This document shows positions 1 through 50,871 of a stretch of DNA of 50,871 nt, piece by piece (the stretch's first letter is position 1; each line of letters starts with the position of its first letter). A program made the position numbers and the translations under genes. This DNA comes from Bacillota bacterium. GTDB taxonomy: Bacteria; Bacillota; Sulfobacillia; JAJZYS01; JAJYTV01. The notes under the pieces are model-generated. The model was not told the origin of the DNA, did not search any database, and was given only the letters and a program-made list of their open reading frames with translations. Where the stretch lies: positions 1 to 50,871 of the forward strand of contig JAJZQO010000013.1 in assembly GCA_021847575.1 (NCBI GenBank), in the 5' to 3' direction.

Positions 1-1270
1 ATACGCCTCCGACTGCGAGCCGCCCGACCTCGAGTTCGCGCTCTGTCAGCACAGCCCCGAACCTGCGCTCCAGGCTCTCGACCGCGCTCACCTCTTCGCG
101 TTCGCCCGCAGGGCCCTGATGCAGCGTGGCAAGCGGGTCGCGCGCGCCGTACAGGATCAGAACAGCAAGCAGCGTGAAGACGGTTGCCATGAGGCCAAGC
201 TGCGTCGGCCCCACATGGCTGAGAGGCATCGCAACGGCTGCGCCGATGAAGATCGGCACCACGTTCAGGTTGAGTCCCCAGCCGAACCAGCGGCCTGCCG
301 ACCGGGGCCTCGCCATCGCCGCGAGCAGGAGCCAGGGTGCCGGCTCCAGCAGACCGAATGCCAGTCCATTGAACACGGTACCCACGATGGCGGGCAGCAT
401 GTTTTCGCTCCACGCGCCGATCAGGAAGGCGGTTGCGAGCAGGCCTGCCCCCGCTACCATCGCTGAGAGCAGGCCCCTGCGGTCAGCGAGGACACCGGAG
501 ACGAGCACACCCACTATGTATGGCGCCATACGCAGGAAGTCGTGGACATAAGGCGAGATCGGCACCGTGACGAAAAAGCGGTCGCTTAGTCCAGCGACCA
601 CGGAGAAGCAGCAGATGAAGAGACCGAAACGTGCCGCAGCTCGCAGCCGACCTCTCGCCGGCAGTGCCACCCGCTGCCTCGGTACCGGCACAGACTCCGT
701 GCCCACCGCCGAAGCACCCAGCAGTGCCAATCCCAACGGCAGGAGCGCCCAGAGCAGGAGAGTGTCCACAGGTACGTACGCGACCAGGTAGCCGAACGCG
801 AAATGGAAGACGGCGATGCCGGCGGCTGCTAGAGCGAACGTCTGTCCAAGCCAGACGGTCTCGACACTCGTGGCGTACCATCGCCCCCAAGCCGTCATGC
901 CAAGTGCGGTGACGATGCCCATGGCGGCGAAGAGAAGCGGCAGCACCGCGGGCGCCGCAGCGAGCATGAGCAGTGAGAGGATCGCGTCGACCACGGGTAC
1001 CAGGCGCGCCAGGGACAAAGCCGTGCGTGGCCAGCGGTCGATGAGATAGCCCGTGGCGACCAGGCCCACGGCGTGCGCCAGGAGGAACCAGTCGTACAGG
1101 GGTCCGGCCGCTATGCTGTGCGCTGCGGCCCACGCCGCTGTGGCGTCGCCAAACAGGGGTACGACAACAACCCACCCGAAGAGCCCGACGAGGTAAAGGA
1201 TCGGACCGCCATAGCGCTGCAGAATCCTTGACCAGGTCGGGCCGAGTGGCACAGCTACACCCCCTGCCAT
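1..1270 (-). CDS. Permease-like membrane protein with C-terminal LuxR-type HTH (partial)
   Basis: The frame opens at an ATG at 1270 and runs off the left edge with no stop, giving at least 423 codons. The first ~370 residues hold about eleven or twelve hydrophobic segments, as in a major facilitator transporter. The last visible residues read LTERELEVGRLAVGG, the opening of a LuxR/FixJ helix-turn-helix. I infer a membrane-bound transcription regulator in which a permease-like part senses something and the tail binds DNA. Fusions of this kind are known but mostly uncharacterised, and the ligand is unknown. The bases before the ATG (AGATCGGG) are a weak ribosome site, so the frame is surer than the start. 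The rest of the HTH lies outside the window. Confidence 0.75.
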   Translation of the reverse strand, partial: MAGGVAVPLGPTWSRILQRYGGPILYLVGLFGWVVVVPLFGDATAAWAAAHSIAAGPLYDWFLLAHAVGLVATGYLIDRWPRTALSLARLVPVVDAILSLLMLAAAPAVLPLLFAAMGIVTALGMTAWGRWYATSVETVWLGQTFALAAAGIAVFHFAFGYLVAYVPVDTLLLWALLPLGLALLGASAVGTESVPVPRQRVALPARGRLRAAARFGLFICCFSVVAGLSDRFFVTVPISPYVHDFLRMAPYIVGVLVSGVLADRRGLLSAMVAGAGLLATAFLIGAWSENMLPAIVGTVFNGLAFGLLEPAPWLLLAAMARPRSAGRWFGWGLNLNVVPIFIGAAVAMPLSHVGPTQLGLMATVFTLLAVLILYGARDPLATLHQGPAGEREEVSAVESLERRFGAVLTERELEVGRLAVGGV

Positions 1271-1400
1271 CCCGATCTGACCGATTGTCGTAGATCAATT
1301 GGACAGTTTCGCGGTCATGCGGCTAGTCCGCATGGTCTCAATCCAAGTTCTCCCCACCCGGCCCCGATCCTGCTGCAGCGCTGATCGGAAGCAAAGCGAC

Positions 1401-1427
1401 GGAACACCCCTCTCTCGAGGGGGTCCC
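1401..1427 (-). terminator. Hairpin after the giant SLH gene
   Basis: ACCCCTC and GAGGGGGT pair around a TCTC loop, with one bulged G. The hairpin lies 23-49 nt past the stop of the minus-strand gene ending at 1450. No clear T-run follows, so it is a weak terminator candidate. Confidence 0.4.
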
Positions 1428-1449
1428 GTCGCCATCGCTCGGCTGCTGC

Positions 1450-4400
1450 TCAGCCCTGCGCTGCCAGCGCGTGTATCAGCCGCACGATCATTGCCGCCGC
1501 CTCGTCGCGCTGCAGGCTGCCGAGCGGCTCGAACATGCCGTCTGGCTTCCCCTGCAGGATGCCTGCCGCGACATCAGAGTGCACCGCGGCAACGGCCCAT
1601 GCACCGATTGACGCCTGGTCGCTGAACGTGGTCGGCACGCCCTGAGGCTGCGGCGAGCCCAGCAGCCTGTAGATGATCGCCGCCGCCTCCTGACGGGTGA
1701 TCCGTGCGCCTGGATGTGCCTTGCCGGTATGATCGCCGTGAATGTAGCCCTTGGCGTACATGGCCAGGAAGTACGGCGCATACCAGGCTCCCTCTCTCAC
1801 ATCGGGGAACGGCGAGCTGCCTCCCGCAGGCGCAGTCAGGGCGAGAGCCCTGACCAGCATGGCGAGGAACTCGGCTCGCGTTACCGGGGCAGCGGGGTCG
1901 AAATGTCCGCCGGGGTAGCCGGTTACTGCCCCGCGAGCAGCCAGTTCCTCGACATAGGGGTACGCCCAGTCGCCGTTCGGCACATCGCTGAAGCTGGTCT
2001 GGATCGCCATCACCGCCCAGATACTGAAGTGCGGGATCGTCACGGTCACCGTGTTGCCCGTCGGTCCCGGCGAGACCATCGAGTAGATGCTCCATTTGCC
2101 GTTGACAAGCGTGTAGATCGCCATGTCGGACTGGTAGCTCACGCCCTTGGGCAGAGTCATCGTCAGCGTTACAGGCGCGGTCGGCTCAACTCCACCGGTG
2201 GAGATGCTGAGTGGCGCGATGACCGTGTCGGTACCCTGCGGCGGGTTTGGCGCGTTGGTCGCGGGAGCGACGTCGACCTGCGTCTGGCTCGGCAAGGACT
2301 CCTTGGGGAAGTTCAGGACAACCGTGTTCCCGAGCGTTGCCACGGTCACGCTCTGCGCACTCGCGTCCACCGTTTCCTCGACCGTCGTGGTGGTCTGCTG
2401 CTGCGGAAGGTTGACGATCTGGGTTGGCGACGCAGCTGTCCCCCTACCGTTGGCGGTCGGCGCAGGCGTTGGCATAGAAAGCGGCGGAATGAAAGCCACC
2501 TTCACCGGTCTGCTACTGCCGCTCGTCGTCGCGTTCCCCAATTCGCCGTCCTGGCCCTGTCCCCAGGCCCAGACGGTGCCATCCCCTGCGAGAGCGTAGC
2601 GGGTGCCGCCGGAACCTGCGATGGCAGTGATCCCTGCAAGGTCCGCAAGCTTGACCGCCGTCCAACCGCTGGTCGTGCTGCCGTTCCCGTATTGGCCGTA
2701 CTCGTTGTCTCCCCACGTCCAGACCGTGCCGTCGGACTTCAACGCGTACCCACCCGGTCCGATGGCTGCAATCTCGGCGACGCCGGATACCTGCACCGGC
2801 ACCGTGACGACCGGGTAGCCGAGCTCGTTCTTCGCGTTGTACGTCTGGGTACCCGTGCCCACCTCGTTCTTGTCGTTGATCCCCCACGCCCAGACCGTGC
2901 CGTCGCTCTTCAGGGCATAGCCATTGCCGCCTCCGGCAGCGATGGCTATGACATCCGTGAGGTTCGAGACCTGGACGGGCTTGCCGCTGTCCACCTGAGT
3001 CCCGTTCCCCAGTTCTCCCACGTAGTTGTCCCCCCAGGCCCACACCGTGCCGTTGGCCTCGAGAGCGTACGTGGCGCCACCGTCGGCAGCGGCGATGGCC
3101 ACCACGTGGGACAGCCCCGAAACCTGCTTCGGCGTCGAATCGGTGGTAGCCTGGGTATCGGTGCCAAGTGCTCCGTTCCCGTTGCTTCCCCACGCCCAGA
3201 CCGTGCCGTCGGACTTCAGGGCGTAGTAGGTGTCGCCTGTGGTGGCGACGGCCGTCACCCCGCTGAGGCCCTGTTTCTCCGCAGGCATCCTGTAGGTGAC
3301 GTAGTCGTTGTACGAGTCGGAACCGATGTTGATCAGGCCCCACAGCCAGACCGTACCATCGCTCTTCACCGCCATGGCGGCGAGACCCCCTGCGGCTACG
3401 TCCCTAACGCCGCTCAATCCTGAGACCTCGATCGGTGTCGGGCTTTGCTTGTCGACGTAGCCACTGCTGTCGATGCCGCCCAGTTCCCCTTGGCTGTTGT
3501 CGCCCCAGGACCAGACGGTTCCGTCGGATCGGATGGCATAGCCGTCGCTGCTTGCTTCGCCTGCAGCGACCGCGACGACCTTCGGCCCGTAGTAGCTGAA
3601 GTTGTCCCCGGCACCGGTGGCGCTGGCTCCACCGGACGTGCTGGTGACAATCACGGCGACGGTGCCGGTTCCCGCGGGTGCAGTCGCCGTGATCTGCGTC
3701 GACGAGTCGACCGTGAACGTCGCCATATTGCCGCCGAAGTATACCCTCTCGGCGTCGGTGAAGTCCGTGCCGGTGATGACAACCTGAGTTCCGCCGGCCT
3801 CAGGCCCCCCTGCCGGGCTCACCGCCGTGAGTGTCGGCGCCGACGCCGTCGCCGCGCCATAGCTGAACTGATCCCAGGCACCGGTGGGGCTGGCGCCGCT
3901 CACGGTGGAGATGACCACGTCTACGGCTCCGGTGCCGCTGGGTGACGGGGGGGAGACCGCCGTGATCTCGGTCGGCGAGTCGACGGTGAAGCCCAGGGCC
4001 TGCCGGCCGCCGAACCTGACCCCGGTGACATCGGTGAAGTCCGTTCCGGTGATGTCCACCACTGTGCCGCCGTTCGCAGGGCCGCTCGAGGGACTGACGA
4101 GGCTCCCGTCCGGCGCTGCGGCAAGGAGCAGGTCGGCGACGGCAACGGGGACGGGGGACGAGGGTATGGCCGATTCGTTGCCCAGCTGACCGAAGGTATT
4201 GTCGCCCCACGCCCAGACCTTGCCATCGGATGTCTCGGCGAAGGCTGTGCTGGACGCACCACCGGCGACGGCGGTGGCACCGGTGATGCCCGACACCTGC
4301 ACGGGGACGTCGGACCCCTGGTAGAGGTACTGGTCCACGGAGCCGTCGCCCAGCGCACCCGTGTCTCCCCATGCCCAGAGGGTCCCGTCGGACTTCAGGG

Positions 4401-7400
4401 CATACCCGTTCCCGTCGATCGCAGCGATGGCGGTCACGCCCGTCAGCCCGGACACCTGCACTGGCACGTTGGACTGGGACTCAGTCGACGACTTGCCGTC
4501 ACCGAGCATGCCAGAGAGGTTGTATCCCCAGGACCACACCGTCCCGTCGCTCTTCAGCGCATAGCCATTGAACCCCGACCCGCCGGCGATGGCCGTGACG
4601 CCTGTCAAGCCTTGCACCTGCACGGGAGTGTTCGAGCTTGGAGCGTTGGAGCCGTTCCCCAGCTCGCCCCAGACGTTGACTCCCCACGCCCAGACCGTGC
4701 CGTCGGATTTCAGGGCGTAATTGCCGGATATCGCAACGACCCCTGTCAGGCCGGACACCTGCACTGGCACCGGGGATGAGCTCATGCTCGAACCGCTGCC
4801 CAGTTCTCCCGCAACGTTGTTCCCCCAGGCCCAGACCGTGCCGTCGGACTTCAGGGCATAGGCGGTGTCCATGCTCGCCGATATGGCGGTGACGTCCGAC
4901 AGCCCGGACACCTGCACTGGTGTCGGGGAGTCCGTTGTCGAGTTGTCGCCGAGCTGCCCCGCGTCGTTGCCTCCCCAAGCCCAGACCGTGCCGTCGAACT
5001 TCAGGGTGTATCCCGCAGACTCCCCTCCGGCGAGGGCCGTGACGCCCGTCAGGCCCAAGACCTGAACCGGCCGATACGAGGCGAGGATGGACCCGGCCCC
5101 TGGCCCCAGCTCGCCGCGCGTGTTGTCGCCCCAGGCCCAAACCGTGCCATCGGATTTCAGAGCGAAGCCGCCGCCCTGGATGCAGCTGAGGCAGGTGTCG
5201 TTGGCACTGACTGCTCCGCCGCCGAATCCCACGACCAACGGCGTCACGCTGGTGTCGTACGTGAACTGGTCGGTCGCGCCGGCGGCACTCGTTCCACCTG
5301 GCACGTTTTCCACCGTCACATCCACCGTGCCGCTCCCTGCCGGGGCGGTCGCAGTGATCTCGGTCGAGGAGACCACCGTGACGTTCGTGGCGGCTGCGCC
5401 GCCGAAGTCCACCCCCTCCGCACCGGTGAAGTTCGTACCGCTGATCGTCACCTTGGTGCCGCCGGTGCGGAAACCGCTCGTCGGGCTGACGGCGGTCACC
5501 GTCGGTGCAGAGAGGTTGATGCCGGACACCGGTACCGTCGAGTAGCCTGAGACGCTGGTTCCCAGCTGTCCCTGGGCGTTGCTGCCCCACGCCCACACGA
5601 CCCCGTCCTCCGACAGAGCCAAGGCCGACCGACCCGCGGCGGCGATGGCCGTCGCGTTCGAAATGCCTGAGACCTGCACGGGTACGGATGAGTCCGTCTG
5701 CGATCCGTTGCCGAGCTGGCCGTCGCCGTTGTTGCCCCAGGCCCAGACGGTCCCGTCGAACTCGCGGGCGTAGCCGCTTATAAGCCCACCCGCGATGTTC
5801 ATTACGTTTGAGAGGCCGGACACCTGCACAGGCACGGAGGAGTCAGCCGTCGAGCCGTTGCCCAGCGTGCCTCCCCAGGCCCAGACGGTCCCGTCGCTCT
5901 TCAGGGCGTAGCCACCGGCCATGCTACCCGCCACGGCCAAGATGCCTGTGAGATTCTGCACCTGCACGGGCGTGGTGCTGTTGGTCGTCGTCGCGTCCCC
6001 CAGTTGCCCCGCGTTGTTGTAGCCCCAGGCCCACACAGTCCCGTCACTCTTCACGGCGTACCCCGAGTAGCCAGCCGCCCCGATCGCCGTGACCCCAGTG
6101 AGCCCAGACACCTGCGAAGGCATGTCACGATCGGTCTGGGAGCCGTCGCCAAGCTCGCCGTTGCCGTTGTAGCCCCAGGCCCAGACGGTCCCGTCGCTCT
6201 TCAGGGCGTACGCATCTTTCATGCCTGCGGCGATCGCCGTGACCCCCGTGAGGCCCGACACCTGCACAGGGGCTTGGGAACTGCTCGTCGAGCCGTTCCC
6301 GAGCTCCCCTTGCGCGTTGCCGCCCCAAGCCCAGACGGTCCCGTCGTTCTCCAGGGCGTAACCGCTGACGCCGCCGCCCGCAATGGCGATCACGCCGGAT
6401 AGCCCCGCCACCTGCACCGGCACGTTCGATTGACTGCCGCTGCCGCTTGGCCCCATCTCGCCCGTGGAGTTGTCTCCCCAGGCCCAGACGGTGCCGTCCG
6501 ACTTCAGAAGGTAGCTGGCGTCGCCGCCCGCCGCGACGGTCATCACCGTCGGGGAGACCGCGGTGAACGTCACGCTGGTCCCGTTCGAGACGCCTGCGGC
6601 GCTTACCACCACCGTGGCCGTGCCGGCCTGCGTCGACGTCATCTGGTCCTGCGCCTGGCCGTTCCCGTCCGTCGATACGGTCGCATGGCTGAAGGTACCG
6701 ATGTCCGACGAGAAGCTTACCGACACGCCGGACTCAGGGGTGTTGCCTGCGCCGCAGACCGTGGCCGTCACCGTGACCGCCTGCTTGCCGTCCGCAGCAA
6801 CGCTGGCTGGTGATGCGCTGACCAGCAGCTTGGTGGATTGCAGACTGACCTCCACCGGTACGTCGCTGGATGTTGTCGACCCGTTGCCCAATTGCCCGTA
6901 GGTACCATCGCCGAAGGAGTAGACCGTCCCATCCGACTTGAGAGCGTAACCGTCGTTCTGGTTGCCGGCGAGTTCGACCACCCCCGTCAGGCCGGAGATC
7001 TGGGTTGCGGCGTTGACCGATTCGACCCCTGCGGACGTCGAGTATCCCAGTTGGCCGTCGACATTGGCTCCCCAGGACCAGACGGAGCCATCGGTGCTGC
7101 CGGCGTACACATTGTTCAGAGCGTATGCGGCGTCGCTTCCAGCGCCGATCATTGCGCTACCGTTCAGATGCCACACCTGCAATGGAGTGGTGCTGTCGCT
7201 GACGTCGAGGCTCTGCCCGTCGCCCAGCATCCCGCTCGTGTTGTCCCCCCACGCCCAGACGGTGCCGTCGGATTTGATCGCGTACGCCGCGCCGCCTGCG
7301 GCGATCGACACGACTCCCGTCAAACCGGACACCTGCACCGGGGAGGTGCTGTCCGTCGTCGTGCCGTCGCCGAGCTGGCCCACATTGTTGTGCCCCCACG

Positions 7401-9084
7401 ACCAGACGGTCCCGTCGGACTTCAGGGCGTAGCCGTCATAGGCCTCAGCTGCGATCGCGACGATTCCGCTGAGGCCGGAAACCTGCACCGGCGTGCTGCT
7501 CGCCGTGGTCGTCCCATTGCCCATCTGGCCGTCGGTGTTGTCCCCCCACGCCCACACGGTGCCGTCGGATTTCAGGGCATAGCCGTTGAGCGTGGTCCCC
7601 ACAATAGCCCTGATGCCAGACAGATTGGATACCTGTACTGGAACGTTGGAGCTGCTGGTACTCCCGTCTCCCAGCTGGCCCGCGCCATTGGCCCCCCAGG
7701 CCCAGACGGTCCCGTCGGATTTCAGGGCGTAGCCACCGGCAATAGACGCCACCCCTGTGAGGCCGCTCACCTTGACAGGGGTAGCGCTCGACATCGTGCT
7801 GGCCCCGTTCCCCAGTTGCCCGTCCAGTCCAAACCCCCAATCCTGAACGGTGCCGTCGCCCATCAGCGCATACCCGTCGTAACCCGAGGCGGCGATGGCC
7901 GCGACCGCCTGCCCCGCCTGGTAGGTGAAGTGGTCCCCGGCGCTCTGCGCGGAGGCCCCCCCCGCCGTCGTGACAGTCACGTCCACGGCTCCCGCACCCG
8001 GCGGCGCCTGTGCGCTGATCTGCGTCGGCGAGTCCACGGTGAACGACGCAGCCGCCGTGCCGCCGAAGCGGACGCCGGTGGCACCGTCGAGGTTCGTGCC
8101 CGTGATCAGCACCCAGGTGCCGCCGTCCGCCGGCCCCACGGAAGGGCTGACCGATGTCACGGACGTCGAGAAGTTGATCCCGTTTGCAGGGTGTACCGTT
8201 GCGGCGTCCTGGGAGGTGGATACCGAGAAGTCGCTGGCCGGCGCGTCGATCGAGGGATTCGTCATCCCACTGATCGAGACCGTCGCCGCTGAACCTGCCG
8301 ACAGGGTGTCGGAGTTCGCCAAGGTCAGTGTCACTGCGTAGGTATCCGCCACGACGGTGCTTGGATTGTTCTCCCAGCCGGAACTGATGTTGTAGTCGGA
8401 TGCCGCGGACGGGAATACCGTGCCTTCCGGTCCGCCGATGGTGACGGTGGTTGCACCGGTTACAGCCGGCGTGAATCCCACCGTCCAGGTGGACGTAGCG
8501 CCGGGCGTCGTCGGGTCGGCCGCGAAGCTCACACCGCTGACCGCGGTCGGTTCGAAGTCGATGCCGACCGCAGGGTTTGCCGGGGCCGGATCGGCCGATG
8601 TGGCAACCGAAAAGTCACTGGCGGGCTCGTTGCCTGCAGGCGGGTTGGTCACACCGCTGATCGAGACGCCTACCGGCACACCCTGGGCGAGGACGTACGG
8701 TAACGTGAGGGTCACCTCGTTCGTCCCTGTAAACAACGGTGGACCGCTCGGGTAGTCCCCCCAACTGCCACCGGTCAGGTTCGACTTGATGTAGTAGGCA
8801 CCCCGCGTAGTCGGCAGCACGGTTCCGTTCGGCACCGTGATCGTCACGCTGGTGGCATTGCCTGTCGTGGTGGTGAAGTCCACCTGCCAGTCAGATGTCT
8901 GACTGGGCGTTGTCGGCGTCGCCACAAAGCTGACGCCGCTGACGGACGTCGCCGCCATGACCTGCACGATCTGCTCCCCCGGCAGCATGCCAAAGGCCAG
9001 CAGCCCGCCGAACAGTGCGGACAGCACCGCCCTGCCCGCCCGATGGGCGCAATTCTTGGCAATCCCCTGACTCCCTCGCCGCAT
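1450..9084 (-). CDS. Giant secreted SLH protein with 28 RCC1 repeats and IPT/TIG domains
   Basis: The start chosen is ATG 9084 (MRRGSQGIAK), which has GGAG nine bases upstream; an upstream ATG at 9162 lacks a good site. Length is 2,544 residues. Approximate order: signal peptide 1-43 (cleavage near VQVMA-ATS); two copies of an Ig-like domain 43-300; IPT/TIG 305-390; seven RCC1 repeats 392-742; a Big_1-type Ig domain 745-842; seven RCC1 repeats 842-1185; TIG 1190-1280; seven RCC1 repeats 1288-1650; two TIG domains 1650-1830; seven RCC1 repeats 1832-2198; a proline-rich linker; a beta domain 2220-2355; three SLH modules 2360-2543. RCC1 repeats form seven-bladed propellers, so four complete propellers are expected. 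The SLH modules should bind the secondary cell-wall polymer, leaving the propellers displayed outside. The role is unknown; adhesion, a scaffold or an S-layer component are possible. Confidence 0.9.
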   Translation of the reverse strand: MRRGSQGIAKNCAHRAGRAVLSALFGGLLAFGMLPGEQIVQVMAATSVSGVSFVATPTTPSQTSDWQVDFTTTTGNATSVTITVPNGTVLPTTRGAYYIKSNLTGGSWGDYPSGPPLFTGTNEVTLTLPYVLAQGVPVGVSISGVTNPPAGNEPASDFSVATSADPAPANPAVGIDFEPTAVSGVSFAADPTTPGATSTWTVGFTPAVTGATTVTIGGPEGTVFPSAASDYNISSGWENNPSTVVADTYAVTLTLANSDTLSAGSAATVSISGMTNPSIDAPASDFSVSTSQDAATVHPANGINFSTSVTSVSPSVGPADGGTWVLITGTNLDGATGVRFGGTAAASFTVDSPTQISAQAPPGAGAVDVTVTTAGGASAQSAGDHFTYQAGQAVAAIAASGYDGYALMGDGTVQDWGFGLDGQLGNGASTMSSATPVKVSGLTGVASIAGGYALKSDGTVWAWGANGAGQLGDGSTSSSNVPVQVSNLSGIRAIVGTTLNGYALKSDGTVWAWGDNTDGQMGNGTTTASSTPVQVSGLSGIVAIAAEAYDGYALKSDGTVWSWGHNNVGQLGDGTTTDSTSPVQVSGLTGVVSIAAGGAAYAIKSDGTVWAWGDNTSGMLGDGQSLDVSDSTTPLQVWHLNGSAMIGAGSDAAYALNNVYAGSTDGSVWSWGANVDGQLGYSTSAGVESVNAATQISGLTGVVELAGNQNDGYALKSDGTVYSFGDGTYGQLGNGSTTSSDVPVEVSLQSTKLLVSASPASVAADGKQAVTVTATVCGAGNTPESGVSVSFSSDIGTFSHATVSTDGNGQAQDQMTSTQAGTATVVVSAAGVSNGTSVTFTAVSPTVMTVAAGGDASYLLKSDGTVWAWGDNSTGEMGPSGSGSQSNVPVQVAGLSGVIAIAGGGVSGYALENDGTVWAWGGNAQGELGNGSTSSSQAPVQVSGLTGVTAIAAGMKDAYALKSDGTVWAWGYNGNGELGDGSQTDRDMPSQVSGLTGVTAIGAAGYSGYAVKSDGTVWAWGYNNAGQLGDATTTNSTTPVQVQNLTGILAVAGSMAGGYALKSDGTVWAWGGTLGNGSTADSSVPVQVSGLSNVMNIAGGLISGYAREFDGTVWAWGNNGDGQLGNGSQTDSSVPVQVSGISNATAIAAAGRSALALSEDGVVWAWGSNAQGQLGTSVSGYSTVPVSGINLSAPTVTAVSPTSGFRTGGTKVTISGTNFTGAEGVDFGGAAATNVTVVSSTEITATAPAGSGTVDVTVENVPGGTSAAGATDQFTYDTSVTPLVVGFGGGAVSANDTCLSCIQGGGFALKSDGTVWAWGDNTRGELGPGAGSILASYRPVQVLGLTGVTALAGGESAGYTLKFDGTVWAWGGNDAGQLGDNSTTDSPTPVQVSGLSDVTAISASMDTAYALKSDGTVWAWGNNVAGELGSGSSMSSSPVPVQVSGLTGVVAISGNYALKSDGTVWAWGVNVWGELGNGSNAPSSNTPVQVQGLTGVTAIAGGSGFNGYALKSDGTVWSWGYNLSGMLGDGKSSTESQSNVPVQVSGLTGVTAIAAIDGNGYALKSDGTLWAWGDTGALGDGSVDQYLYQGSDVPVQVSGITGATAVAGGASSTAFAETSDGKVWAWGDNTFGQLGNESAIPSSPVPVAVADLLLAAAPDGSLVSPSSGPANGGTVVDITGTDFTDVTGVRFGGRQALGFTVDSPTEITAVSPPSPSGTGAVDVVISTVSGASPTGAWDQFSYGAATASAPTLTAVSPAGGPEAGGTQVVITGTDFTDAERVYFGGNMATFTVDSSTQITATAPAGTGTVAVIVTSTSGGASATGAGDNFSYYGPKVVAVAAGEASSDGYAIRSDGTVWSWGDNSQGELGGIDSSGYVDKQSPTPIEVSGLSGVRDVAAGGLAAMAVKSDGTVWLWGLINIGSDSYNDYVTYRMPAEKQGLSGVTAVATTGDTYYALKSDGTVWAWGSNGNGALGTDTQATTDSTPKQVSGLSHVVAIAAADGGATYALEANGTVWAWGDNYVGELGNGTQVDSGKPVQVSNLTDVIAIAAGGGNGYALKSDGTVWAWGINDKNEVGTGTQTYNAKNELGYPVVTVPVQVSGVAEIAAIGPGGYALKSDGTVWTWGDNEYGQYGNGSTTSGWTAVKLADLAGITAIAGSGGTRYALAGDGTVWAWGQGQDGELGNATTSGSSRPVKVAFIPPLSMPTPAPTANGRGTAASPTQIVNLPQQQTTTTVEETVDASAQSVTVATLGNTVVLNFPKESLPSQTQVDVAPATNAPNPPQGTDTVIAPLSISTGGVEPTAPVTLTMTLPKGVSYQSDMAIYTLVNGKWSIYSMVSPGPTGNTVTVTIPHFSIWAVMAIQTSFSDVPNGDWAYPYVEELAARGAVTGYPGGHFDPAAPVTRAEFLAMLVRALALTAPAGGSSPFPDVREGAWYAPYFLAMYAKGYIHGDHTGKAHPGARITRQEAAAIIYRLLGSPQPQGVPTTFSDQASIGAWAVAAVHSDVAAGILQGKPDGMFEPLGSLQRDEAAAMIVRLIHALAAQG
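2490..7910 (-). repeat. Four coding blocks of seven RCC1 repeats each
   Basis: Repeat units of about 50 codons centre on GYALKSDGTVWAWGDN with variants. Counting them gives seven in each block: about 6860-7910, 5530-6560, 4130-5220 and 2490-3590. The blocks are separated by Ig-like or TIG-coding DNA. The repeats are strongly alike at the DNA level too (for example CCCAGACGGTCCCGTC recurs), so recombination and assembly errors are likely here. Confidence 0.9.
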
Positions 9085-9787
9085 TCTGTCACACTCCAAT
9101 CGAAAGTTTGGTGGCAAGGTTCGCACCACATTGCCACGGGAAGTGAGACGGCGGCTTGGCATCTCGGCCGATAGTTGCAGCCCACGCGTCAGGTGCGGTT
9201 TCTTCCGTACCTGACGGCGCGGACCAGAAATGTTGAGACTCCTGCTCCCCCCTCATCACGGCCCACTTTCCCGACCGACGGCTCCCTGCACCCAAACTGG
9301 CAGGTCCCGGTTTTGAACGCGGTCCCTTCACTTCAGCGGTAACACAGGATCAGATCACCCGGGGGTATGGATATGGCCGCGACGCCATCACCCCTGGGGG
9401 GGAGCACGAGAAGGACAAGATCCGTAGCCTAGTCGTCTGAACGCATCGAACTCGCCGTTTGATGCAAGCCAGGCCCGGCGGCCGTGGGCCGGCTTCACAC
9501 GCCCGCGCGGCCGACAACGCCGCGCCCTCGCAGCTCCCAAACTCGTGAACCTTGTTCCCAGCCACCCACAAACGTAGCCGGGTGCTTCACCGCCCGTTAG
9601 CGAACCCCCGTTCCCCTCGCGAAACGGCTACAGCGGTCAGCCCTGACGCATGATCGTGGAGAACCGCATCAGGAACTGAACATTCCGGTGCGGGCCTGCG
9701 ATGATATCGTCGGAGACGGTATCAAAGGAGGCCTGCGCTTTCTGCGATGGCCAAGTTCGATAAGCCCTTTCGGGTAGTGGGTTGTAG
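9085..9787. other. Non-coding region upstream of the SLH gene
   Basis: No convincing gene is visible in these 703 bases. The left part is the 5' leader and promoter region of the minus-strand SLH gene. A hairpin with one mismatch (CCTGACGC at 9642-9649 with GCATCAGG at 9666-9673) lies in the right part. No known riboswitch core was recognised. An in-frame TAG at 9785 closes the frame of the decayed gene that follows. Confidence 0.5.
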
Positions 9788-10421
9788 GGGCGGGCAAGAA
9801 GAACTTCGTTGCATAAGGGGATTGGCGATCGGTCGCTGGAACTTGTTCCAGCGGAAGAGCTGCGCACGTTCAACGCGACGCTGGCAGCGTACCATTACCT
9901 GGGGTATCGCCGTCCGATCGGGGCGCACCAGTGCTACTGGCTGAAGGTGCAGGTGGGTGTGGAGCGGCGGATCGCAGGGGCGATGCTGTTCGGGGCCGCG
10001 GCCAAGGCGGTCATGGCCCGCGATCGCTGGATCGGCTGGACGAAGGAAGAGCTCTCGCGCTATCGCGTGCGGATCGTGAACCAGAGCCGGTTTCTCATCC
10101 TGCCTGGGGTAGAGGTGCCACACCTGGCGAGCCATGCGCTCTCGCTGGCGGCCAGGCGTCTGCCCAGGGACTGGGTTGCGCGCTACGGCTACGCGCCGGT
10201 ACTGTTTCGAGACCTTTGTCGAGCCGCCGTGGCGCGGCACATGCTACCTGGCGGCCAACTGGCTCGAGCTCGGCGACACGGCAGGGCGTGGCCGGCAGGA
10301 TCGGGCGAAGGAGTATGCGCTCGCCCGGAAGACGATCTTCGTCTACCCGCTGCGACGGAACCTCCGCGACCTGCTGCGTCAGCCATTGCCGGCTGTGACC
10401 GAGGACGAGGACGATGCGTAA
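9788..10421 (+). pseudogene. druA: Frameshifted DruA-like (DUF4338) gene
   Basis: Two consecutive frames together encode a DUF4338/DruA-type domain. The first half contains YHYLGY, RDRWIGW, NQSRFLILPGVEVPHLASH and DWVARYGYAPVLF; the second resumes with ETFVEPPWRGTCYLAANW, LGDTAGRGR and KTIFVYPL. The junction is the T-run 10205-10207: removing one T restores a continuous product. The 5' end is also missing, because a TAG at 9785 interrupts the frame before the usual N-terminal helical part, leaving a TTG at 9809 as the only start. DruA is the defining subunit of Druantia phage defence, but stand-alone DUF4338 genes also occur in many copies in some genomes. Nothing else of a Druantia locus is nearby, so this is a remnant or a sequencing error in an orphan gene. 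Confidence 0.8.
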
Positions 10422-10580
10422 CCCGAGCGCCGTCCATCCGGCAACGCTGCCGAATCGTAAGAGCCCATGGCAGACGGGAACCGAGGAACAGGCAGCCAGG
10501 CGGGAGGGTACGGAAGCCCAACTGCAGGTGCTGCGCGCCCTGCTTCCCGGCATCTTCGCCCGCTTTGCAAGGGACGATCG
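10414..10580 (+). pseudogene. Fragment of an ORF translationally linked to the DruA remnant
   Basis: An ATG at 10414 overlaps the TAA of the DruA frame (ATGCGTAA), the arrangement of two coupled genes. About 55 residues look like real protein (RKSPWQTGTEEQAARREG, then LQVLRALLPGIFARFAR); after that the composition becomes frame-shadow-like. The start resembles N-termini of some DDE-type transposases, but I cannot confirm this. I read it as the head of a second gene deleted together with the DruA partner. A short downstream stretch in another frame (MAPWLDPLRLADLCRR, near 10606-10650) could be another relic. Confidence 0.3.
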
Positions 10581-11267
10581 GGTTTCTGCGTGCAAACATG
10601 ATGGCGCCCTGGCTCGACCCTCTCCGCCTCGCGGACCTCTGCCGCCGTCCGCCGCAAATCCGGCTGATCCTCTGACCTCGGCTGCTTGGACCACTACGCA
10701 GAGGTCACCCACTAGGCGCCCAAAGCCGCGCCGATTCGTGTTCGCTGAACGCCCCTCACTGTCTTGTTTTCGCTCCGTGCTGGCGCACGCGCGGACCCCA
10801 ACGCACGTATGTAGACACGCTGCACCCGCCGCGCGACGCGCTCTCAACGCTGTAACGCATGGTCGTGCGTCAGCTCTGCTCGATGGGACAGATACTTGCT
10901 CACACAAACCACGTATGCTATCGTTTATTTTTTTGCTATATCTAAACTCAACGCGCACGTGGTACACTACTACTGCAAAGAGATGGAAGGGGCTGAGGAC
11001 CATGGTGACCAGCACAACCCCGATCCTTGTTGCCGTGCCAAGGCGCGCTGTGGGCGGCCTTCCCCGGGGAATTCCCCCGCGCATCACTACACTGCGCTGT
11101 GCAAGCCACTAGAACCCGGCTTTGCCTCCGAGGATAGAAACGAAAGTGTTCTGAAGCGCGAGGTGTGGGCGATGGGCTCCACGCCTCGCGGTGTTCTCTC
11201 AGGGCCGCTGGCGGATGCGCTGTCGGCCGTGGTCCCGCAACGCCTGCAAGCGTAGGAAGGTGTCGTT
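10581..11267. other. Decayed or non-coding region with an AT-rich patch
   Basis: I see no convincing gene. The patch 10895-10975 (containing TATTTTTTTGCTATATC) is strikingly AT-rich for this DNA and may be a promoter or a foreign scar. A 36-codon frame starts at ATG 11002 behind GAGGACC and stops at TAG 11110-11112; its product is not recognisable. The 3' end is the leader of the holin-like gene. Confidence 0.4.
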
Positions 11268-11600
11268 ATGGCGTATTTTGGTACTGTGGTGCGCTTTGCC
11301 CTGACTGTCGTCGCCCTCATGCTGATCGGCTACGTCTTTTCGGGCTTCCACCACATGACATTCGGCGATGCTGCCTTGCTCGCGCTCGTCATCGGCGCCC
11401 TGGGCTACGGAATCCAGATCTTCTTCCGGCCCAGGATGCCCAGGAACGTTCGCGGGATCATCGGTTTCGTCGTGGCGGGCGTCGTGATCTGGCTCGGGCA
11501 GTTCGTCGTGCCACAGTTGCACGTGTCGCTGCTCACGGCGCTGTTTGCCGCAGCTTTGATTGGCCTCGTCAACTACGCGGTGCCCGACGCGATCGCCTGA
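11268..11600 (+). CDS. Small four-helix membrane protein, holin superfamily IV / YvlD-like
   Basis: The product has 110 residues, starts at ATG 11268 and has AGGAAGG seven bases upstream. It is four hydrophobic segments joined by short loops, ending LVNYAVPDAIA. The pattern fits the chromosomal phage_holin_4_2/YvlD family, whose members are not lytic holins as far as known and have no settled function. A paralogue at 15958 shares the plan and the ending LVNYAMP, and the DNA just before both ATGs is similar (AGGTGTCGTTATG and AGGTGTGGTCATG). It leads the plus-strand run towards the GH15 gene, 55 bases downstream. Confidence 0.75.
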   Translation: MAYFGTVVRFALTVVALMLIGYVFSGFHHMTFGDAALLALVIGALGYGIQIFFRPRMPRNVRGIIGFVVAGVVIWLGQFVVPQLHVSLLTALFAAALIGLVNYAVPDAIA

Positions 11601-11655
11601 GGTGATCTGCGCAGCAGTGCACAGGCGGTCCTGACACAAGAGGAGGTAGCACCGC

Positions 11656-13632
11656 ATGCCGCGGGACATTCCCCTGGGAAACGGGCAGATGCTCGTCAAC
11701 TTCGACCTCGATTACCATCTTGCCGATGTCTTCTTTCCGTTTGTCGGCAAGGAGAACCAGACTGACGGGCACATCTGCCGCCTGGGAGCGTTCCGAGCCG
11801 GCGAGTTCGCCTGGCTGCCCGACGACGGCTGGCGCCGCGTACGCCAGCAGTACGCCAAGGACACCCTTGTCAGCGATTGCTGCTTCGAACACGACAGACT
11901 TGGCGTCAGGCTCAGCATCTCGGACGCCGTCGACTTCCACGAAAACATCCTGGTCCGCGCCCTGAAGGCGGAGGACCTCTCCCCGGATCAGGGCGGCGAG
12001 GTACGTCTCTTCTTCCACCATGACTTCCACCTGTCGCAGACTGCGATTGGCGACTGCGCCTACTACGACCCGACGCAGCAGGTCGTGATCCAGTACAAGA
12101 AAGATCGCTACGCCCTCATCGGCGGCCGTTCCCCCAGCACCCCGAGCATCGTCCACTATGCCGTCGGCGGCAAAGGTGTCTCGAACCTGTCGGACGGCAC
12201 CTGGCGCGATGCCGAGGATGGTGCCCTGGACGGCAACCCGGTCGGCGTAGGCTCGGTGGATTCGACGGTGGAGCTGCGTGTCCAGCCGGGCGAGACGGCG
12301 TACCTGTGGCTATGTCTCGGCACGAGCGAGGACGAGGTCCTGCGCCTGCACGAGGGCGTGCTGCGCAAGTCGCCTGAGCTGCTCCTGCAGCGGACGGCGG
12401 ACTACTGGCAGGCCTGGCTGCACGCCGAGGGGCACGAGTTTCCGGCGTACCTCCCTGCCGAAATCCGCGAGCAGTACCTGCGCAGTCTCCTGATCGCGCG
12501 GACGCAGGTCGACCAGCACGGCGGTATTCTGGCGGGCAACGACTGGAGCATCACGCACCTCAACAGCGATACCTACAGTTATGTCTGGGGCCGCGACGCG
12601 TCCTTCACCGCCGACGCCTTCGACCGCGCCGGCTACGAGGAAGTGGCCCGCCGTTTCTTCGACTTCTGCCTCGGCACGATCAGCCCCGGTGGCTACTTCC
12701 TGCCGAAGCACAACCCTGACGGCTCGCCTGGCTCCACCCCGCACCCTCGTGTGATCGGCGCGCGTGCTTGCCTGCCGATCCAGGAGGACGAGACTGCTCT
12801 CGTCCTCTGGGCGCTCTGGCGGCACTTCGCCCGCCATCGGCACGTCGAGGAGATCAGTCGCCTGTTTCGTCCGCTCATCGTTCTGGCGGGAGATTTCCTT
12901 GCTCGCTACCGCGACCAGGAAACCGGCTTGCCGCTGCCCTCCTACGACATCTGGGAGGAGCGTTGGGGCGTCAGCACCTTCACCGCTGCCGCCACCCAGG
13001 CCGGCCTCGAAGCAGCCGCCAGCTTCGCCAGGACTTTCGGCGAGGCCGCAATGGCGGATCGCTACACCACGGCCGCGCAGGGGATCCACCGTGCAACGCT
13101 GCAGTACCTCTATCGTCCTGACGACGGGCGATTCGCCCGCATGGCTTGCATCGACCCCGAGACCGGCCGCATAACGGGCTACGACCCTGTACCGGACATC
13201 AGCCTGCTCGGCCTTGTCGACCTCGACTTCCTGCCGGTGGAGGATGAGCGCCTGCAGCGGACCGTGGAGCATGCCATCGCGGCGACGCAGGTGCATACCC
13301 CTATCGGCGGCTTCGCTCGCTACCTCGGCGACACCTATCAGCGAGCGGCTGAGTCGGAGGACGTGCCGGGCAACCCCTGGGACATCGCCGCGCTCTGGGT
13401 AGCCCGGTGGCGCATTGCCCGCGCGACCAGCCCGGGGGACCTGGATGCCGCCCTCGAACTCTTGGGCCGCATCGTCAGGCACACGCTCCCATCCGGCGTG
13501 ATGCCCGAGCAGGTTGACCCCCGCAGCCACGCGCCACTTTCCGTCTCTCCTCTCACCTGGAGCCACGCCTTCTTTGTCGCCGCCGTCCAGGACCTGGTCG
13601 AAAAGCGGAGTTCGCTCAGGGGGCAAGAGTGA
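11656..13632 (+). CDS. Glycoside hydrolase family 15 (glucoamylase/trehalase-type)
   Basis: The product has 658 residues and a strong site (GAGGAGG) before ATG 11656. An N-terminal beta domain (about 1-260) precedes an (alpha/alpha)6 barrel. YVWGRDASF, LPSYDIWEERWG and LPSGVMPEQVDP carry the two glutamates expected to act as catalytic acid and base in GH15. The family releases glucose from alpha-glucan or dextran ends or splits trehalose; which substrate applies here cannot be read. There is no signal peptide, so action in the cytoplasm is likely. The stop overlaps the next gene (GTGA), so the hydrolase and glycosyltransferase are probably made together, fitting an alpha-glucan or trehalose storage role. 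Confidence 0.88.
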   Translation: MPRDIPLGNGQMLVNFDLDYHLADVFFPFVGKENQTDGHICRLGAFRAGEFAWLPDDGWRRVRQQYAKDTLVSDCCFEHDRLGVRLSISDAVDFHENILVRALKAEDLSPDQGGEVRLFFHHDFHLSQTAIGDCAYYDPTQQVVIQYKKDRYALIGGRSPSTPSIVHYAVGGKGVSNLSDGTWRDAEDGALDGNPVGVGSVDSTVELRVQPGETAYLWLCLGTSEDEVLRLHEGVLRKSPELLLQRTADYWQAWLHAEGHEFPAYLPAEIREQYLRSLLIARTQVDQHGGILAGNDWSITHLNSDTYSYVWGRDASFTADAFDRAGYEEVARRFFDFCLGTISPGGYFLPKHNPDGSPGSTPHPRVIGARACLPIQEDETALVLWALWRHFARHRHVEEISRLFRPLIVLAGDFLARYRDQETGLPLPSYDIWEERWGVSTFTAAATQAGLEAAASFARTFGEAAMADRYTTAAQGIHRATLQYLYRPDDGRFARMACIDPETGRITGYDPVPDISLLGLVDLDFLPVEDERLQRTVEHAIAATQVHTPIGGFARYLGDTYQRAAESEDVPGNPWDIAALWVARWRIARATSPGDLDAALELLGRIVRHTLPSGVMPEQVDPRSHAPLSVSPLTWSHAFFVAAVQDLVEKRSSLRGQE

Positions 13633-14807
13633 ACGCCGCGGACGTCTCGCAACCTACGGACGTGCTGATGCTCTCTTGGGAGTATCCGCCGAATATCGTC
13701 GGTGGGCTCGCGATCCATGTGGCCGGCCTCAGTCGCGCTCTGGTGCGGCGCGGCGACCTCCGGGTCACGGTCCTGACGCCGGGCGGGCAAGGGCAGCCGC
13801 ATCTGGTGCAGGAGGACGGGGTAGAGATCGTGCGGCTCGGCTGCAATCCCTTTGACCGTCTTCCCGCCCTGAAGGCGGCCGCGGACATGAACGCCAGGTT
13901 CGTCGCCCTGGCAGAGGGCCTTGTCGGGGAGCATACGATCGTTCACGCCCACGATTGGATGACGGCCCAGGCAGGCTGTGCTCTTTCGTTGCACCATCAC
14001 CTGCCGCTCCTCGCGACTTTCCACTCCTCGGAGCGCGGACGCTCCGGGCAGTTTTCGCAACCGCGGCTACCCAATCCCGAGATCCAGGCATTGGAGCGAC
14101 AGCTCTTCCTGGGCGCGCACAGGCGACTTGCGCCGAGCGCCGCCATGGCGCGTGAGATCGCGGCCAACTACGGAAGTCGCAGCACGCTGGTCGTGCCGAA
14201 CGGGGTCGATCTGCCGACGCCCGCACCTGAGGCATGTCGCGTGCCCGGCCGGATCCTCTTCGTCGGCCGCCTCGTGCAGGAGAAGGGCCTTGCACATCTT
14301 CTGCAGTCGCTGGCTGCGGTGCGCGCGATCCTGCCCGCGGCGCACCTGGCCATTGTGGGCGATGGTCCAGAGCGCCCCGCCCTGCTTCGCCAGACGCGGC
14401 GCCTGCGGCTCGACGCTGGCGTCGAGTTCCTCGGACAGTTGCCGCCGGATGCCGTGGCAAAGCAGCGCGCGGCGGCGCAGGTGGCCGTGGTGCCCAGCTA
14501 CTACGAGCCCTTCGGACTCGTGGCGTTGGAGGCGATGGCCTGGGGCGTCCCGCTGGTAGCGAGCGACGTCGGCGGGCTGCGGGAGTTCACGGAAGGTGCG
14601 GCGGTCCTGGTGCCACCAGCGAACGCGCCCGCGCTGGCACAGGCACTGGTACGCGTTCTGTCCGACGTGCAGCTGCGGCAGGACCTCGCGCGGCGAGGCA
14701 TCGAGCGGGCGTCCGACTACACGTGGGACCGCTGCGCGGAACGCACCGCAGCTGTCTACGGCGATCTCTCGCGAGAGCAGACCGCTGCTCTCGCGGTTGG
14801 TGTCTGA
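13629..14807 (+). CDS. GT4-family glycosyltransferase, glycogen-synthase-like
   Basis: A GTG at 13629 overlaps the GH15 stop, giving 392 residues. The N-terminal Rossmann half has WEYPPNIVGGLAIHV (the GGL loop that contacts donor phosphate in starch and glycogen synthases) and HAHDWMT. The C-terminal half has FVGRLVQEKGL and the EX7E signature (EPFGLVALE) that binds the nucleotide sugar. It should transfer a sugar, most simply glucose, from a nucleotide donor with retention. Pairing with a GH15 enzyme suggests synthesis and breakdown of one alpha-glucoside. The acceptor is not predictable. Confidence 0.88.
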   Translation: MNAADVSQPTDVLMLSWEYPPNIVGGLAIHVAGLSRALVRRGDLRVTVLTPGGQGQPHLVQEDGVEIVRLGCNPFDRLPALKAAADMNARFVALAEGLVGEHTIVHAHDWMTAQAGCALSLHHHLPLLATFHSSERGRSGQFSQPRLPNPEIQALERQLFLGAHRRLAPSAAMAREIAANYGSRSTLVVPNGVDLPTPAPEACRVPGRILFVGRLVQEKGLAHLLQSLAAVRAILPAAHLAIVGDGPERPALLRQTRRLRLDAGVEFLGQLPPDAVAKQRAAAQVAVVPSYYEPFGLVALEAMAWGVPLVASDVGGLREFTEGAAVLVPPANAPALAQALVRVLSDVQLRQDLARRGIERASDYTWDRCAERTAAVYGDLSREQTAALAVGV

Positions 14808-14879
14808 TCGTTGGCCGACGCGGCCGACGGCCCGCCAGCAGCATCTCTCACCCGATCGAGTCCGCTCAGAAAAAGGGGG

Positions 14880-15755
14880 ATGGAGAACGTGAACGTATCT
14901 GTCGCCGTCATCCTCGTGGTCGTGGTGGTGTTGATCGTTATGTCTTCAGCACGGGTCGTGGAGCAGTACCAGCGCGGTGTGCTGTTCAGACTGGGAAGAG
15001 TGATCGGAGTTCGCCAACCCGGCTTCACTCTGATCGTTCCGTTCATCGATCGCCTGCACAAGGTCTCGCTGCGCATCATGACGATGCCGATCCAGTCGCA
15101 GGGCATCATCACCAAGGACAACGTCAGCGTGGACATCTCCGCAGTCGCCTACTATCGGGTCATGGATCCCGTCAAGGCCGTCGTGGCCATCGAAAATGTG
15201 GAGTCGGCCATCAACCAGATTGCTCAGACGACGCTGCGCAAGGTGGTCGGCCAGCATGCCCTGGACGATATTCTGGCGGAAACCGACCGCATCAACGCGC
15301 GCATACCGGAGATCCTCGACCCATTGACGGTCGACTGGGGCGTCGTGGTCTCTCCGGTGGAACTGAAGGACATCCAGCTGCCGGACACCATGAAGCGGGC
15401 CATGGCACGTCAGGCGGAGGCGGAGCGGGAGAAGCGCGCCAAGATCATCGCCGCCGAGGGCGAGCTTCTGGCGGTCGATGCGCTCAGCCAGGCGGCCGAG
15501 ATCATGCAGAAGCACCCGGTCACCTTGCAGCTGCGCACCCTGCAGACGCTGGCGGAGATCGCGGTGGACAAGAACTCCACGGTGGTGTTCCCGGCTCCCC
15601 TCATGACAACGATCCAGGAGCTGGGATCGTTCTTCGCCAGGGAGGCGAACGCCGGCTTGCCGATGTCTGCCGCCGGTCGTATGACCGGGGCGAAGGAGCC
15701 GTCCAACGCCGACCACGTTCGGAGCCCCGGTGGTGACGCACACACGGACGCTTGA
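14880..15755 (+). CDS. SPFH/stomatin-family membrane protein
   Basis: I chose ATG 14880 (MENVNVSVAV), preceded by GGGGG; GTG 14889 and TTG 14811 are alternatives. The 291-residue product has one N-terminal membrane helix (VILVVVVVLIVMSS), then an SPFH domain (QYQRGVLFRLGRV, KDNVSVDISAVAYYRV) and an alanine/glutamate-rich coiled coil (RQAEAEREKRAKIIAAEGE). Stomatin homologues oligomerise at the membrane and influence partner proteins or lipid domains. No NfeD protease gene is adjacent, so this is not the usual nfeD operon. It follows the glycosyltransferase by 72 bases and precedes a holin-like gene. Confidence 0.85.
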   Translation: MENVNVSVAVILVVVVVLIVMSSARVVEQYQRGVLFRLGRVIGVRQPGFTLIVPFIDRLHKVSLRIMTMPIQSQGIITKDNVSVDISAVAYYRVMDPVKAVVAIENVESAINQIAQTTLRKVVGQHALDDILAETDRINARIPEILDPLTVDWGVVVSPVELKDIQLPDTMKRAMARQAEAEREKRAKIIAAEGELLAVDALSQAAEIMQKHPVTLQLRTLQTLAEIAVDKNSTVVFPAPLMTTIQELGSFFAREANAGLPMSAAGRMTGAKEPSNADHVRSPGGDAHTDA

Positions 15756-15782
15756 GCCACGTTCCGGCTTGGACAGCTGACC

Positions 15783-15817
15783 GCCGAGTGCCCGCTCGAG
15801 GCGGGCGAGCACTCGGC
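15783..15817 (+). terminator. Long hairpin after the stomatin gene
   Basis: GCCGAGTGC pairs perfectly with GCACTCGGC, and an inner CCGC/GCGG stem stacks inside. There is no T-run, so it may be a factor-dependent stop or an RNA-stabilising end. Confidence 0.5.
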
Positions 15818-15957
15818 AGGCGACGCTGGGGCCGGGCCTCGCAGCCGTCCCGATCCGTTTCGGGAGTCGCAGGCGGTCCACGCGCCTGCGGGCGCAGCGC
15901 AGGTTGCGCGCCCGTCCGTCCGCCCCTTTTCAAGTTCACCAGGAGTCAGGTGTGGTC

Positions 15958-16296
15958 ATGCTGTATTTCGCTTCCGCCTTGCGTTTCGTCATTACCGCTG
16001 TCGTCCTGTCCCTGATCGGCTACTTGATCCCGGGTTTTGGCCACCTGCTGTTTGGTGACGCCGTCTTGGGCGCGCTCGTCATCAGTGTGCTGGGTTATGC
16101 CATGCAGAGCTTCCGCGGGTATCGGGCCAAAAAGTACCTTTGCGGCGCCGTCGGATTCGTCGTCGCAGGGCTCGTCATCTTTGGCGGGCAATCCGTCCTT
16201 GGGCACGTACACGTGTCGCCGCTCTCAGCCCTGGTCGCGGCTACAGTGGTCGGCCTGGTCAACTATGCCATGCCGACCAAAGACCTGGTCGCTTGA
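15958..16296 (+). CDS. Second holin superfamily IV-like membrane protein
   Basis: A paralogue of the gene at 11268, with the same four-helix plan, AVGFVVAG in the middle and LVNYAMP at the end. ATG 15958 is the position homologous to the first copy's start and gives 112 residues. A GTG at 15952, better spaced from AGGAGTC, would add two residues. Having two copies around the GH15-GT4-SPFH genes suggests one duplicated module or a shared role at the membrane. Function unknown. Confidence 0.72.
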   Translation: MLYFASALRFVITAVVLSLIGYLIPGFGHLLFGDAVLGALVISVLGYAMQSFRGYRAKKYLCGAVGFVVAGLVIFGGQSVLGHVHVSPLSALVAATVVGLVNYAMPTKDLVA

Positions 16297-16302
16297 AAAG
16301 GG

Positions 16303-16533
16303 GTGCGGCACGCCGTCGCACGGGATGGCGCCGCACAGGAACGGGGCGATCCCTTTTAGGCAACTTCTTCAGGGATACGGCTGTCGATCGCGGCAGAGAG
16401 GACGCAGGGCCACAGCGCGGGCCTGCATAGACGCCCAGGCGGGGACTGGACAGCGACATCCGGTGCGGAAAAGACCATTCCGCTTGTCGACGGGCTTTGT
16501 TTCGCGCCCCGGCTCGCAGTCTGCCCCGGGGCG
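16303..16533 (+). promoter_or_regulatory. Structured leader of kimA
   Basis: The 261 bases between the holin-like gene and kimA hold three strong hairpins: GTGCGGC/GCCGCAC (16303-16336), GCGGAA/TTCCGC (16465-16483) and CGCCCCGG/CCGGGGCG (16505-16533). The first may end the upstream transcript. AGGGATAC near 16373 followed by CTGTC recalls part of the ydaO c-di-AMP riboswitch found before KimA-type genes, but the strongly conserved CAGCTAACC segment is absent. I call it a structured leader only. Confidence 0.35.
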
Positions 16534-16557
16534 AGTCCGGCAAACATAGGAGCGACC

Positions 16558-18390
16558 ATGAGTCATAAGTTTTGGCTATTTGGCCACCCCATTCGCAGCA
16601 GGGACGTCGGCACCCTCAAGGTGGGTGTCTGGCAGGGGCTGTCTCTGCTGTCGCCGGACGCACTCTCCTCGGTGGCGTACGGTTCCCAGGAAATCCTGAT
16701 CATCTTGCTGACGGCCGGCGCAGCTGCCCTCTGGTACTCGCTGCCGATCTCCGCCGTGATCGTGTTCCTGCTGCTGTTCCTGATTGTCGGCTACCGGCAC
16801 ATCATCCAGGCCTACCCCGGAGGCGGCGGGGCCTACGTGATCGGGCGGGACACATTCGGCGACACGGCCGGCCTGCTGGCCGGCGCCGCCCTTCTGATCG
16901 ACTACACCCTCACCGTGGCGGTCAGCGTCACAGCAGCCGTCGCGGCTCTGGTGTCGGCATTCCCGGGCATGGTTGGCTACCAAGTCGCGATCGCGGTGAC
17001 GATGGTCGTTCTGCTCATGGGAGTCAACCTGCGCGGCGCGCGGGAGACCGCCGAGCTTTTTGCGCCCCCAACCTATTTGTTTATCGTCATGATCCTGGGC
17101 ATGGTGGCCGTCGGCCTGTTCAAGTCGCATGCTGGCGCGCCGAGCGCGCACGACTACCTCCGGCCGCAGCTGGGCACTTCGATCGGCATCTTGATCCTCC
17201 TGCGCGCCTTCAGTTCGGGGTCCTCGGCACTGACGGGCGTCGAAGCAGTCTCGAACGGAGTCCCCCTGTTCAAGGAACCGGCGACCGGGAGAGCTCGCAC
17301 GGTTCTCGCGCTGCTCGGACTTTTCCTCGGCGCCATGTTCATCGGGACTTCCGCCATCGCCTTCCGGTACGGCATCGTTCCGAGCACCCACACGACCGTG
17401 CTCCAGCAGTTGGCCCTAGCCATCTTCGGCAAAGGGCCGTTCTTCTATGTGCTCGCCCTTGTCACCATGGCCATTCTGGCCATCGCCGCGAACACCAGCT
17501 TCGCCGGCTTCCCGCAGCTAGCCAGCATCATGGCCCGCGACCAATGGATGCCGGGCATGTTCATGGCCCGCGGCGATCGCTGGGTCTACCAGAACGGCAT
17601 CATCGCTCTGGGCGTTGTGGCGATCTTGCTCATCGTTCTGTTCGGCGGGGATACGAGCAGATTGATTCCGCTTTACGCCATTGGAGTCTACATGAGTTTC
17701 ACCATCGCGATGCTAAGCCTGGCGCGAAAGCATTGGGTCGCCCATAGATCCGAGCGTGGTCATGGTGTCGTCGTCATGGTGGGTGCTGTCGGCGCCCTGC
17801 TGACTGCAACCGTGGTGGTGATCTCCACGGTGACAAAGTTCGTCGACGGAGCGTGGATCGTGGTCGTCGCAATCCCTGCGCTCATCTGGTTCTTCCACCG
17901 GGTCAAGCACCACTACCAGGAAGCCGCCGAGGTGCTGCGCATTTCGGAAAAGGCAGTCAAACCGGAACCGCACGGCCTGACGGTGGTCGTCCCCATCAGG
18001 AATCTCAACCGAATGACGCAAGCGACACTGGCGTATGCCCTTTCGATGTCCTCTGACGTGATCGCACTCCACGTGGCATTCACAAAAGAGGAAGAGACCG
18101 CTTTGCACGCACAATGGCAGGCACAGAATCCCGACGCTCGTATAAAACTTGTCGTGTTGACCTCGCAATTCCGATCAGTGCTGCGACCCGTCCTGCACTT
18201 CGTCGACCATCTGACGAGTCATGAGGAGCCGAACAAGCATGTCGTGGTGCTGATTTCCGAACTGGTGGTCGAGCACCTGTGGCAAAACATACTCCACAAC
18301 CGCATAGGCACAAACCTGGAATCCGCGCTGGTGTACCACAAGAACGTGGTGGTGGCGAGAGTGCCATATCGGATGATGCCCATGGACTAG
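16558..18390 (+). CDS. kimA: KimA-type potassium importer (APC superfamily)
   Basis: ATG 16558 has AGGAG five bases upstream, and the product has 610 residues, close to the ~607 of Bacillus subtilis KimA. The N-terminus (FGHPIRSRDVG, SPDALSSVAYGSQEILI, YPGGGGAYVI) and the middle (AFSSGSSALTGVEAVSNG, AANTSFAGFPQLASIMARDQ) match the KimA family closely. About twelve membrane helices fill residues 25-445. A cytoplasmic C-terminal domain follows (about 460-610), which in KimA dimerises and is inhibited by c-di-AMP. It should import potassium driven by protons. It is the last plus-strand gene of this run. Confidence 0.88.
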   Translation: MSHKFWLFGHPIRSRDVGTLKVGVWQGLSLLSPDALSSVAYGSQEILIILLTAGAAALWYSLPISAVIVFLLLFLIVGYRHIIQAYPGGGGAYVIGRDTFGDTAGLLAGAALLIDYTLTVAVSVTAAVAALVSAFPGMVGYQVAIAVTMVVLLMGVNLRGARETAELFAPPTYLFIVMILGMVAVGLFKSHAGAPSAHDYLRPQLGTSIGILILLRAFSSGSSALTGVEAVSNGVPLFKEPATGRARTVLALLGLFLGAMFIGTSAIAFRYGIVPSTHTTVLQQLALAIFGKGPFFYVLALVTMAILAIAANTSFAGFPQLASIMARDQWMPGMFMARGDRWVYQNGIIALGVVAILLIVLFGGDTSRLIPLYAIGVYMSFTIAMLSLARKHWVAHRSERGHGVVVMVGAVGALLTATVVVISTVTKFVDGAWIVVVAIPALIWFFHRVKHHYQEAAEVLRISEKAVKPEPHGLTVVVPIRNLNRMTQATLAYALSMSSDVIALHVAFTKEEETALHAQWQAQNPDARIKLVVLTSQFRSVLRPVLHFVDHLTSHEEPNKHVVVLISELVVEHLWQNILHNRIGTNLESALVYHKNVVVARVPYRMMPMD

Positions 18391-18713
18391 GTGTTCAGCG
18401 AAAGCGGCTCCGTGAGGTGGGCGCCGCCTTGCGTCGTCTCGCCGGGGCCGACGCTTTGTCAGCAGTCACCACCCGCCCGGCATCTCGTCCACCCCTGCCA
18501 CAACCGGCACTGGCCTTGCCTGCCGGCGGCCGATTCCTGCCACGGACGTCAGCCGAGGCACCCGCTTCCGGCAGACCGTCTGTTCCTTTTGCGTACTGAC
18601 GTGACCTTGCGCTCAAGGCGGGCATAGGTGCTCTCCAACCTTCTCCTGTCCTTGACCCCCCGCGCCCGCCGACCCAAAGTCGCACATGAGATGGACCAGC
18701 CCGCTCAATGGGC
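18391..18713. other. Convergent intergenic region
   Basis: These 323 bases separate kimA (+) from a minus-strand operon. A short inverted repeat (AGCCC/GGGCT, about 18698-18714) sits at the end of the minus-strand gene. I see no gene, RNA or mobile element. Confidence 0.5.
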
Positions 18714-19340
18714 TCAGGGATAGGACTGCAGGACGCGCGGTGCACCCTTTGCCGGGAAAAGCACAGCAGCGTCCCGATTCCGGTAGCGTGCGACAACGAG
18801 TGTCCCTGATGGGAAGGGCCACGCGACAACCGAGTCTGCCGACGTTGCCAGGCCGTCGCCGAGCAGCCATCCCGCCACACGTCCCCGTAGGCTTGCGGTC
18901 AGGCTGCGGCCCCGTACCATCTCGACCGTGGGACCCTGCGCCGGGGGAAACGGGATCTCCCAACCGTCGCCGCTGCCCAGCCACTGACCGGGGGAGTACG
19001 GGAAAAAGGCATCCTGGGCGACCAGGGCCGCTTTGCCAGCTTGACCGAGCACCATCAGCACCCTGATCTCCCGGGAGACGGTAGACCGGTCCTTCGACGC
19101 CATCACGCGCACGGGCGTCGCCGCGGTGTAGAGCGCAAGAACGTGGTAACTGGGAAAGAGCACGTCCGCGGCGTGCCGCGCGGCACGCACGCACTCGGCA
19201 CGCGACGGTGCCCGCGGCGTCAAGCTCCGCTGCAGGACGCCCTGCTCCACGAGATGCAGCCCGAGCGCGGACGCCGCGCCCACGAGCATCAGCGCGAAGC
19301 CGCAAATGATCGGCCCCGATCGGCTGCGCGCTCCGGCCAT
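18714..19340 (-). CDS. Unrecognised single-pass membrane protein
   Basis: The ATG at 19340 overlaps the upstream stop (TGATG), giving 208 residues. One hydrophobic helix lies at about residues 8-28 (PIICGFALMLVGAASALGLH); the remainder is probably extracytoplasmic, with FFPYSPGQWLGSGDGWEIPF in the middle. I recognise no family. It is the last gene of a tightly packed three-gene unit with the SHOCT protein and another membrane protein, so the three probably act together. Confidence 0.6.
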   Translation of the reverse strand: MAGARSRSGPIICGFALMLVGAASALGLHLVEQGVLQRSLTPRAPSRAECVRAARHAADVLFPSYHVLALYTAATPVRVMASKDRSTVSREIRVLMVLGQAGKAALVAQDAFFPYSPGQWLGSGDGWEIPFPPAQGPTVEMVRGRSLTASLRGRVAGWLLGDGLATSADSVVAWPFPSGTLVVARYRNRDAAVLFPAKGAPRVLQSYP

Positions 19341-20074
19341 CACCAGGCCCCCTCGCTCTCGAACGAGACGCCGGCATTGCTCCTGGTCACGACCCAGACC
19401 AGGTCGTACCTCAGCGACACGTAAAGAAGGTAGCCGGGAAAGAGCACGGGGCCGTAGAAGGCACCTTTGGGTGCCTGTACGCGCGCATTCAGCGCGGCGA
19501 GGGACGGCAGCCCGGAGCCTTGCGGCGCGTAGTCGCTGTTGAACTGGAGGTTCTCGAGGTGGATGACGCCGTTCTGCCAAGTCGCCTGCAATTGGTACTC
19601 CCGGCTGTCCGGCCGGTGTAGCCACACTTCGTACGTGCCGCTCGTGGAGACCAGCGAGCGCCCGACGACGAGGGTGGGGAACGCAGTGCGGAACTGCACC
19701 TCGGCGCCGGACGGCAGGCGGGCGAAGCGCAGGGATCTCTCAGGCGACGTCATCGCCCATCGCACGGGTGAGACCGTCAGGCGAATGGGAGTGTATTCGG
19801 CAGGCGGCCAGAGCATGGTGAACACTGCGCCGCAGAATGCGAACGCGATCAGCGCTAGCCCCATCCAGAAGACGCGCGGCAGCCGCCCCGGCGCGACGTT
19901 CGGCTGCCCCAAGACCGCCAGCCACACGGCACTTGGCACGCCGACCAGCAACAGTGCCAGCAGGATGAAGAAGGCAGGCGTCAGGCCATTGCCTTGTGGG
20001 GTTGCCACCATGGCAAGGGCGATAGCCGCCGCGACGCTCGCCACGGCGAGCGCGATGCCTACAGCGCGCCTCAC
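19340..20074 (-). CDS. Unrecognised membrane protein with a large exterior domain
   Basis: GTG 20074 overlaps the stop of the SHOCT gene (GTGA) and gives 244 residues; longer frames upstream would run through that gene. Three hydrophobic segments at about 5-22, 32-55 and 70-90 are followed by a ~155-residue domain rich in beta-strand patterns (YEVWLHRPDSREYQLQATW). No family is recognised. Tight coupling on both sides points to a small membrane complex. Confidence 0.62.
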   Translation of the reverse strand: MRRAVGIALAVASVAAAIALAMVATPQGNGLTPAFFILLALLLVGVPSAVWLAVLGQPNVAPGRLPRVFWMGLALIAFAFCGAVFTMLWPPAEYTPIRLTVSPVRWAMTSPERSLRFARLPSGAEVQFRTAFPTLVVGRSLVSTSGTYEVWLHRPDSREYQLQATWQNGVIHLENLQFNSDYAPQGSGLPSLAALNARVQAPKGAFYGPVLFPGYLLYVSLRYDLVWVVTRSNAGVSFESEGAW

Positions 20075-20307
20075 GATCGGTCGCCGCGCAGCGTGCGCAG
20101 CATCTCCTCGAACTCCGACCGACTGATCGCCCCCGCCGCGTAGCGCTGTTTCGCCGTCTCCTCGGGGCCGAGCGGCGCCGGCACCGAGCCAAAGTACTGC
20201 ACGAGTCCGACGATCACCAGCACAAGGCCGACCGGAAGCGCGAGGACAAGCAGCTCCATGAACAGCGTGACCAGCGACAGCCAAACCGGCACACCCGTTC
20301 CTGTCAC
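20071..20307 (-). CDS. Small SHOCT-domain membrane protein
   Basis: GTG 20307 has GGGGGA six bases upstream; an ATG at 20337 has no ribosome site. The 78-residue product has one long hydrophobic helix (LLVLALPVGLVLVIVGLVQ) and a C-terminal SHOCT motif (AKQRYAAGAISRSEFEEMLR). SHOCT motifs often end small membrane proteins and are thought to mediate oligomerisation. It leads the three-gene unit. Confidence 0.75.
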   Translation of the reverse strand: MTGTGVPVWLSLVTLFMELLVLALPVGLVLVIVGLVQYFGSVPAPLGPEETAKQRYAAGAISRSEFEEMLRTLRGDRS

Positions 20308-20458
20308 GTGCAATCCCCCAGTCTCTGCCAGCAACATAGCACTGGCTGGAGCTGACTGGCAACCAACCTACGCCAGGCGTCAGCGTGCTCGTGCTAATCT
20401 ACGTATGGGCTGACCCGCGGCGCGATGATCCTGCGCCTCGCAGCCTGCACGACAAATG

Positions 20459-20482
20459 CCCGCAGCTTCATGCTGCGGGTTT
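20459..20482 (-). terminator. Perfect 8-bp hairpin terminator between convergently read ends
   Basis: CCCGCAGC and GCTGCGGG pair perfectly around TTCAT. TTT follows on the plus strand and CATTTGT on the minus strand. It lies 94-117 bases past the end of the mutase gene (minus strand) and upstream of the SHOCT unit, so it most likely ends the mutase transcript. Confidence 0.65.
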
Positions 20483-20575
20483 CACGACAGTGGAATGGGT
20501 ATGCACCGCTTTCGACCTTCACCGCGGGCTGCCCTGGCGCCGGATCTCCCGACCCACGTCGGCGAGGATGCGATC

Positions 20576-22159
20576 CTAGAAGACCGAGACTTCGCGGTAG
20601 GTGCCGAAGACCGACCGCATTGCCCGGATGATTTCCCCCTCCGTCGCATACACGCGAACTGCGTCGATGATTGGCTCCATCAGGTTCTGATCCCCGACGG
20701 CGGCGTTGCGGATCGCCTCGAGCGCGCGGTCCACCGAGGCCTGGTCACGCCGCTGGCGGACCGCCCGCAGGCTTTCGAGCTGTATGCTCTCGACCTTAGG
20801 GTCAATGTGCAGCACCGGAATGGTCTCCGCAGCCTCCTCCTGGAAGGCATTCACTCCGATGATCAGGCGCTCCCTGCGGTCGACCTCCTGCTGGTAGCGA
20901 TACGCGGCATCCGCGATCTCCCTCTGGAAGAAGCCCTCCTCGATACCCGCGAGGACGCCTCCCTTCTCCTCGATCTTGCGGAAGTACTCCTCCGCCGCCT
21001 CTTCCATTCTGTTCGTGAGATTTTCGACGTAGTACGAGCCGGCGAGCGGGTCTACCGTGTCGGTGACGCCGGTCTCATAGGCGATCACCTGTTGGGTGCG
21101 CAACGCGATCCTGGCTGCCTTCTCCGTTGGCAGCGAGAGCACCTCGTCCATGGAGTTTGTGTGCAGCGACTGCGTCCCGCCCAGTACCCCAGCGAGCGCC
21201 TCGAAGGCCGTGCGGACGATGTTTACCTCCGGCTGCTGCGCCGTCAGCGTGCAACCGGCTGTCTGCGTGTGGAACCGCATCACCCATGACCTCGGGTCCT
21301 TGGCGTGATACTTGTCGCGCAGCCGCTTGGCCCAGATGCGACGTGCCGCCCGGAACTTCGCGATCTCCTCGAAGAAGTTCGCGTGTGCGTTGAAGAAGAA
21401 CGAGAGGCGTGGTGCAAAGGAGTCCACGTCGAGTCCGCGTTCCATGCCCGCCTCGACGAAGGCGAAGCCGTCCGCTAACGTGAACGCCAGTTCCTGCACT
21501 GCCGTCGATCCTGCCTCGCGGATGTGGTAGCCGGAGATGGAGATCGTGTTCCAAAGCGGCACTCGCTTGGCGGCGAACTCCATCATGTCGATGATCACCC
21601 GCATCGATGGCTTCGGCGGGAAGATCCATTCCTTCTGGGCGATGTACTCCTTGAGGATGTCGGCCTGCAGTGTGCCGCGCACCTTTTCCCAAGGCACTCC
21701 CTGGCGCTCCGCAACAACGAGGAGCATGGCGAGCTGGACGATCGAGGGCCCGCTGATCGTCATCGACGTCGAGACATCTCCCAAGGGAATGCCTGCAAAG
21801 AGTCTCTCCATATCCTCAAGCGTATCGATGGCCACGCCCTCGCGCCCAACCTCCCCGAGGGAGCGCGGATCATCGGAATCGAGACCCATGAGGGTAGGCA
21901 TGTCAAACGCAACGGAGAGACCCGTCTGACCGTGGCGCAACAAATAATGGAACCGTTCGTTCGTTTCCTTCGCGGTGCCGAAGCCGGCGAACTGCCGCAT
22001 CGTCCAAAGTCGGTCGCGGTACATGCCCGGATGGATGCCGCGCGTATACGGGAACTCCCCGGGATCTCCAAGATCACTTGCGTAAGTGACCGATGCATCC
22101 TGGGGCCGATACACGGGCTGTATCTCCATCCCCGAAAGGTTCCGGCGAACGTCGCTCAC
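20576..22159 (-). CDS. B12-dependent acyl-CoA mutase large subunit, isobutyryl-CoA mutase-type
   Basis: GTG 22159 has GGAGG seven bases upstream; the product has 527 residues. It is the substrate-binding TIM-barrel subunit without the B12 domain, so it needs a separate small subunit. [39 protein letters not shown] and [18 protein letters not shown] are diagnostic of the family. Against Propionibacterium MutB, Tyr89 aligns with Phe57, Arg207 with Gln175 and His244 with His212; the spacings of 118 and 37 residues are identical. Phe/Gln is the isobutyryl-CoA mutase pair, so methylmalonyl-CoA is unlikely to be the substrate. It probably interconverts a branched and a straight C4 acyl-CoA or similar. 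No partner subunit or G-protein chaperone gene is seen nearby. Confidence 0.88.
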
Positions 22160-22233
22160 GCTGTCGCCTCCACTTTATGCGCCGTTTGGGCTCTGCTCTT
22201 GCGCACGGGGGATATCTGCTGGACCCTCCGGGT

Positions 22234-22262
22234 CCATTCTACGCGTACCCAACTGACCGGAC
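22234..22262 (-). promoter_or_regulatory. Promoter of the mutase gene
   Basis: On the minus strand TTGTCC (22262-22257) and TAGAAT (22239-22234) are 17 bases apart. Transcription would start near 22227, leaving a ~68-base leader. A perfect hairpin GGACCC-TCC-GGGTCC (22219-22233) lies at the start point and could be an operator or a protective 5' structure. Confidence 0.6.
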
Positions 22263-22325
22263 AACGAAAGGGACAAGGGCCACCAGCGCACGAAGTGGCC
22301 CCAAACATGTCGAACGGGAGCCAGT

Positions 22326-23108
22326 CTACCGACCCTGGAAGCGAGGCTTGCGCTTGGTCCCGAAGGCATCCACGCCCTCGCGGAAGTCCTCGCTGGTGCG
22401 CAGGAGTCCGTACATCACGCCTTCGAGTCGCAGTCCCATCGCCAGCGGCCCTTCAAGCGTCTCGTTGATGGCCGTCTTCGCGTAGCGGAAGGCCAGCGGA
22501 GAGAAGGCGAGCATCTCGTCGACCAGGCTGTCCACCGCCCTGTCGAGTTCCTGCGGCGGCACGACCTGCGTGAGCAGTCCCCAGCCTTGCGCCTCGCCGG
22601 CCGCGATTCGACGCGCCCGCAGGATCATGTCCTTCGCCCGGCCGAGTCCCGCAAGGCGGGCGACGCGCTGCGTGCCGCCACTGCCGGGAATCATGCCGAG
22701 GCGCATCTCTGGCAGCGCGAGCACGGTGGTATCTGCGGCGACGCGGAAGTCGCAGGCGAGCGCGATCTCCAGCCCCACCCCGAACGTGAAGCCCTGCAGT
22801 CGCGCGATGACCGGCTTTGAGCAGCGCTCGGGCGCCGCAACGTCCTCCGCGAGGCGACTCAGATACTCAGGGCTCGCGTCCAAGAAGGCTCGAATGTCAC
22901 CGCCGGAGGAGAAGGCCTGGTCTCCCGCGGCCCGGATCACCACGACGCGCACCGCGTCGTTCTGCTCAATCTCGCGGAACACAGCGCTGAGGTGTTCGCG
23001 CGTCGGCACTGTAACGATGTTGAGTGGCGGGGCGTCGAGCGTCAACACGGCGATCGGACGGTCGGCTGGGTAGCTGACGCGCAGGATGGAGCCTTCGAAC
23101 TCGGCCAA
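22326..23108 (-). CDS. Enoyl-CoA hydratase/isomerase (crotonase family)
   Basis: A TTG at 23108 has GAGGGGG upstream, lies 22 bases after the ligase stop and gives the usual length of 260 residues. The oxyanion-hole segments (SSGGDIRAFL and FGVGLEIALACD) are present. Both glutamates used by true hydratases are kept, in GLEIAL and LPEMRLG, followed by IPGSGGTQRVARL. It should add water to a 2-enoyl-CoA. It sits between the CoA ligase and the mutase, fitting a route in which an activated acid is oxidised and rearranged. Confidence 0.85.
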   Translation of the reverse strand: MAEFEGSILRVSYPADRPIAVLTLDAPPLNIVTVPTREHLSAVFREIEQNDAVRVVVIRAAGDQAFSSGGDIRAFLDASPEYLSRLAEDVAAPERCSKPVIARLQGFTFGVGLEIALACDFRVAADTTVLALPEMRLGMIPGSGGTQRVARLAGLGRAKDMILRARRIAAGEAQGWGLLTQVVPPQELDRAVDSLVDEMLAFSPLAFRYAKTAINETLEGPLAMGLRLEGVMYGLLRTSEDFREGVDAFGTKRKPRFQGR

Positions 23109-23130
23109 GGTGGTGAACCCCCTCGTGCGG

Positions 23131-24672
23131 CTAGCGCAACTGCTCATACTCTCCCGACTGCAGCTTGCGCCGCAGGATCTTGCCAACGGGCGACTTCGGG
23201 ATCTCCCGCACCATAACATAGCGGCGCGGTCGCTTGAAATTCGCCAGCGACTCGCTCTTCAGGCACCAGGCGTCGAGTTCCTCCTCCGTCACGCTGTCGT
23301 CTCTCGGCACCACGAACGCCGTTACCACCTGCCCCCACCGGTCGTCGGGCAGGCCGGCCACCGCGACTTCCAGTACGCCGGGATGCTGCGCCAGCACATC
23401 CTCGATCTCCAGCGGGTGGATGTTCTCGCCGCCCGAGATCAGCATGTCGTCGACGCGCCCGAGAACCCAGAGGTCCCCCTCTTCGTCCTGCATGCCCACA
23501 TCTCCAGTGAAGTACCAGCCGCCGCGCAGCGCCTTGCGGTTCGCATCGTCGCGCCGCCAGTAGCCGCGAAACGCTTCCGGTGATGAGAGGTTGACGATGA
23601 CCTCCCCGGGCTCCCCTTGCGCCACCAGTTCGTCGGGCCCGGCCTGGGCGGTCGGGTCGGGGGTGACCACCCGGATCTGCTCGTTGAACCCCGCGCGGCC
23701 TGCGCAGGTAGGTTTTCGATCGAGCCATGAACAGATGCTGAACGTGTACACCTCGGAACTGCCGAAGTGGTTGACGAAGACGTCAGGTCGGAAGCGCTCG
23801 AAACAGTTTTTCGTCAGACTGGATGTCATCGCCGCACCTGCGTAGCCGATTTTGCGCAGCGCGGAGAGATCGTAGCGGTCGATCGCAGAATGGTGCAGGA
23901 GGTCGTAGAACAGCGTGGGAACGAGGTAGAGGCTACTGAGCCGCTCTTCCTGGAGAAGCGACAGCGCGATCTCGCGCTCGAAGTCGGGTAGCAAGGCGAG
24001 CTTGCCGTTCAGAAAGGTGGTGGCAAGTAGAGAACGCATGCCCATCGTGTGGTAGATCGGCATCACGCCGAGCGTGCTCTCAAAGGTCGAGTAGTTGTTC
24101 TGAACGATGTGGGCGATCGCGGCCGTCGCCTCGTTGTCGTGCGAGCGGGGCACGCCCTTCGGACGTCCTGTCGTGCCCGACGTGTAGAGCATGATGGCGG
24201 TAGCATCCCCCGGCGCGTCAAAGACCGGTGGCGTTGCGTTCGCCTCCCGGCGCAGGCGCTCGAAGCTGTCGACCCCCCGCCTGCCCCCGACCGCGAACGT
24301 CTCCGCGCTGCTCTTCGCCTGACGCATGGCCGCTTCGATTGTCCCGCGCAGGTCCTCCTCGTACACCACGGCCACCGGCTCCGAATCGGCAACGCAGTAG
24401 GCGACCTCAGCGGTCGCCATGCGGAAATTCAGCGGCGTGTAGACAAGGCCCAGGTACTGGCACGCCCAGTAGGTGACAACGTTCTGCCAGCGGTTCTTGA
24501 GCACGACCAGAACGTGGTCGGCAGGCCGAACGCCGAGGCTTTGCATGTTCGCCGCAACAACTTCCACTTCGTGCAGCAGCTCTGCGTAGGACATGCGCAC
24601 GCTCCCCTCGATCAAGGCGTCGAGATCGGGGAAGCGCTGTGCCGAGATCTGCAATCTGTTGGCAAGGTTCAC
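23131..24672 (-). CDS. AMP-forming acyl-CoA synthetase
   Basis: GTG 24672 is preceded by GGAGGAGGGGGG and gives 513 residues; longer frames have no ribosome site. Class I adenylate-forming motifs are in order: YTSGTTGRPKGV (phosphate loop), GYAGAAM, NHFGSSEVYTF, YFTGDVG, RVDDMLISGGENIHP and the catalytic lysine in SPVGKILRRKL. It activates a carboxylic acid to its CoA thioester. The closest named relatives are probably cyclohexanecarboxylate, benzoate or crotonobetaine-type ligases, but the acid cannot be named. The enoyl-CoA hydratase gene follows directly. Confidence 0.85.
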   Translation of the reverse strand: MNLANRLQISAQRFPDLDALIEGSVRMSYAELLHEVEVVAANMQSLGVRPADHVLVVLKNRWQNVVTYWACQYLGLVYTPLNFRMATAEVAYCVADSEPVAVVYEEDLRGTIEAAMRQAKSSAETFAVGGRRGVDSFERLRREANATPPVFDAPGDATAIMLYTSGTTGRPKGVPRSHDNEATAAIAHIVQNNYSTFESTLGVMPIYHTMGMRSLLATTFLNGKLALLPDFEREIALSLLQEERLSSLYLVPTLFYDLLHHSAIDRYDLSALRKIGYAGAAMTSSLTKNCFERFRPDVFVNHFGSSEVYTFSICSWLDRKPTCAGRAGFNEQIRVVTPDPTAQAGPDELVAQGEPGEVIVNLSSPEAFRGYWRRDDANRKALRGGWYFTGDVGMQDEEGDLWVLGRVDDMLISGGENIHPLEIEDVLAQHPGVLEVAVAGLPDDRWGQVVTAFVVPRDDSVTEEELDAWCLKSESLANFKRPRRYVMVREIPKSPVGKILRRKLQSGEYEQLR

Positions 24673-25085
24673 TCCGTTCCCCCCTCCTCCAGTGGAAACC
24701 ACCGGGACCGGGTGCGGTGCAACGATCCTTGGCTGCTGGCGACCATCTCCTCCCATAAAGATTGCGGGCATTGGCTGGCCCTTGGCGTTTCGAGCCTGCT
24801 CGGCGAGCACTGCGAGCGGCTGCGCACGCGCGGCAGATCGGTGCCGTCGGACGCATCGCGGGGTCAGGCGGCGCGCCAACCCGTCACCCCTCGCCTCCCG
24901 GACCACAGCGATGCCCTCTGCCGCCCGAGAGCACGCCTTTCACCACCTTGTGTGCCTCGCGCAGGATTCTGCAGCCCCCCCTCGGCGCACCCCGACGACG
25001 GTGGCAACAGCACCGGGCGCCCGGTTGCTGCCGACTTGCAAGTTCCGAGTTCAAACCCCTCCGCCACGCAACCACCCCTGCTCGC
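24673..25085. other. Gap between amidohydrolase and ligase genes
   Basis: These 413 bases are the widest gap in the minus-strand catabolic arm. A strong GC-rich hairpin (about 25003-25032, with palindromic core CCGGGCGCCCGG) lies shortly after the amidohydrolase stop and may end that transcript. No clear promoter for the ligase was found. Confidence 0.45.
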
Positions 25086-25901
25086 CTAAAGGCCTAATAT
25101 GGCCGCAGCATTGCTTGCGAGAATCCGCTCCGTCCCTTCCACAGGCAGCGGCAGGGCCCGGATATCCGCGATGTTCTGCGCGATGCTCCGGATGCCCGGC
25201 CAGTCCGAGCCGAAGACCATCTTCTGCGTCAACCGCCGGGTGTTCGGCAGGTAGCGCAGCAGGTTCTTCGGCGGCAGCCCCGCAATGTCCAGGTACACGT
25301 TCTTGTGCAGGCGCGCGAGGAACTCCGCCTGGCTATGCCAGAACGGACGCCCCGCATGGGAGAGCAGGATGCGCAGCTCCGGGAAGTCCACCGCGACGTC
25401 GTCGAGCAGCAGCGGGTCGCCGTACTTGATGCGCGATCCGGGAAAGACCGACGTTCCGGTATGGACCATGATGGGAACGCCGAGCTGCTCCGCCTTCGCG
25501 TAGAACGGGTAGAGCACGCGGTCGTTCGGATAGAAGAGGTTGTAGGTGGGGTAGAGTTTGATGCCGCGGATGCCCTTGGCAACGAGTTCGCCCAGGTATG
25601 CGGGCAGGTCGTAGCGCAACGCGGGGTAGACCGTGCCGAAGGGGATCAGCGCCTCCTGGCCGGCGCACATCTCGATCACGGCCTCGTTGTCCACCATGCC
25701 GGTGGTTGGCGTCTGCTCGGCGAGCACGACGCCGTAATCCACCCCCTGGCTTTTGAGGTAGGCAGCCAAGCCCTCCCCCGTCTCGCACTGCCGGCGCAGG
25801 CTCTCAAGTTCTTCCGCGCTCCATGACCCGTGCAGGTAGTGCTCGAACCCCGATGTGACCTCCTGCCAATGGAGCGGGTGCACGTGAAAGTCGATTACCA
25901 T
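25086..25901 (-). CDS. Amidohydrolase family 2 (ACMSD-like) metal hydrolase
   Basis: ATG 25901 (MVIDFHVHP) has GGAGAAGG before it and is preferred over ATG 25916; 271 residues. The metal-binding pattern is complete: DFHVHP at the N-terminus, MVHTGTS, LLSHAG and FGSDWP near the C-terminus. Family members hydrolyse or decarboxylate cyclic and aromatic acids in the cytoplasm with one zinc or similar ion. It lies between coxG and the CoA ligase, suggesting it processes a ring-opened or ring-bearing intermediate before CoA activation. Confidence 0.85.
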   Translation of the reverse strand: MVIDFHVHPLHWQEVTSGFEHYLHGSWSAEELESLRRQCETGEGLAAYLKSQGVDYGVVLAEQTPTTGMVDNEAVIEMCAGQEALIPFGTVYPALRYDLPAYLGELVAKGIRGIKLYPTYNLFYPNDRVLYPFYAKAEQLGVPIMVHTGTSVFPGSRIKYGDPLLLDDVAVDFPELRILLSHAGRPFWHSQAEFLARLHKNVYLDIAGLPPKNLLRYLPNTRRLTQKMVFGSDWPGIRSIAQNIADIRALPLPVEGTERILASNAAAILGL

Positions 25902-25931
25902 GCCTTCTCCCCCCATGGACGCGACGCCACG

Positions 25932-26375
25932 CTAGGCCTGGGGCAACTGGCTGCGCATCGCCTTGAAGAACTCTCCCATCATGAACTTCGCCACTCCGCC
26001 CAGCACCCGCTGACCCACGGCTGCGATCGTCCCCCCTACCTTAACCTCGTACTCGTACTGGACGAGCGTACTGGCTCCTCCCTGCGGCGCAAGCCGAATC
26101 GTGCCATCGATCTGGACGTAACCCGGTCCACCGGAACCCTCGATGCGGAGCCTGTAGTGGTCCGTGGGCACCTGGTCGGAGACCTGAACGCGCGCCTGGT
26201 AGTTGCCTCGGACGGCGGCGATGCCCAGCTTGAGGTTGGCCTCGTAGCTGTCGGGCGCGACCTCGACGAGTTCCTGGCAGCCCGGGATCGACTTCTGCAG
26301 GGCGTTCCGGTCCAGAAGCACCGACCAGACCACATCCTGCGGTGCATTCAATTCCACCTGTCCACTCAGAACCAC
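25932..26375 (-). CDS. CoxG-like SRPBCC-fold protein
   Basis: GTG 26375 has GGAG four bases upstream and gives 147 residues, the normal CoxG length. The start MVLSGQVELNAPQDVVW and the segment DRNALQKSIPGCQEL are typical of CO dehydrogenase subunit G. CoxG proteins assist attachment or maturation of molybdenum hydroxylases. The hydroxylase genes are on the divergent plus arm from 29256, so the two arms are functionally linked even though they are transcribed apart. Confidence 0.85.
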   Translation of the reverse strand: MVLSGQVELNAPQDVVWSVLLDRNALQKSIPGCQELVEVAPDSYEANLKLGIAAVRGNYQARVQVSDQVPTDHYRLRIEGSGGPGYVQIDGTIRLAPQGGASTLVQYEYEVKVGGTIAAVGQRVLGGVAKFMMGEFFKAMRSQLPQA

Positions 26376-26427
26376 GAAACTCCATCCCCTTCCGCTTGGG
26401 AAAGCGCTAGAGCCAGTTGCAGGGGGG

Positions 26428-27240
26428 CTATGACCGATACAGATCCGGACGGCGCTGATCGCGGTACGGGAATGTCCGGCGGGTGCTTTCGACGCGGGAC
26501 CTCTCGAGACTGGCGAGCACGAATTGATCTGGCTGCTCCGATGCCACGGCGATCGGTACACCGAGCGGGTCGGAGACCAGGCTGCGTCCGACGAAGCCGT
26601 TGCCGGCCTGATCGCACGCAGCCGCGTAGATTCCGTTCTCCAGCGCGCGCGCGCGTACCAGAAGTTCGAAGTGCATCTCCTTCAGCGGCCCGGCGTACCA
26701 TGCGGATGGGATCGCAAGGAGGTCGGCACCGCGCAGCGCCTGCGTACGCGCCACCTCCGGGAAACGGAGCTCGTAGCAGACCAGCACGCCGAGTCTCCCG
26801 AATGGCGTCTCGATCGGGTTGAAGATCTCGTTGCCCGGGACGTACTCTTCTGATTCCTTATGCCCGAATGCGTCGTAGAGGTGGCTCTTGCGGTATACGC
26901 CCGCAACCTCGCCGGACGGGGCAACCACCGCCACGCTGCTGTATACCCGCAGCAGAGGGTCCTTCTCGCCCGGCCGCTCGTACATCCCGAAGACAGCCCA
27001 GACGCCGTGATGCGCTGCGAGTTCTCGCATCTCCCGCACGGCTGGGCCCTCCATAGATTCGGCCGCCTCCCAGCGCTCAGCGTTCGACGCGGTGGACGGC
27101 AGATAGGCAAGCGCCACTTCCGGAAACACCACCAGTTGCGCTCCGCTCGTCCGCGCGGCTGCGAAGGCACGTCCGAACTTCTTCAGGTTCTCTCGCTTGT
27201 CGGCCTCGACCTCAACTTGAGCGAGCAGGATGGTCGGCAC
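26428..27240 (-). CDS. Nitrilase-superfamily carbon-nitrogen hydrolase
   Basis: GTG 27240 (MPTILLAQVEVE) has GGAAGG about eight bases upstream and gives 270 residues; it overlaps the end of the regulator gene by 29 bases. The Glu-Lys-Cys triad is visible in VVFPEVALAY, GVYRKSHLYD and GVLVCYELRFPE. The enzyme should cleave an amide, carbamoyl or nitrile C-N bond of a small substrate in the cytoplasm. A C-N hydrolase in this cluster hints that the catabolised compound contains nitrogen, though the substrate is not readable. Confidence 0.87.
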   Translation of the reverse strand: MPTILLAQVEVEADKRENLKKFGRAFAAARTSGAQLVVFPEVALAYLPSTASNAERWEAAESMEGPAVREMRELAAHHGVWAVFGMYERPGEKDPLLRVYSSVAVVAPSGEVAGVYRKSHLYDAFGHKESEEYVPGNEIFNPIETPFGRLGVLVCYELRFPEVARTQALRGADLLAIPSAWYAGPLKEMHFELLVRARALENGIYAAACDQAGNGFVGRSLVSDPLGVPIAVASEQPDQFVLASLERSRVESTRRTFPYRDQRRPDLYRS

Positions 27241-27964
27241 CGAGGTCACCCTTCCCATAGGACACGTTGACCAGCACCTCGAGCGGTCCGACAATCTCCT
27301 CCGAAAGCGAGCGGGCCGTGTTCAGCAAGTGATTCGCCAAGGCCTCCACGGCCTTCTCCGCATTGCGTTCGGCTACAGCGTTCAGAATCACGTGATGTTC
27401 GGCCAGAACCGCCTCGCGGCGACCAGGCTGGGTAATCGCCTTGCCGCCCAACAGCACGATCTGATCACGGAGTTCGGTGAGAAACTGGGCCGTATGCTGT
27501 AGCCCGGCGCTGCGCGCGATCTGCACATGCAGGTGGCCGTCCAGATCGAGGAACTTCGCACCATCGCCGTCCACCATGGCGGTCTCCTGCTCGTCGAGCA
27601 CACGCCTGAGCGCACGGATCGACGCGTCGTCCGCGCGCTCAACGACCATGCGCAGCGCCATCCACTCCAGTGTCACGCGCAAGAGGAAGACTTCGAGGAT
27701 CTCTGGGGTCGTAGGCTGGCGTACCACGTACTGGCCACGCGTATCGACCTCCACCAGGCCCTGTTGCTCCATGATCTGCAACGCCTGCCGCACTGGAGTG
27801 CGCGATATCCCGAGTTCGGTCGCCAGTTCAACCGTGTTCAGGGTGCTGCCGCCGGGATATTTCCCGTCGAGCACCTGGCGGCGCAAGATTCGGTGCACCT
27901 GATCTGTCAGGCCGATACGGGTCAATCGTGAGCCGGCGGTTTCCGGCGAATATGAAGTGGGCAC
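27212..27964 (-). CDS. GntR-family regulator with FCD ligand domain
   Basis: GTG 27964 gives 250 residues. The winged HTH (ELATELGISRTPVRQAL) occupies about residues 15-80. An FCD domain follows with the usual metal ligands (DLDGHLHVQIA, AEHHVILNAV, ALANHLLN), which normally binds an organic acid. It is encoded inside the minus arm and is the obvious candidate to control both arms. TGTATACA at 29113, in the divergent promoter region, resembles operators of this subfamily (TNGTATACNA). Confidence 0.88.
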   Translation of the reverse strand: MPTSYSPETAGSRLTRIGLTDQVHRILRRQVLDGKYPGGSTLNTVELATELGISRTPVRQALQIMEQQGLVEVDTRGQYVVRQPTTPEILEVFLLRVTLEWMALRMVVERADDASIRALRRVLDEQETAMVDGDGAKFLDLDGHLHVQIARSAGLQHTAQFLTELRDQIVLLGGKAITQPGRREAVLAEHHVILNAVAERNAEKAVEALANHLLNTARSLSEEIVGPLEVLVNVSYGKGDLGADHPARSS

Positions 27965-28006
27965 TCCCGTACGCTTCCTTCCTGAATCTCTGTCCGCGCT
28001 ATCCTC

Positions 28007-28360
28007 CTAGGGTTTTGGGTTGCTGTCCTGTGCCGCGTAGCGAACCTCGAACGTGATGCACCCCTGGGGCGCCTCCCATGGTCCGTGCGGCATCCCAGGC
28101 GGCCGACAGGCATACATGCCCGCGGTGAATGTCTCACCCAGGCGCAGGTCGGTGAGGCTCCCTTCGAGGATCCAGATCTCCTCCCAGAAATCGTGGCGCA
28201 AGACGTCCTGCGTCCGGCAGCCTGGACCGAATCGCAACAGGCGAGTGCCGTTGCCGGACTCATCCATCGCGAGGATCTTCTCCCACTGCATCTCGTTGCC
28301 TGGAATCTGTCGCCAAGGGATGTCGTCTACCGCGCGAAACTCGATTTCGGGTTTAGGCAT
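28007..28360 (-). CDS. Small cupin protein (ChrR-like cupin)
   Basis: ATG 28360 has GAGGAGG upstream and gives 117 residues. The single cupin barrel contains EEIWILEGSLTDL and PPGMPHGPW, typical of one-domain cupins resembling the ChrR cupin. Such proteins may be metal-dependent oxygenases, isomerases or ligand-binding proteins. It lies between DUF2848 and the regulator in the minus arm. Its reaction is unknown. Confidence 0.8.
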   Translation of the reverse strand: MPKPEIEFRAVDDIPWRQIPGNEMQWEKILAMDESGNGTRLLRFGPGCRTQDVLRHDFWEEIWILEGSLTDLRLGETFTAGMYACRPPGMPHGPWEAPQGCITFEVRYAAQDSNPKP

Positions 28361-28373
28361 GTTCCGTGCCTCC

Positions 28374-29063
28374 TCAGTAGGTTGGACGCTCCGCCGCGCC
28401 TGTTGGCTGCGGCGTCGATCGATAGGAGAATGAAAGCGAACGGCTCGTGCGAGGATCCCTGAGCGACCCGGCGAAGTCCTCCGCGAAGCCGAGCTTGCCG
28501 CCGATGACTGGAAGCGTCCCGAGAAACAGGACCAGATCGCGACCGGCCGGCCGCATGCGCTCAAGCGGATGCGCCGCATAGGGCAGGAGGTCGGCCAGCA
28601 CGCCGCGCTGGTAGGGTATCCCTCCGCTCCAGCCTTCGAGGATTAGTTCGTCCCAGTACTCCTCTACTTCCTCCAACGGCCAGACCGTCGTACCCATGAC
28701 CTTCGGTCCGAGCAGCTTCGACAGCTCTACGGACTGGCGCTCGGTGTCCCGATCGGTATGATCGCTGCCAACTCCGACGTACACCCCGCGCTCCGTGACG
28801 ACGAGCACGGGTTCAGCCTCGCCGGACGTGTGCTCGCCCATCACGTCGTACTCCCCGGGCCCAACCAGCAGGTACTCTGGGACACGATAGTAGGTCGGAA
28901 CCGTCTCGGGCGCCGGTACGCCTTCCTGGGCCAACTCGTCGATGTGCTGCTGCACCAAGGTCCGGTCTCGCCCGGCGAATCCCACCATGATCAGTACCGG
29001 CCTGCGCAGCGTCAGCTGCCGAGCTTCACCCTGCAGGCCTACTACCATCAAGTCCAACCGCAT
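28374..29063 (-). CDS. DUF2848 family protein
   Basis: ATG 29063 is spaced correctly from AAGGA; ATG 29069 is an alternative. The ~229-residue product has the DUF2848 pattern: GFAGRD, QQHIDELAQEGVP, SGEAEPVLV, GVGSDHTDRDTE, YWDELILEGW, a conserved GT segment (LFLGTLPV) and LRDPRTSRSL near the end. The family recalls fumarylacetoacetate-hydrolase folds and turns up in catabolic clusters, but has no proven reaction that I know. It is the first gene of the minus arm. Confidence 0.82.
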   Translation of the reverse strand: MRLDLMVVGLQGEARQLTLRRPVLIMVGFAGRDRTLVQQHIDELAQEGVPAPETVPTYYRVPEYLLVGPGEYDVMGEHTSGEAEPVLVVTERGVYVGVGSDHTDRDTERQSVELSKLLGPKVMGTTVWPLEEVEEYWDELILEGWSGGIPYQRGVLADLLPYAAHPLERMRPAGRDLVLFLGTLPVIGGKLGFAEDFAGSLRDPRTSRSLSFSYRSTPQPTGAAERPTY

Positions 29064-29090
29064 CAGCATCCTTACTGCGTGGGCTCTTGC

Positions 29091-29120
29091 TTGACAAAGT
29101 TCTCGGTGGCTGTGTATACA
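29091..29120 (+). promoter_or_regulatory. Plus-strand sigma-70-type promoter
   Basis: TTGACA (29091-29096) and TATACA (29115-29120) are 18 bases apart. Transcription would start near 29127, giving a ~129-base leader before the hydroxylase ATG at 29256. Confidence 0.75.
29113..29120. promoter_or_regulatory. Candidate GntR/FCD operator
   Basis: TGTATACA is a perfect palindrome covering the plus-strand -10 box and lies in the untranslated leader of the minus transcript. FCD-type GntR regulators often bind GTATAC-centred palindromes, and such a gene is at 27212. Binding here would block the plus promoter and could impede the minus one. Confidence 0.5.
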
Positions 29121-29149
29121 TGGATTGGATGAGCCATGGATACGGCACG

Positions 29150-29178
29150 AGTGTACCTTGATCTCTGGGTACTGTCAA
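29150..29178 (-). promoter_or_regulatory. Minus-strand sigma-70-type promoter
   Basis: Read on the minus strand, TTGACA (29178-29173) and TACACT (29155-29150) are 17 bases apart. Transcription would start near 29143 and serve the DUF2848-led arm. The two transcripts would overlap by about 15 bases. Confidence 0.72.
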
Positions 29179-29255
29179 CGCGGCCACGCGTCATAAACGG
29201 CCTGGGAGATACGGTTTCCGGGTCGTCCCTTTCGTTCGGAGTGGAGGCACAATCG

Positions 29256-31652
29256 ATGGATCTGTATCGAGTAGAAGACCGCCGGCTTCTGACGGGCCAC
29301 GGAACATTTCTCGATGATCTAAGCACCGTGCCCAATGTTCATCACGCTGCCATTCTGCGCAGCCCGTACCCGCACGCGCGCATCCGCAACATCGACGCCT
29401 CCAAGGCCCTGGCAATGGAAGGCGTCGATGCTGTTCTCACGGGCCGGGATGTTGCCAAGATGAGCCGCCCCTTCGCTTCGGCCCTGCCGCGCCAGGCCGC
29501 CTATTACTCGTTGGCGGTCGACAAGGCGCGCTTCGTCGGCGAACCTATCGCCGTCGTCGTTGCGAAAGACCGCTATCTCGCAGAAGACGCGCTGGCGCTG
29601 ATCGACGTGGACTACGAACAGTTGCCGGCCGTCGTCGACCCTGAGCAGGCGGTCATCGACCCCGACGCGCCGATTCTCCATGAGGACGTCGGCACGAACG
29701 TCGCGCTCCACCGCACATTGCGCTACGGAGACCCCGAAGAGGCCTTCCGCCAAGCGGACGTCGTGGTGAAGCGACGGCTGCGCTTCCCCAAGTACGGCTC
29801 CACCCCACTCGAAACGTTCGGAGTGGTGGCAGCCTGGAACGCCGCGGAAGACACGCTGACCATCTGGTCCAACTTTCACGGGCCGTTCTCGATGCACCCC
29901 GTCGTCGCACAGGCTCTCGGCATCCCCAGCAACAAGCTGCGCTTCATCGTTCCCGGCGACATCGGCGGAGGCTTCGGCATCAAGACAAGCATCTACCCGT
30001 ACCTCGCGCTGATCGGACTCGCGTCCCGCTTCTCCGGCGTGCCGGTCAAGTGGATCGAGGACCGCCAGGAGAACCTGATGGCCTCCTCGAGCGGCACCGA
30101 CCGCGTCTCCGAGGTGGAGCTCGCGGCCGCGAATGACGGCACGATCCTTGGCGTACGAATGAAGATCTACGACAACGTCGGCGGCTATTTCCGCCCACCC
30201 GAACCGGGGTGCACCTTCCGCCCGCTGGGCAACTACGTCGGCGGCTACAGCTTTCGCAATCTCGATGTCGATGCGTACATCGTGTTCACGAACAAGAGCC
30301 TCACTGGACCGAATCGCGGCTACGGCTGCCCTCACCTGTACTTCGGGCTGGAGCGCGTCGTCGACGAGATGGCGCACAAGCTGGGGCTGGACCCTGCGGA
30401 GGTCCGCCGCCGCAATCTGATCCCGAAGGCCGCGTTCCCGTACCGGACTCCGACGGGCGGCCTGTACGACGCGGGTGATTACGAGGCCTGCCTCGACACC
30501 CTCCTGGAGACGGCCGACTACGAGGGTCTGCGCCGTATGCAGGCAGATGCGCGCCAACACGGCAGGCTTGTAGGTATCGGGTTTGCCTTCGGCGTCGACC
30601 CGTCCGTCTCGAACATGGGGTATGTCGACATCGCCGCCACACCAGAAGAGCGCAAGCGCCGCCGTCCGAAGTCCGGGGCCACACAGGGCACCACCATTCA
30701 GGTCGATGACCTGGGCAAGGTGACCGTGGAGATCTCCACCACGCCGCAAGGCCAGAGCCATGAGACAATGGTGCGCCGCCATATCGCCCAGGAACTGGGT
30801 ATACCGGAGGTAGACATCACGGTCATCTCGGGCATGGACACGGCGACGCGGAGCTGGACCATCCCCTCGGGCAGCTACTCCTCGCGCTTCGCGTCGATCG
30901 GTATCAGTTCCGCTGTGGTCACGGCGCGCAAGGTGCTTGAGAAGCTGGGCAGAATCGCCGCCCACCAACTCGAGGCGGACCCCTCGGACGTCGAGTACGT
31001 GGACGGCAACTTCCGCGTGAAGGGTGCACCGGAGCGCTCGCTTGCATTCCGCCACGCGGCGGGCATCGCCCACTGGGATCCCGCGTCCCTGCCGCCGGGC
31101 ACCGACCCCGGCATCTATGTCACCCACTTTCACACGATGCCCACGGCTCTGCCGCCCGACGACGAGGACCGGGTCAACTCCTCGAACACCTACGGTTTCA
31201 TGGCGGACCTTTGCCTCGTCGAGGTCGATCGCGAGACGGGTGAGGTCGAAGTGAAGAAGTACTGGGGTGTGCACGACTCGGGTGTGATCCTCGACCACAA
31301 GATCGCCGAGGGGCAGATCCAGGGGTCTTTCGTACACGGCCTAGGCGGCGCGATGTACGAGGAGATGGCCTACGACGAGGATGGAGCGTTTCTTACCGGA
31401 ACCTTCATGGACTACCTCTGCCCGACCTTCCTCGAGGTGCCCCCGCTGGAGACCCGCTACGTCGAAACTCCCTCGCCCTTCACGGTGCTCGGTTCCAAAG
31501 GCATCGGCGAGAGCGCGACGGAGACGGTCCCGGCCTGTATCGCCAACGCGGTGACCGACGCCCTGCGCCCGCTGGGCATCGAGGTCAACGAGCTGCCTGT
31601 CACGCCGACCAAGGTGTGGAACTGGCTGCAGCAGGCGCAGAGCGAGGCCTGA
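29256..31652 (+). CDS. Molybdenum hydroxylase large subunit (xanthine dehydrogenase/CoxL family)
   Basis: ATG 29256 has GGAGTGGAGG upstream; an ATG at 29136 has no site. The 798-residue product binds the molybdopterin-cytosine-dinucleotide cofactor: GGGFGIKTSIYP, GVHDSGVILDHKIAEGQ and the C-terminal catalytic glutamate in GSKGIGESATE. The active-site loop reads GPNRGYGCPHLYF. It lacks AYXCSFR of true CO dehydrogenase and also differs from AYRGAGR of form II enzymes, so the substrate is something else, probably a heterocycle or another small organic molecule. The usual order of such operons (M-S-L) is changed to L-M-S here. Confidence 0.88.
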   Translation: MDLYRVEDRRLLTGHGTFLDDLSTVPNVHHAAILRSPYPHARIRNIDASKALAMEGVDAVLTGRDVAKMSRPFASALPRQAAYYSLAVDKARFVGEPIAVVVAKDRYLAEDALALIDVDYEQLPAVVDPEQAVIDPDAPILHEDVGTNVALHRTLRYGDPEEAFRQADVVVKRRLRFPKYGSTPLETFGVVAAWNAAEDTLTIWSNFHGPFSMHPVVAQALGIPSNKLRFIVPGDIGGGFGIKTSIYPYLALIGLASRFSGVPVKWIEDRQENLMASSSGTDRVSEVELAAANDGTILGVRMKIYDNVGGYFRPPEPGCTFRPLGNYVGGYSFRNLDVDAYIVFTNKSLTGPNRGYGCPHLYFGLERVVDEMAHKLGLDPAEVRRRNLIPKAAFPYRTPTGGLYDAGDYEACLDTLLETADYEGLRRMQADARQHGRLVGIGFAFGVDPSVSNMGYVDIAATPEERKRRRPKSGATQGTTIQVDDLGKVTVEISTTPQGQSHETMVRRHIAQELGIPEVDITVISGMDTATRSWTIPSGSYSSRFASIGISSAVVTARKVLEKLGRIAAHQLEADPSDVEYVDGNFRVKGAPERSLAFRHAAGIAHWDPASLPPGTDPGIYVTHFHTMPTALPPDDEDRVNSSNTYGFMADLCLVEVDRETGEVEVKKYWGVHDSGVILDHKIAEGQIQGSFVHGLGGAMYEEMAYDEDGAFLTGTFMDYLCPTFLEVPPLETRYVETPSPFTVLGSKGIGESATETVPACIANAVTDALRPLGIEVNELPVTPTKVWNWLQQAQSEA

Positions 31653-31701
31653 ACCCCCACACCCGGCCACGCCGATCGAACGCCACGAGGAGGAGAGCCG
31701 C

Positions 31702-32553
31702 ATGAAGCCCGCGGCATTCGGATACCTGACGCCGCGCACGCGGGAAGAGGCGATTGAAGTCCTCTCCCGTTACGCAGGGGACGCAAAGGTGCTGGCTGGC
31801 GGCCAGAGCCTGGTGCCGCTGCTGAACTTCCGCCTGACCAGCTTCCGCTACCTGGTGGATATCAACCGCATCCCGGACCTCGACTACATCCGCAGCGAGC
31901 AGGGCTATCTGGCGATCGGCGCACTCGCGCGTCACCGCTCGGTCGAGCAATCGGCCGAGGCCGCCCGGGAGTGCCCACTCCTGCCAGAGGCGCTGCAGTT
32001 CGTCGGCCATCCCGTCATCCGGCAGCGCGGCACCGTCTGCGGCAGCATCGCCCATGCCGATCCCTCCGCGGAGCTGCCTGCCCTGCTGACCGCCCTCGGT
32101 GGGTCCGTGGTGCTTGAGGGTTCCTCCGGCCGCCGCGTCGCCGATGCCGAGGAGTACTTTCTCGGCTACCTGATGACGGCGCAACAACCCGACGAGCTGC
32201 TCGTCGAGGCCCGCTTCCCCAAGTTGCCCAACGGTTCCGGCTTTGCGTTCGAGGAGCTGGCGCGACGGCACGGCGACTTTGCGATCGTCGGCGTCGCCTG
32301 CGCTGCGCTGCCCGACGGCAGCGTGCGCCTGGGCGTCTGCGGGGCGAACTCCGTCCCGTTCCGGCCGCTGAAAGCCGAAACCGCCGCCGCACAGGGCGAC
32401 CTGCAGGAGGCTGGACGCCTGGCCGCAGCCGACTCGGACCCCGACAGCGACCTGCACGCAACCGCCGAGTACCGCCGCGCCATGGTCTCCAAGCTGGTAG
32501 AACGCGCCGTACGCCACGCCCTCGAACGAAAGGAAGGAAACGCACGTGGCTGA
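31702..32553 (+). CDS. FAD-binding medium subunit of the molybdenum hydroxylase
   Basis: ATG 31702 has GAGGAGG upstream; 283 residues, normal for CoxM/XdhB-type subunits. FAD contacts are visible in LAGGQSLVPLLNFRL and in RQRGTVCGSIAHADP. It passes electrons from the Fe-S subunit to an acceptor. Its stop overlaps the start of the next gene by 8 bases, so both should be made in equal amounts. Confidence 0.9.
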   Translation: MKPAAFGYLTPRTREEAIEVLSRYAGDAKVLAGGQSLVPLLNFRLTSFRYLVDINRIPDLDYIRSEQGYLAIGALARHRSVEQSAEAARECPLLPEALQFVGHPVIRQRGTVCGSIAHADPSAELPALLTALGGSVVLEGSSGRRVADAEEYFLGYLMTAQQPDELLVEARFPKLPNGSGFAFEELARRHGDFAIVGVACAALPDGSVRLGVCGANSVPFRPLKAETAAAQGDLQEAGRLAAADSDPDSDLHATAEYRRAMVSKLVERAVRHALERKEGNARG

Positions 32554-33085
32554 GATGCGCACGGGACACCTCGAGGACGCACTCTTCGAAGCGCGTGAGA
32601 TCGCCTGCACTGTCAATGGCAAGCTCTATCGCGCCATGGCAGAACCTCGTCGCCTGCTGAGCGACTTCATCAGAGAGGACCTAGACCTCAAAGGAACCCA
32701 CGTCGGCTGCGAGCACGGCGTGTGCGGCGCCTGCACCATCCTCTTCAACGGTCAGCCGGCGCGTTCATGCCTGATGTTCGCAGTACAGGCAGACGGAGCC
32801 GAAATCGTCACGGTGGAGGGCCTTGCCCGGTCTCCGCAGCAGCTTACGCGACTGCAGGAGAGTTTCTCGCAGGAGCACGCGTTGCAATGCGGCTACTGCA
32901 CTCCCGGCATGCTGATCTCGGCAACCGCGTTACTCAGCGAGAATCCCTCGCCCACCGACAGCGAAGTCAGGCACGCGATGGCGGGTCAACTCTGTCGCTG
33001 CACGGGCTATGAGCAGATCGTACGCGCTGTGCTGGCGGCTGCTGACAGCGACGGCAAGGGGGGTGAAGGCGGGAACCACGCGTAG
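32546..33085 (+). CDS. 2Fe-2S small subunit of the molybdenum hydroxylase
   Basis: GTG 32546 has AAGGAAGG upstream and overlaps the preceding stop. In the 179-residue product the first cluster is bound in a plant-ferredoxin fold (CEHGVCGAC plus the cysteine of ARSC) and the second in a helical domain (CGYCTPG and CRCTGY). It carries electrons from molybdenum to FAD. An N-terminal tail of ~20 residues and the acidic, glycine-rich end are slightly long for the family. Confidence 0.9.
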   Translation: MAEMRTGHLEDALFEAREIACTVNGKLYRAMAEPRRLLSDFIREDLDLKGTHVGCEHGVCGACTILFNGQPARSCLMFAVQADGAEIVTVEGLARSPQQLTRLQESFSQEHALQCGYCTPGMLISATALLSENPSPTDSEVRHAMAGQLCRCTGYEQIVRAVLAAADSDGKGGEGGNHA

Positions 33086-33122
33086 ACCGAGAGACCGACG
33101 AACGCCAGCAGGAGGTGCACAG

Positions 33123-34472
33123 ATGGCGGAGCTTCTTCATCCAAGGTCGCCAGACGGAACGTACTACGACGAGCGTGAGACTTGGCCTCGCGATAAGATG
33201 CGCGCATGGCAACTCGAACGCATCCAGGCCCAGGTGGCGCACGCGTACCAGAACAGCGCCTTCTACCGACGCAAACTCGATGCGGCCGGCGTCAAGCCGG
33301 AGGACATCGTGACACTTGACGACATCCGCAAGCTGCCGTTCACCACCAAGGATGAACTCAAGCAGGATCAGCACGACAACCCCCTCTACGGGACTGTCTC
33401 GGCCCTGGGGCCCGAGCATGCCATGCGCCTGCACTTCACGTCCGGAACCACCGGACGGCCGGTACACGTGCTCGACACGGCGAATGACTTTCAGGGCTTC
33501 TACCGGTCCTACGCCCGCGGCCTCTACGGCATGGGCATACGACCGGACGACGTGGTGATGTGCGCCTTCGGCTACGGTCCCTGGATCGGCTTCTGGTCCG
33601 GCTTCTACGCCGCCCAGGACGTCGGCTGCCTGGTGATCCCCGTCGGCGGCATGACGACCGAACAGCGCATCGACATCATCGAGGCATACGGCGTAACGGT
33701 GTTGGGATGCACTCCTTCCTACGCCCTGCACATGGCGGAGACCGCAAGGCAACTCGGCAAGGATCTCTCGAAATCGAAGATCCGCATTACTTGGCACACC
33801 GGGGAGCCGGGCGCCGCGATCCCCTCGACGCGCAAGAAGATCGAAGACGCGTACGGCGCTCGGGTCTGCGACCTGCCTGGGCTGACCGAGATCGCGGCCT
33901 GGGGCTTCTCCTGCTCTCACGAGTCCGGGCTCGACCACGTCCACGAGGACTACGTCTACCCGGAGGTCCTCAACACCGAGACGGGCGAACCGGTCGGCCC
34001 CGGCGAGGAGGGCGAACTCGTCTTCACGTCGCTCTACCGCCAGGCCCTGCCGCTCCTGCGCTACCGCACGCGCGACATCGTGCGCGTGGCGGACCGCCTG
34101 TGCTCCTGCGGCCGCACGCTGTTCTCGATCGAGGGCGGCGTGATCGGGCGGCTTGACGACATGAAGAAGATCCGCGGCGTGATCGTCTACCCGACGTCGA
34201 TCGAGGAAGCGGTGCGCCGCTACCAGGAGGTCGAGGAGTACCAGGTGCGCATCTGGCGCAAGAACAACCTCGATGAGGTCACCGTGCTGATTGACACTGG
34301 CAATCAAGTCGCGAAGGAGAACCTGCAGCAGGTCGTCAAGACGATGAAGGACGACCTGCGGAAGAAGATTGGCATCCGCATCGAAGTGGAGGCCACCGAG
34401 CCGGGTTCCCTGCCGCGCTGGGATCACAAGGCACGCCGGGTCAAGGACGAGCGAAACGAGGTGCCCTTCTAG
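33123..34472 (+). CDS. PaaK-like phenylacetate-CoA ligase family enzyme
   Basis: ATG 33123 follows AGGAGGTG; 449 residues, close to PaaK. Features are ERIQAQVAHAYQNSAFYR, the phosphate loop FTSGTTGRPV, GLTEIAAWGF, RYRTRDIV and CSCGRTLFSIEGG. It should adenylate an aryl-acetic or related acid and form the CoA ester in the cytoplasm. The substrate pocket cannot be read with confidence, so phenylacetate itself is not implied. It is the second CoA ligase of the cluster and is transcribed with the hydroxylase. Confidence 0.87.
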   Translation: MAELLHPRSPDGTYYDERETWPRDKMRAWQLERIQAQVAHAYQNSAFYRRKLDAAGVKPEDIVTLDDIRKLPFTTKDELKQDQHDNPLYGTVSALGPEHAMRLHFTSGTTGRPVHVLDTANDFQGFYRSYARGLYGMGIRPDDVVMCAFGYGPWIGFWSGFYAAQDVGCLVIPVGGMTTEQRIDIIEAYGVTVLGCTPSYALHMAETARQLGKDLSKSKIRITWHTGEPGAAIPSTRKKIEDAYGARVCDLPGLTEIAAWGFSCSHESGLDHVHEDYVYPEVLNTETGEPVGPGEEGELVFTSLYRQALPLLRYRTRDIVRVADRLCSCGRTLFSIEGGVIGRLDDMKKIRGVIVYPTSIEEAVRRYQEVEEYQVRIWRKNNLDEVTVLIDTGNQVAKENLQQVVKTMKDDLRKKIGIRIEVEATEPGSLPRWDHKARRVKDERNEVPF

Positions 34473-34473
34473 G

Positions 34474-34893
34474 ATGTCGGCAACCAGGGAAACCCCGGCA
34501 GAACTGCAAACCCGGGTCAACGCGAGCCCCTTCTACCGGTTGCTCGGGTTCGAGGTGGTCGAGGTCGGCGAGGGTATGGCGCGTATACGCATGCCGTTTC
34601 AGGAGGACCTCCTCCAGTTCCAGGGGGCAGTTCACGGGGGAGCGATCTTCTCGATCGCCGACGCCGCAGTGGCCGTGGCCCTGCTCACCCTCGCGGAGCC
34701 CGGTGAGGAGGCCGTTACGATCGAGGGCAAGCTCAACTACCTCGCCAAGGTAACCGAGGGCGAGCTCGTGGCGGTCGGCCGGGTCGTGCACCACGGGCGC
34801 AGCGTCGCGCTCGGCGACACGGAGGTCTTCCGTTCCGACGGAAAACTCTGCGCCAAGGGCCTTATGACTTACACCCTGATCCACAAGCGCTAA
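34474..34893 (+). CDS. PaaI-type hotdog thioesterase
   Basis: ATG 34474 comes one base after the ligase stop; GAGGTG inside the ligase end provides the ribosome site. The 139-residue hotdog protein carries QGAVHGGAIFSIADAA, the hallmark helix of PaaI-like thioesterases, where the aspartate is catalytic. It probably frees CoA from dead-end thioesters made by the ligase in front of it. Confidence 0.87.
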   Translation: MSATRETPAELQTRVNASPFYRLLGFEVVEVGEGMARIRMPFQEDLLQFQGAVHGGAIFSIADAAVAVALLTLAEPGEEAVTIEGKLNYLAKVTEGELVAVGRVVHHGRSVALGDTEVFRSDGKLCAKGLMTYTLIHKR

Positions 34894-34901
34894 GAAGCGG
34901 C

Positions 34902-35735
34902 ATGGCTACTGCGCGGCAGCTCAGGCGGCTGAGGATCCCAGGCCCCGGCATCGAGATCTCGGCACTGCGTGCCGACCGGAGCCCGATCGTCTACCTCCAT
35001 GCGCTCAACTTCGACGCCTGGACGTTCGAACCGTTCCTCCGCACCGTCGGCGGCACCGCCATCGACCTGCGCGGCCACGGCCACAGCAGCGCGCCAGCGG
35101 AAGGTTACTGGCTAGGCGCGCTCGCGGCAGACGTCGGCGTCGCACTCCGGGCGGTGGCCCGCGGCCCGGTCACCCTGATCGGCCAGTCCCTGGGTGCTCG
35201 GGTGGCGCTCGCTGTCGCCGCGACCTTTCCCTGGGCGGTCGGTCGCTTGGTCTTGATCGAAGGCGGTGTCGACCTGGCGGAGGATGTGCAACGTGCGTTG
35301 CATGGACGCATGCGCGGATTCCCGACGACGTTCACCGATTCCGCGCACGCCTTGGCCGCCCTGCGCGCAGCCTACCCATTGCTCGACCTGCCCGCCGCGC
35401 GCGCGATCGTACGGGCCAACTACGACGGCGGACATTGGCGCAGTCCGACCCACGCGCGCACCGGCATCGTGCGTTCGTGGAACCTCGCGAGCGAGTCGCT
35501 TGCCCAGGATGTCAGCGCGCCAACGCTTGTCGTGCGGGCAGACGCTTCGCACCACTGGACGCGGGCCCAGGCCCTAGCGCTGGTGGACCGCTTCCCAGGC
35601 GAGCGGCGACTCGTAGAAACTCCCGGCAACCACTACCTGCTGCAGACAGCACCCGGCGCACTGCTCTCGCTGCTTGCAAACGAGGGCGTACTGCCGATCA
35701 GTGTTGGTGGTACGACGGGTCCGCAAGGGAGGTGA
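34902..35735 (+). CDS. Alpha/beta hydrolase
   Basis: ATG 34902; 277 residues. The nucleophile elbow is GQSLGARVAL, the oxyanion region VYLHALNFDAW, a DLRGHGHS loop follows, and the catalytic histidine is in PGNHYLLQ. It hydrolyses an ester, lactone or C-C bond in a ring-cleavage product. It is the sixth gene of the plus arm; the substrate is unknown. Confidence 0.82.
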   Translation: MATARQLRRLRIPGPGIEISALRADRSPIVYLHALNFDAWTFEPFLRTVGGTAIDLRGHGHSSAPAEGYWLGALAADVGVALRAVARGPVTLIGQSLGARVALAVAATFPWAVGRLVLIEGGVDLAEDVQRALHGRMRGFPTTFTDSAHALAALRAAYPLLDLPAARAIVRANYDGGHWRSPTHARTGIVRSWNLASESLAQDVSAPTLVVRADASHHWTRAQALALVDRFPGERRLVETPGNHYLLQTAPGALLSLLANEGVLPISVGGTTGPQGR

Positions 35736-35805
35736 GGGGCACCGTCGTCTGAGCATGACATCGAGAGGCGATCTGATCCGTAGCTTCAGAGGGGAGATGA
35801 GCTGA

Positions 35806-36402
35806 TTGTCCACTGCTAACCCGACGAAACCCGCATCGGTGGATCCGGCACCGCTGGCCCTGGGAGCGTTCGCACTCACCACGTTCCTCCTCAGTTGGAT
35901 CAACGCGGGGTTCGCCAGCCCCGCACTGCTCGGTACCGTGGTTGCGACGGCCTGGTTCTACGGGGGCATCATTCAGGTGCTCGTCGGGTTCTGGGAGTTG
36001 AAGGACGGGAAGCTGTTCCCAGGTGTCACGTTCGCATCCTTCGGTGCGTTCTGGATCTCCTTCTCGCTGTTCAACACCCTGTACGTGAGCCACATTCCTG
36101 CGGCAAGCGCGGGCGCGGCGAACGCACTTTTCCTCTCACCCTGGATCGTGTTCACGCTGTACATGCTCATCGGCTCCTTCCGGACCAACGTCGTACTGGT
36201 CATCGCCTTCATTCTGGTGGAACTTGTGCTTGTACCCGCAGTGATGGGTTTCTCCGGGGGCAACGTTGCGATGTTCCATCTGTCCGGTTGGTCGGGACTC
36301 CTGCTTGCCTTGGATGTCTGGTACCTGGCCGCATCAGACATCCTGGCCCACATGTACGGACGCGTCATATTGCCGGTCGGCGCGTTCAAGGTCTCCGCGT
36401 AG
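35806..36402 (+). CDS. Acetate/succinate-type permease (GPR1/FUN34/YaaH family)
   Basis: The start is a TTG at 35806 with AGGGGAG ten bases upstream; no ATG fits. The 198-residue product has six hydrophobic helices, begins with the family signature as DPAPLALGAFALTTF and continues with FYGGIIQVLVGFWE. YaaH-family proteins take up acetate, succinate or other small carboxylates. Being last in the plus arm, it likely imports the substrate or exports an acid product. Confidence 0.87.
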   Translation: MSTANPTKPASVDPAPLALGAFALTTFLLSWINAGFASPALLGTVVATAWFYGGIIQVLVGFWELKDGKLFPGVTFASFGAFWISFSLFNTLYVSHIPAASAGAANALFLSPWIVFTLYMLIGSFRTNVVLVIAFILVELVLVPAVMGFSGGNVAMFHLSGWSGLLLALDVWYLAASDILAHMYGRVILPVGAFKVSA

Positions 36403-36403
36403 C

Positions 36404-36460
36404 GGAGCGCAGTGAGCGCTCCTTGCAGAATCTCCTAGCTGGGGGCGCGACGCCCCCAGC
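36404..36460 (+). terminator. Two tandem perfect hairpins after the permease gene
   Basis: GGAGCGC-AGTGA-GCGCTCC (36404-36422) and GCTGGGGGCG-CGA-CGCCCCCAGC (36438-36460) are perfect stems of 7 and 10 bp. A third stem, CTCCGC-GTA-GCGGAG (36393-36407), spans the permease stop codon and shares bases with the first, so only one of those two can form at a time. No T-runs follow. Confidence 0.5.
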
Positions 36461-36479
36461 GCCCACTCCCCGCAGGGAT

Positions 36480-36526
36480 GTTCGTTGCCCTGGCGGCTTC
36501 ACAGCCGCCAGGGCAACGAACCTTTT
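36480..36526 (+). terminator. 19-bp perfect inverted repeat with TTTT
   Basis: The arms 36480-36498 and 36503-36521 are exact reverse complements around a TCAC loop, followed by CTTTT. It is the strongest terminator-like structure in the window and ends the plus arm. The length and perfection would also fit a small palindromic repeat element. Confidence 0.7.
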
Positions 36527-36823
36527 GGAACCGATGTGCCCCGGTGTGGGCCATCCTGCCACGACTGGGCGGAACGTCTTACAGCTGGCAACAATCGCCG
36601 ATCTTCGCACACATGTACACCTTTCATCGTATCGCCCTGTGTAAGATCAAACCTTGGCAGACAGGTTTCTCGGGTCCCTGCGGCCGCGGCAAAGGCGTCT
36701 TGCGGGTCGTCGGGACCCGTGGCCTTCCCCGGCAAGAGGAAAGTCCACGCATGAGCATAGCCGTCCCGTGCGCGGCGCGGTCCCGTCCCCCTCCGGCAAC
36801 GCCCGCAAGCCACAATCTCGCTA
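36527..36823. other. Convergent spacer
   Basis: About 300 bases between the plus catabolic arm and the minus yhbH-type gene. Apart from the terminator on its left edge I see no gene or clear signal. Confidence 0.45.
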
Positions 36824-37867
36824 TCAGCCGGTAACATCGATACCGAAAAGCTCGTCGAGCGCCCCGAGTACGCTCTGGCGGTCGGTGACGCGCAGGCTGC
36901 GAAAGCGCGGATCCGCAATCTCCGCGAGCGTGCTGCCGAGCCCCGATGGCCGCCCGTGCGGGCGCACCTCGACATAGGCGAAGAGGCCGATCAGCGGCAG
37001 CATCCCCTGCACCAGGTCCCGGGCAAGACGATTGTCCGCGTCGCCCCAATTGTCGCCGTCTGTGAAGTGCAGTACTATAGCCTGCTGACCCCGGCCGTGC
37101 GACTGCGCGCCATACTCGGCCGCAAGCCGGTAGGCCGCGGAGACCTTGGTCCCGCCCGATTCGGCGCGCCGGAAAAACTCGTCCTCGCTGACGCGCTGTG
37201 CTTCGGTGTGGTGGATGATGTAGATGATCTCCAGCGGCCCGTACTGGCGGCGCACGAAGCCCGTGAGCCAGTAGAAGAAACTGCGGCAGAGTTGCTTCTT
37301 CTCGTCCCCCATGCTGCCTGACACGTCGCGCAGGGCCACGATGCGGATGTCCGGCGCCGGCGCGCGCCGTGAGGTCACGCTGCGGAATCTGAGGTCCTCG
37401 TCCGCCAGGGTTAAGGGCGCACCTTTGGCGCGAGCGCGCCTCAGGGCAGCCAGCATGGTCTCCCTGCGCGCGATGCAGGCCCAGTTCCCCACGCGCGAAA
37501 TGCCCTCGGCTTCCGCGCGCTGCACTCCTTGTCCGCCAGGACGTGCCAGGTCCGGCAGACGCCAGCGCCGGTCCAGTACCTGGGCGATCTCCTCCCGCAG
37601 CCAATCGAGCACACTGTCACCCGGCGCGTCGCCGGCCCCACTGCCATGGCCCGGCCCCTCGAGGATGAGTCCGCGCGCGGAATCCGCGAAACGCAAGCGT
37701 CGCTCGCGCAGGACCGGATAGGCAACCCGCAGCGTGTGCTCATCACCGCCCACGATAGCCTCCTCGGCCACGAGCTCTCTCAAATATCCGGATAGCGCTG
37801 CGCGGACGCGCTCCTCGTGTCGTACCGCGTCGCGCTCGGCGCTGCGCTCGAGGAAGTAGTCCTCCAA
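36824..37867 (-). CDS. yhbH: DUF444 VWA-like protein (YeaH/YhbH family)
   Basis: A TTG at 37867 behind GGGGGGA gives 347 residues, slightly shorter than Bacillus YhbH. The C-terminal half is a von Willebrand A-like domain: metal-site DVSGSMG, FFYWLTGFVRRQYG, YIIHHTEAQRVSE, FFRRAESGGTKVS and FTDGDNWGDADN, all typical of DUF444. In Bacillus the gene is needed for efficient sporulation and usually travels with prkA and spoVR; here it instead ends an operon with gerW. The N-terminal basic region is divergent. Confidence 0.85.
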   Translation of the reverse strand: MEDYFLERSAERDAVRHEERVRAALSGYLRELVAEEAIVGGDEHTLRVAYPVLRERRLRFADSARGLILEGPGHGSGAGDAPGDSVLDWLREEIAQVLDRRWRLPDLARPGGQGVQRAEAEGISRVGNWACIARRETMLAALRRARAKGAPLTLADEDLRFRSVTSRRAPAPDIRIVALRDVSGSMGDEKKQLCRSFFYWLTGFVRRQYGPLEIIYIIHHTEAQRVSEDEFFRRAESGGTKVSAAYRLAAEYGAQSHGRGQQAIVLHFTDGDNWGDADNRLARDLVQGMLPLIGLFAYVEVRPHGRPSGLGSTLAEIADPRFRSLRVTDRQSVLGALDELFGIDVTG

Positions 37868-37902
37868 AGTGGATCCCCCCGCACGAGCGGCTAATGGCCA
37901 GC

Positions 37903-38793
37903 CTATGCGGAGGGATCGGCGGCGGTGCAGACTCCCGGCAGGCGCACGGCGTCCGAGACGCGGGTTCGGCCAAAAAAGCCGCCGATCATCAGCAGGTCGC
38001 CAGCATGCGCCCGCTCCCGTTCCAGGAGGGTGTCCGGATCCAGCAGATGCACGTACTGCAGGCGGAAACCGGGGATGCGCGTAAGTGATGCGGAGGTGCG
38101 CCCCAAAAGGCGCGTCACCTCGTACTCGCCATGATCCGCAAACAGACTTTGCGCGTCGCGCAGGCAGGTGTGGATGCGGGATGCAGCTTTCAGCTCGTCG
38201 GGCATCAGCTTGGCGTTCATGGCCGAGTAGGCGAGGCCATGCTCGTCGCGGGCGGTCTCGACGATGTGCACGTCGCACTTGAGTCCGAGATCCCGGAGGG
38301 CCCGGCCGACGCAGCGAGCCTTGTACCAGTCGAGTTCGCCGAAATAGATGGCCTGGGCTCCCGCCAGGCTCAGCAGGCGAAAGGTCAGGGTGACCTGGGA
38401 GCGCAGCACCTCCGGGTGAACGACACCTGCCAGCGTGCGCTCGATCGCCGGTTGGCGCAGCTCTGTCGCAAAGTCCGGCGGGTACACATCGCGCTCGCCG
38501 ATTTGCCAGTAGATGTCCACCCCGTACGCGCGGGCACGCTCCAGGTCGCCTGCCAGGTCCCGTGGGTAAAGCGAAGGGTTGTCGCCCGGGGCGAACTGGC
38601 GCGGGTGGAGAAAGATGCCGAGAACCGTGGCAAAGCCGTCGGCCTTGGCCCGGGCCACGAGCTCGCGGTGCCCGGGGTGCAGGAATCCCCGCGTAAGGAT
38701 GAGGGCCATCTTCCGACCCGTCCCCACCGCCGCCTGCAGTTCCTCGAACGAATGCACCGCGTCCGTCGAAGCCACCTCCGCGAGGCTGCTCAT
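37903..38793 (-). CDS. PanC-like nucleotidyltransferase homologue with altered active site
   Basis: The frame from ATG 38793 encodes 296 residues along the whole length of pantothenate synthetase. TRGFLHPGH keeps the HxGH ATP site, and FLHPRQFAPGDN and YPRDLAGDLERAR match the NPxQF and YPR regions. The pantoate and ATP contacts are changed: FGEKDxQQ is FGELDWYK, RPGHF is replaced by HPEVLRSQ, and SSRN is SAMN. Normal pantothenate synthesis is therefore doubtful; another acid-amine ligation or a loss of catalysis is possible. Neither panB nor panD is near. The gene sits between a SNF2 ATPase gene (12-base gap) and yhbH (35 bases). The ATG has no good ribosome site. Confidence 0.75.
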   Translation of the reverse strand: MSSLAEVASTDAVHSFEELQAAVGTGRKMALILTRGFLHPGHRELVARAKADGFATVLGIFLHPRQFAPGDNPSLYPRDLAGDLERARAYGVDIYWQIGERDVYPPDFATELRQPAIERTLAGVVHPEVLRSQVTLTFRLLSLAGAQAIYFGELDWYKARCVGRALRDLGLKCDVHIVETARDEHGLAYSAMNAKLMPDELKAASRIHTCLRDAQSLFADHGEYEVTRLLGRTSASLTRIPGFRLQYVHLLDPDTLLERERAHAGDLLMIGGFFGRTRVSDAVRLPGVCTAADPSA

Positions 38794-38805
38794 TTCGACA
38801 GGAAA

Positions 38806-40386
38806 CTACACCTTCGGAGACACAACTTCCTGCATGCCCTGTTTCCTGACGCTGAGCGCGAGCTCGTTCATCCTGCGCTCTATGCCCTGCTTGCTCTCCG
38901 TCAGGAAGATCTCCAGCAACTGGCTCTCGAGGGGCTTCTCATGTTCAAGGTGGCGCAGGATGACATCGAGATCGCCGATCACCCGCCGGAACATGTCGAT
39001 CTTCTCGTGCAGGAGCCGCAGAACGTGCTCCTCCACAGTGTCGCGCGCGCAGAGATTGAGGATGCGCACCTCGCGCGTCTGACCGAGCCGATGCACGCGC
39101 CCGATCCTTTGCTCGACCCGCATCGGGTTCCAGGGCAGGTCGTAGTTGACGACGACGGCCGCCGTCTGCAGGTTGAGGCCCTGACCGCCCGCCTCGGTCG
39201 CGACCAGCACGCCGCCCCGCTTGCGGAATGCCAGGATCTCCTCCTGGCGTTGGCGCTGGCTCTGACCACCGTGCATGTAGCGCACTTCGAGACCTGCGTC
39301 TTCCAGCTGACGGCCGAGGTACATCTGCGTCGCACGGTACTCGGTGAACACCAGAGCCGGCTCGCGCAGCCCGCACAAGAGAGCGCGCGCAGCCTCTGCC
39401 TTCTGGTTGTGGCGGATCTCTTCGGCGCAGCGCAGGAGGTCTCTGGTCTCGTCCCCAAACCAGGACTGGCCCATGCGGCGCAGCGTGTCCGCCAGCGCGA
39501 AGCTGGAGGAACAGAGTTCGCGCTGGATCAGAACGAGCGGCAGAATCGTCTCCTGCTGCGCGCGGCGGGCCTGGTACGCCTGCACGAGCAACCGGGTCGC
39601 CCTGTCGTAGAGCCGGCGCTCCGGCGGCGTCAGATCCACCATCAGCAATTCCGCCTTCCGCTCCGGCAAGGCGATCCTGGCCTCCTGCCGCGTGCGGCGC
39701 ACCATGACGGTCGAAAGCTCCTGCCGCAGTTCGTCGACGTTGCGGGGGCGCCGGGGAGCCAGCAGGAAGCGGCGGTAGAACTGCATATACGAGCCGAAGA
39801 CCGAGGGTTTGACGAGTGTCACAAGATTGAACAGTTCCGTCAGTTCGTTCTGGATCGGCGTCGCGGTGACGAGCAGCATGCGACGCCGCGGCAAGCCTGC
39901 CACGAAGGTGTGGTTCTGGCTGCCCCGCGACTTGAGGTGGTGCGCCTCGTCGACGATCACCAGGTCCCATTGCCGCGCTTGGTACACCGTCGCCTGCGGC
40001 GGGCGTTTCGCCCAGTCGAGCGACGCCAGGACGATGCCCGTGTTGGGCGGTACCCTGGGCTGCAACTCGACCTGCCTGCCAAACTTCGTCCGGAGTTCCT
40101 CGCGCCACTGCACCAGCAGCCCTGCGGGACAGAGGATCAGGGCGAGGTTCGCCTCGCCCCGAGCCTTCAGTTCCTCGAGGACGAGGCCAGCCTCGATCGT
40201 CTTGCCGAGGCCCACCTCGTCCGCCAGGAGAGCCGAACCCTGCAGGCGGTCCACGATCTCGCCAGCCGCCATCAGCTGGTGGGGGTAGCGCACGACGCGC
40301 GCACGACGCCAGATGGGTTCCAGTCGCGGCCAGGCGCGCAACCCCGCTGTTGCGCCGTCCGTCAGACCGTCAATAGGACGGGCCAC
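38806..40386 (-). CDS. SNF2-family DEAD/DEAH helicase-like ATPase
   Basis: GTG 40386 overlaps the end of gerW by 17 bases; 526 residues. Motifs are in order: LLADEVGLGKTIEAG (I), VIVDEAHH (II), LLVTATPIQNE (III), LVFTEYRATQMYLG (IV), ATEAGGQGLNLQ (V) and QRIGRVHRLGQ (VI). It is a minimal two-lobe SNF2 motor like YqhH/RapA-type proteins, lacking extra DNA-binding domains. Such proteins translocate on double-stranded DNA to displace bound proteins. Coupling to gerW suggests a role during spore formation. Confidence 0.88.
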   Translation of the reverse strand: MARPIDGLTDGATAGLRAWPRLEPIWRRARVVRYPHQLMAAGEIVDRLQGSALLADEVGLGKTIEAGLVLEELKARGEANLALILCPAGLLVQWREELRTKFGRQVELQPRVPPNTGIVLASLDWAKRPPQATVYQARQWDLVIVDEAHHLKSRGSQNHTFVAGLPRRRMLLVTATPIQNELTELFNLVTLVKPSVFGSYMQFYRRFLLAPRRPRNVDELRQELSTVMVRRTRQEARIALPERKAELLMVDLTPPERRLYDRATRLLVQAYQARRAQQETILPLVLIQRELCSSSFALADTLRRMGQSWFGDETRDLLRCAEEIRHNQKAEAARALLCGLREPALVFTEYRATQMYLGRQLEDAGLEVRYMHGGQSQRQRQEEILAFRKRGGVLVATEAGGQGLNLQTAAVVVNYDLPWNPMRVEQRIGRVHRLGQTREVRILNLCARDTVEEHVLRLLHEKIDMFRRVIGDLDVILRHLEHEKPLESQLLEIFLTESKQGIERRMNELALSVRKQGMQEVVSPKV

Positions 40387-40819
40387 CGTTCATGTCCCGC
40401 CCGCTCTCGGCGAGACGTTCGCCATGGGAACCGGGTCGAATCCAACTGCCGATTTCCTGGAGCAGCTCGGGCGCTTCGTCGAGGACTCTGTCGAGCACCG
40501 CGTTCTGGTCGACTGGCACCAGGTGGACCTCATCCTTGTGCAGCACCAGGAAGCCGACCGGCTGCACGGACACCCCCGCTCCCGAGCCGCCGCCGAACGG
40601 CAGGTGCTCCTCGTCGCCGGCAGCTGTGCGGCGCTCCGGACCCGGGCCGCCGTACTGCCCGCCACCTGCCGCGAATCCGAAGCTGACGCGCGAGATGGGG
40701 ATGATCACACCGCCGCTCTGCGTCTCCACCGCGTCCCCGATCACCGTGTTGACGTCGATCATGTCCTTTATACTCTGCATGGCTGTGGTCATCAGACCTT
40801 GGATCGGGTGCTCGGACAT
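40370..40819 (-). CDS. gerW: GerW/YtfJ-family sporulation protein
   Basis: ATG 40819 is preceded by GAGGAGG. The 149-residue product shows the family pattern MSEHPIQGLMTTAMQSIKDM, VNTVIGDAV, IIPISRVSFGFAAGGG and FGGGSGAGVSVQPVGFLV. In Bacillus GerW is made in the forespore and is needed for normal germination. It leads the operon gerW, SNF2, PanC-like, yhbH. The C-terminal ~25 residues (after WIRPGSHGERLAES) look unconserved. Confidence 0.88.
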   Translation of the reverse strand: MSEHPIQGLMTTAMQSIKDMIDVNTVIGDAVETQSGGVIIPISRVSFGFAAGGGQYGGPGPERRTAAGDEEHLPFGGGSGAGVSVQPVGFLVLHKDEVHLVPVDQNAVLDRVLDEAPELLQEIGSWIRPGSHGERLAESGRDMNGGPSY

Positions 40820-41036
40820 CCCTCAACCGCCTCCTCGGCTTAGGGATGCTCACGTTGTTCAATGCCTACACCTGAGGGCATATGGCGAGCGTGGCAACAG
40901 ATGGTGGCACCGTTCATAACGTGCTCAAATTGGGCTTCCGACCAGCTAACCTCTGGTTTCTTGCATCCACCGCAGGGATATGACGAGCGCATCGCTGATC
41001 CAAGACCGCGCTGCGAGGACGGCGTAAGCAAGGAAA
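40820..41036. other. Upstream region of gerW
   Basis: The ~100 bases before gerW resemble the DNA before the gerW fragment at 43065: both have CATNCCTAAGNCGAGGAGGCGGTT, and AGGTGTAG lies 17 bases before that CAT in both. The shared block may include the promoter, but no standard sigma site is clear. Confidence 0.45.
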
Positions 41037-41092
41037 GGCCCGGCCCGGCCGAACCTGGGGAATCACTTAGGGCACAGGGCTCGGGCCGGGCC
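41037..41092 (-). terminator. Terminator of hicBA
   Basis: GGCCCGGCCCG (41037-41047) pairs perfectly over 11 bp with CGGGCCGGGCC (41082-41092) across a 34-base loop. Read on the minus strand it is followed by TTTCCTT. It lies 53 bases past the hicA stop. Confidence 0.7.
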
Positions 41093-41144
41093 CGCGCTAC
41101 GTGGCTTTGGGCGGCAGGAAGCGGCGTGGCAGTGATTGGTATGG

Positions 41145-41372
41145 CTAGTCGTCGAGGAGCAAGAGGAATTCTTCGACGGACAGTTCGGCAGCCCGGACAA
41201 GTTTTCGAAGTAGCCCACGATCGAGTGTTCGGTGATCCGGAACTGACAAGTTGACCGGCACGCCAGTCTTGATAAGGATGATGTGGCTGCTTTCGCGCCG
41301 CGCGATCAGCCACCCGGCCTTTTGGAGTGCTCGGACCGCCTCACGCCCCGAGATAACGGGAAGAGGTGGCAT
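41145..41372 (-). CDS. hicA: HicA-type mRNA interferase toxin
   Basis: ATG 41372 overlaps the hicB stop (TGATG); 75 residues. The dsRBD-like fold is recognisable: ISGREAVRALQKAGW, the catalytic-histidine segment ESSHIILIKTG, VPDHRTLDRGLLRKLVR. HicA cleaves mRNA and is neutralised by HicB. Antitoxin-first order is the commoner arrangement for stable expression of the pair. Confidence 0.88.
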   Translation of the reverse strand: MPPLPVISGREAVRALQKAGWLIARRESSHIILIKTGVPVNLSVPDHRTLDRGLLRKLVRAAELSVEEFLLLLDD

Positions 41373-41575
41373 CAGAGTGCCACCTCGACCAACTTTCCGC
41401 CAGAAGGTTGCCCGCGCTTATCGGTTTCAACCCTAAGCCAGGACCGTATCGCATCCTTGATGTTCGTCAGAGCTTCCTCTTCAGTTCGCCCTTGCGACAG
41501 GCAACCGGGTAGAGCGGGGCATTCTGCGATGACCCATCCGTCCTCACCGGCCTCCAGGATAACGGGGATCTCCAT
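41372..41575 (-). CDS. hicB: HicB-type antitoxin
   Basis: ATG 41575 has GAGGTGAGGG just upstream; 67 residues. It is the short RNase-H-like HicB domain (VILEAGEDGWVIAECPALPG, GRTEEEALTNIKDAI) without the extra C-terminal HTH or RHH seen in longer HicB proteins. Autoregulation through its own DNA-binding domain is therefore doubtful. Confidence 0.88.
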   Translation of the reverse strand: MEIPVILEAGEDGWVIAECPALPGCLSQGRTEEEALTNIKDAIRSWLRVETDKRGQPSGGKLVEVAL

Positions 41576-41593
41576 CGCCCTCACCTCGGTTTG

Positions 41594-41599
41594 ATTATA
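41594..41599 (-). promoter_or_regulatory. -10 box of hicBA
   Basis: A perfect TATAAT on the minus strand, placing the start near 41587 and only ~12 bases before the hicB ATG. No good -35 hexamer is visible. Confidence 0.5.
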
Positions 41600-41651
41600 C
41601 CGTGGCAATGCTCGAACGCACGGCCCCGCACCGGTGTCTTCAAGGTAGGAG

Positions 41652-42131
41652 GTGAGCCGCACGACGCTCGACCAGTTCGTAGAGCGCTACGGGCCCGACG
41701 TCTACCGCGCAGCACGCCTCTACACAGGAGATGCCGCACTCGCCGAGGACGTGGCGCAGGAGGTCTTGATCGCGGCCGTGCAGACGTTGCACCAGATGCG
41801 GGAACCATCCCGATGGCTGGCGAGAGTCACCCATAACAAGGCTCTGAACGCATTGCGCGCTCAGGGACGCCGGCGCGAGGTGTCGCTGAATGAGGAGCAC
41901 GACGCACCAGTCGACGACCCGGCCGACCGCTACGAAGAGAGTGATGTTGTCCAAGCAGTGCAGCAACTGCCGGTACCCTTGCGCGAGGCTGTTGTCCTAC
42001 GCTACTTCGAAGGCTGGACGCCACAGCAGATTGGAATCCTGCTCCGTCTTCCGGCCGGGACGGTGCGAAGCCGCCTGCACCGTGCTCGGAACACTCTGCG
42101 GTCGATACTTACGGGGGGTGACAGGGAATGA
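41652..42131 (+). CDS. ECF-type RNA polymerase sigma factor
   Basis: GTG 41652 gives 159 residues; AAGG and AGGAG lie just upstream. Region 2 is FVERYGPDVYRAARLYTGD with DVAQEVLIAAV; region 4 is LPVPLREAVVLRYFEGWTP then GTVRSRLHRARNTLR. Nothing else is attached. The next gene starts inside its stop codon (ATGA), the typical sigma/anti-sigma arrangement, so release from the membrane partner probably activates it. Confidence 0.88.
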   Translation: MSRTTLDQFVERYGPDVYRAARLYTGDAALAEDVAQEVLIAAVQTLHQMREPSRWLARVTHNKALNALRAQGRRREVSLNEEHDAPVDDPADRYEESDVVQAVQQLPVPLREAVVLRYFEGWTPQQIGILLRLPAGTVRSRLHRARNTLRSILTGGDRE

Positions 42132-42721
42132 GAAGGCCGCTCGACGACATTCTCCACGACCTGCGTGGTGCAGCGTCTCGCACGATGTCCTCGCCCGACC
42201 TAAAGAAGATGTGCGCAGCGGGACTTGCCACGAAGGTGCGGCGCAGCCCCCGGCTTCCGTGGGCGGTCGGCGCGGCAGTGCTCGTCCTCGCGTTCGGATT
42301 CGGCGGTGCATACCTCGCTCATCACGAACTACCCGCCGGGCAAAGTCAGGTTGCGTTGCCGGTGCCGCAGGGATTCTGGTCACTCAAATCGGTTCAGCAG
42401 CGGGCCGCCACGTTCAGCATCTTCCCGCACCGGACCGGATCGAAGGCCTGTTCGATCGACCATGGCGGTCCTGTGGGACCGTCATACACACCGTTCCACG
42501 GGATCTGCACGACTGAGGTCCTGACGCGACAGACGTACCTCGAGACGTTTCCCAAAGGTCCTCGTCCTGCCGGCATCTGGCGTGCGGTGATGCTCAGCGA
42601 GAGTTGGAAGGGGCCAGCCTCGGAGGGGCAGCATACGGCGGAATGGGTCTTCCTGCTTGACGAGCAGGGTCGCCTCCTGCGTACCATGGTCATCGGTTTG
42701 CCGCCGCAAAACTGGCGCTGA
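42128..42721 (+). CDS. Single-pass membrane protein, probable anti-sigma factor
   Basis: ATG 42128 overlaps the sigma factor stop; 197 residues. About 45 cytoplasmic residues (RRPLDDILHDLRGAAS) precede one membrane helix (LPWAVGAAVLVLAFGFGGAY) and a ~130-residue exterior domain with two cysteines (KACSIDHGG and GICTTEVL). No zinc-binding HxxxCxxC motif is visible in the cytoplasmic part, so it is not a ZAS-type anti-sigma factor. The role is inferred from position. Confidence 0.65.
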   Translation: MRRPLDDILHDLRGAASRTMSSPDLKKMCAAGLATKVRRSPRLPWAVGAAVLVLAFGFGGAYLAHHELPAGQSQVALPVPQGFWSLKSVQQRAATFSIFPHRTGSKACSIDHGGPVGPSYTPFHGICTTEVLTRQTYLETFPKGPRPAGIWRAVMLSESWKGPASEGQHTAEWVFLLDEQGRLLRTMVIGLPPQNWR

Positions 42722-42752
42722 CCCTCATCGGCGAAATTCGGTAGCCACGGAC

Positions 42753-42776
42753 GGGCGAGCGCCTTGACGCTCGCCC
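42753..42776 (+). terminator. Terminator after the sigma/anti-sigma pair
   Basis: GGGCGAGCG and CGCTCGCCC form a perfect 9-bp stem around CCTTGA, 32 bases after the stop. Only CC-CTCCTG follows, not a T-run. Confidence 0.6.
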
Positions 42777-42784
42777 CCTCCTGC

Positions 42785-42901
42785 TTATATCATCTCGGCG
42801 AACATCTCGCCGGCCGCTTCATCGTCTGGAGCCGTGTCTGCCCACACGCAATCCGACCAATACGTGAGCTCCTGCGGCACGCCGCCGATCAGGATGGACA
42901 T
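42785..42901 (-). pseudogene. Short minus-strand frame, possible gene remnant
   Basis: From ATG 42901 a 38-residue frame ends at TAA (42787-42785). The frame stays open about 15 further codons upstream (QLKKQRVLRI). The composition looks protein-like (GGVPQELTYWSDCVWADT) but there is no ribosome site and I recognise no family. It could be the tail of a lost gene. Confidence 0.25.
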
Positions 42902-43002
42902 GATCCGCAGGACGCGTTGCTTCTTTAGTTGCAGAAGAATACCGCTTCAGGATTAGCCTTCCGTGTGTTCTCCGGGCCCGTCAAGCCTGTTTGCGTTGTC
43001 GT

Positions 43003-43065
43003 TCAATCTTTGTTGATGCTCTGCATCGCCGTCGTCATGAGTCCCTGGATCGGATGTTCGGACAT
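43003..43065 (-). pseudogene. 5' fragment of a second gerW copy
   Basis: From ATG 43065 the frame reads MSEHPIQGLMTTAMQSIN, then KD and a stop. Seventeen of the first seventeen residues equal those of the intact gerW start at 40819. The upstream DNA, including CGAGGAGGCGGTT, matches as well. After the stop similarity fades, so this is a truncated, frameshifted duplicate. A conserved leader joined to a broken gene suggests a duplication followed by deletion. Confidence 0.85.
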
Positions 43066-43269
43066 GCCAAACCGCCTCCTCGCCTTAGGCATGCGCACGG
43101 CCGGCGACCACTACACCTGCCGTCTGGCGGGTGTGGCAACTCATGGCCGTCCGACGCGCAAACATCGCGACATGCGCTGATCTGAGACTTGCGGCAGGCC
43201 GAGGGTTGCGGCACCGGAGTGTACCTCGCCCGGGGGCCGCAATCCGGCAACCCCAAGCGCGGAATCTTC

Positions 43270-43299
43270 TTGGTTCCGCAGGTGTCTTTTGGCTATGCT
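43270..43299 (+). promoter_or_regulatory. Promoter of the MFS gene, possibly giving a leaderless mRNA
   Basis: TTGGTT (43270-43275) and TATGCT (43294-43299) are 18 bases apart. The expected start falls at about 43306, the A of the ATG itself. No ribosome site is seen before this ATG. Confidence 0.45.
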
Positions 43300-43305
43300 C
43301 GAAGC

Positions 43306-44502
43306 ATGTCCAGATCGACCGACGCCGGGCTCGGGCCCGGAGATCCAGGCTACCGGGCGGCGAGCCTCGCCCTTTTCATCACCGCACTCGTCACGTTCGC
43401 GCTGCTCTATAGCACGCAGCCGCTTCTACCGCTGCTCGCGGCGGATTTTCGCATAGGCCCCACCACCGCCAGTCTCAGTGTTTCGCTGGCGACTGCGGGT
43501 CTGACTCTCGGCCTGCCGCTCTGGAGCATGCTGTCCGACCGCTACGGCAGGCGGCCGGTCATCCTGACGGCTCTCTGGGCTTCGGCCGCTCTCGCCCCGC
43601 TGATCGCCGTCGCGCCGAACTTTTCCCTCCTTGCCGCCTTTCGCTTTCTGCAGGGGTTGATGCTTGCCGGAGTTCCGGCAACCGCCATGACCTACCTGGG
43701 CGAAGAGGTGCGCCCAGCTGCGCTTGGGGCAGCCATGGGCCTCTACATCGCCGGAAACTCCATCGGCGGCATGAGCGGCCGTCTGGCCGTCGGCTTCGCA
43801 GCGCAAGCCCTAAGCTGGCGGTGGGCGCTTGCCCTGCTCGGTTTGCTGGTCGTGCTGCTGAGCGCGGCAGCCCAGCACCTGCTGCCACCCTCGCGGCAGG
43901 CAGCCCGCCGCAGCCCCGTCGGCTTCGCCGCCCTGGGGGACCTGCTCGCGCTGGCCGGGCGAAAGGAGGTCCTGCCGCTCGTACTGATCGGCGGCCTGCT
44001 GATGGCCTCGTTCGTGGGTGTCTACAACTATCTCGGCTTCCTGCTCGTCGGGCCGACCTACCACCTCGGACTGGGAGCGGCGAGCCTGGTCTACCTCTTC
44101 TATCTGCTTGGCTCCCTCAGCTCGTTCCTCCTGGGTGGTCTCGCGGACCGCCTTGGCCGGAGTCCCGTTCTGCTCTGGTCGGTGGCCCTGACCCTGCTCG
44201 CCGCGCTGGCATCCCTGGCCCGGCCGCTTCCGCTGCGCCTGGGGGCCGTCGCGCTTTTCACGTTCGGCTTCTTCGGCAGCCACGCCGCAGCCTCGACCCT
44301 CGTCTCGCAGCGCGCGGCGGCGCGGCGCGGGCATGCCTCGACACTCTACCTGCTGTCCTACTACCTGGGCTCGAGCCTCGGCGGCACGCTGCTCGGCATC
44401 CTCTGGGAAGGCAGCGGCTGGAACGGAGTGGTGTTCGGCGCAGCGGGAGTGCTGCTGACTGCATTGATCCTGTCCGCATACAGTCGTCGCTTCGGAGACT
44501 GA
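43306..44502 (+). CDS. MFS transporter (YnfM-like)
   Basis: ATG 43306 gives 398 residues; longer frames to 43189 start in non-coding DNA. Twelve helices are visible. The loop 2-3 signature WSMLSDRYGRRPVIL and the YSTQPLLPLLAADFRI N-terminus match the YnfM/inner-membrane drug:H+ antiporter branch. It probably exports a drug-like or metabolic compound using protons. The start may be leaderless. Confidence 0.8.
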   Translation: MSRSTDAGLGPGDPGYRAASLALFITALVTFALLYSTQPLLPLLAADFRIGPTTASLSVSLATAGLTLGLPLWSMLSDRYGRRPVILTALWASAALAPLIAVAPNFSLLAAFRFLQGLMLAGVPATAMTYLGEEVRPAALGAAMGLYIAGNSIGGMSGRLAVGFAAQALSWRWALALLGLLVVLLSAAAQHLLPPSRQAARRSPVGFAALGDLLALAGRKEVLPLVLIGGLLMASFVGVYNYLGFLLVGPTYHLGLGAASLVYLFYLLGSLSSFLLGGLADRLGRSPVLLWSVALTLLAALASLARPLPLRLGAVALFTFGFFGSHAAASTLVSQRAAARRGHASTLYLLSYYLGSSLGGTLLGILWEGSGWNGVVFGAAGVLLTALILSAYSRRFGD

Positions 44503-44518
44503 GCGGGCCCTGGCCGGC

Positions 44519-45037
44519 TCAGCCGGCGGCTACGAGTCCCGCCGCCGCGAACAGGACGACGACCGCCAGGATGACGTTCGCGACACCAATGCGCATCGCG
44601 AGCCGGCGGTAGCGCTCGGCCGCGCGCGCCAGGACCTCCGGCGGAACCCCGCCGGACTCCTCGATCTCGCGCCGGATGGCCGTCGCACGCCGGCCGACAT
44701 GGAAGTCGTGGATGAAGCTGAGCACAACCATCGCGAGGACCGCGGACAGCTTGATGCCGAGCCAGCGGCCGAAACCCGTGGCGTAGAAGGCGGGCAGCAG
44801 AAGCGATCCGAGCGGAATTCCCATCAGGATCAGATTGAGGATGCCTGTGACGACCAAAATGGCGATCGCGGTCCAGGCCAGCGGCAGCGACGCCTTCCCG
44901 ACCGCCCTGAAGAGCGCGGAACGCTCAACCGCCGAGAGATTGCGGCTGACGGGGTGGAGCACGAACCCGACCATCAGCATTTCGCCGATCCAGAAGACCG
45001 CCGCGAACAGGTGGATGAAGAGCACGATCTGGCGCAT
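44519..45037 (-). CDS. CopD-like / DUF4149-type four-helix membrane protein
   Basis: ATG 45037 follows GAGGAGG; 172 residues. Four membrane helices, beginning IVLFIHLFAAVFWIGEML, with histidines near helices 1 and 3 (IHLF, FIHDFHVG) as in CopD-related proteins, which bind heme or copper. The function here is not known. It meets the MFS gene tail to tail, with a small CCGGC/GCCGG hairpin at the junction. Confidence 0.68.
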   Translation of the reverse strand: MRQIVLFIHLFAAVFWIGEMLMVGFVLHPVSRNLSAVERSALFRAVGKASLPLAWTAIAILVVTGILNLILMGIPLGSLLLPAFYATGFGRWLGIKLSAVLAMVVLSFIHDFHVGRRATAIRREIEESGGVPPEVLARAAERYRRLAMRIGVANVILAVVVLFAAAGLVAAG

Positions 45038-45104
45038 GCTATACGCCTCCTCGCGACATCGTGCCGCGTCGAGTCAGGGCTGGCTGTGACGGCGCGCACA
45101 GCCC

Positions 45105-46715
45105 CTAGCCATGCGCCCGCCTCAGGCCGTCGACAGGACGTGCGTTGAGGACCTGGTCCTGCCGCAAGCCGGCTTTCTGCGCCTGCGCGATGCCCAGTGG
45201 CATGTATTCCAGTTCGTGCGTCGAGTGGGCATCGCTATCAATCACGAAAGACAGCCCTGCGCCGTTTCGCCCCTCGAGCCAACGGAAGTCTAGGTCCAGA
45301 CGGCGCGGCGACGCGTTGATTTCGAGGGCCGTGCCGCAGCTCGCTGCGGCGTCGAACACCGCCTGCCAGTCCGCGGCGATGGGTGGGCGCTCGCCGAGCT
45401 TGCGCGCGCCCGGGTGGCCGATCGCGGTGACGAGCGGGTGGCGGATCGCCCGCACCAGACGCTCGGTCGCGGCCGCAGGGCTCTGGTCGAAGTGGTTGTG
45501 CACCGACGCGATGACCACGTCGAACTCTTGGAGCAGATCATCCGGCAGGTCCAGGGACCCGTCGGCATGGATATCCACCTCGCAGCCCTGGAGCAGCGAG
45601 AAACCCTCCGGCAGGTGCGTCCGCAACTCCTCAATCTCGCGGCGCTGCGCTCGGAAGCGCTCGGGCGTGAGACCGTTGGCCACCTTGAGACCCTGCGAGT
45701 GGTCCGTGACGGCAAGGTAGGCGTAGCCGCGGGCCACCGCCGCACGCGCCATGGCAGGGATGTCCGCGAGGCCGTCCGACCAGCTGGAGTGGCTGTGCAG
45801 GTCGCCCCGCACCGTGTGCACAGCCGCATCGCGCACCCTGGGAGCGATGCCGCGCAACGGGGGTGGGATGGGGATCATGCCGGCGCGCTCGAACACATCG
45901 TCCTCGGCGAAACACGGCACCTGGCGCTCCCCATCGTAGAGTTTCGCCGCGTCCAGCCGCAGGCCGCGATGTCCGAGCGTCTCCCCCATCTCGGCCAAGA
46001 AACTCTCGGGCCCCGTGTGCCAGAGCAGCGCCGTGCCGAGCTCCTGCTCCGGAACGAAGAGCAGGGCGTCCTCGGCTACCGTCCACGCACCTTCGAGCAC
46101 GATCGGCAAGAGTTCGTGCCAAGCTCTGCGGCTCTCCGCGCTGTCGGGCGCGAGCCAGCGCGGTCTCTCCACCAGCGGATCCAGACGACGCACTCCGCCG
46201 GTTGCGACAAGACCCGGCACGACCCGTCCCAGGCTCTCGGTCAGAGCGAGCAAGTCGGGCAGCGGCACACCGCGCCGCCGCTCGGCGAACGCCCGCAGCA
46301 ACTGGCGCCGCTGCGCCGGCGTCACGCCGGGGAGTTCCTCCCCGGCTGCCAGATGGTCCGCAAGTCCCGAAACAGTGCCGATGCCGGCCGCCCAGAGCTT
46401 GCGCGCCGTGCTCGGGCCCACGCCCGGCAGACGCAGGAGCCACGAGAGCTCGGGCGGCTGCACTTGCCTGCGCCGGACGAGGCCCGGGGGCATCTCGCCC
46501 TCGGCCATGCGCATGATCTTGTCGGCAATCTTCCTGCCGATGCCTGGAGTCCCTTCCAGCGCCTCGCGGCTCGAGAGATCGATCGCGTGCATCTCGAGGC
46601 GCCGCGCCGCCTCGCGGTAGGCCCGCACCTTGAACGGGTTCTCGCCTGCAAAGGCGATGCGGTCTGCGAGTTCGTGCAGCCAGGATGCGATCTGCCGAGG
46701 CCCTGCCAAGACCAT
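45105..46715 (-). CDS. polX: PolX-family protein with degenerate polymerase site and intact PHP domain
   Basis: ATG 46715 has AGGGGG a few bases upstream; 536 residues. The helix-hairpin-helix region is clear (GTPGIGRKIADKIMRM, LPGVGPSTARKLW). The polymerase centre, normally GSxRR with an Asp-x-Asp pair, is GGVRRLDPLVERPRW, so the metal-binding aspartates are missing, and the later VDLR aspartate is absent too. The C-terminal PHP metal sites are complete: DLHSHSSWSDG, TDHSQG, EVDIHADG, SVHNHF and DSDAHS. I expect a 3'-5' exonuclease or AP-endonuclease-type repair enzyme without polymerase activity. It is divergent from aspS. Confidence 0.85.
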   Translation of the reverse strand: MVLAGPRQIASWLHELADRIAFAGENPFKVRAYREAARRLEMHAIDLSSREALEGTPGIGRKIADKIMRMAEGEMPPGLVRRRQVQPPELSWLLRLPGVGPSTARKLWAAGIGTVSGLADHLAAGEELPGVTPAQRRQLLRAFAERRRGVPLPDLLALTESLGRVVPGLVATGGVRRLDPLVERPRWLAPDSAESRRAWHELLPIVLEGAWTVAEDALLFVPEQELGTALLWHTGPESFLAEMGETLGHRGLRLDAAKLYDGERQVPCFAEDDVFERAGMIPIPPPLRGIAPRVRDAAVHTVRGDLHSHSSWSDGLADIPAMARAAVARGYAYLAVTDHSQGLKVANGLTPERFRAQRREIEELRTHLPEGFSLLQGCEVDIHADGSLDLPDDLLQEFDVVIASVHNHFDQSPAAATERLVRAIRHPLVTAIGHPGARKLGERPPIAADWQAVFDAAASCGTALEINASPRRLDLDFRWLEGRNGAGLSFVIDSDAHSTHELEYMPLGIAQAQKAGLRQDQVLNARPVDGLRRAHG

Positions 46716-46792
46716 CAACCCCCTAGGCAGGCTGCCCGCCCCGCATGCGGGCATGCGGCCGCTCGAAAGGCAGCTGGGCACGCCACCCGTCG

Positions 46793-46801
46793 TGCTATAA
46801 T
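46793..46801 (+). promoter_or_regulatory. Extended -10 promoter of aspS
   Basis: TGCTATAAT is a perfect extended -10 element. The start would be near 46808, right at the base of T-box stem I. No good -35 hexamer was found, as is common for extended -10 promoters. Confidence 0.6.
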
Positions 46802-46807
46802 GGCGCA

Positions 46808-47056
46808 AACGATGAAGGAGAGCAGTAGCGGCACCAGCCGGGACCAAGAGAGCCGCCGCAGCTGCGAAGGCGGTTCCCGGCCGTCGCGAAGACGCTCCGG
46901 AGCGCATGGCCCGCGGTCCCACACCGCGGCTTTGCCGTAACGCCCACGTCACGGGCAGCAAAGAGGTCGGCGCATAGCCGGCGAAGTGCGGTGGCACCAC
47001 GACGCCCCCTCGTCCGCACAGGACGTGGGGGCACATGTCTTGCTGGAGGTGGTGCC
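46808..47056 (+). ncRNA. T-box leader with GAC specifier, probably translational
   Basis: Stem I is readable: GGAG (46817-46820) pairs with CTCC (46895-46898); AGTA (46824-46827) faces CGAAGACG, where GAC at 46891-46893 is the specifier (Asp) followed by the usual purine. Above it CCGGGA (46838-46843) pairs with TCCCGG (46875-46880). AGAGAGCCG (46847-46855) and GCTGCGAA mark the distal part. The T-box sequence GGTGGCACCACG lies at 46990-47001; its bulge TGGC would pair with tRNA ending GCCA. TGGCACCAC (46992-47000) is exactly complementary to GTGGTGCCA (47049-47057), which abuts the ribosome site and includes the A of the ATG. Between them a hairpin (47004-47032) forms. No U-run follows, so control by hiding the start site is the best reading. 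Confidence 0.85.
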
Positions 47057-48346
47057 ATGTCCCGTATCCTGGCCGCAGCCATGTCCGAACACCTGGGCGA
47101 GGAGATCGTGCTCAAGGGCTGGCTGTCCCAGCTGCGCGAACTCAGAGCCCTCTCGTTCCTGCTCCTGCGCGACCGAAGTGGCACCGCGCAGGTGGTGCTG
47201 CGCGATCCGGGAATGATTCAGCGGCTCGCTGAGTTGCCGCGGGAGTCGGTGCTCGAAGTGCGAGGCAGGGTTGCCCAGCGCGGCGACGGTCGGCCTGGTG
47301 GAGAGCTGCACGACCCCGAGATCCGCCTGCTCGCCGCCGCATCCGAATCCCCGCCCTTCGACCTCTTCCGTCCGGAGCTCAACCTGCCGCTCCCCACAAT
47401 GCTCGACTACGCGCCCGTCTCGCTCCGCCACCCCAGGCGCAGGGCCGTGATCGAGCTGGCCGCCGCGGCCGCGCACGGCTTCCGGCAGAGCCTGCGCGAC
47501 AGGGGCTTCGTCGAGATCCACACGCCGAAGCTCGTCGAGGCCGCAACCGAGGGCGGCGCCAACGTGTTTCCCGTCGCCTACTTCGAGCGCACGGCCTACC
47601 TGGCGCAGAGCCCGCAGTTCTACAAGCAGATGATGGTCGGGGTGCTCGAGCGAGTCTTCGAGGTGGGACCCGTGTTCCGCGCCGAACCCCACGACACGCC
47701 CCGCCACTTGAACGAATACGTCTCTCTCGACGCAGAGATGGGTTTCATCGCGGACCACCGCGACGTGATGGCGATGCTGCGCAACGTGATCGCAGGCATG
47801 CTCGGGGAGGTCGAGCGCGCGACGCGGCCAGAGCTTGACCTGCTTGGCGTCGAACTCCCGGTAGTGCCGGACGAAATCCCCGTCCTGCACTTCACGGCGG
47901 CAGAGCGGCTCCTCGGCGCAGCCGGGGCGTCCGGCGGCGACCTCTCCGCGGCTGACGAGGCTGCGCTGGGAGCCTGGGCCCGGCGCGAGCATGCGTCGGA
48001 ATTCCTCTTCGTCGAGGGCTATCCCGCCGACCAGCGACCCTTCTACACCCACCCGGATCCCGAGCGGCCGGGCTTCACCCGCGGCTTCGACCTGCTCTTC
48101 CGCGGCCAGGAACTCGTCACCGGCGGCCAGCGCCTGCACCGCTACGAAGACTACCTCGCCGCGCTCGCGGCGCGGCACCTCGATGCGGCCCCCTTCGCAG
48201 GCTACCTGCAGGCCTTCCGGTTCGGCATGCCGCCGCACGGCGGGTTCGCCATCGGTCTCGAGCGCTTTGTTGCACGCCTCACCGGCCTGCAGAACATCCG
48301 CCTGGCTACGCTGTTCCCGCGGGACCTCACCCGCCTCTCCCCCTGA
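47057..48346 (+). CDS. aspS: Aspartyl-tRNA synthetase, archaeal type
   Basis: ATG 47057 has GGAGG seven bases upstream; 429 residues, shorter than the ~590 of typical bacterial AspRS because the GAD insertion is absent. Class II motifs appear as ATEGGANVFPVAYFERTAYL, QSPQFYKQMMV, VFRAEPHDTPRHLNEY and GMPPHGGFAIGLERF. An N-terminal OB fold (LKGWLSQLRELRALSFLLLR) binds the anticodon. Archaeal-type AspRS in bacteria can be non-discriminating and supply Asp-tRNA(Asn) to GatCAB. The T-box with GAC specifier in front links its expression to uncharged tRNA-Asp. Confidence 0.9.
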   Translation: MSRILAAAMSEHLGEEIVLKGWLSQLRELRALSFLLLRDRSGTAQVVLRDPGMIQRLAELPRESVLEVRGRVAQRGDGRPGGELHDPEIRLLAAASESPPFDLFRPELNLPLPTMLDYAPVSLRHPRRRAVIELAAAAAHGFRQSLRDRGFVEIHTPKLVEAATEGGANVFPVAYFERTAYLAQSPQFYKQMMVGVLERVFEVGPVFRAEPHDTPRHLNEYVSLDAEMGFIADHRDVMAMLRNVIAGMLGEVERATRPELDLLGVELPVVPDEIPVLHFTAAERLLGAAGASGGDLSAADEAALGAWARREHASEFLFVEGYPADQRPFYTHPDPERPGFTRGFDLLFRGQELVTGGQRLHRYEDYLAALAARHLDAAPFAGYLQAFRFGMPPHGGFAIGLERFVARLTGLQNIRLATLFPRDLTRLSP

Positions 48347-48402
48347 GCCGCGAGCCTGTACCGAGGTACAACCGCCGCACTGTACCGCGGCCCATGGCCC
48401 GA

Positions 48403-48443
48403 CGCCGCCTCCCACCCTACCCTGAAAACGGAGGGAGGCGGCG
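48403..48443 (+). promoter_or_regulatory. Hairpin hiding the ribosome site of the MFS gene
   Basis: CGCCGCCTCC (48403-48412) is exactly complementary over 10 bp to GGAGGCGGCG (48434-48443), which holds the Shine-Dalgarno sequence two bases before ATG 48445. The 21-base loop contains a second GGAG (48430-48433). Translation may be held down until the stem opens. An upstream TGTACC-GA-GGTACA repeat is also present. Confidence 0.55.
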
Positions 48444-48444
48444 A

Positions 48445-49683
48445 ATGGGCATCATCATGCGGTACCGGGGCTTCCGCGCCGTGTGGCTTGGCCAGCTGTT
48501 CTCCCAGCTCGGCAACGCGGTCTTCATGATCATGGCGCTCTGGGAGATCCAGCTCCGCCAACCGCAGCTCCTCGCGGTGGCCGGGCTAGCCATGGTCCTG
48601 CCCTCGTTGCTCGCCGCCTTTGGCGGCGTCTTCGTCGACCGCAGCCATCCGGGACGGCTGATGCTCTGGACCGACATCCTGCGCGGAGTCGCCGTCGCTC
48701 TCGGCCTGATGTGCCTCCTGCTGCCGGGCAGCCTCGACATCGTGGCGATCGCTCTGATCGCGGTGAACAGCCTTGGCGTGGCCCTGTTCGGCCCTGCCGA
48801 GATGGTCGTCGTGCCGCGCCTCGTCGCAGCTGCTGACCTGGCGGGTGCGAACGGCCTCTACAGCCTGACGTCTCAGCTCTCGAGCGCCATCGGCTCGGCG
48901 ATCGGCGGAGCCGCGATCGTCGCGGTAGGCGTCGCCTGGGTCTTCGGCTTCGACATGGTGTCGTTCTGGATCTCCGCAGCGGCGATCCTGCTGATGCTGC
49001 AGACCTTCACTTGGCATCCCGCAGAGCGCCAAGCGCAGCAGGCCCAGGCAACGAGCTTCGGCGGGAGCATGCGCCAGGGCTTCGCGGGACTGCGCACCCT
49101 GCCAGGCATCCTGCCCCTCACGCCGGCCGTCCTCGTCGCAAACTTCGCGTTTACGGCCGCGTTTACGATGCTCCCCTACTGGATCCACCACATCCTCGGC
49201 GCCGATGCGGTGGACTACGGCCTGATCGATGCGGCCTGGGCGGCTGGGCTCGTGCTCGGGAGCCTGCTCGCGGGCAGGCTCGGCTCCTTGAAACTGCGCA
49301 CGACAAGTGCTCTGATGTTCGCGGGACAGTCGCTGCTGACGCTGCTCTTCCCATTTGCCGGCGCGAGCCCGCTGGCGGCGGCGGTTCTGTTCCTCGCAGG
49401 TGTCGCCAACGGTGTGGCGAACGCGCTGCTGTTCACCATGATGCAGCGCCTCACGCCAGAGAATCTGCGGGGACGCGTGTTCGGGGTGTTATTCACCCTG
49501 TTCGGCCTCGCGAACCCGCTCGGCTCCCTGGCCGCTGGGCTCGCCCTAGGCCATTTGCCGCTCGCCTGGTCCTGGTACGCCTCTGGACTCGCCTGCATCT
49601 GGTTGACCGCGGCCATTTGGGCCAGCGTGCCGGACGACATCGCCGCCGAAGGTGCGGAGGCGGCCGTACCCGGCGCAATTTGA
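48445..49683 (+). CDS. MFS exporter (MefA/EntS-like branch)
   Basis: ATG 48445 (MGIIMRYRGFRAVWLG) gives 412 residues; ATG 48457 is an alternative. Twelve helices, with FRAVWLGQLFSQLGNAVFMI and FGGVFVDRSHPGRLMLWTD near the start, fit MFS exporters of the macrolide/siderophore branch (Pfam MFS_3-like). A closely related copy follows 89 bases later. Substrate unknown. Its ribosome site is in a stable hairpin. Confidence 0.85.
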   Translation: MGIIMRYRGFRAVWLGQLFSQLGNAVFMIMALWEIQLRQPQLLAVAGLAMVLPSLLAAFGGVFVDRSHPGRLMLWTDILRGVAVALGLMCLLLPGSLDIVAIALIAVNSLGVALFGPAEMVVVPRLVAAADLAGANGLYSLTSQLSSAIGSAIGGAAIVAVGVAWVFGFDMVSFWISAAAILLMLQTFTWHPAERQAQQAQATSFGGSMRQGFAGLRTLPGILPLTPAVLVANFAFTAAFTMLPYWIHHILGADAVDYGLIDAAWAAGLVLGSLLAGRLGSLKLRTTSALMFAGQSLLTLLFPFAGASPLAAAVLFLAGVANGVANALLFTMMQRLTPENLRGRVFGVLFTLFGLANPLGSLAAGLALGHLPLAWSWYASGLACIWLTAAIWASVPDDIAAEGAEAAVPGAI

Positions 49684-49772
49684 GCGGCTCAAGGCGCACC
49701 TGCGAGATGCCGCCCCAGGACATTCCGGACACCAGCCGCGCCAGATGACCCCCGAGGAGAGGAGCGATCCAG

Positions 49773-50871
49773 ATCGGCATCATCCTGCGCTACCGGAACT
49801 TCCGAGCCGTCTGGCTGGGCCAGCTCTTTTCGCAGTTCGGCAACGCCGTCTTTCTCATCATGTCCCTCTGGGAGATCCAGCTGCAGAGGCCCGCGCTCCT
49901 CTCGGTCGCGGGAGTCGCGATGGTGTTGCCGACGCTGCTCGCCGCCTTCGGCGGCGTATTTGTGGACCGCCATCACCCCATCCGCCTGATGCTCTGGACC
50001 GATGTGCTGCGCGGTGTGGCCGTAGCGCTCGGACTGCTTCTTCTTCTCCTGCCGGGCAGCCTGGCGGCCGTCACCATCGCGCTGATTGCAGTGAACAGCC
50101 TGGGGGTGGCGCTCTTCGGGCCTGCCGAGATGGTCGTCATTCCGCGACTGGTCACCGACCAGGACCTCGCCGGGGCGAACGGCGTCTACAACCTCACCTT
50201 CCAACTCGCGAACGCCATAGGTGCCGCCATCGGCGGTGCGGCAATCGTCGCGATCGGCGTCGCCTGGGTGTTCGGCTTCGACATGGTCTCCTTTTGGATT
50301 TCCGCGGCGGCGATCCTGTTCGTGCTCAGGACGTTCACATGGGCGCCCAAGGGGCCTCCGTCCAACGGGGAACCGGCGCAAAGCTTCTCCGAGAGCATGC
50401 GCGAAGGTTTCGCGGCGCTGCGCCGCACGCCGGTTGTGTTGCCGGTGCTGCCGGCCGCTCTCGCGATCAACTTCGCGTTCATGGCCGCCTTCACCATGCT
50501 GCCGTACTGGATCCACCATGTCCTCGGCGGCGGGGCCGTCAGCTACGGCCTCGTCGATGCCGCCTGGGCCGCCGGCCTTGTGGCGGGCAGTCTGCTCGCC
50601 GGCCGCGTCGGCGCCTGGGGGCTGAGACGGGCCTTGACCTCGATGTTCGGCGTCGAGGCCCTGCTGATGATCTTTTTCCCCTTTGCCCCTACGGCCGTTC
50701 TGGCCGCGGCGACGCTGCTTGTGGCGGGCATGGCCAACGGCATCGAGCTAATTTCGCTGTCGGGAAACCCGCTCTGGGAGCGAGGTTGCGGGCACGGAGA
50801 GAATGAGTTTCCCCCACAAAACAACGCAGGACAGGCCAGTTCAGCAATAGTCAATGGGAGTGTCGAGCAAA
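49773..50871 (+). pseudogene. Second MFS copy: ATC at start position, broken near 50744, runs off window
   Basis: From 49773 the frame reads IGIILRYRNFRAVWLGQLFS and matches the preceding protein along ~323 residues. The codon aligned with that gene's ATG is ATC, with GAGGAGAGGAG eight bases before it; no ATG, GTG or TTG fits, and a CTG at 49785 is too far from the site. ATC is a rare but usable start, so translation is possible but weak. Similarity stops at about 50744, after GMANGI, where the first copy continues ANALLFTMMQRLTPENLRG. The frame stays open to the window edge with unrelated sequence. A tandem duplicate decaying through loss of start and an insertion or deletion is the simplest view. 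Confidence 0.75.
50745..50871. mobile_element. Foreign sequence interrupting the MFS copy, possible insertion-element end
   Basis: From GAGCTAATTTCGCTGTCGGG onward the DNA no longer matches the paralogous gene and is less GC-rich. The sharp junction inside a gene suggests the edge of an insertion sequence or of a rearrangement. No transposase or confirmed inverted repeat is inside the window. Confidence 0.3.

Follow-up and report, generated by a model that had tools for sequence, protein, structure and literature searches.

The window, the whole stretch of 50,871 nucleotides of a Bacillota genome analysed here, carries on its minus strand a gene that probably encodes an exported, SLH-anchored surface protein with four complete RCC1 propellers, which would serve as multivalent binding heads in adhesion or capture. 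All 27 RCC1 matches (27/27) found in the whole genome lie inside this single gene (1450..9084). Its features are given below; residue numbers throughout refer to the longest ORF (9162..1450, 2570 aa).

1450..9084, minus strand: whole gene, 2544 aa (2570-aa ORF when read from 9162)
8953..9084, minus strand: putative signal peptide, residues 27-70 (MRRGSQG...VMA|AT), read from the sequence
8164..8952, minus strand: two related N-terminal repeats of ~130 aa, residues 71-333, 49% mutual identity
7927..8160, minus strand: TIG domain 1, residues ~335-412 (Pfam TIG, plexin match 334-400)
6835..7917, minus strand: propeller 1, seven RCC1 units, residues 416-776 (motif scan and AlphaFold2)
6562..6822, minus strand: Big_1 / invasin-D3-like Ig domain, residues 781-867 (Pfam)
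5509..6558, minus strand: propeller 2, seven RCC1 units, residues 869-1218 (motif scan and AlphaFold2)
5257..5505, minus strand: TIG domain 2, residues 1220-1302 (Pfam)
4129..5211, minus strand: propeller 3, seven RCC1 units, residues 1318-1678 (motif scan and AlphaFold2)
3595..4113, minus strand: TIG domains 3 and 4 in tandem, residues ~1684-1856 (Pfam)
2476..3585, minus strand: propeller 4, seven RCC1 units, unit 2 degenerate, residues 1860-2229 (motif scan and AlphaFold2)
1999..2475, minus strand: Pro/Thr-rich linker and region without a family match, residues 2230-2388 (Pfam)
1468..1995, minus strand: three SLH modules, residues 2390-2565 (Pfam)

The ATG at 9084 proposed in the earlier note, which left the minus strand unmentioned, was retained as a better start than 9162, because a GGAG sequence (9097-9094) lies nine bases upstream. 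The putative signal peptide, judged by eye, contains an Arg pair, a hydrophobic stretch, and small residues at the cleavage site. A sigma-70 promoter scan found nothing, and neither did an Rfam search of the window. The Pfam search assigned 27 stretches above the family cut-off to RCC1 (E = 2.5e-209), together with a WD40_RLD match (7e-303), four TIG stretches, one Big_1 stretch, and three SLH stretches, in agreement with the three SLH modules counted in the earlier note. The N-terminal ~130-aa repeats (71-333) matched no Pfam family, and NCBIfam added nothing specific for the RCC1 protein. The claim that TIG or Ig-like domains bound every block holds for all flanks but one: residues 2230-2388, which follow propeller 4 on its C-terminal side, have no family match.

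The core-motif scan detected 28 RCC1 cores, spaced by 46-59 aa inside the blocks and separated by jumps of 145, 152, and 234 aa, and therefore divided exactly into 7+7+7+7, as the earlier note had counted. Two AlphaFold2 models (residues 333-1310 and 1312-2232) together cover the four blocks, each of which shows 28 strands arranged as 3 + 6x4 + 1. The model alignments were built from related seven-unit blocks, a choice that could favour seven; the number of strands, however, tracks the units in the sequence. The mean pLDDT values were 78 and 73, with the propeller residues mostly above 80-90. The pTM values were 0.50 and 0.47, and the TIG-TIG linker was poorly modelled; the relative placement of the propellers is undefined because of these low pTM values. 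In the Foldseek search, which gives one alignment per model, one propeller of each model was aligned to the full UVR8 ring (TM 0.83-0.88, ~358-384 columns), followed by the RLDs of HERC2/HERC1, RCC1, and BLIP-II. Two of the four rings were matched directly in this way, and the other two rest on the identical strand pattern. All four blocks are predicted to be closed seven-bladed rings with four-stranded blades, in which the last PVxV strand of each block would come back to add a fourth strand to the first blade and so close the ring. The proposal that the repeats form complete propellers rather than a random expansion is supported by the strand order, the full-ring matches, and the sevenfold relatives, and the structure prediction that had been suggested as a check displayed neither open nor merged arrays in any of the four blocks.

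The relatives were collected from 79 genome loci and from genomes of the same class, covering many phyla. Among 197 untruncated blocks, 117 contain seven units, 19 contain 14 units, and two contain 21 units; many of the remaining blocks belong to proteins with weak or irregular repeats. Several relatives resemble the RCC1 protein here in having seven-unit blocks parted by Ig-sized linkers: L010, L014, L032, and L036 (three blocks of seven), L011 (five blocks of seven), and L028 and L022 (six blocks each). The ~234-aa, two-domain linker length between propellers 3 and 4 recurs in L028 and L036. No SLH module was detected in any of these relatives, in contrast to the three modules here. The block counts and the five- and six-block proteins led us to conclude that the sevenfold rule is general and that four propellers are no record. 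The rarity implied by the earlier note was thus not borne out; tandem multi-propeller RCC1 proteins are common, and some have five or more propellers. In bacteria, RCC1 arrays keep to multiples of seven even where propellers are fused without a spacer, as in the blocks of 14 and 21 units, and the present protein illustrates cleanly how domain boundaries can be predicted from repeat counts alone. Separately, in L175 and L176 (G467:C10), an open frame of ~12,856 codons fills a 38.8-kb contig; the first half of this frame holds ~71 RCC1 units.

A search for SLH modules among ~159 RCC1 ORFs, a non-exhaustive sample with some overlapping copies, found the combination in one- or two-propeller proteins from Clostridiales, from Paenibacillus, and from further genomes belonging to the phylum of the window. 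Two of them carry seven units (L051 from Clostridiales and L054 from Paenibacillus macerans), two others carry two propellers with several degenerate units (L168, 3513 aa, and L170, 3914 aa), and SLH modules are also present in L174 and L119/L137. Like the protein here, all of these possess RCC1 propeller(s), beta-sandwich stalk domains, and two to three SLH modules, showing that the combination of SLH and RCC1 is already known to nature; they differ in having one or two propellers rather than four, and the stalk of L168 consists of fn3 domains, whereas that of the present protein consists of TIG domains. A second SLH protein with four propellers was not found within this limited sample. A literature search for RCC1 together with SLH found no paper. 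In the genome itself, approximately nine ORFs contain SLH modules, and the three modules described here are similar to those of the other SLH proteins. A gene resembling that of the wall-polysaccharide pyruvyltransferase CsaB scored 183.8 bits, below the curated cut-off of 213.1. The present protein adds to the little-described RCC1 proteins with a putative wall anchor, candidate multivalent binders that could be studied propeller by propeller.

Within the class, 17 of 154 genomes have RCC1 repeats, and within the phylum sample 72 of 399 do. Nine other genomes of the family, five of them from the genus, lack such repeats; of the nine, five are at least 90% complete and four are under 90%. The nearest external propeller belongs to L114, a single-propeller protein of the same class with a lipobox-like LLGGC start. 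It shares 56-58% identity with propellers 1-3, which are mostly less close to each other, and the propellers thus seem to have been drawn from a common pool instead of being recently copied. The histidine of the GxxH motif, present in 60% of the relatives' units, is missing from all 27 scored units here (27/27); these mostly show GYALKSDGTVWAWG instead, like L114. Whole-propeller duplication was rejected (in-register identity 0.514 vs 0.507 for permuted registers, p 0.12), only the pair of propellers 2 and 3 giving a hint of it. Foreign origin was likewise without a signal in the composition, the GC content (0.668) and GC3 (0.827) of the gene matching those of its neighbours.

Adjoining the RCC1 gene is a DruA-family (PF14236) ORF (9809-10675, plus strand). 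This stretch has 80% DNA matches at G000:C33 and G003:C49 and further copies in the genome and genus, and the ORF represents a probably mobile element present in several copies. The interval 9402-9635, a dispersed repeat that matches no Rfam family, has several 72-79% matches in G001, G004, and G005 of the same genus. Positions 11656-15755 (plus strand) hold a row of three genes: GH15 glucoamylase-like, GT4 glycosyltransferase, and SPFH. A comparison for a conserved neighbourhood gave no readable synteny, as the genus offers only weak matches to the adjacent MFS gene and to the GH15 gene (~30% for the latter). At the contig edge (window 2-205), the last 68 codons of the MFS gene are repeated with 100% identity at the start of contig C20 (G000:C20:3-206), which points to overlapping contigs or to a repeat where the assembly breaks.

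We consider an accessory, multivalent surface binding or adhesion protein to be the most likely role. The protein would be exported and then held to the cell-wall polysaccharide by its three C-terminal SLH modules, with the four seven-bladed propellers strung on Ig/TIG spacers and the two N-terminal beta-type repeats forming the distal end. In view of their fold and of the anchored domain order, the propeller faces probably bind a protein or glycan ligand multivalently. Relatives alternate propellers and Ig-sized linkers in the same manner, and others carry SLH modules. It is also conceivable, though improbable, that the four propellers have diverged toward different ligands, making the protein a single-chain, four-headed S-layer receptor.

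Sequence alone would not distinguish this reading from a role as a rigid spacer or S-layer part, and the 'scaffold' role of the earlier note is a guess. A structural component, in which inert, bulky propellers add height in or above the S-layer without a specific ligand, seems unlikely to us: the SLH anchor, the long Ig/TIG stalk, and the loss of blade-by-blade correspondence between the propellers would suit it, but the nine other family genomes lack the gene, implying that the RCC1 protein is not a required part of the envelope, and the known RCC1-type propellers (UVR8, HERC, BLIP-II, and RCC1) are binding domains. BLIP-II binds class A beta-lactamase, and RCC1 is an intracellular Ran exchange factor. 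A BLIP-II-like secreted inhibitor or decoy, each propeller of which binds an extracellular enzyme, is very doubtful. BLIP-II is extracellular, as the protein here would be, and Foldseek aligned BLIP-II at a TM of ~0.74-0.78; however, RCC1-type binders of unrelated function scored better, the protein here would be anchored rather than released, and its blades are ~50 aa long, whereas the whole BLIP-II chain has only ~270 residues. The exported, SLH-anchored layout read from the sequence also argues against a role in Ran exchange. Finally, although the genome is a draft in 137 contigs, we regard it as scarcely credible that the repeat number is a product of assembly, since no two repeat copies share more than 71% identity in DNA (~51% mean identity in protein), making a collapsed assembly or short-read artefact unlikely, and since the frame is unbroken across 7.6 kb with four exact sevens.

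The multivalent binding protein proposed here can be compared with several known systems. UVR8, RCC1, and the RLDs of HERC1/2 belong to the same repeat family and share the closed ring of seven four-stranded blades predicted here, the TM values of UVR8 and the HERC RLDs to our models being ~0.75-0.88; the present protein differs from them in being bacterial and probably extracellular, in having four propellers, and in lacking the GxxH histidine. HERC2, with three RLDs, likewise carries several RCC1 propellers per chain, but it is a eukaryotic intracellular ubiquitin ligase. The known frame for the protein is the RCC1/BLIP-II group, the third most populated group of highly repetitive propellers and mostly bacterial (Pereira and Lupas 2022, PMC9218822). 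The protein resembles this group in its bacterial origin and tandem-amplified blades; the blades of the group are near-identical, whereas those of the present protein have diverged (~51% aa identity) and would be SLH anchored.

Follow-up and report, generated by a model that had tools for sequence, protein, structure and literature searches.

The leader of aspS2, one of two aspartyl-tRNA synthetase genes of a Bacillota bacterium, raises the question of whether a T-box can mask a start site with the very bulge that receives its tRNA. We analyzed a stretch of 50,871 nucleotides carrying this gene (contig JAJZQO010000013.1 of assembly GCA_021847575.1; hereafter the window), for which a sequence-only reading had proposed a translational T-box whose bulge pairs with the ribosome-binding site (RBS). 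The positions that it gave are exact: TGGCACCAC (46992-47000) is the perfect 9-nt complement of GTGGTGCCA (47049-47057), which runs from the last G of the Shine-Dalgarno (SD) sequence GGAGG (47045-47049) to the A of ATG (47057-47059). Its placing of the first strand in the T-box bulge holds for UGGCACC, but the last two nucleotides are the start of helix A2 (Table 1).

Table 1. Features of the aspS2 leader and gene, in window coordinates.
Feature	Position	Strand	Basis
Extended -10 promoter element TGCTATAAT	46793..46801	+	sequence; present in 5/5 genus leaders
T-box leader, RF00230 model 1-219	46803..47020	+	covariance-model match
Stem I, long form with AGUA and AGAGAG elements	46809..46903 (approximate ends)	+	RF00230 alignment
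Specifier codon GAC (Asp)	46891..46893	+	register in genus leaders
A1 helix, 5' strand GUGCGG	46986..46991	+	helix search, folding
T-box bulge UGGCACC; UGGC matches tRNA-Asp GCCA	46992..46998	+	sequence, RF00230 alignment
Putative sequestrator, 5' strand UGGCACCAC	46992..47000	+	complementarity, predicted folds
A2 helix ACGA/UCGU with loop	46999..47013	+	helix search, folding
Nested hairpin GCCCCC.CGUCC/GGACG.GGGGGC, incompatible with A1/A2	47004..47032	+	folding
A1 helix, 3' strand CCGCAC	47014..47019	+	helix search, folding
Shine-Dalgarno GGAGG	47045..47049	+	sequence
Putative sequestrator, 3' strand GUGGUGCCA, SD edge to A of AUG	47049..47057	+	sequence, 5 genus leaders
Archaeal-type (nondiscriminating-family) AspRS gene	47057..48346	+	NF003483, TIGR00458, ORF end

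Judged from its sequence, the leader is a T-box with near certainty. An Infernal-type check, as the sequence-only reading had suggested, returned a match over the full RF00230 model (55.3 bits, E 2e-11) that does not reach the gathering score of 93. All T-boxes of this genome fall short of that score, which is why an Rfam scan of the whole window at the gathering threshold gave zero matches; weak matches to PyrR204, P4, mir-6132 and CcsR1 in the window were dismissed as chance. The assignment to Asp also stands, since the register of the specifier GAC is conserved in all five leaders of the genus, where GAAGAC precedes a purine and CTC(C/T)GGAG; by eye, it matches that of the pheS, thrS, ileS, valS and cysE T-boxes of the same genome. 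Loose-pattern specifier counts over all leaders over-call, and none was used outside the genus. The bulge is flanked by an A1 helix of 6 bp and an A2 helix of 4 bp, and Stem I is long and aligned to the model, not short or ultrashort as in class II (ileS-type) T-boxes. A promoter scan requiring a -35 element detected no promoter at the leader.

We infer from this architecture that the leader binds tRNA-Asp and responds to its charging. A search of the window genome, in which 30 of 35 tRNA hits were scanned and a pattern search was added, returned no tRNA-Asp; that of a genome of the same genus (G002) ends in GCCA, complementary to the UGGC of the bulge. By eye, GCCACCGC, the 3' strand of a tRNA-Asp acceptor (L158, 1470-1545), has a second register in which it is complementary to GCGGUGGC of the leader; GGTGGC sequences are the probable source of this match.

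Folding of 46980-47068 (Vienna) gave a lowest-energy structure of -47.9 kcal/mol in which the bulge and the two following nucleotides pair with the RBS strand and enclose the nested hairpin, against -32.6 kcal/mol when A1 and A2, the antisequestrator, are enforced; the closed structure would therefore be the default without tRNA. Both the hairpin between the two strands and the antisequestrator competing with it, as originally described, are present in the predicted folds, which contest the strands GUGCGG, UGGCACC, ACGA, UCGU and CCGCAC. The masking of the start site is borne out in part: the OFF helix extends over the spacer and the first base of AUG, but leaves U and G free and GGAGG only partly paired (probabilities of being unpaired 0.62, 0.24, 0.38, 0.61 and 0.01), and the ON fold may cover AUG again. 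In the lowest-energy (MFE) folds of the window's genus, the SD core is likewise not paired with the bulge proper, which pairs with the spacer and mostly also the A of AUG, the last SD bases pairing with the two A2 nucleotides. When the ON fold is forced, the freed GGACGUGG can pair with CCAUGUCC across AUG. By eye, such cover is weaker in the relatives, with fewer pairs; in the predicted structures, this re-covering counts against a simple picture.

We nonetheless consider it likely that aspS2 carries an Asp-specific T-box with a translational platform, in which a helix between bulge and RBS masks the start, a reading built on two mutually exclusive predicted folds, the specifier, the bulge, conservation in the genus and the lack of a recognisable terminator. 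When tRNA-Asp is charged, the sequestrator would form, its two strands closing over the GC-rich hairpin and blocking the ribosome start. Uncharged tRNA-Asp would set its anticodon on GAC and its GCCA end on UGGC, upon which A1 and A2 would form, undoing the nested hairpin and the RBS pairing; the freed RBS would then allow the second AspRS to be made.

How readily could such a complement arise by chance? GGTG is part of a strong SD by the 16S rule. Four of the nine pairs would thus come free if an extended SD (GGAGGTG) simply met CACC in a constitutively expressed gene, and among 34 sites of the window resembling an SD plus start, on both strands, an unrelated one at + 21403 has an 8-nt complement and another, on the minus strand, one of 7 nt. 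Only the aspS2 site reaches 9 nt, with a probability of 2.3e-4 when the 7 nt from GGAGG to ATG are randomised at window composition. A coincidence of this kind appears very improbable in view of that figure, the conservation in the genus and the exclusive antisequestrator. With Rfam hits L015 and L016 merged as one, the genome has 15 T-boxes; their longest exact complement to the RBS measures 9 nt for aspS2 and 6 for cysE, and the remaining 13 reach 3 or 4. Our confidence in bulge/RBS control is nevertheless tempered, as 8 nt occur at an unrelated site and the genus scores nil when SD bases paired to the bulge are counted (at least three required). The key helix of aspS2 itself offers no compensatory change, because the bulge is constrained by the tRNA.

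The usual alternative for a T-box is transcription termination, a U-tract terminator opposed to an antiterminator. Neither a scan of 46600-47300, which yielded no terminator-like site, nor a count of the tail past the nested hairpin (ACAUGUCUUGC, 4 U in 8, below a threshold of at least 5 T in the 8 bases after the switch) gives such a terminator. Polymerase might still stop at the nested GC-rich hairpin without a proper U-tract, the RBS complement being secondary: the stem is terminator-like and at the customary place, its tail has some U's (AUGUCUU), the leader of G002 (L018, identical to L181) passes the 5-of-8 test with TATGTCTT, and the tail of the glyQ T-box in the window genome, TATCTTCT, is about as weak. 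We regard this as unlikely, given the empty scan, the RBS strand kept in all five genus leaders, and the U-rich tails of the genome's other T-boxes, of which 13 of the 15 pass the tail test, aspS2 and cysE failing it. The cysE T-box (L002, 179-393 and downstream) has no U-tract, and its bulge TGGAAC has a match, GTTCCA, immediately 5' of the SD. This position reads GTTTCA in four same-genus genomes, and the T-box tails are T-richer in three genomes of a sister genus (g2). As a second case, cysE stands as a lead: its complement is 6 nt long, but the paired strand does not reach past the 5' side of the SD.

The product of aspS2 scores 531.8 bits against NF003483 (cut-off 353) and 365.8 bits against TIGR00458, just below the cut-off of 368.4. 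The genome also encodes a bacterial AspRS (TIGR00459, 684 bits), and another match to the aspS2 query, at 35% identity, is taken to be AsnRS. Downstream of aspS2, the window holds two tandem MFS efflux-like genes (48448-50870); the first has a counterpart of 69-71% identity downstream in four of four same-genus loci, and no MFS counterpart was found at 1e-5 in any other locus searched. Speculatively, the MFS pair and the spare AspRS could form an inhibitor-resistance set. The divergent neighbour (45108-46721, minus strand), which adjoins aspS2 in the four same-genus loci too, resembles PolX/PHP proteins, with scores short of the curated cut-offs; a longer ATG-start ORF, to 47036, overlaps the T-box on the opposite strand.

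Six genomes of the genus were examined, five of which, including the window's, carry aspS2; the sixth (G004, 76% complete) gave no match. By eye, the T-box, the nested hairpin and the RBS strand are kept in the window's leader and those of the four orthologues while the linker and early codons vary, and L019, which starts with GTG, has a duplex one pair shorter. These five sequences are close kin, which weakens the argument from conservation.

For a wider view, we combined 17 matches of at least 43% identity from 61 genomes around the window (L017-L033) with the best 80 of at least 587 relatives from named genomes, ranked by likeness to the query, giving 96 rows once the partial L102 was removed. 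A quick tree of these proteins, rooted at the midpoint and with SH-aLRT support values, puts the window's genus inside a branch of 62 rows with support 100, composed of 38 Actinomycetota, 13 Chloroflexota, 3 Bacillota, 2 rows of other phyla, the 5 genus rows and L022; 11 of 12 orthologues from other genera of the window's class fall outside it. Of nine genomes from other genera of the family or order, eight have only weak matches to aspS2 (8e-47 to 5e-55) and one has none, and horizontal transfer is therefore the likely cause of this placement.

A helix test was failed by 24 of the 96 leaders. L056 was restored by hand; L086, whose match lies within the gene, and L101, with a disrupted frame in its match and a very long branch, were omitted, and L069 and L077, which have a T-box motif with T-runs, were kept out of the set. 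This left 71 leaders with a T-box and both helices, including 37 of the 38 Actinomycetota. In this sample (best 80 of at least 587, plus L017-L033), T-runs were flagged outside the clade in 15 of 16 leaders and inside it in 5 of 18 non-Actinomycetota leaders (L047, L064, L090, L096 and L100) and in 2 of 37 Actinomycetota, where both sit inside the SD hairpin; the clostridial relatives L114 and L119 also have T-runs. The five clade leaders with a T-run lend something to the poor-terminator explanation, and in four of them the duplex likewise joins bulge and RBS, weakly in L100. As the relatives span stems with and without a T-run, one could also imagine dual control, with partial termination added to RBS masking as an intermediate between terminator and sequestrator platforms; the tail of the aspS2 leader in the window fails both the terminator scan and the tail test, making this quite improbable.

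Several Chloroflexota and Bacillota relatives set the bulge against the RBS, repeating the design that the sequence-only reading had put forward and supporting, as a prediction, a translational T-box on this gene. Inside the clade, the bulge takes up at least three SD bases in the MFE folds of five leaders without a T-run (L052, L056, L067, L071 and L109) and of four with one (L047, L064, L090 and L100); outside it, L029 does the same, while L091 and L096 fit bulge to RBS in the duplex and not by this count. Mean duplex energies between T-box core and RBS are -13.0 kcal/mol for the non-Actinomycetota of the clade (n=14), -9.7 for Actinomycetota (n=37) and -5.6 outside the clade (n=16), with one-sided p of 0.007 and 1e-4 for the differences between groups set by gene clade and taxonomy, the window's genus counting once. 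An earlier grouping (p 8e-4 and 3e-5) was dropped because its groups had partly been picked by viewing the pairing. The value reached by Actinomycetota RBSs is a further point for the chance explanation of the bulge/RBS match.

Translational control in this gene family is supported by the Actinomycetota through another strand. In 23 of 37 MFE folds, most of the SD pairing comes from the A1 3' strand, three leaders pair at least three SD bases with the bulge (L058, also among the 23, L063 and L078), and the remaining ones show neither masking. Own A1 3' strands fit the RBS better than swapped ones: over 24 genera the energies are -11.2 versus -10.2 kcal/mol, a value that 1 of 5000 shuffles equalled or undercut, and with all 37 leaders 4 of 5000 shuffles did so. 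L022 and L095 use neither strand; inspection by eye suggests that the SD could be masked by GGGUCCU/AGGACUC in one and by GGGACCU/AGGUCUU in the other, pairs that differ by a compensating change and are absent from their MFE folds. Nested hairpins of 15 leaders have two-sided pair changes at positions -3 to -9, the pairs being taken from each MFE fold and hence paired by construction. A MAFFT alignment of 14 switches was left unused for counting because of unequal hairpin lengths and a shifting RBS register.

The design was called unusual for Bacillota, and within the sample of the phylum it is: the pattern of T-box, 25-55 nt, GGTG, 5 nt and start occurs in 2 of 398 genomes drawn from it, the window's own and G344, the window's genus mates lying outside the draw. 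Overall the description fits less well, since translational-looking T-boxes are frequent on aspS2 in the Actinomycetota and Chloroflexota loci sampled and translational ileS T-boxes are known. Many are poorly visible to Rfam: none of 14 Actinomycetota aspS2 loci tested reaches the RF00230 gathering score, against 6 of 12 other loci; eight of the 14 have E <1e-3, L049 (cut by the contig end) has E 0.54, and the search of L061, L063, L068, L089 and L099 gave no match. By eye, the leaders of L061, L068, L089 and L099 have an apparently short Stem I. The Chloroflexota locus L101, which carries aspS2, holds a Guanidine-III riboswitch above the gathering score (253-315).

An excerpt of PMC7583486 describes most T-boxes as transcriptional and a smaller class, mostly of Actinobacteria, as translational, mostly with intermediate or ultrashort Stem I and in a few cases long. 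SD-hiding T-boxes on actinobacterial ileS appear in the excerpted text of Seliverstov 2005 (PMC1262725), and part of PMC7778990 presents a class II T-box search in Actinobacteria without sequestrator prediction. Like those on ileS, the aspS2 leader would sense tRNA and hide the SD in its OFF fold without termination; unlike them, it is Asp-specific, has a long Stem I, precedes an archaeal-type AspRS gene in a host of the class of Sulfobacillus, and engages the bulge itself in the masking strand. With transcriptional (class I) RF00230 T-boxes it shares the long form, Stem I with its specifier, the UGGN bulge and A1/A2, but no U-tract was found and the hairpin is closed by the T-box/RBS helix. 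Extracts of PMC2494555 report 18 T-boxes in Symbiobacterium and one on one of three aspS genes in Clostridium acetobutylicum, likewise an extra aspS, its mode not given there. The closest parallels are the T-boxes on archaeal-type AspRS genes of Actinomycetota and Chloroflexota, which share the gene clade and a TGGCACC/TGGCACA bulge and, in 35 of 37 Actinomycetota, lack a T-run, the latter phylum differing in that the A1 3' strand does most of the SD masking. Among the open-licence literature matches listed, we recognised none that deals with a translational T-box for Asp, which is no claim that such a paper is absent from print.

Two propositions taken together, that the bulge doubles as an anti-RBS, with the NCCA end of the tRNA and the ribosome competing for the same nucleotides, and that the archaeal-type AspRS gene carries a series of platforms across phyla (T-run terminator; T-run plus bulge/RBS helix; bulge/RBS helix alone; A1-strand/SD helix), seem to us evenly balanced between right and wrong. 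If they are true, the change from a transcriptional to a translational T-box would be traceable on one gene, within a cross-phylum T-box family many of whose members lie under the Rfam threshold. This would be a second widespread translational set beyond the actinobacterial ileS T-boxes, as far as the excerpted sources describe these, and on one orthologous gene; and with several platforms, on long and apparently short Stem I, the change between terminator and sequestrator would be testable by small swaps.
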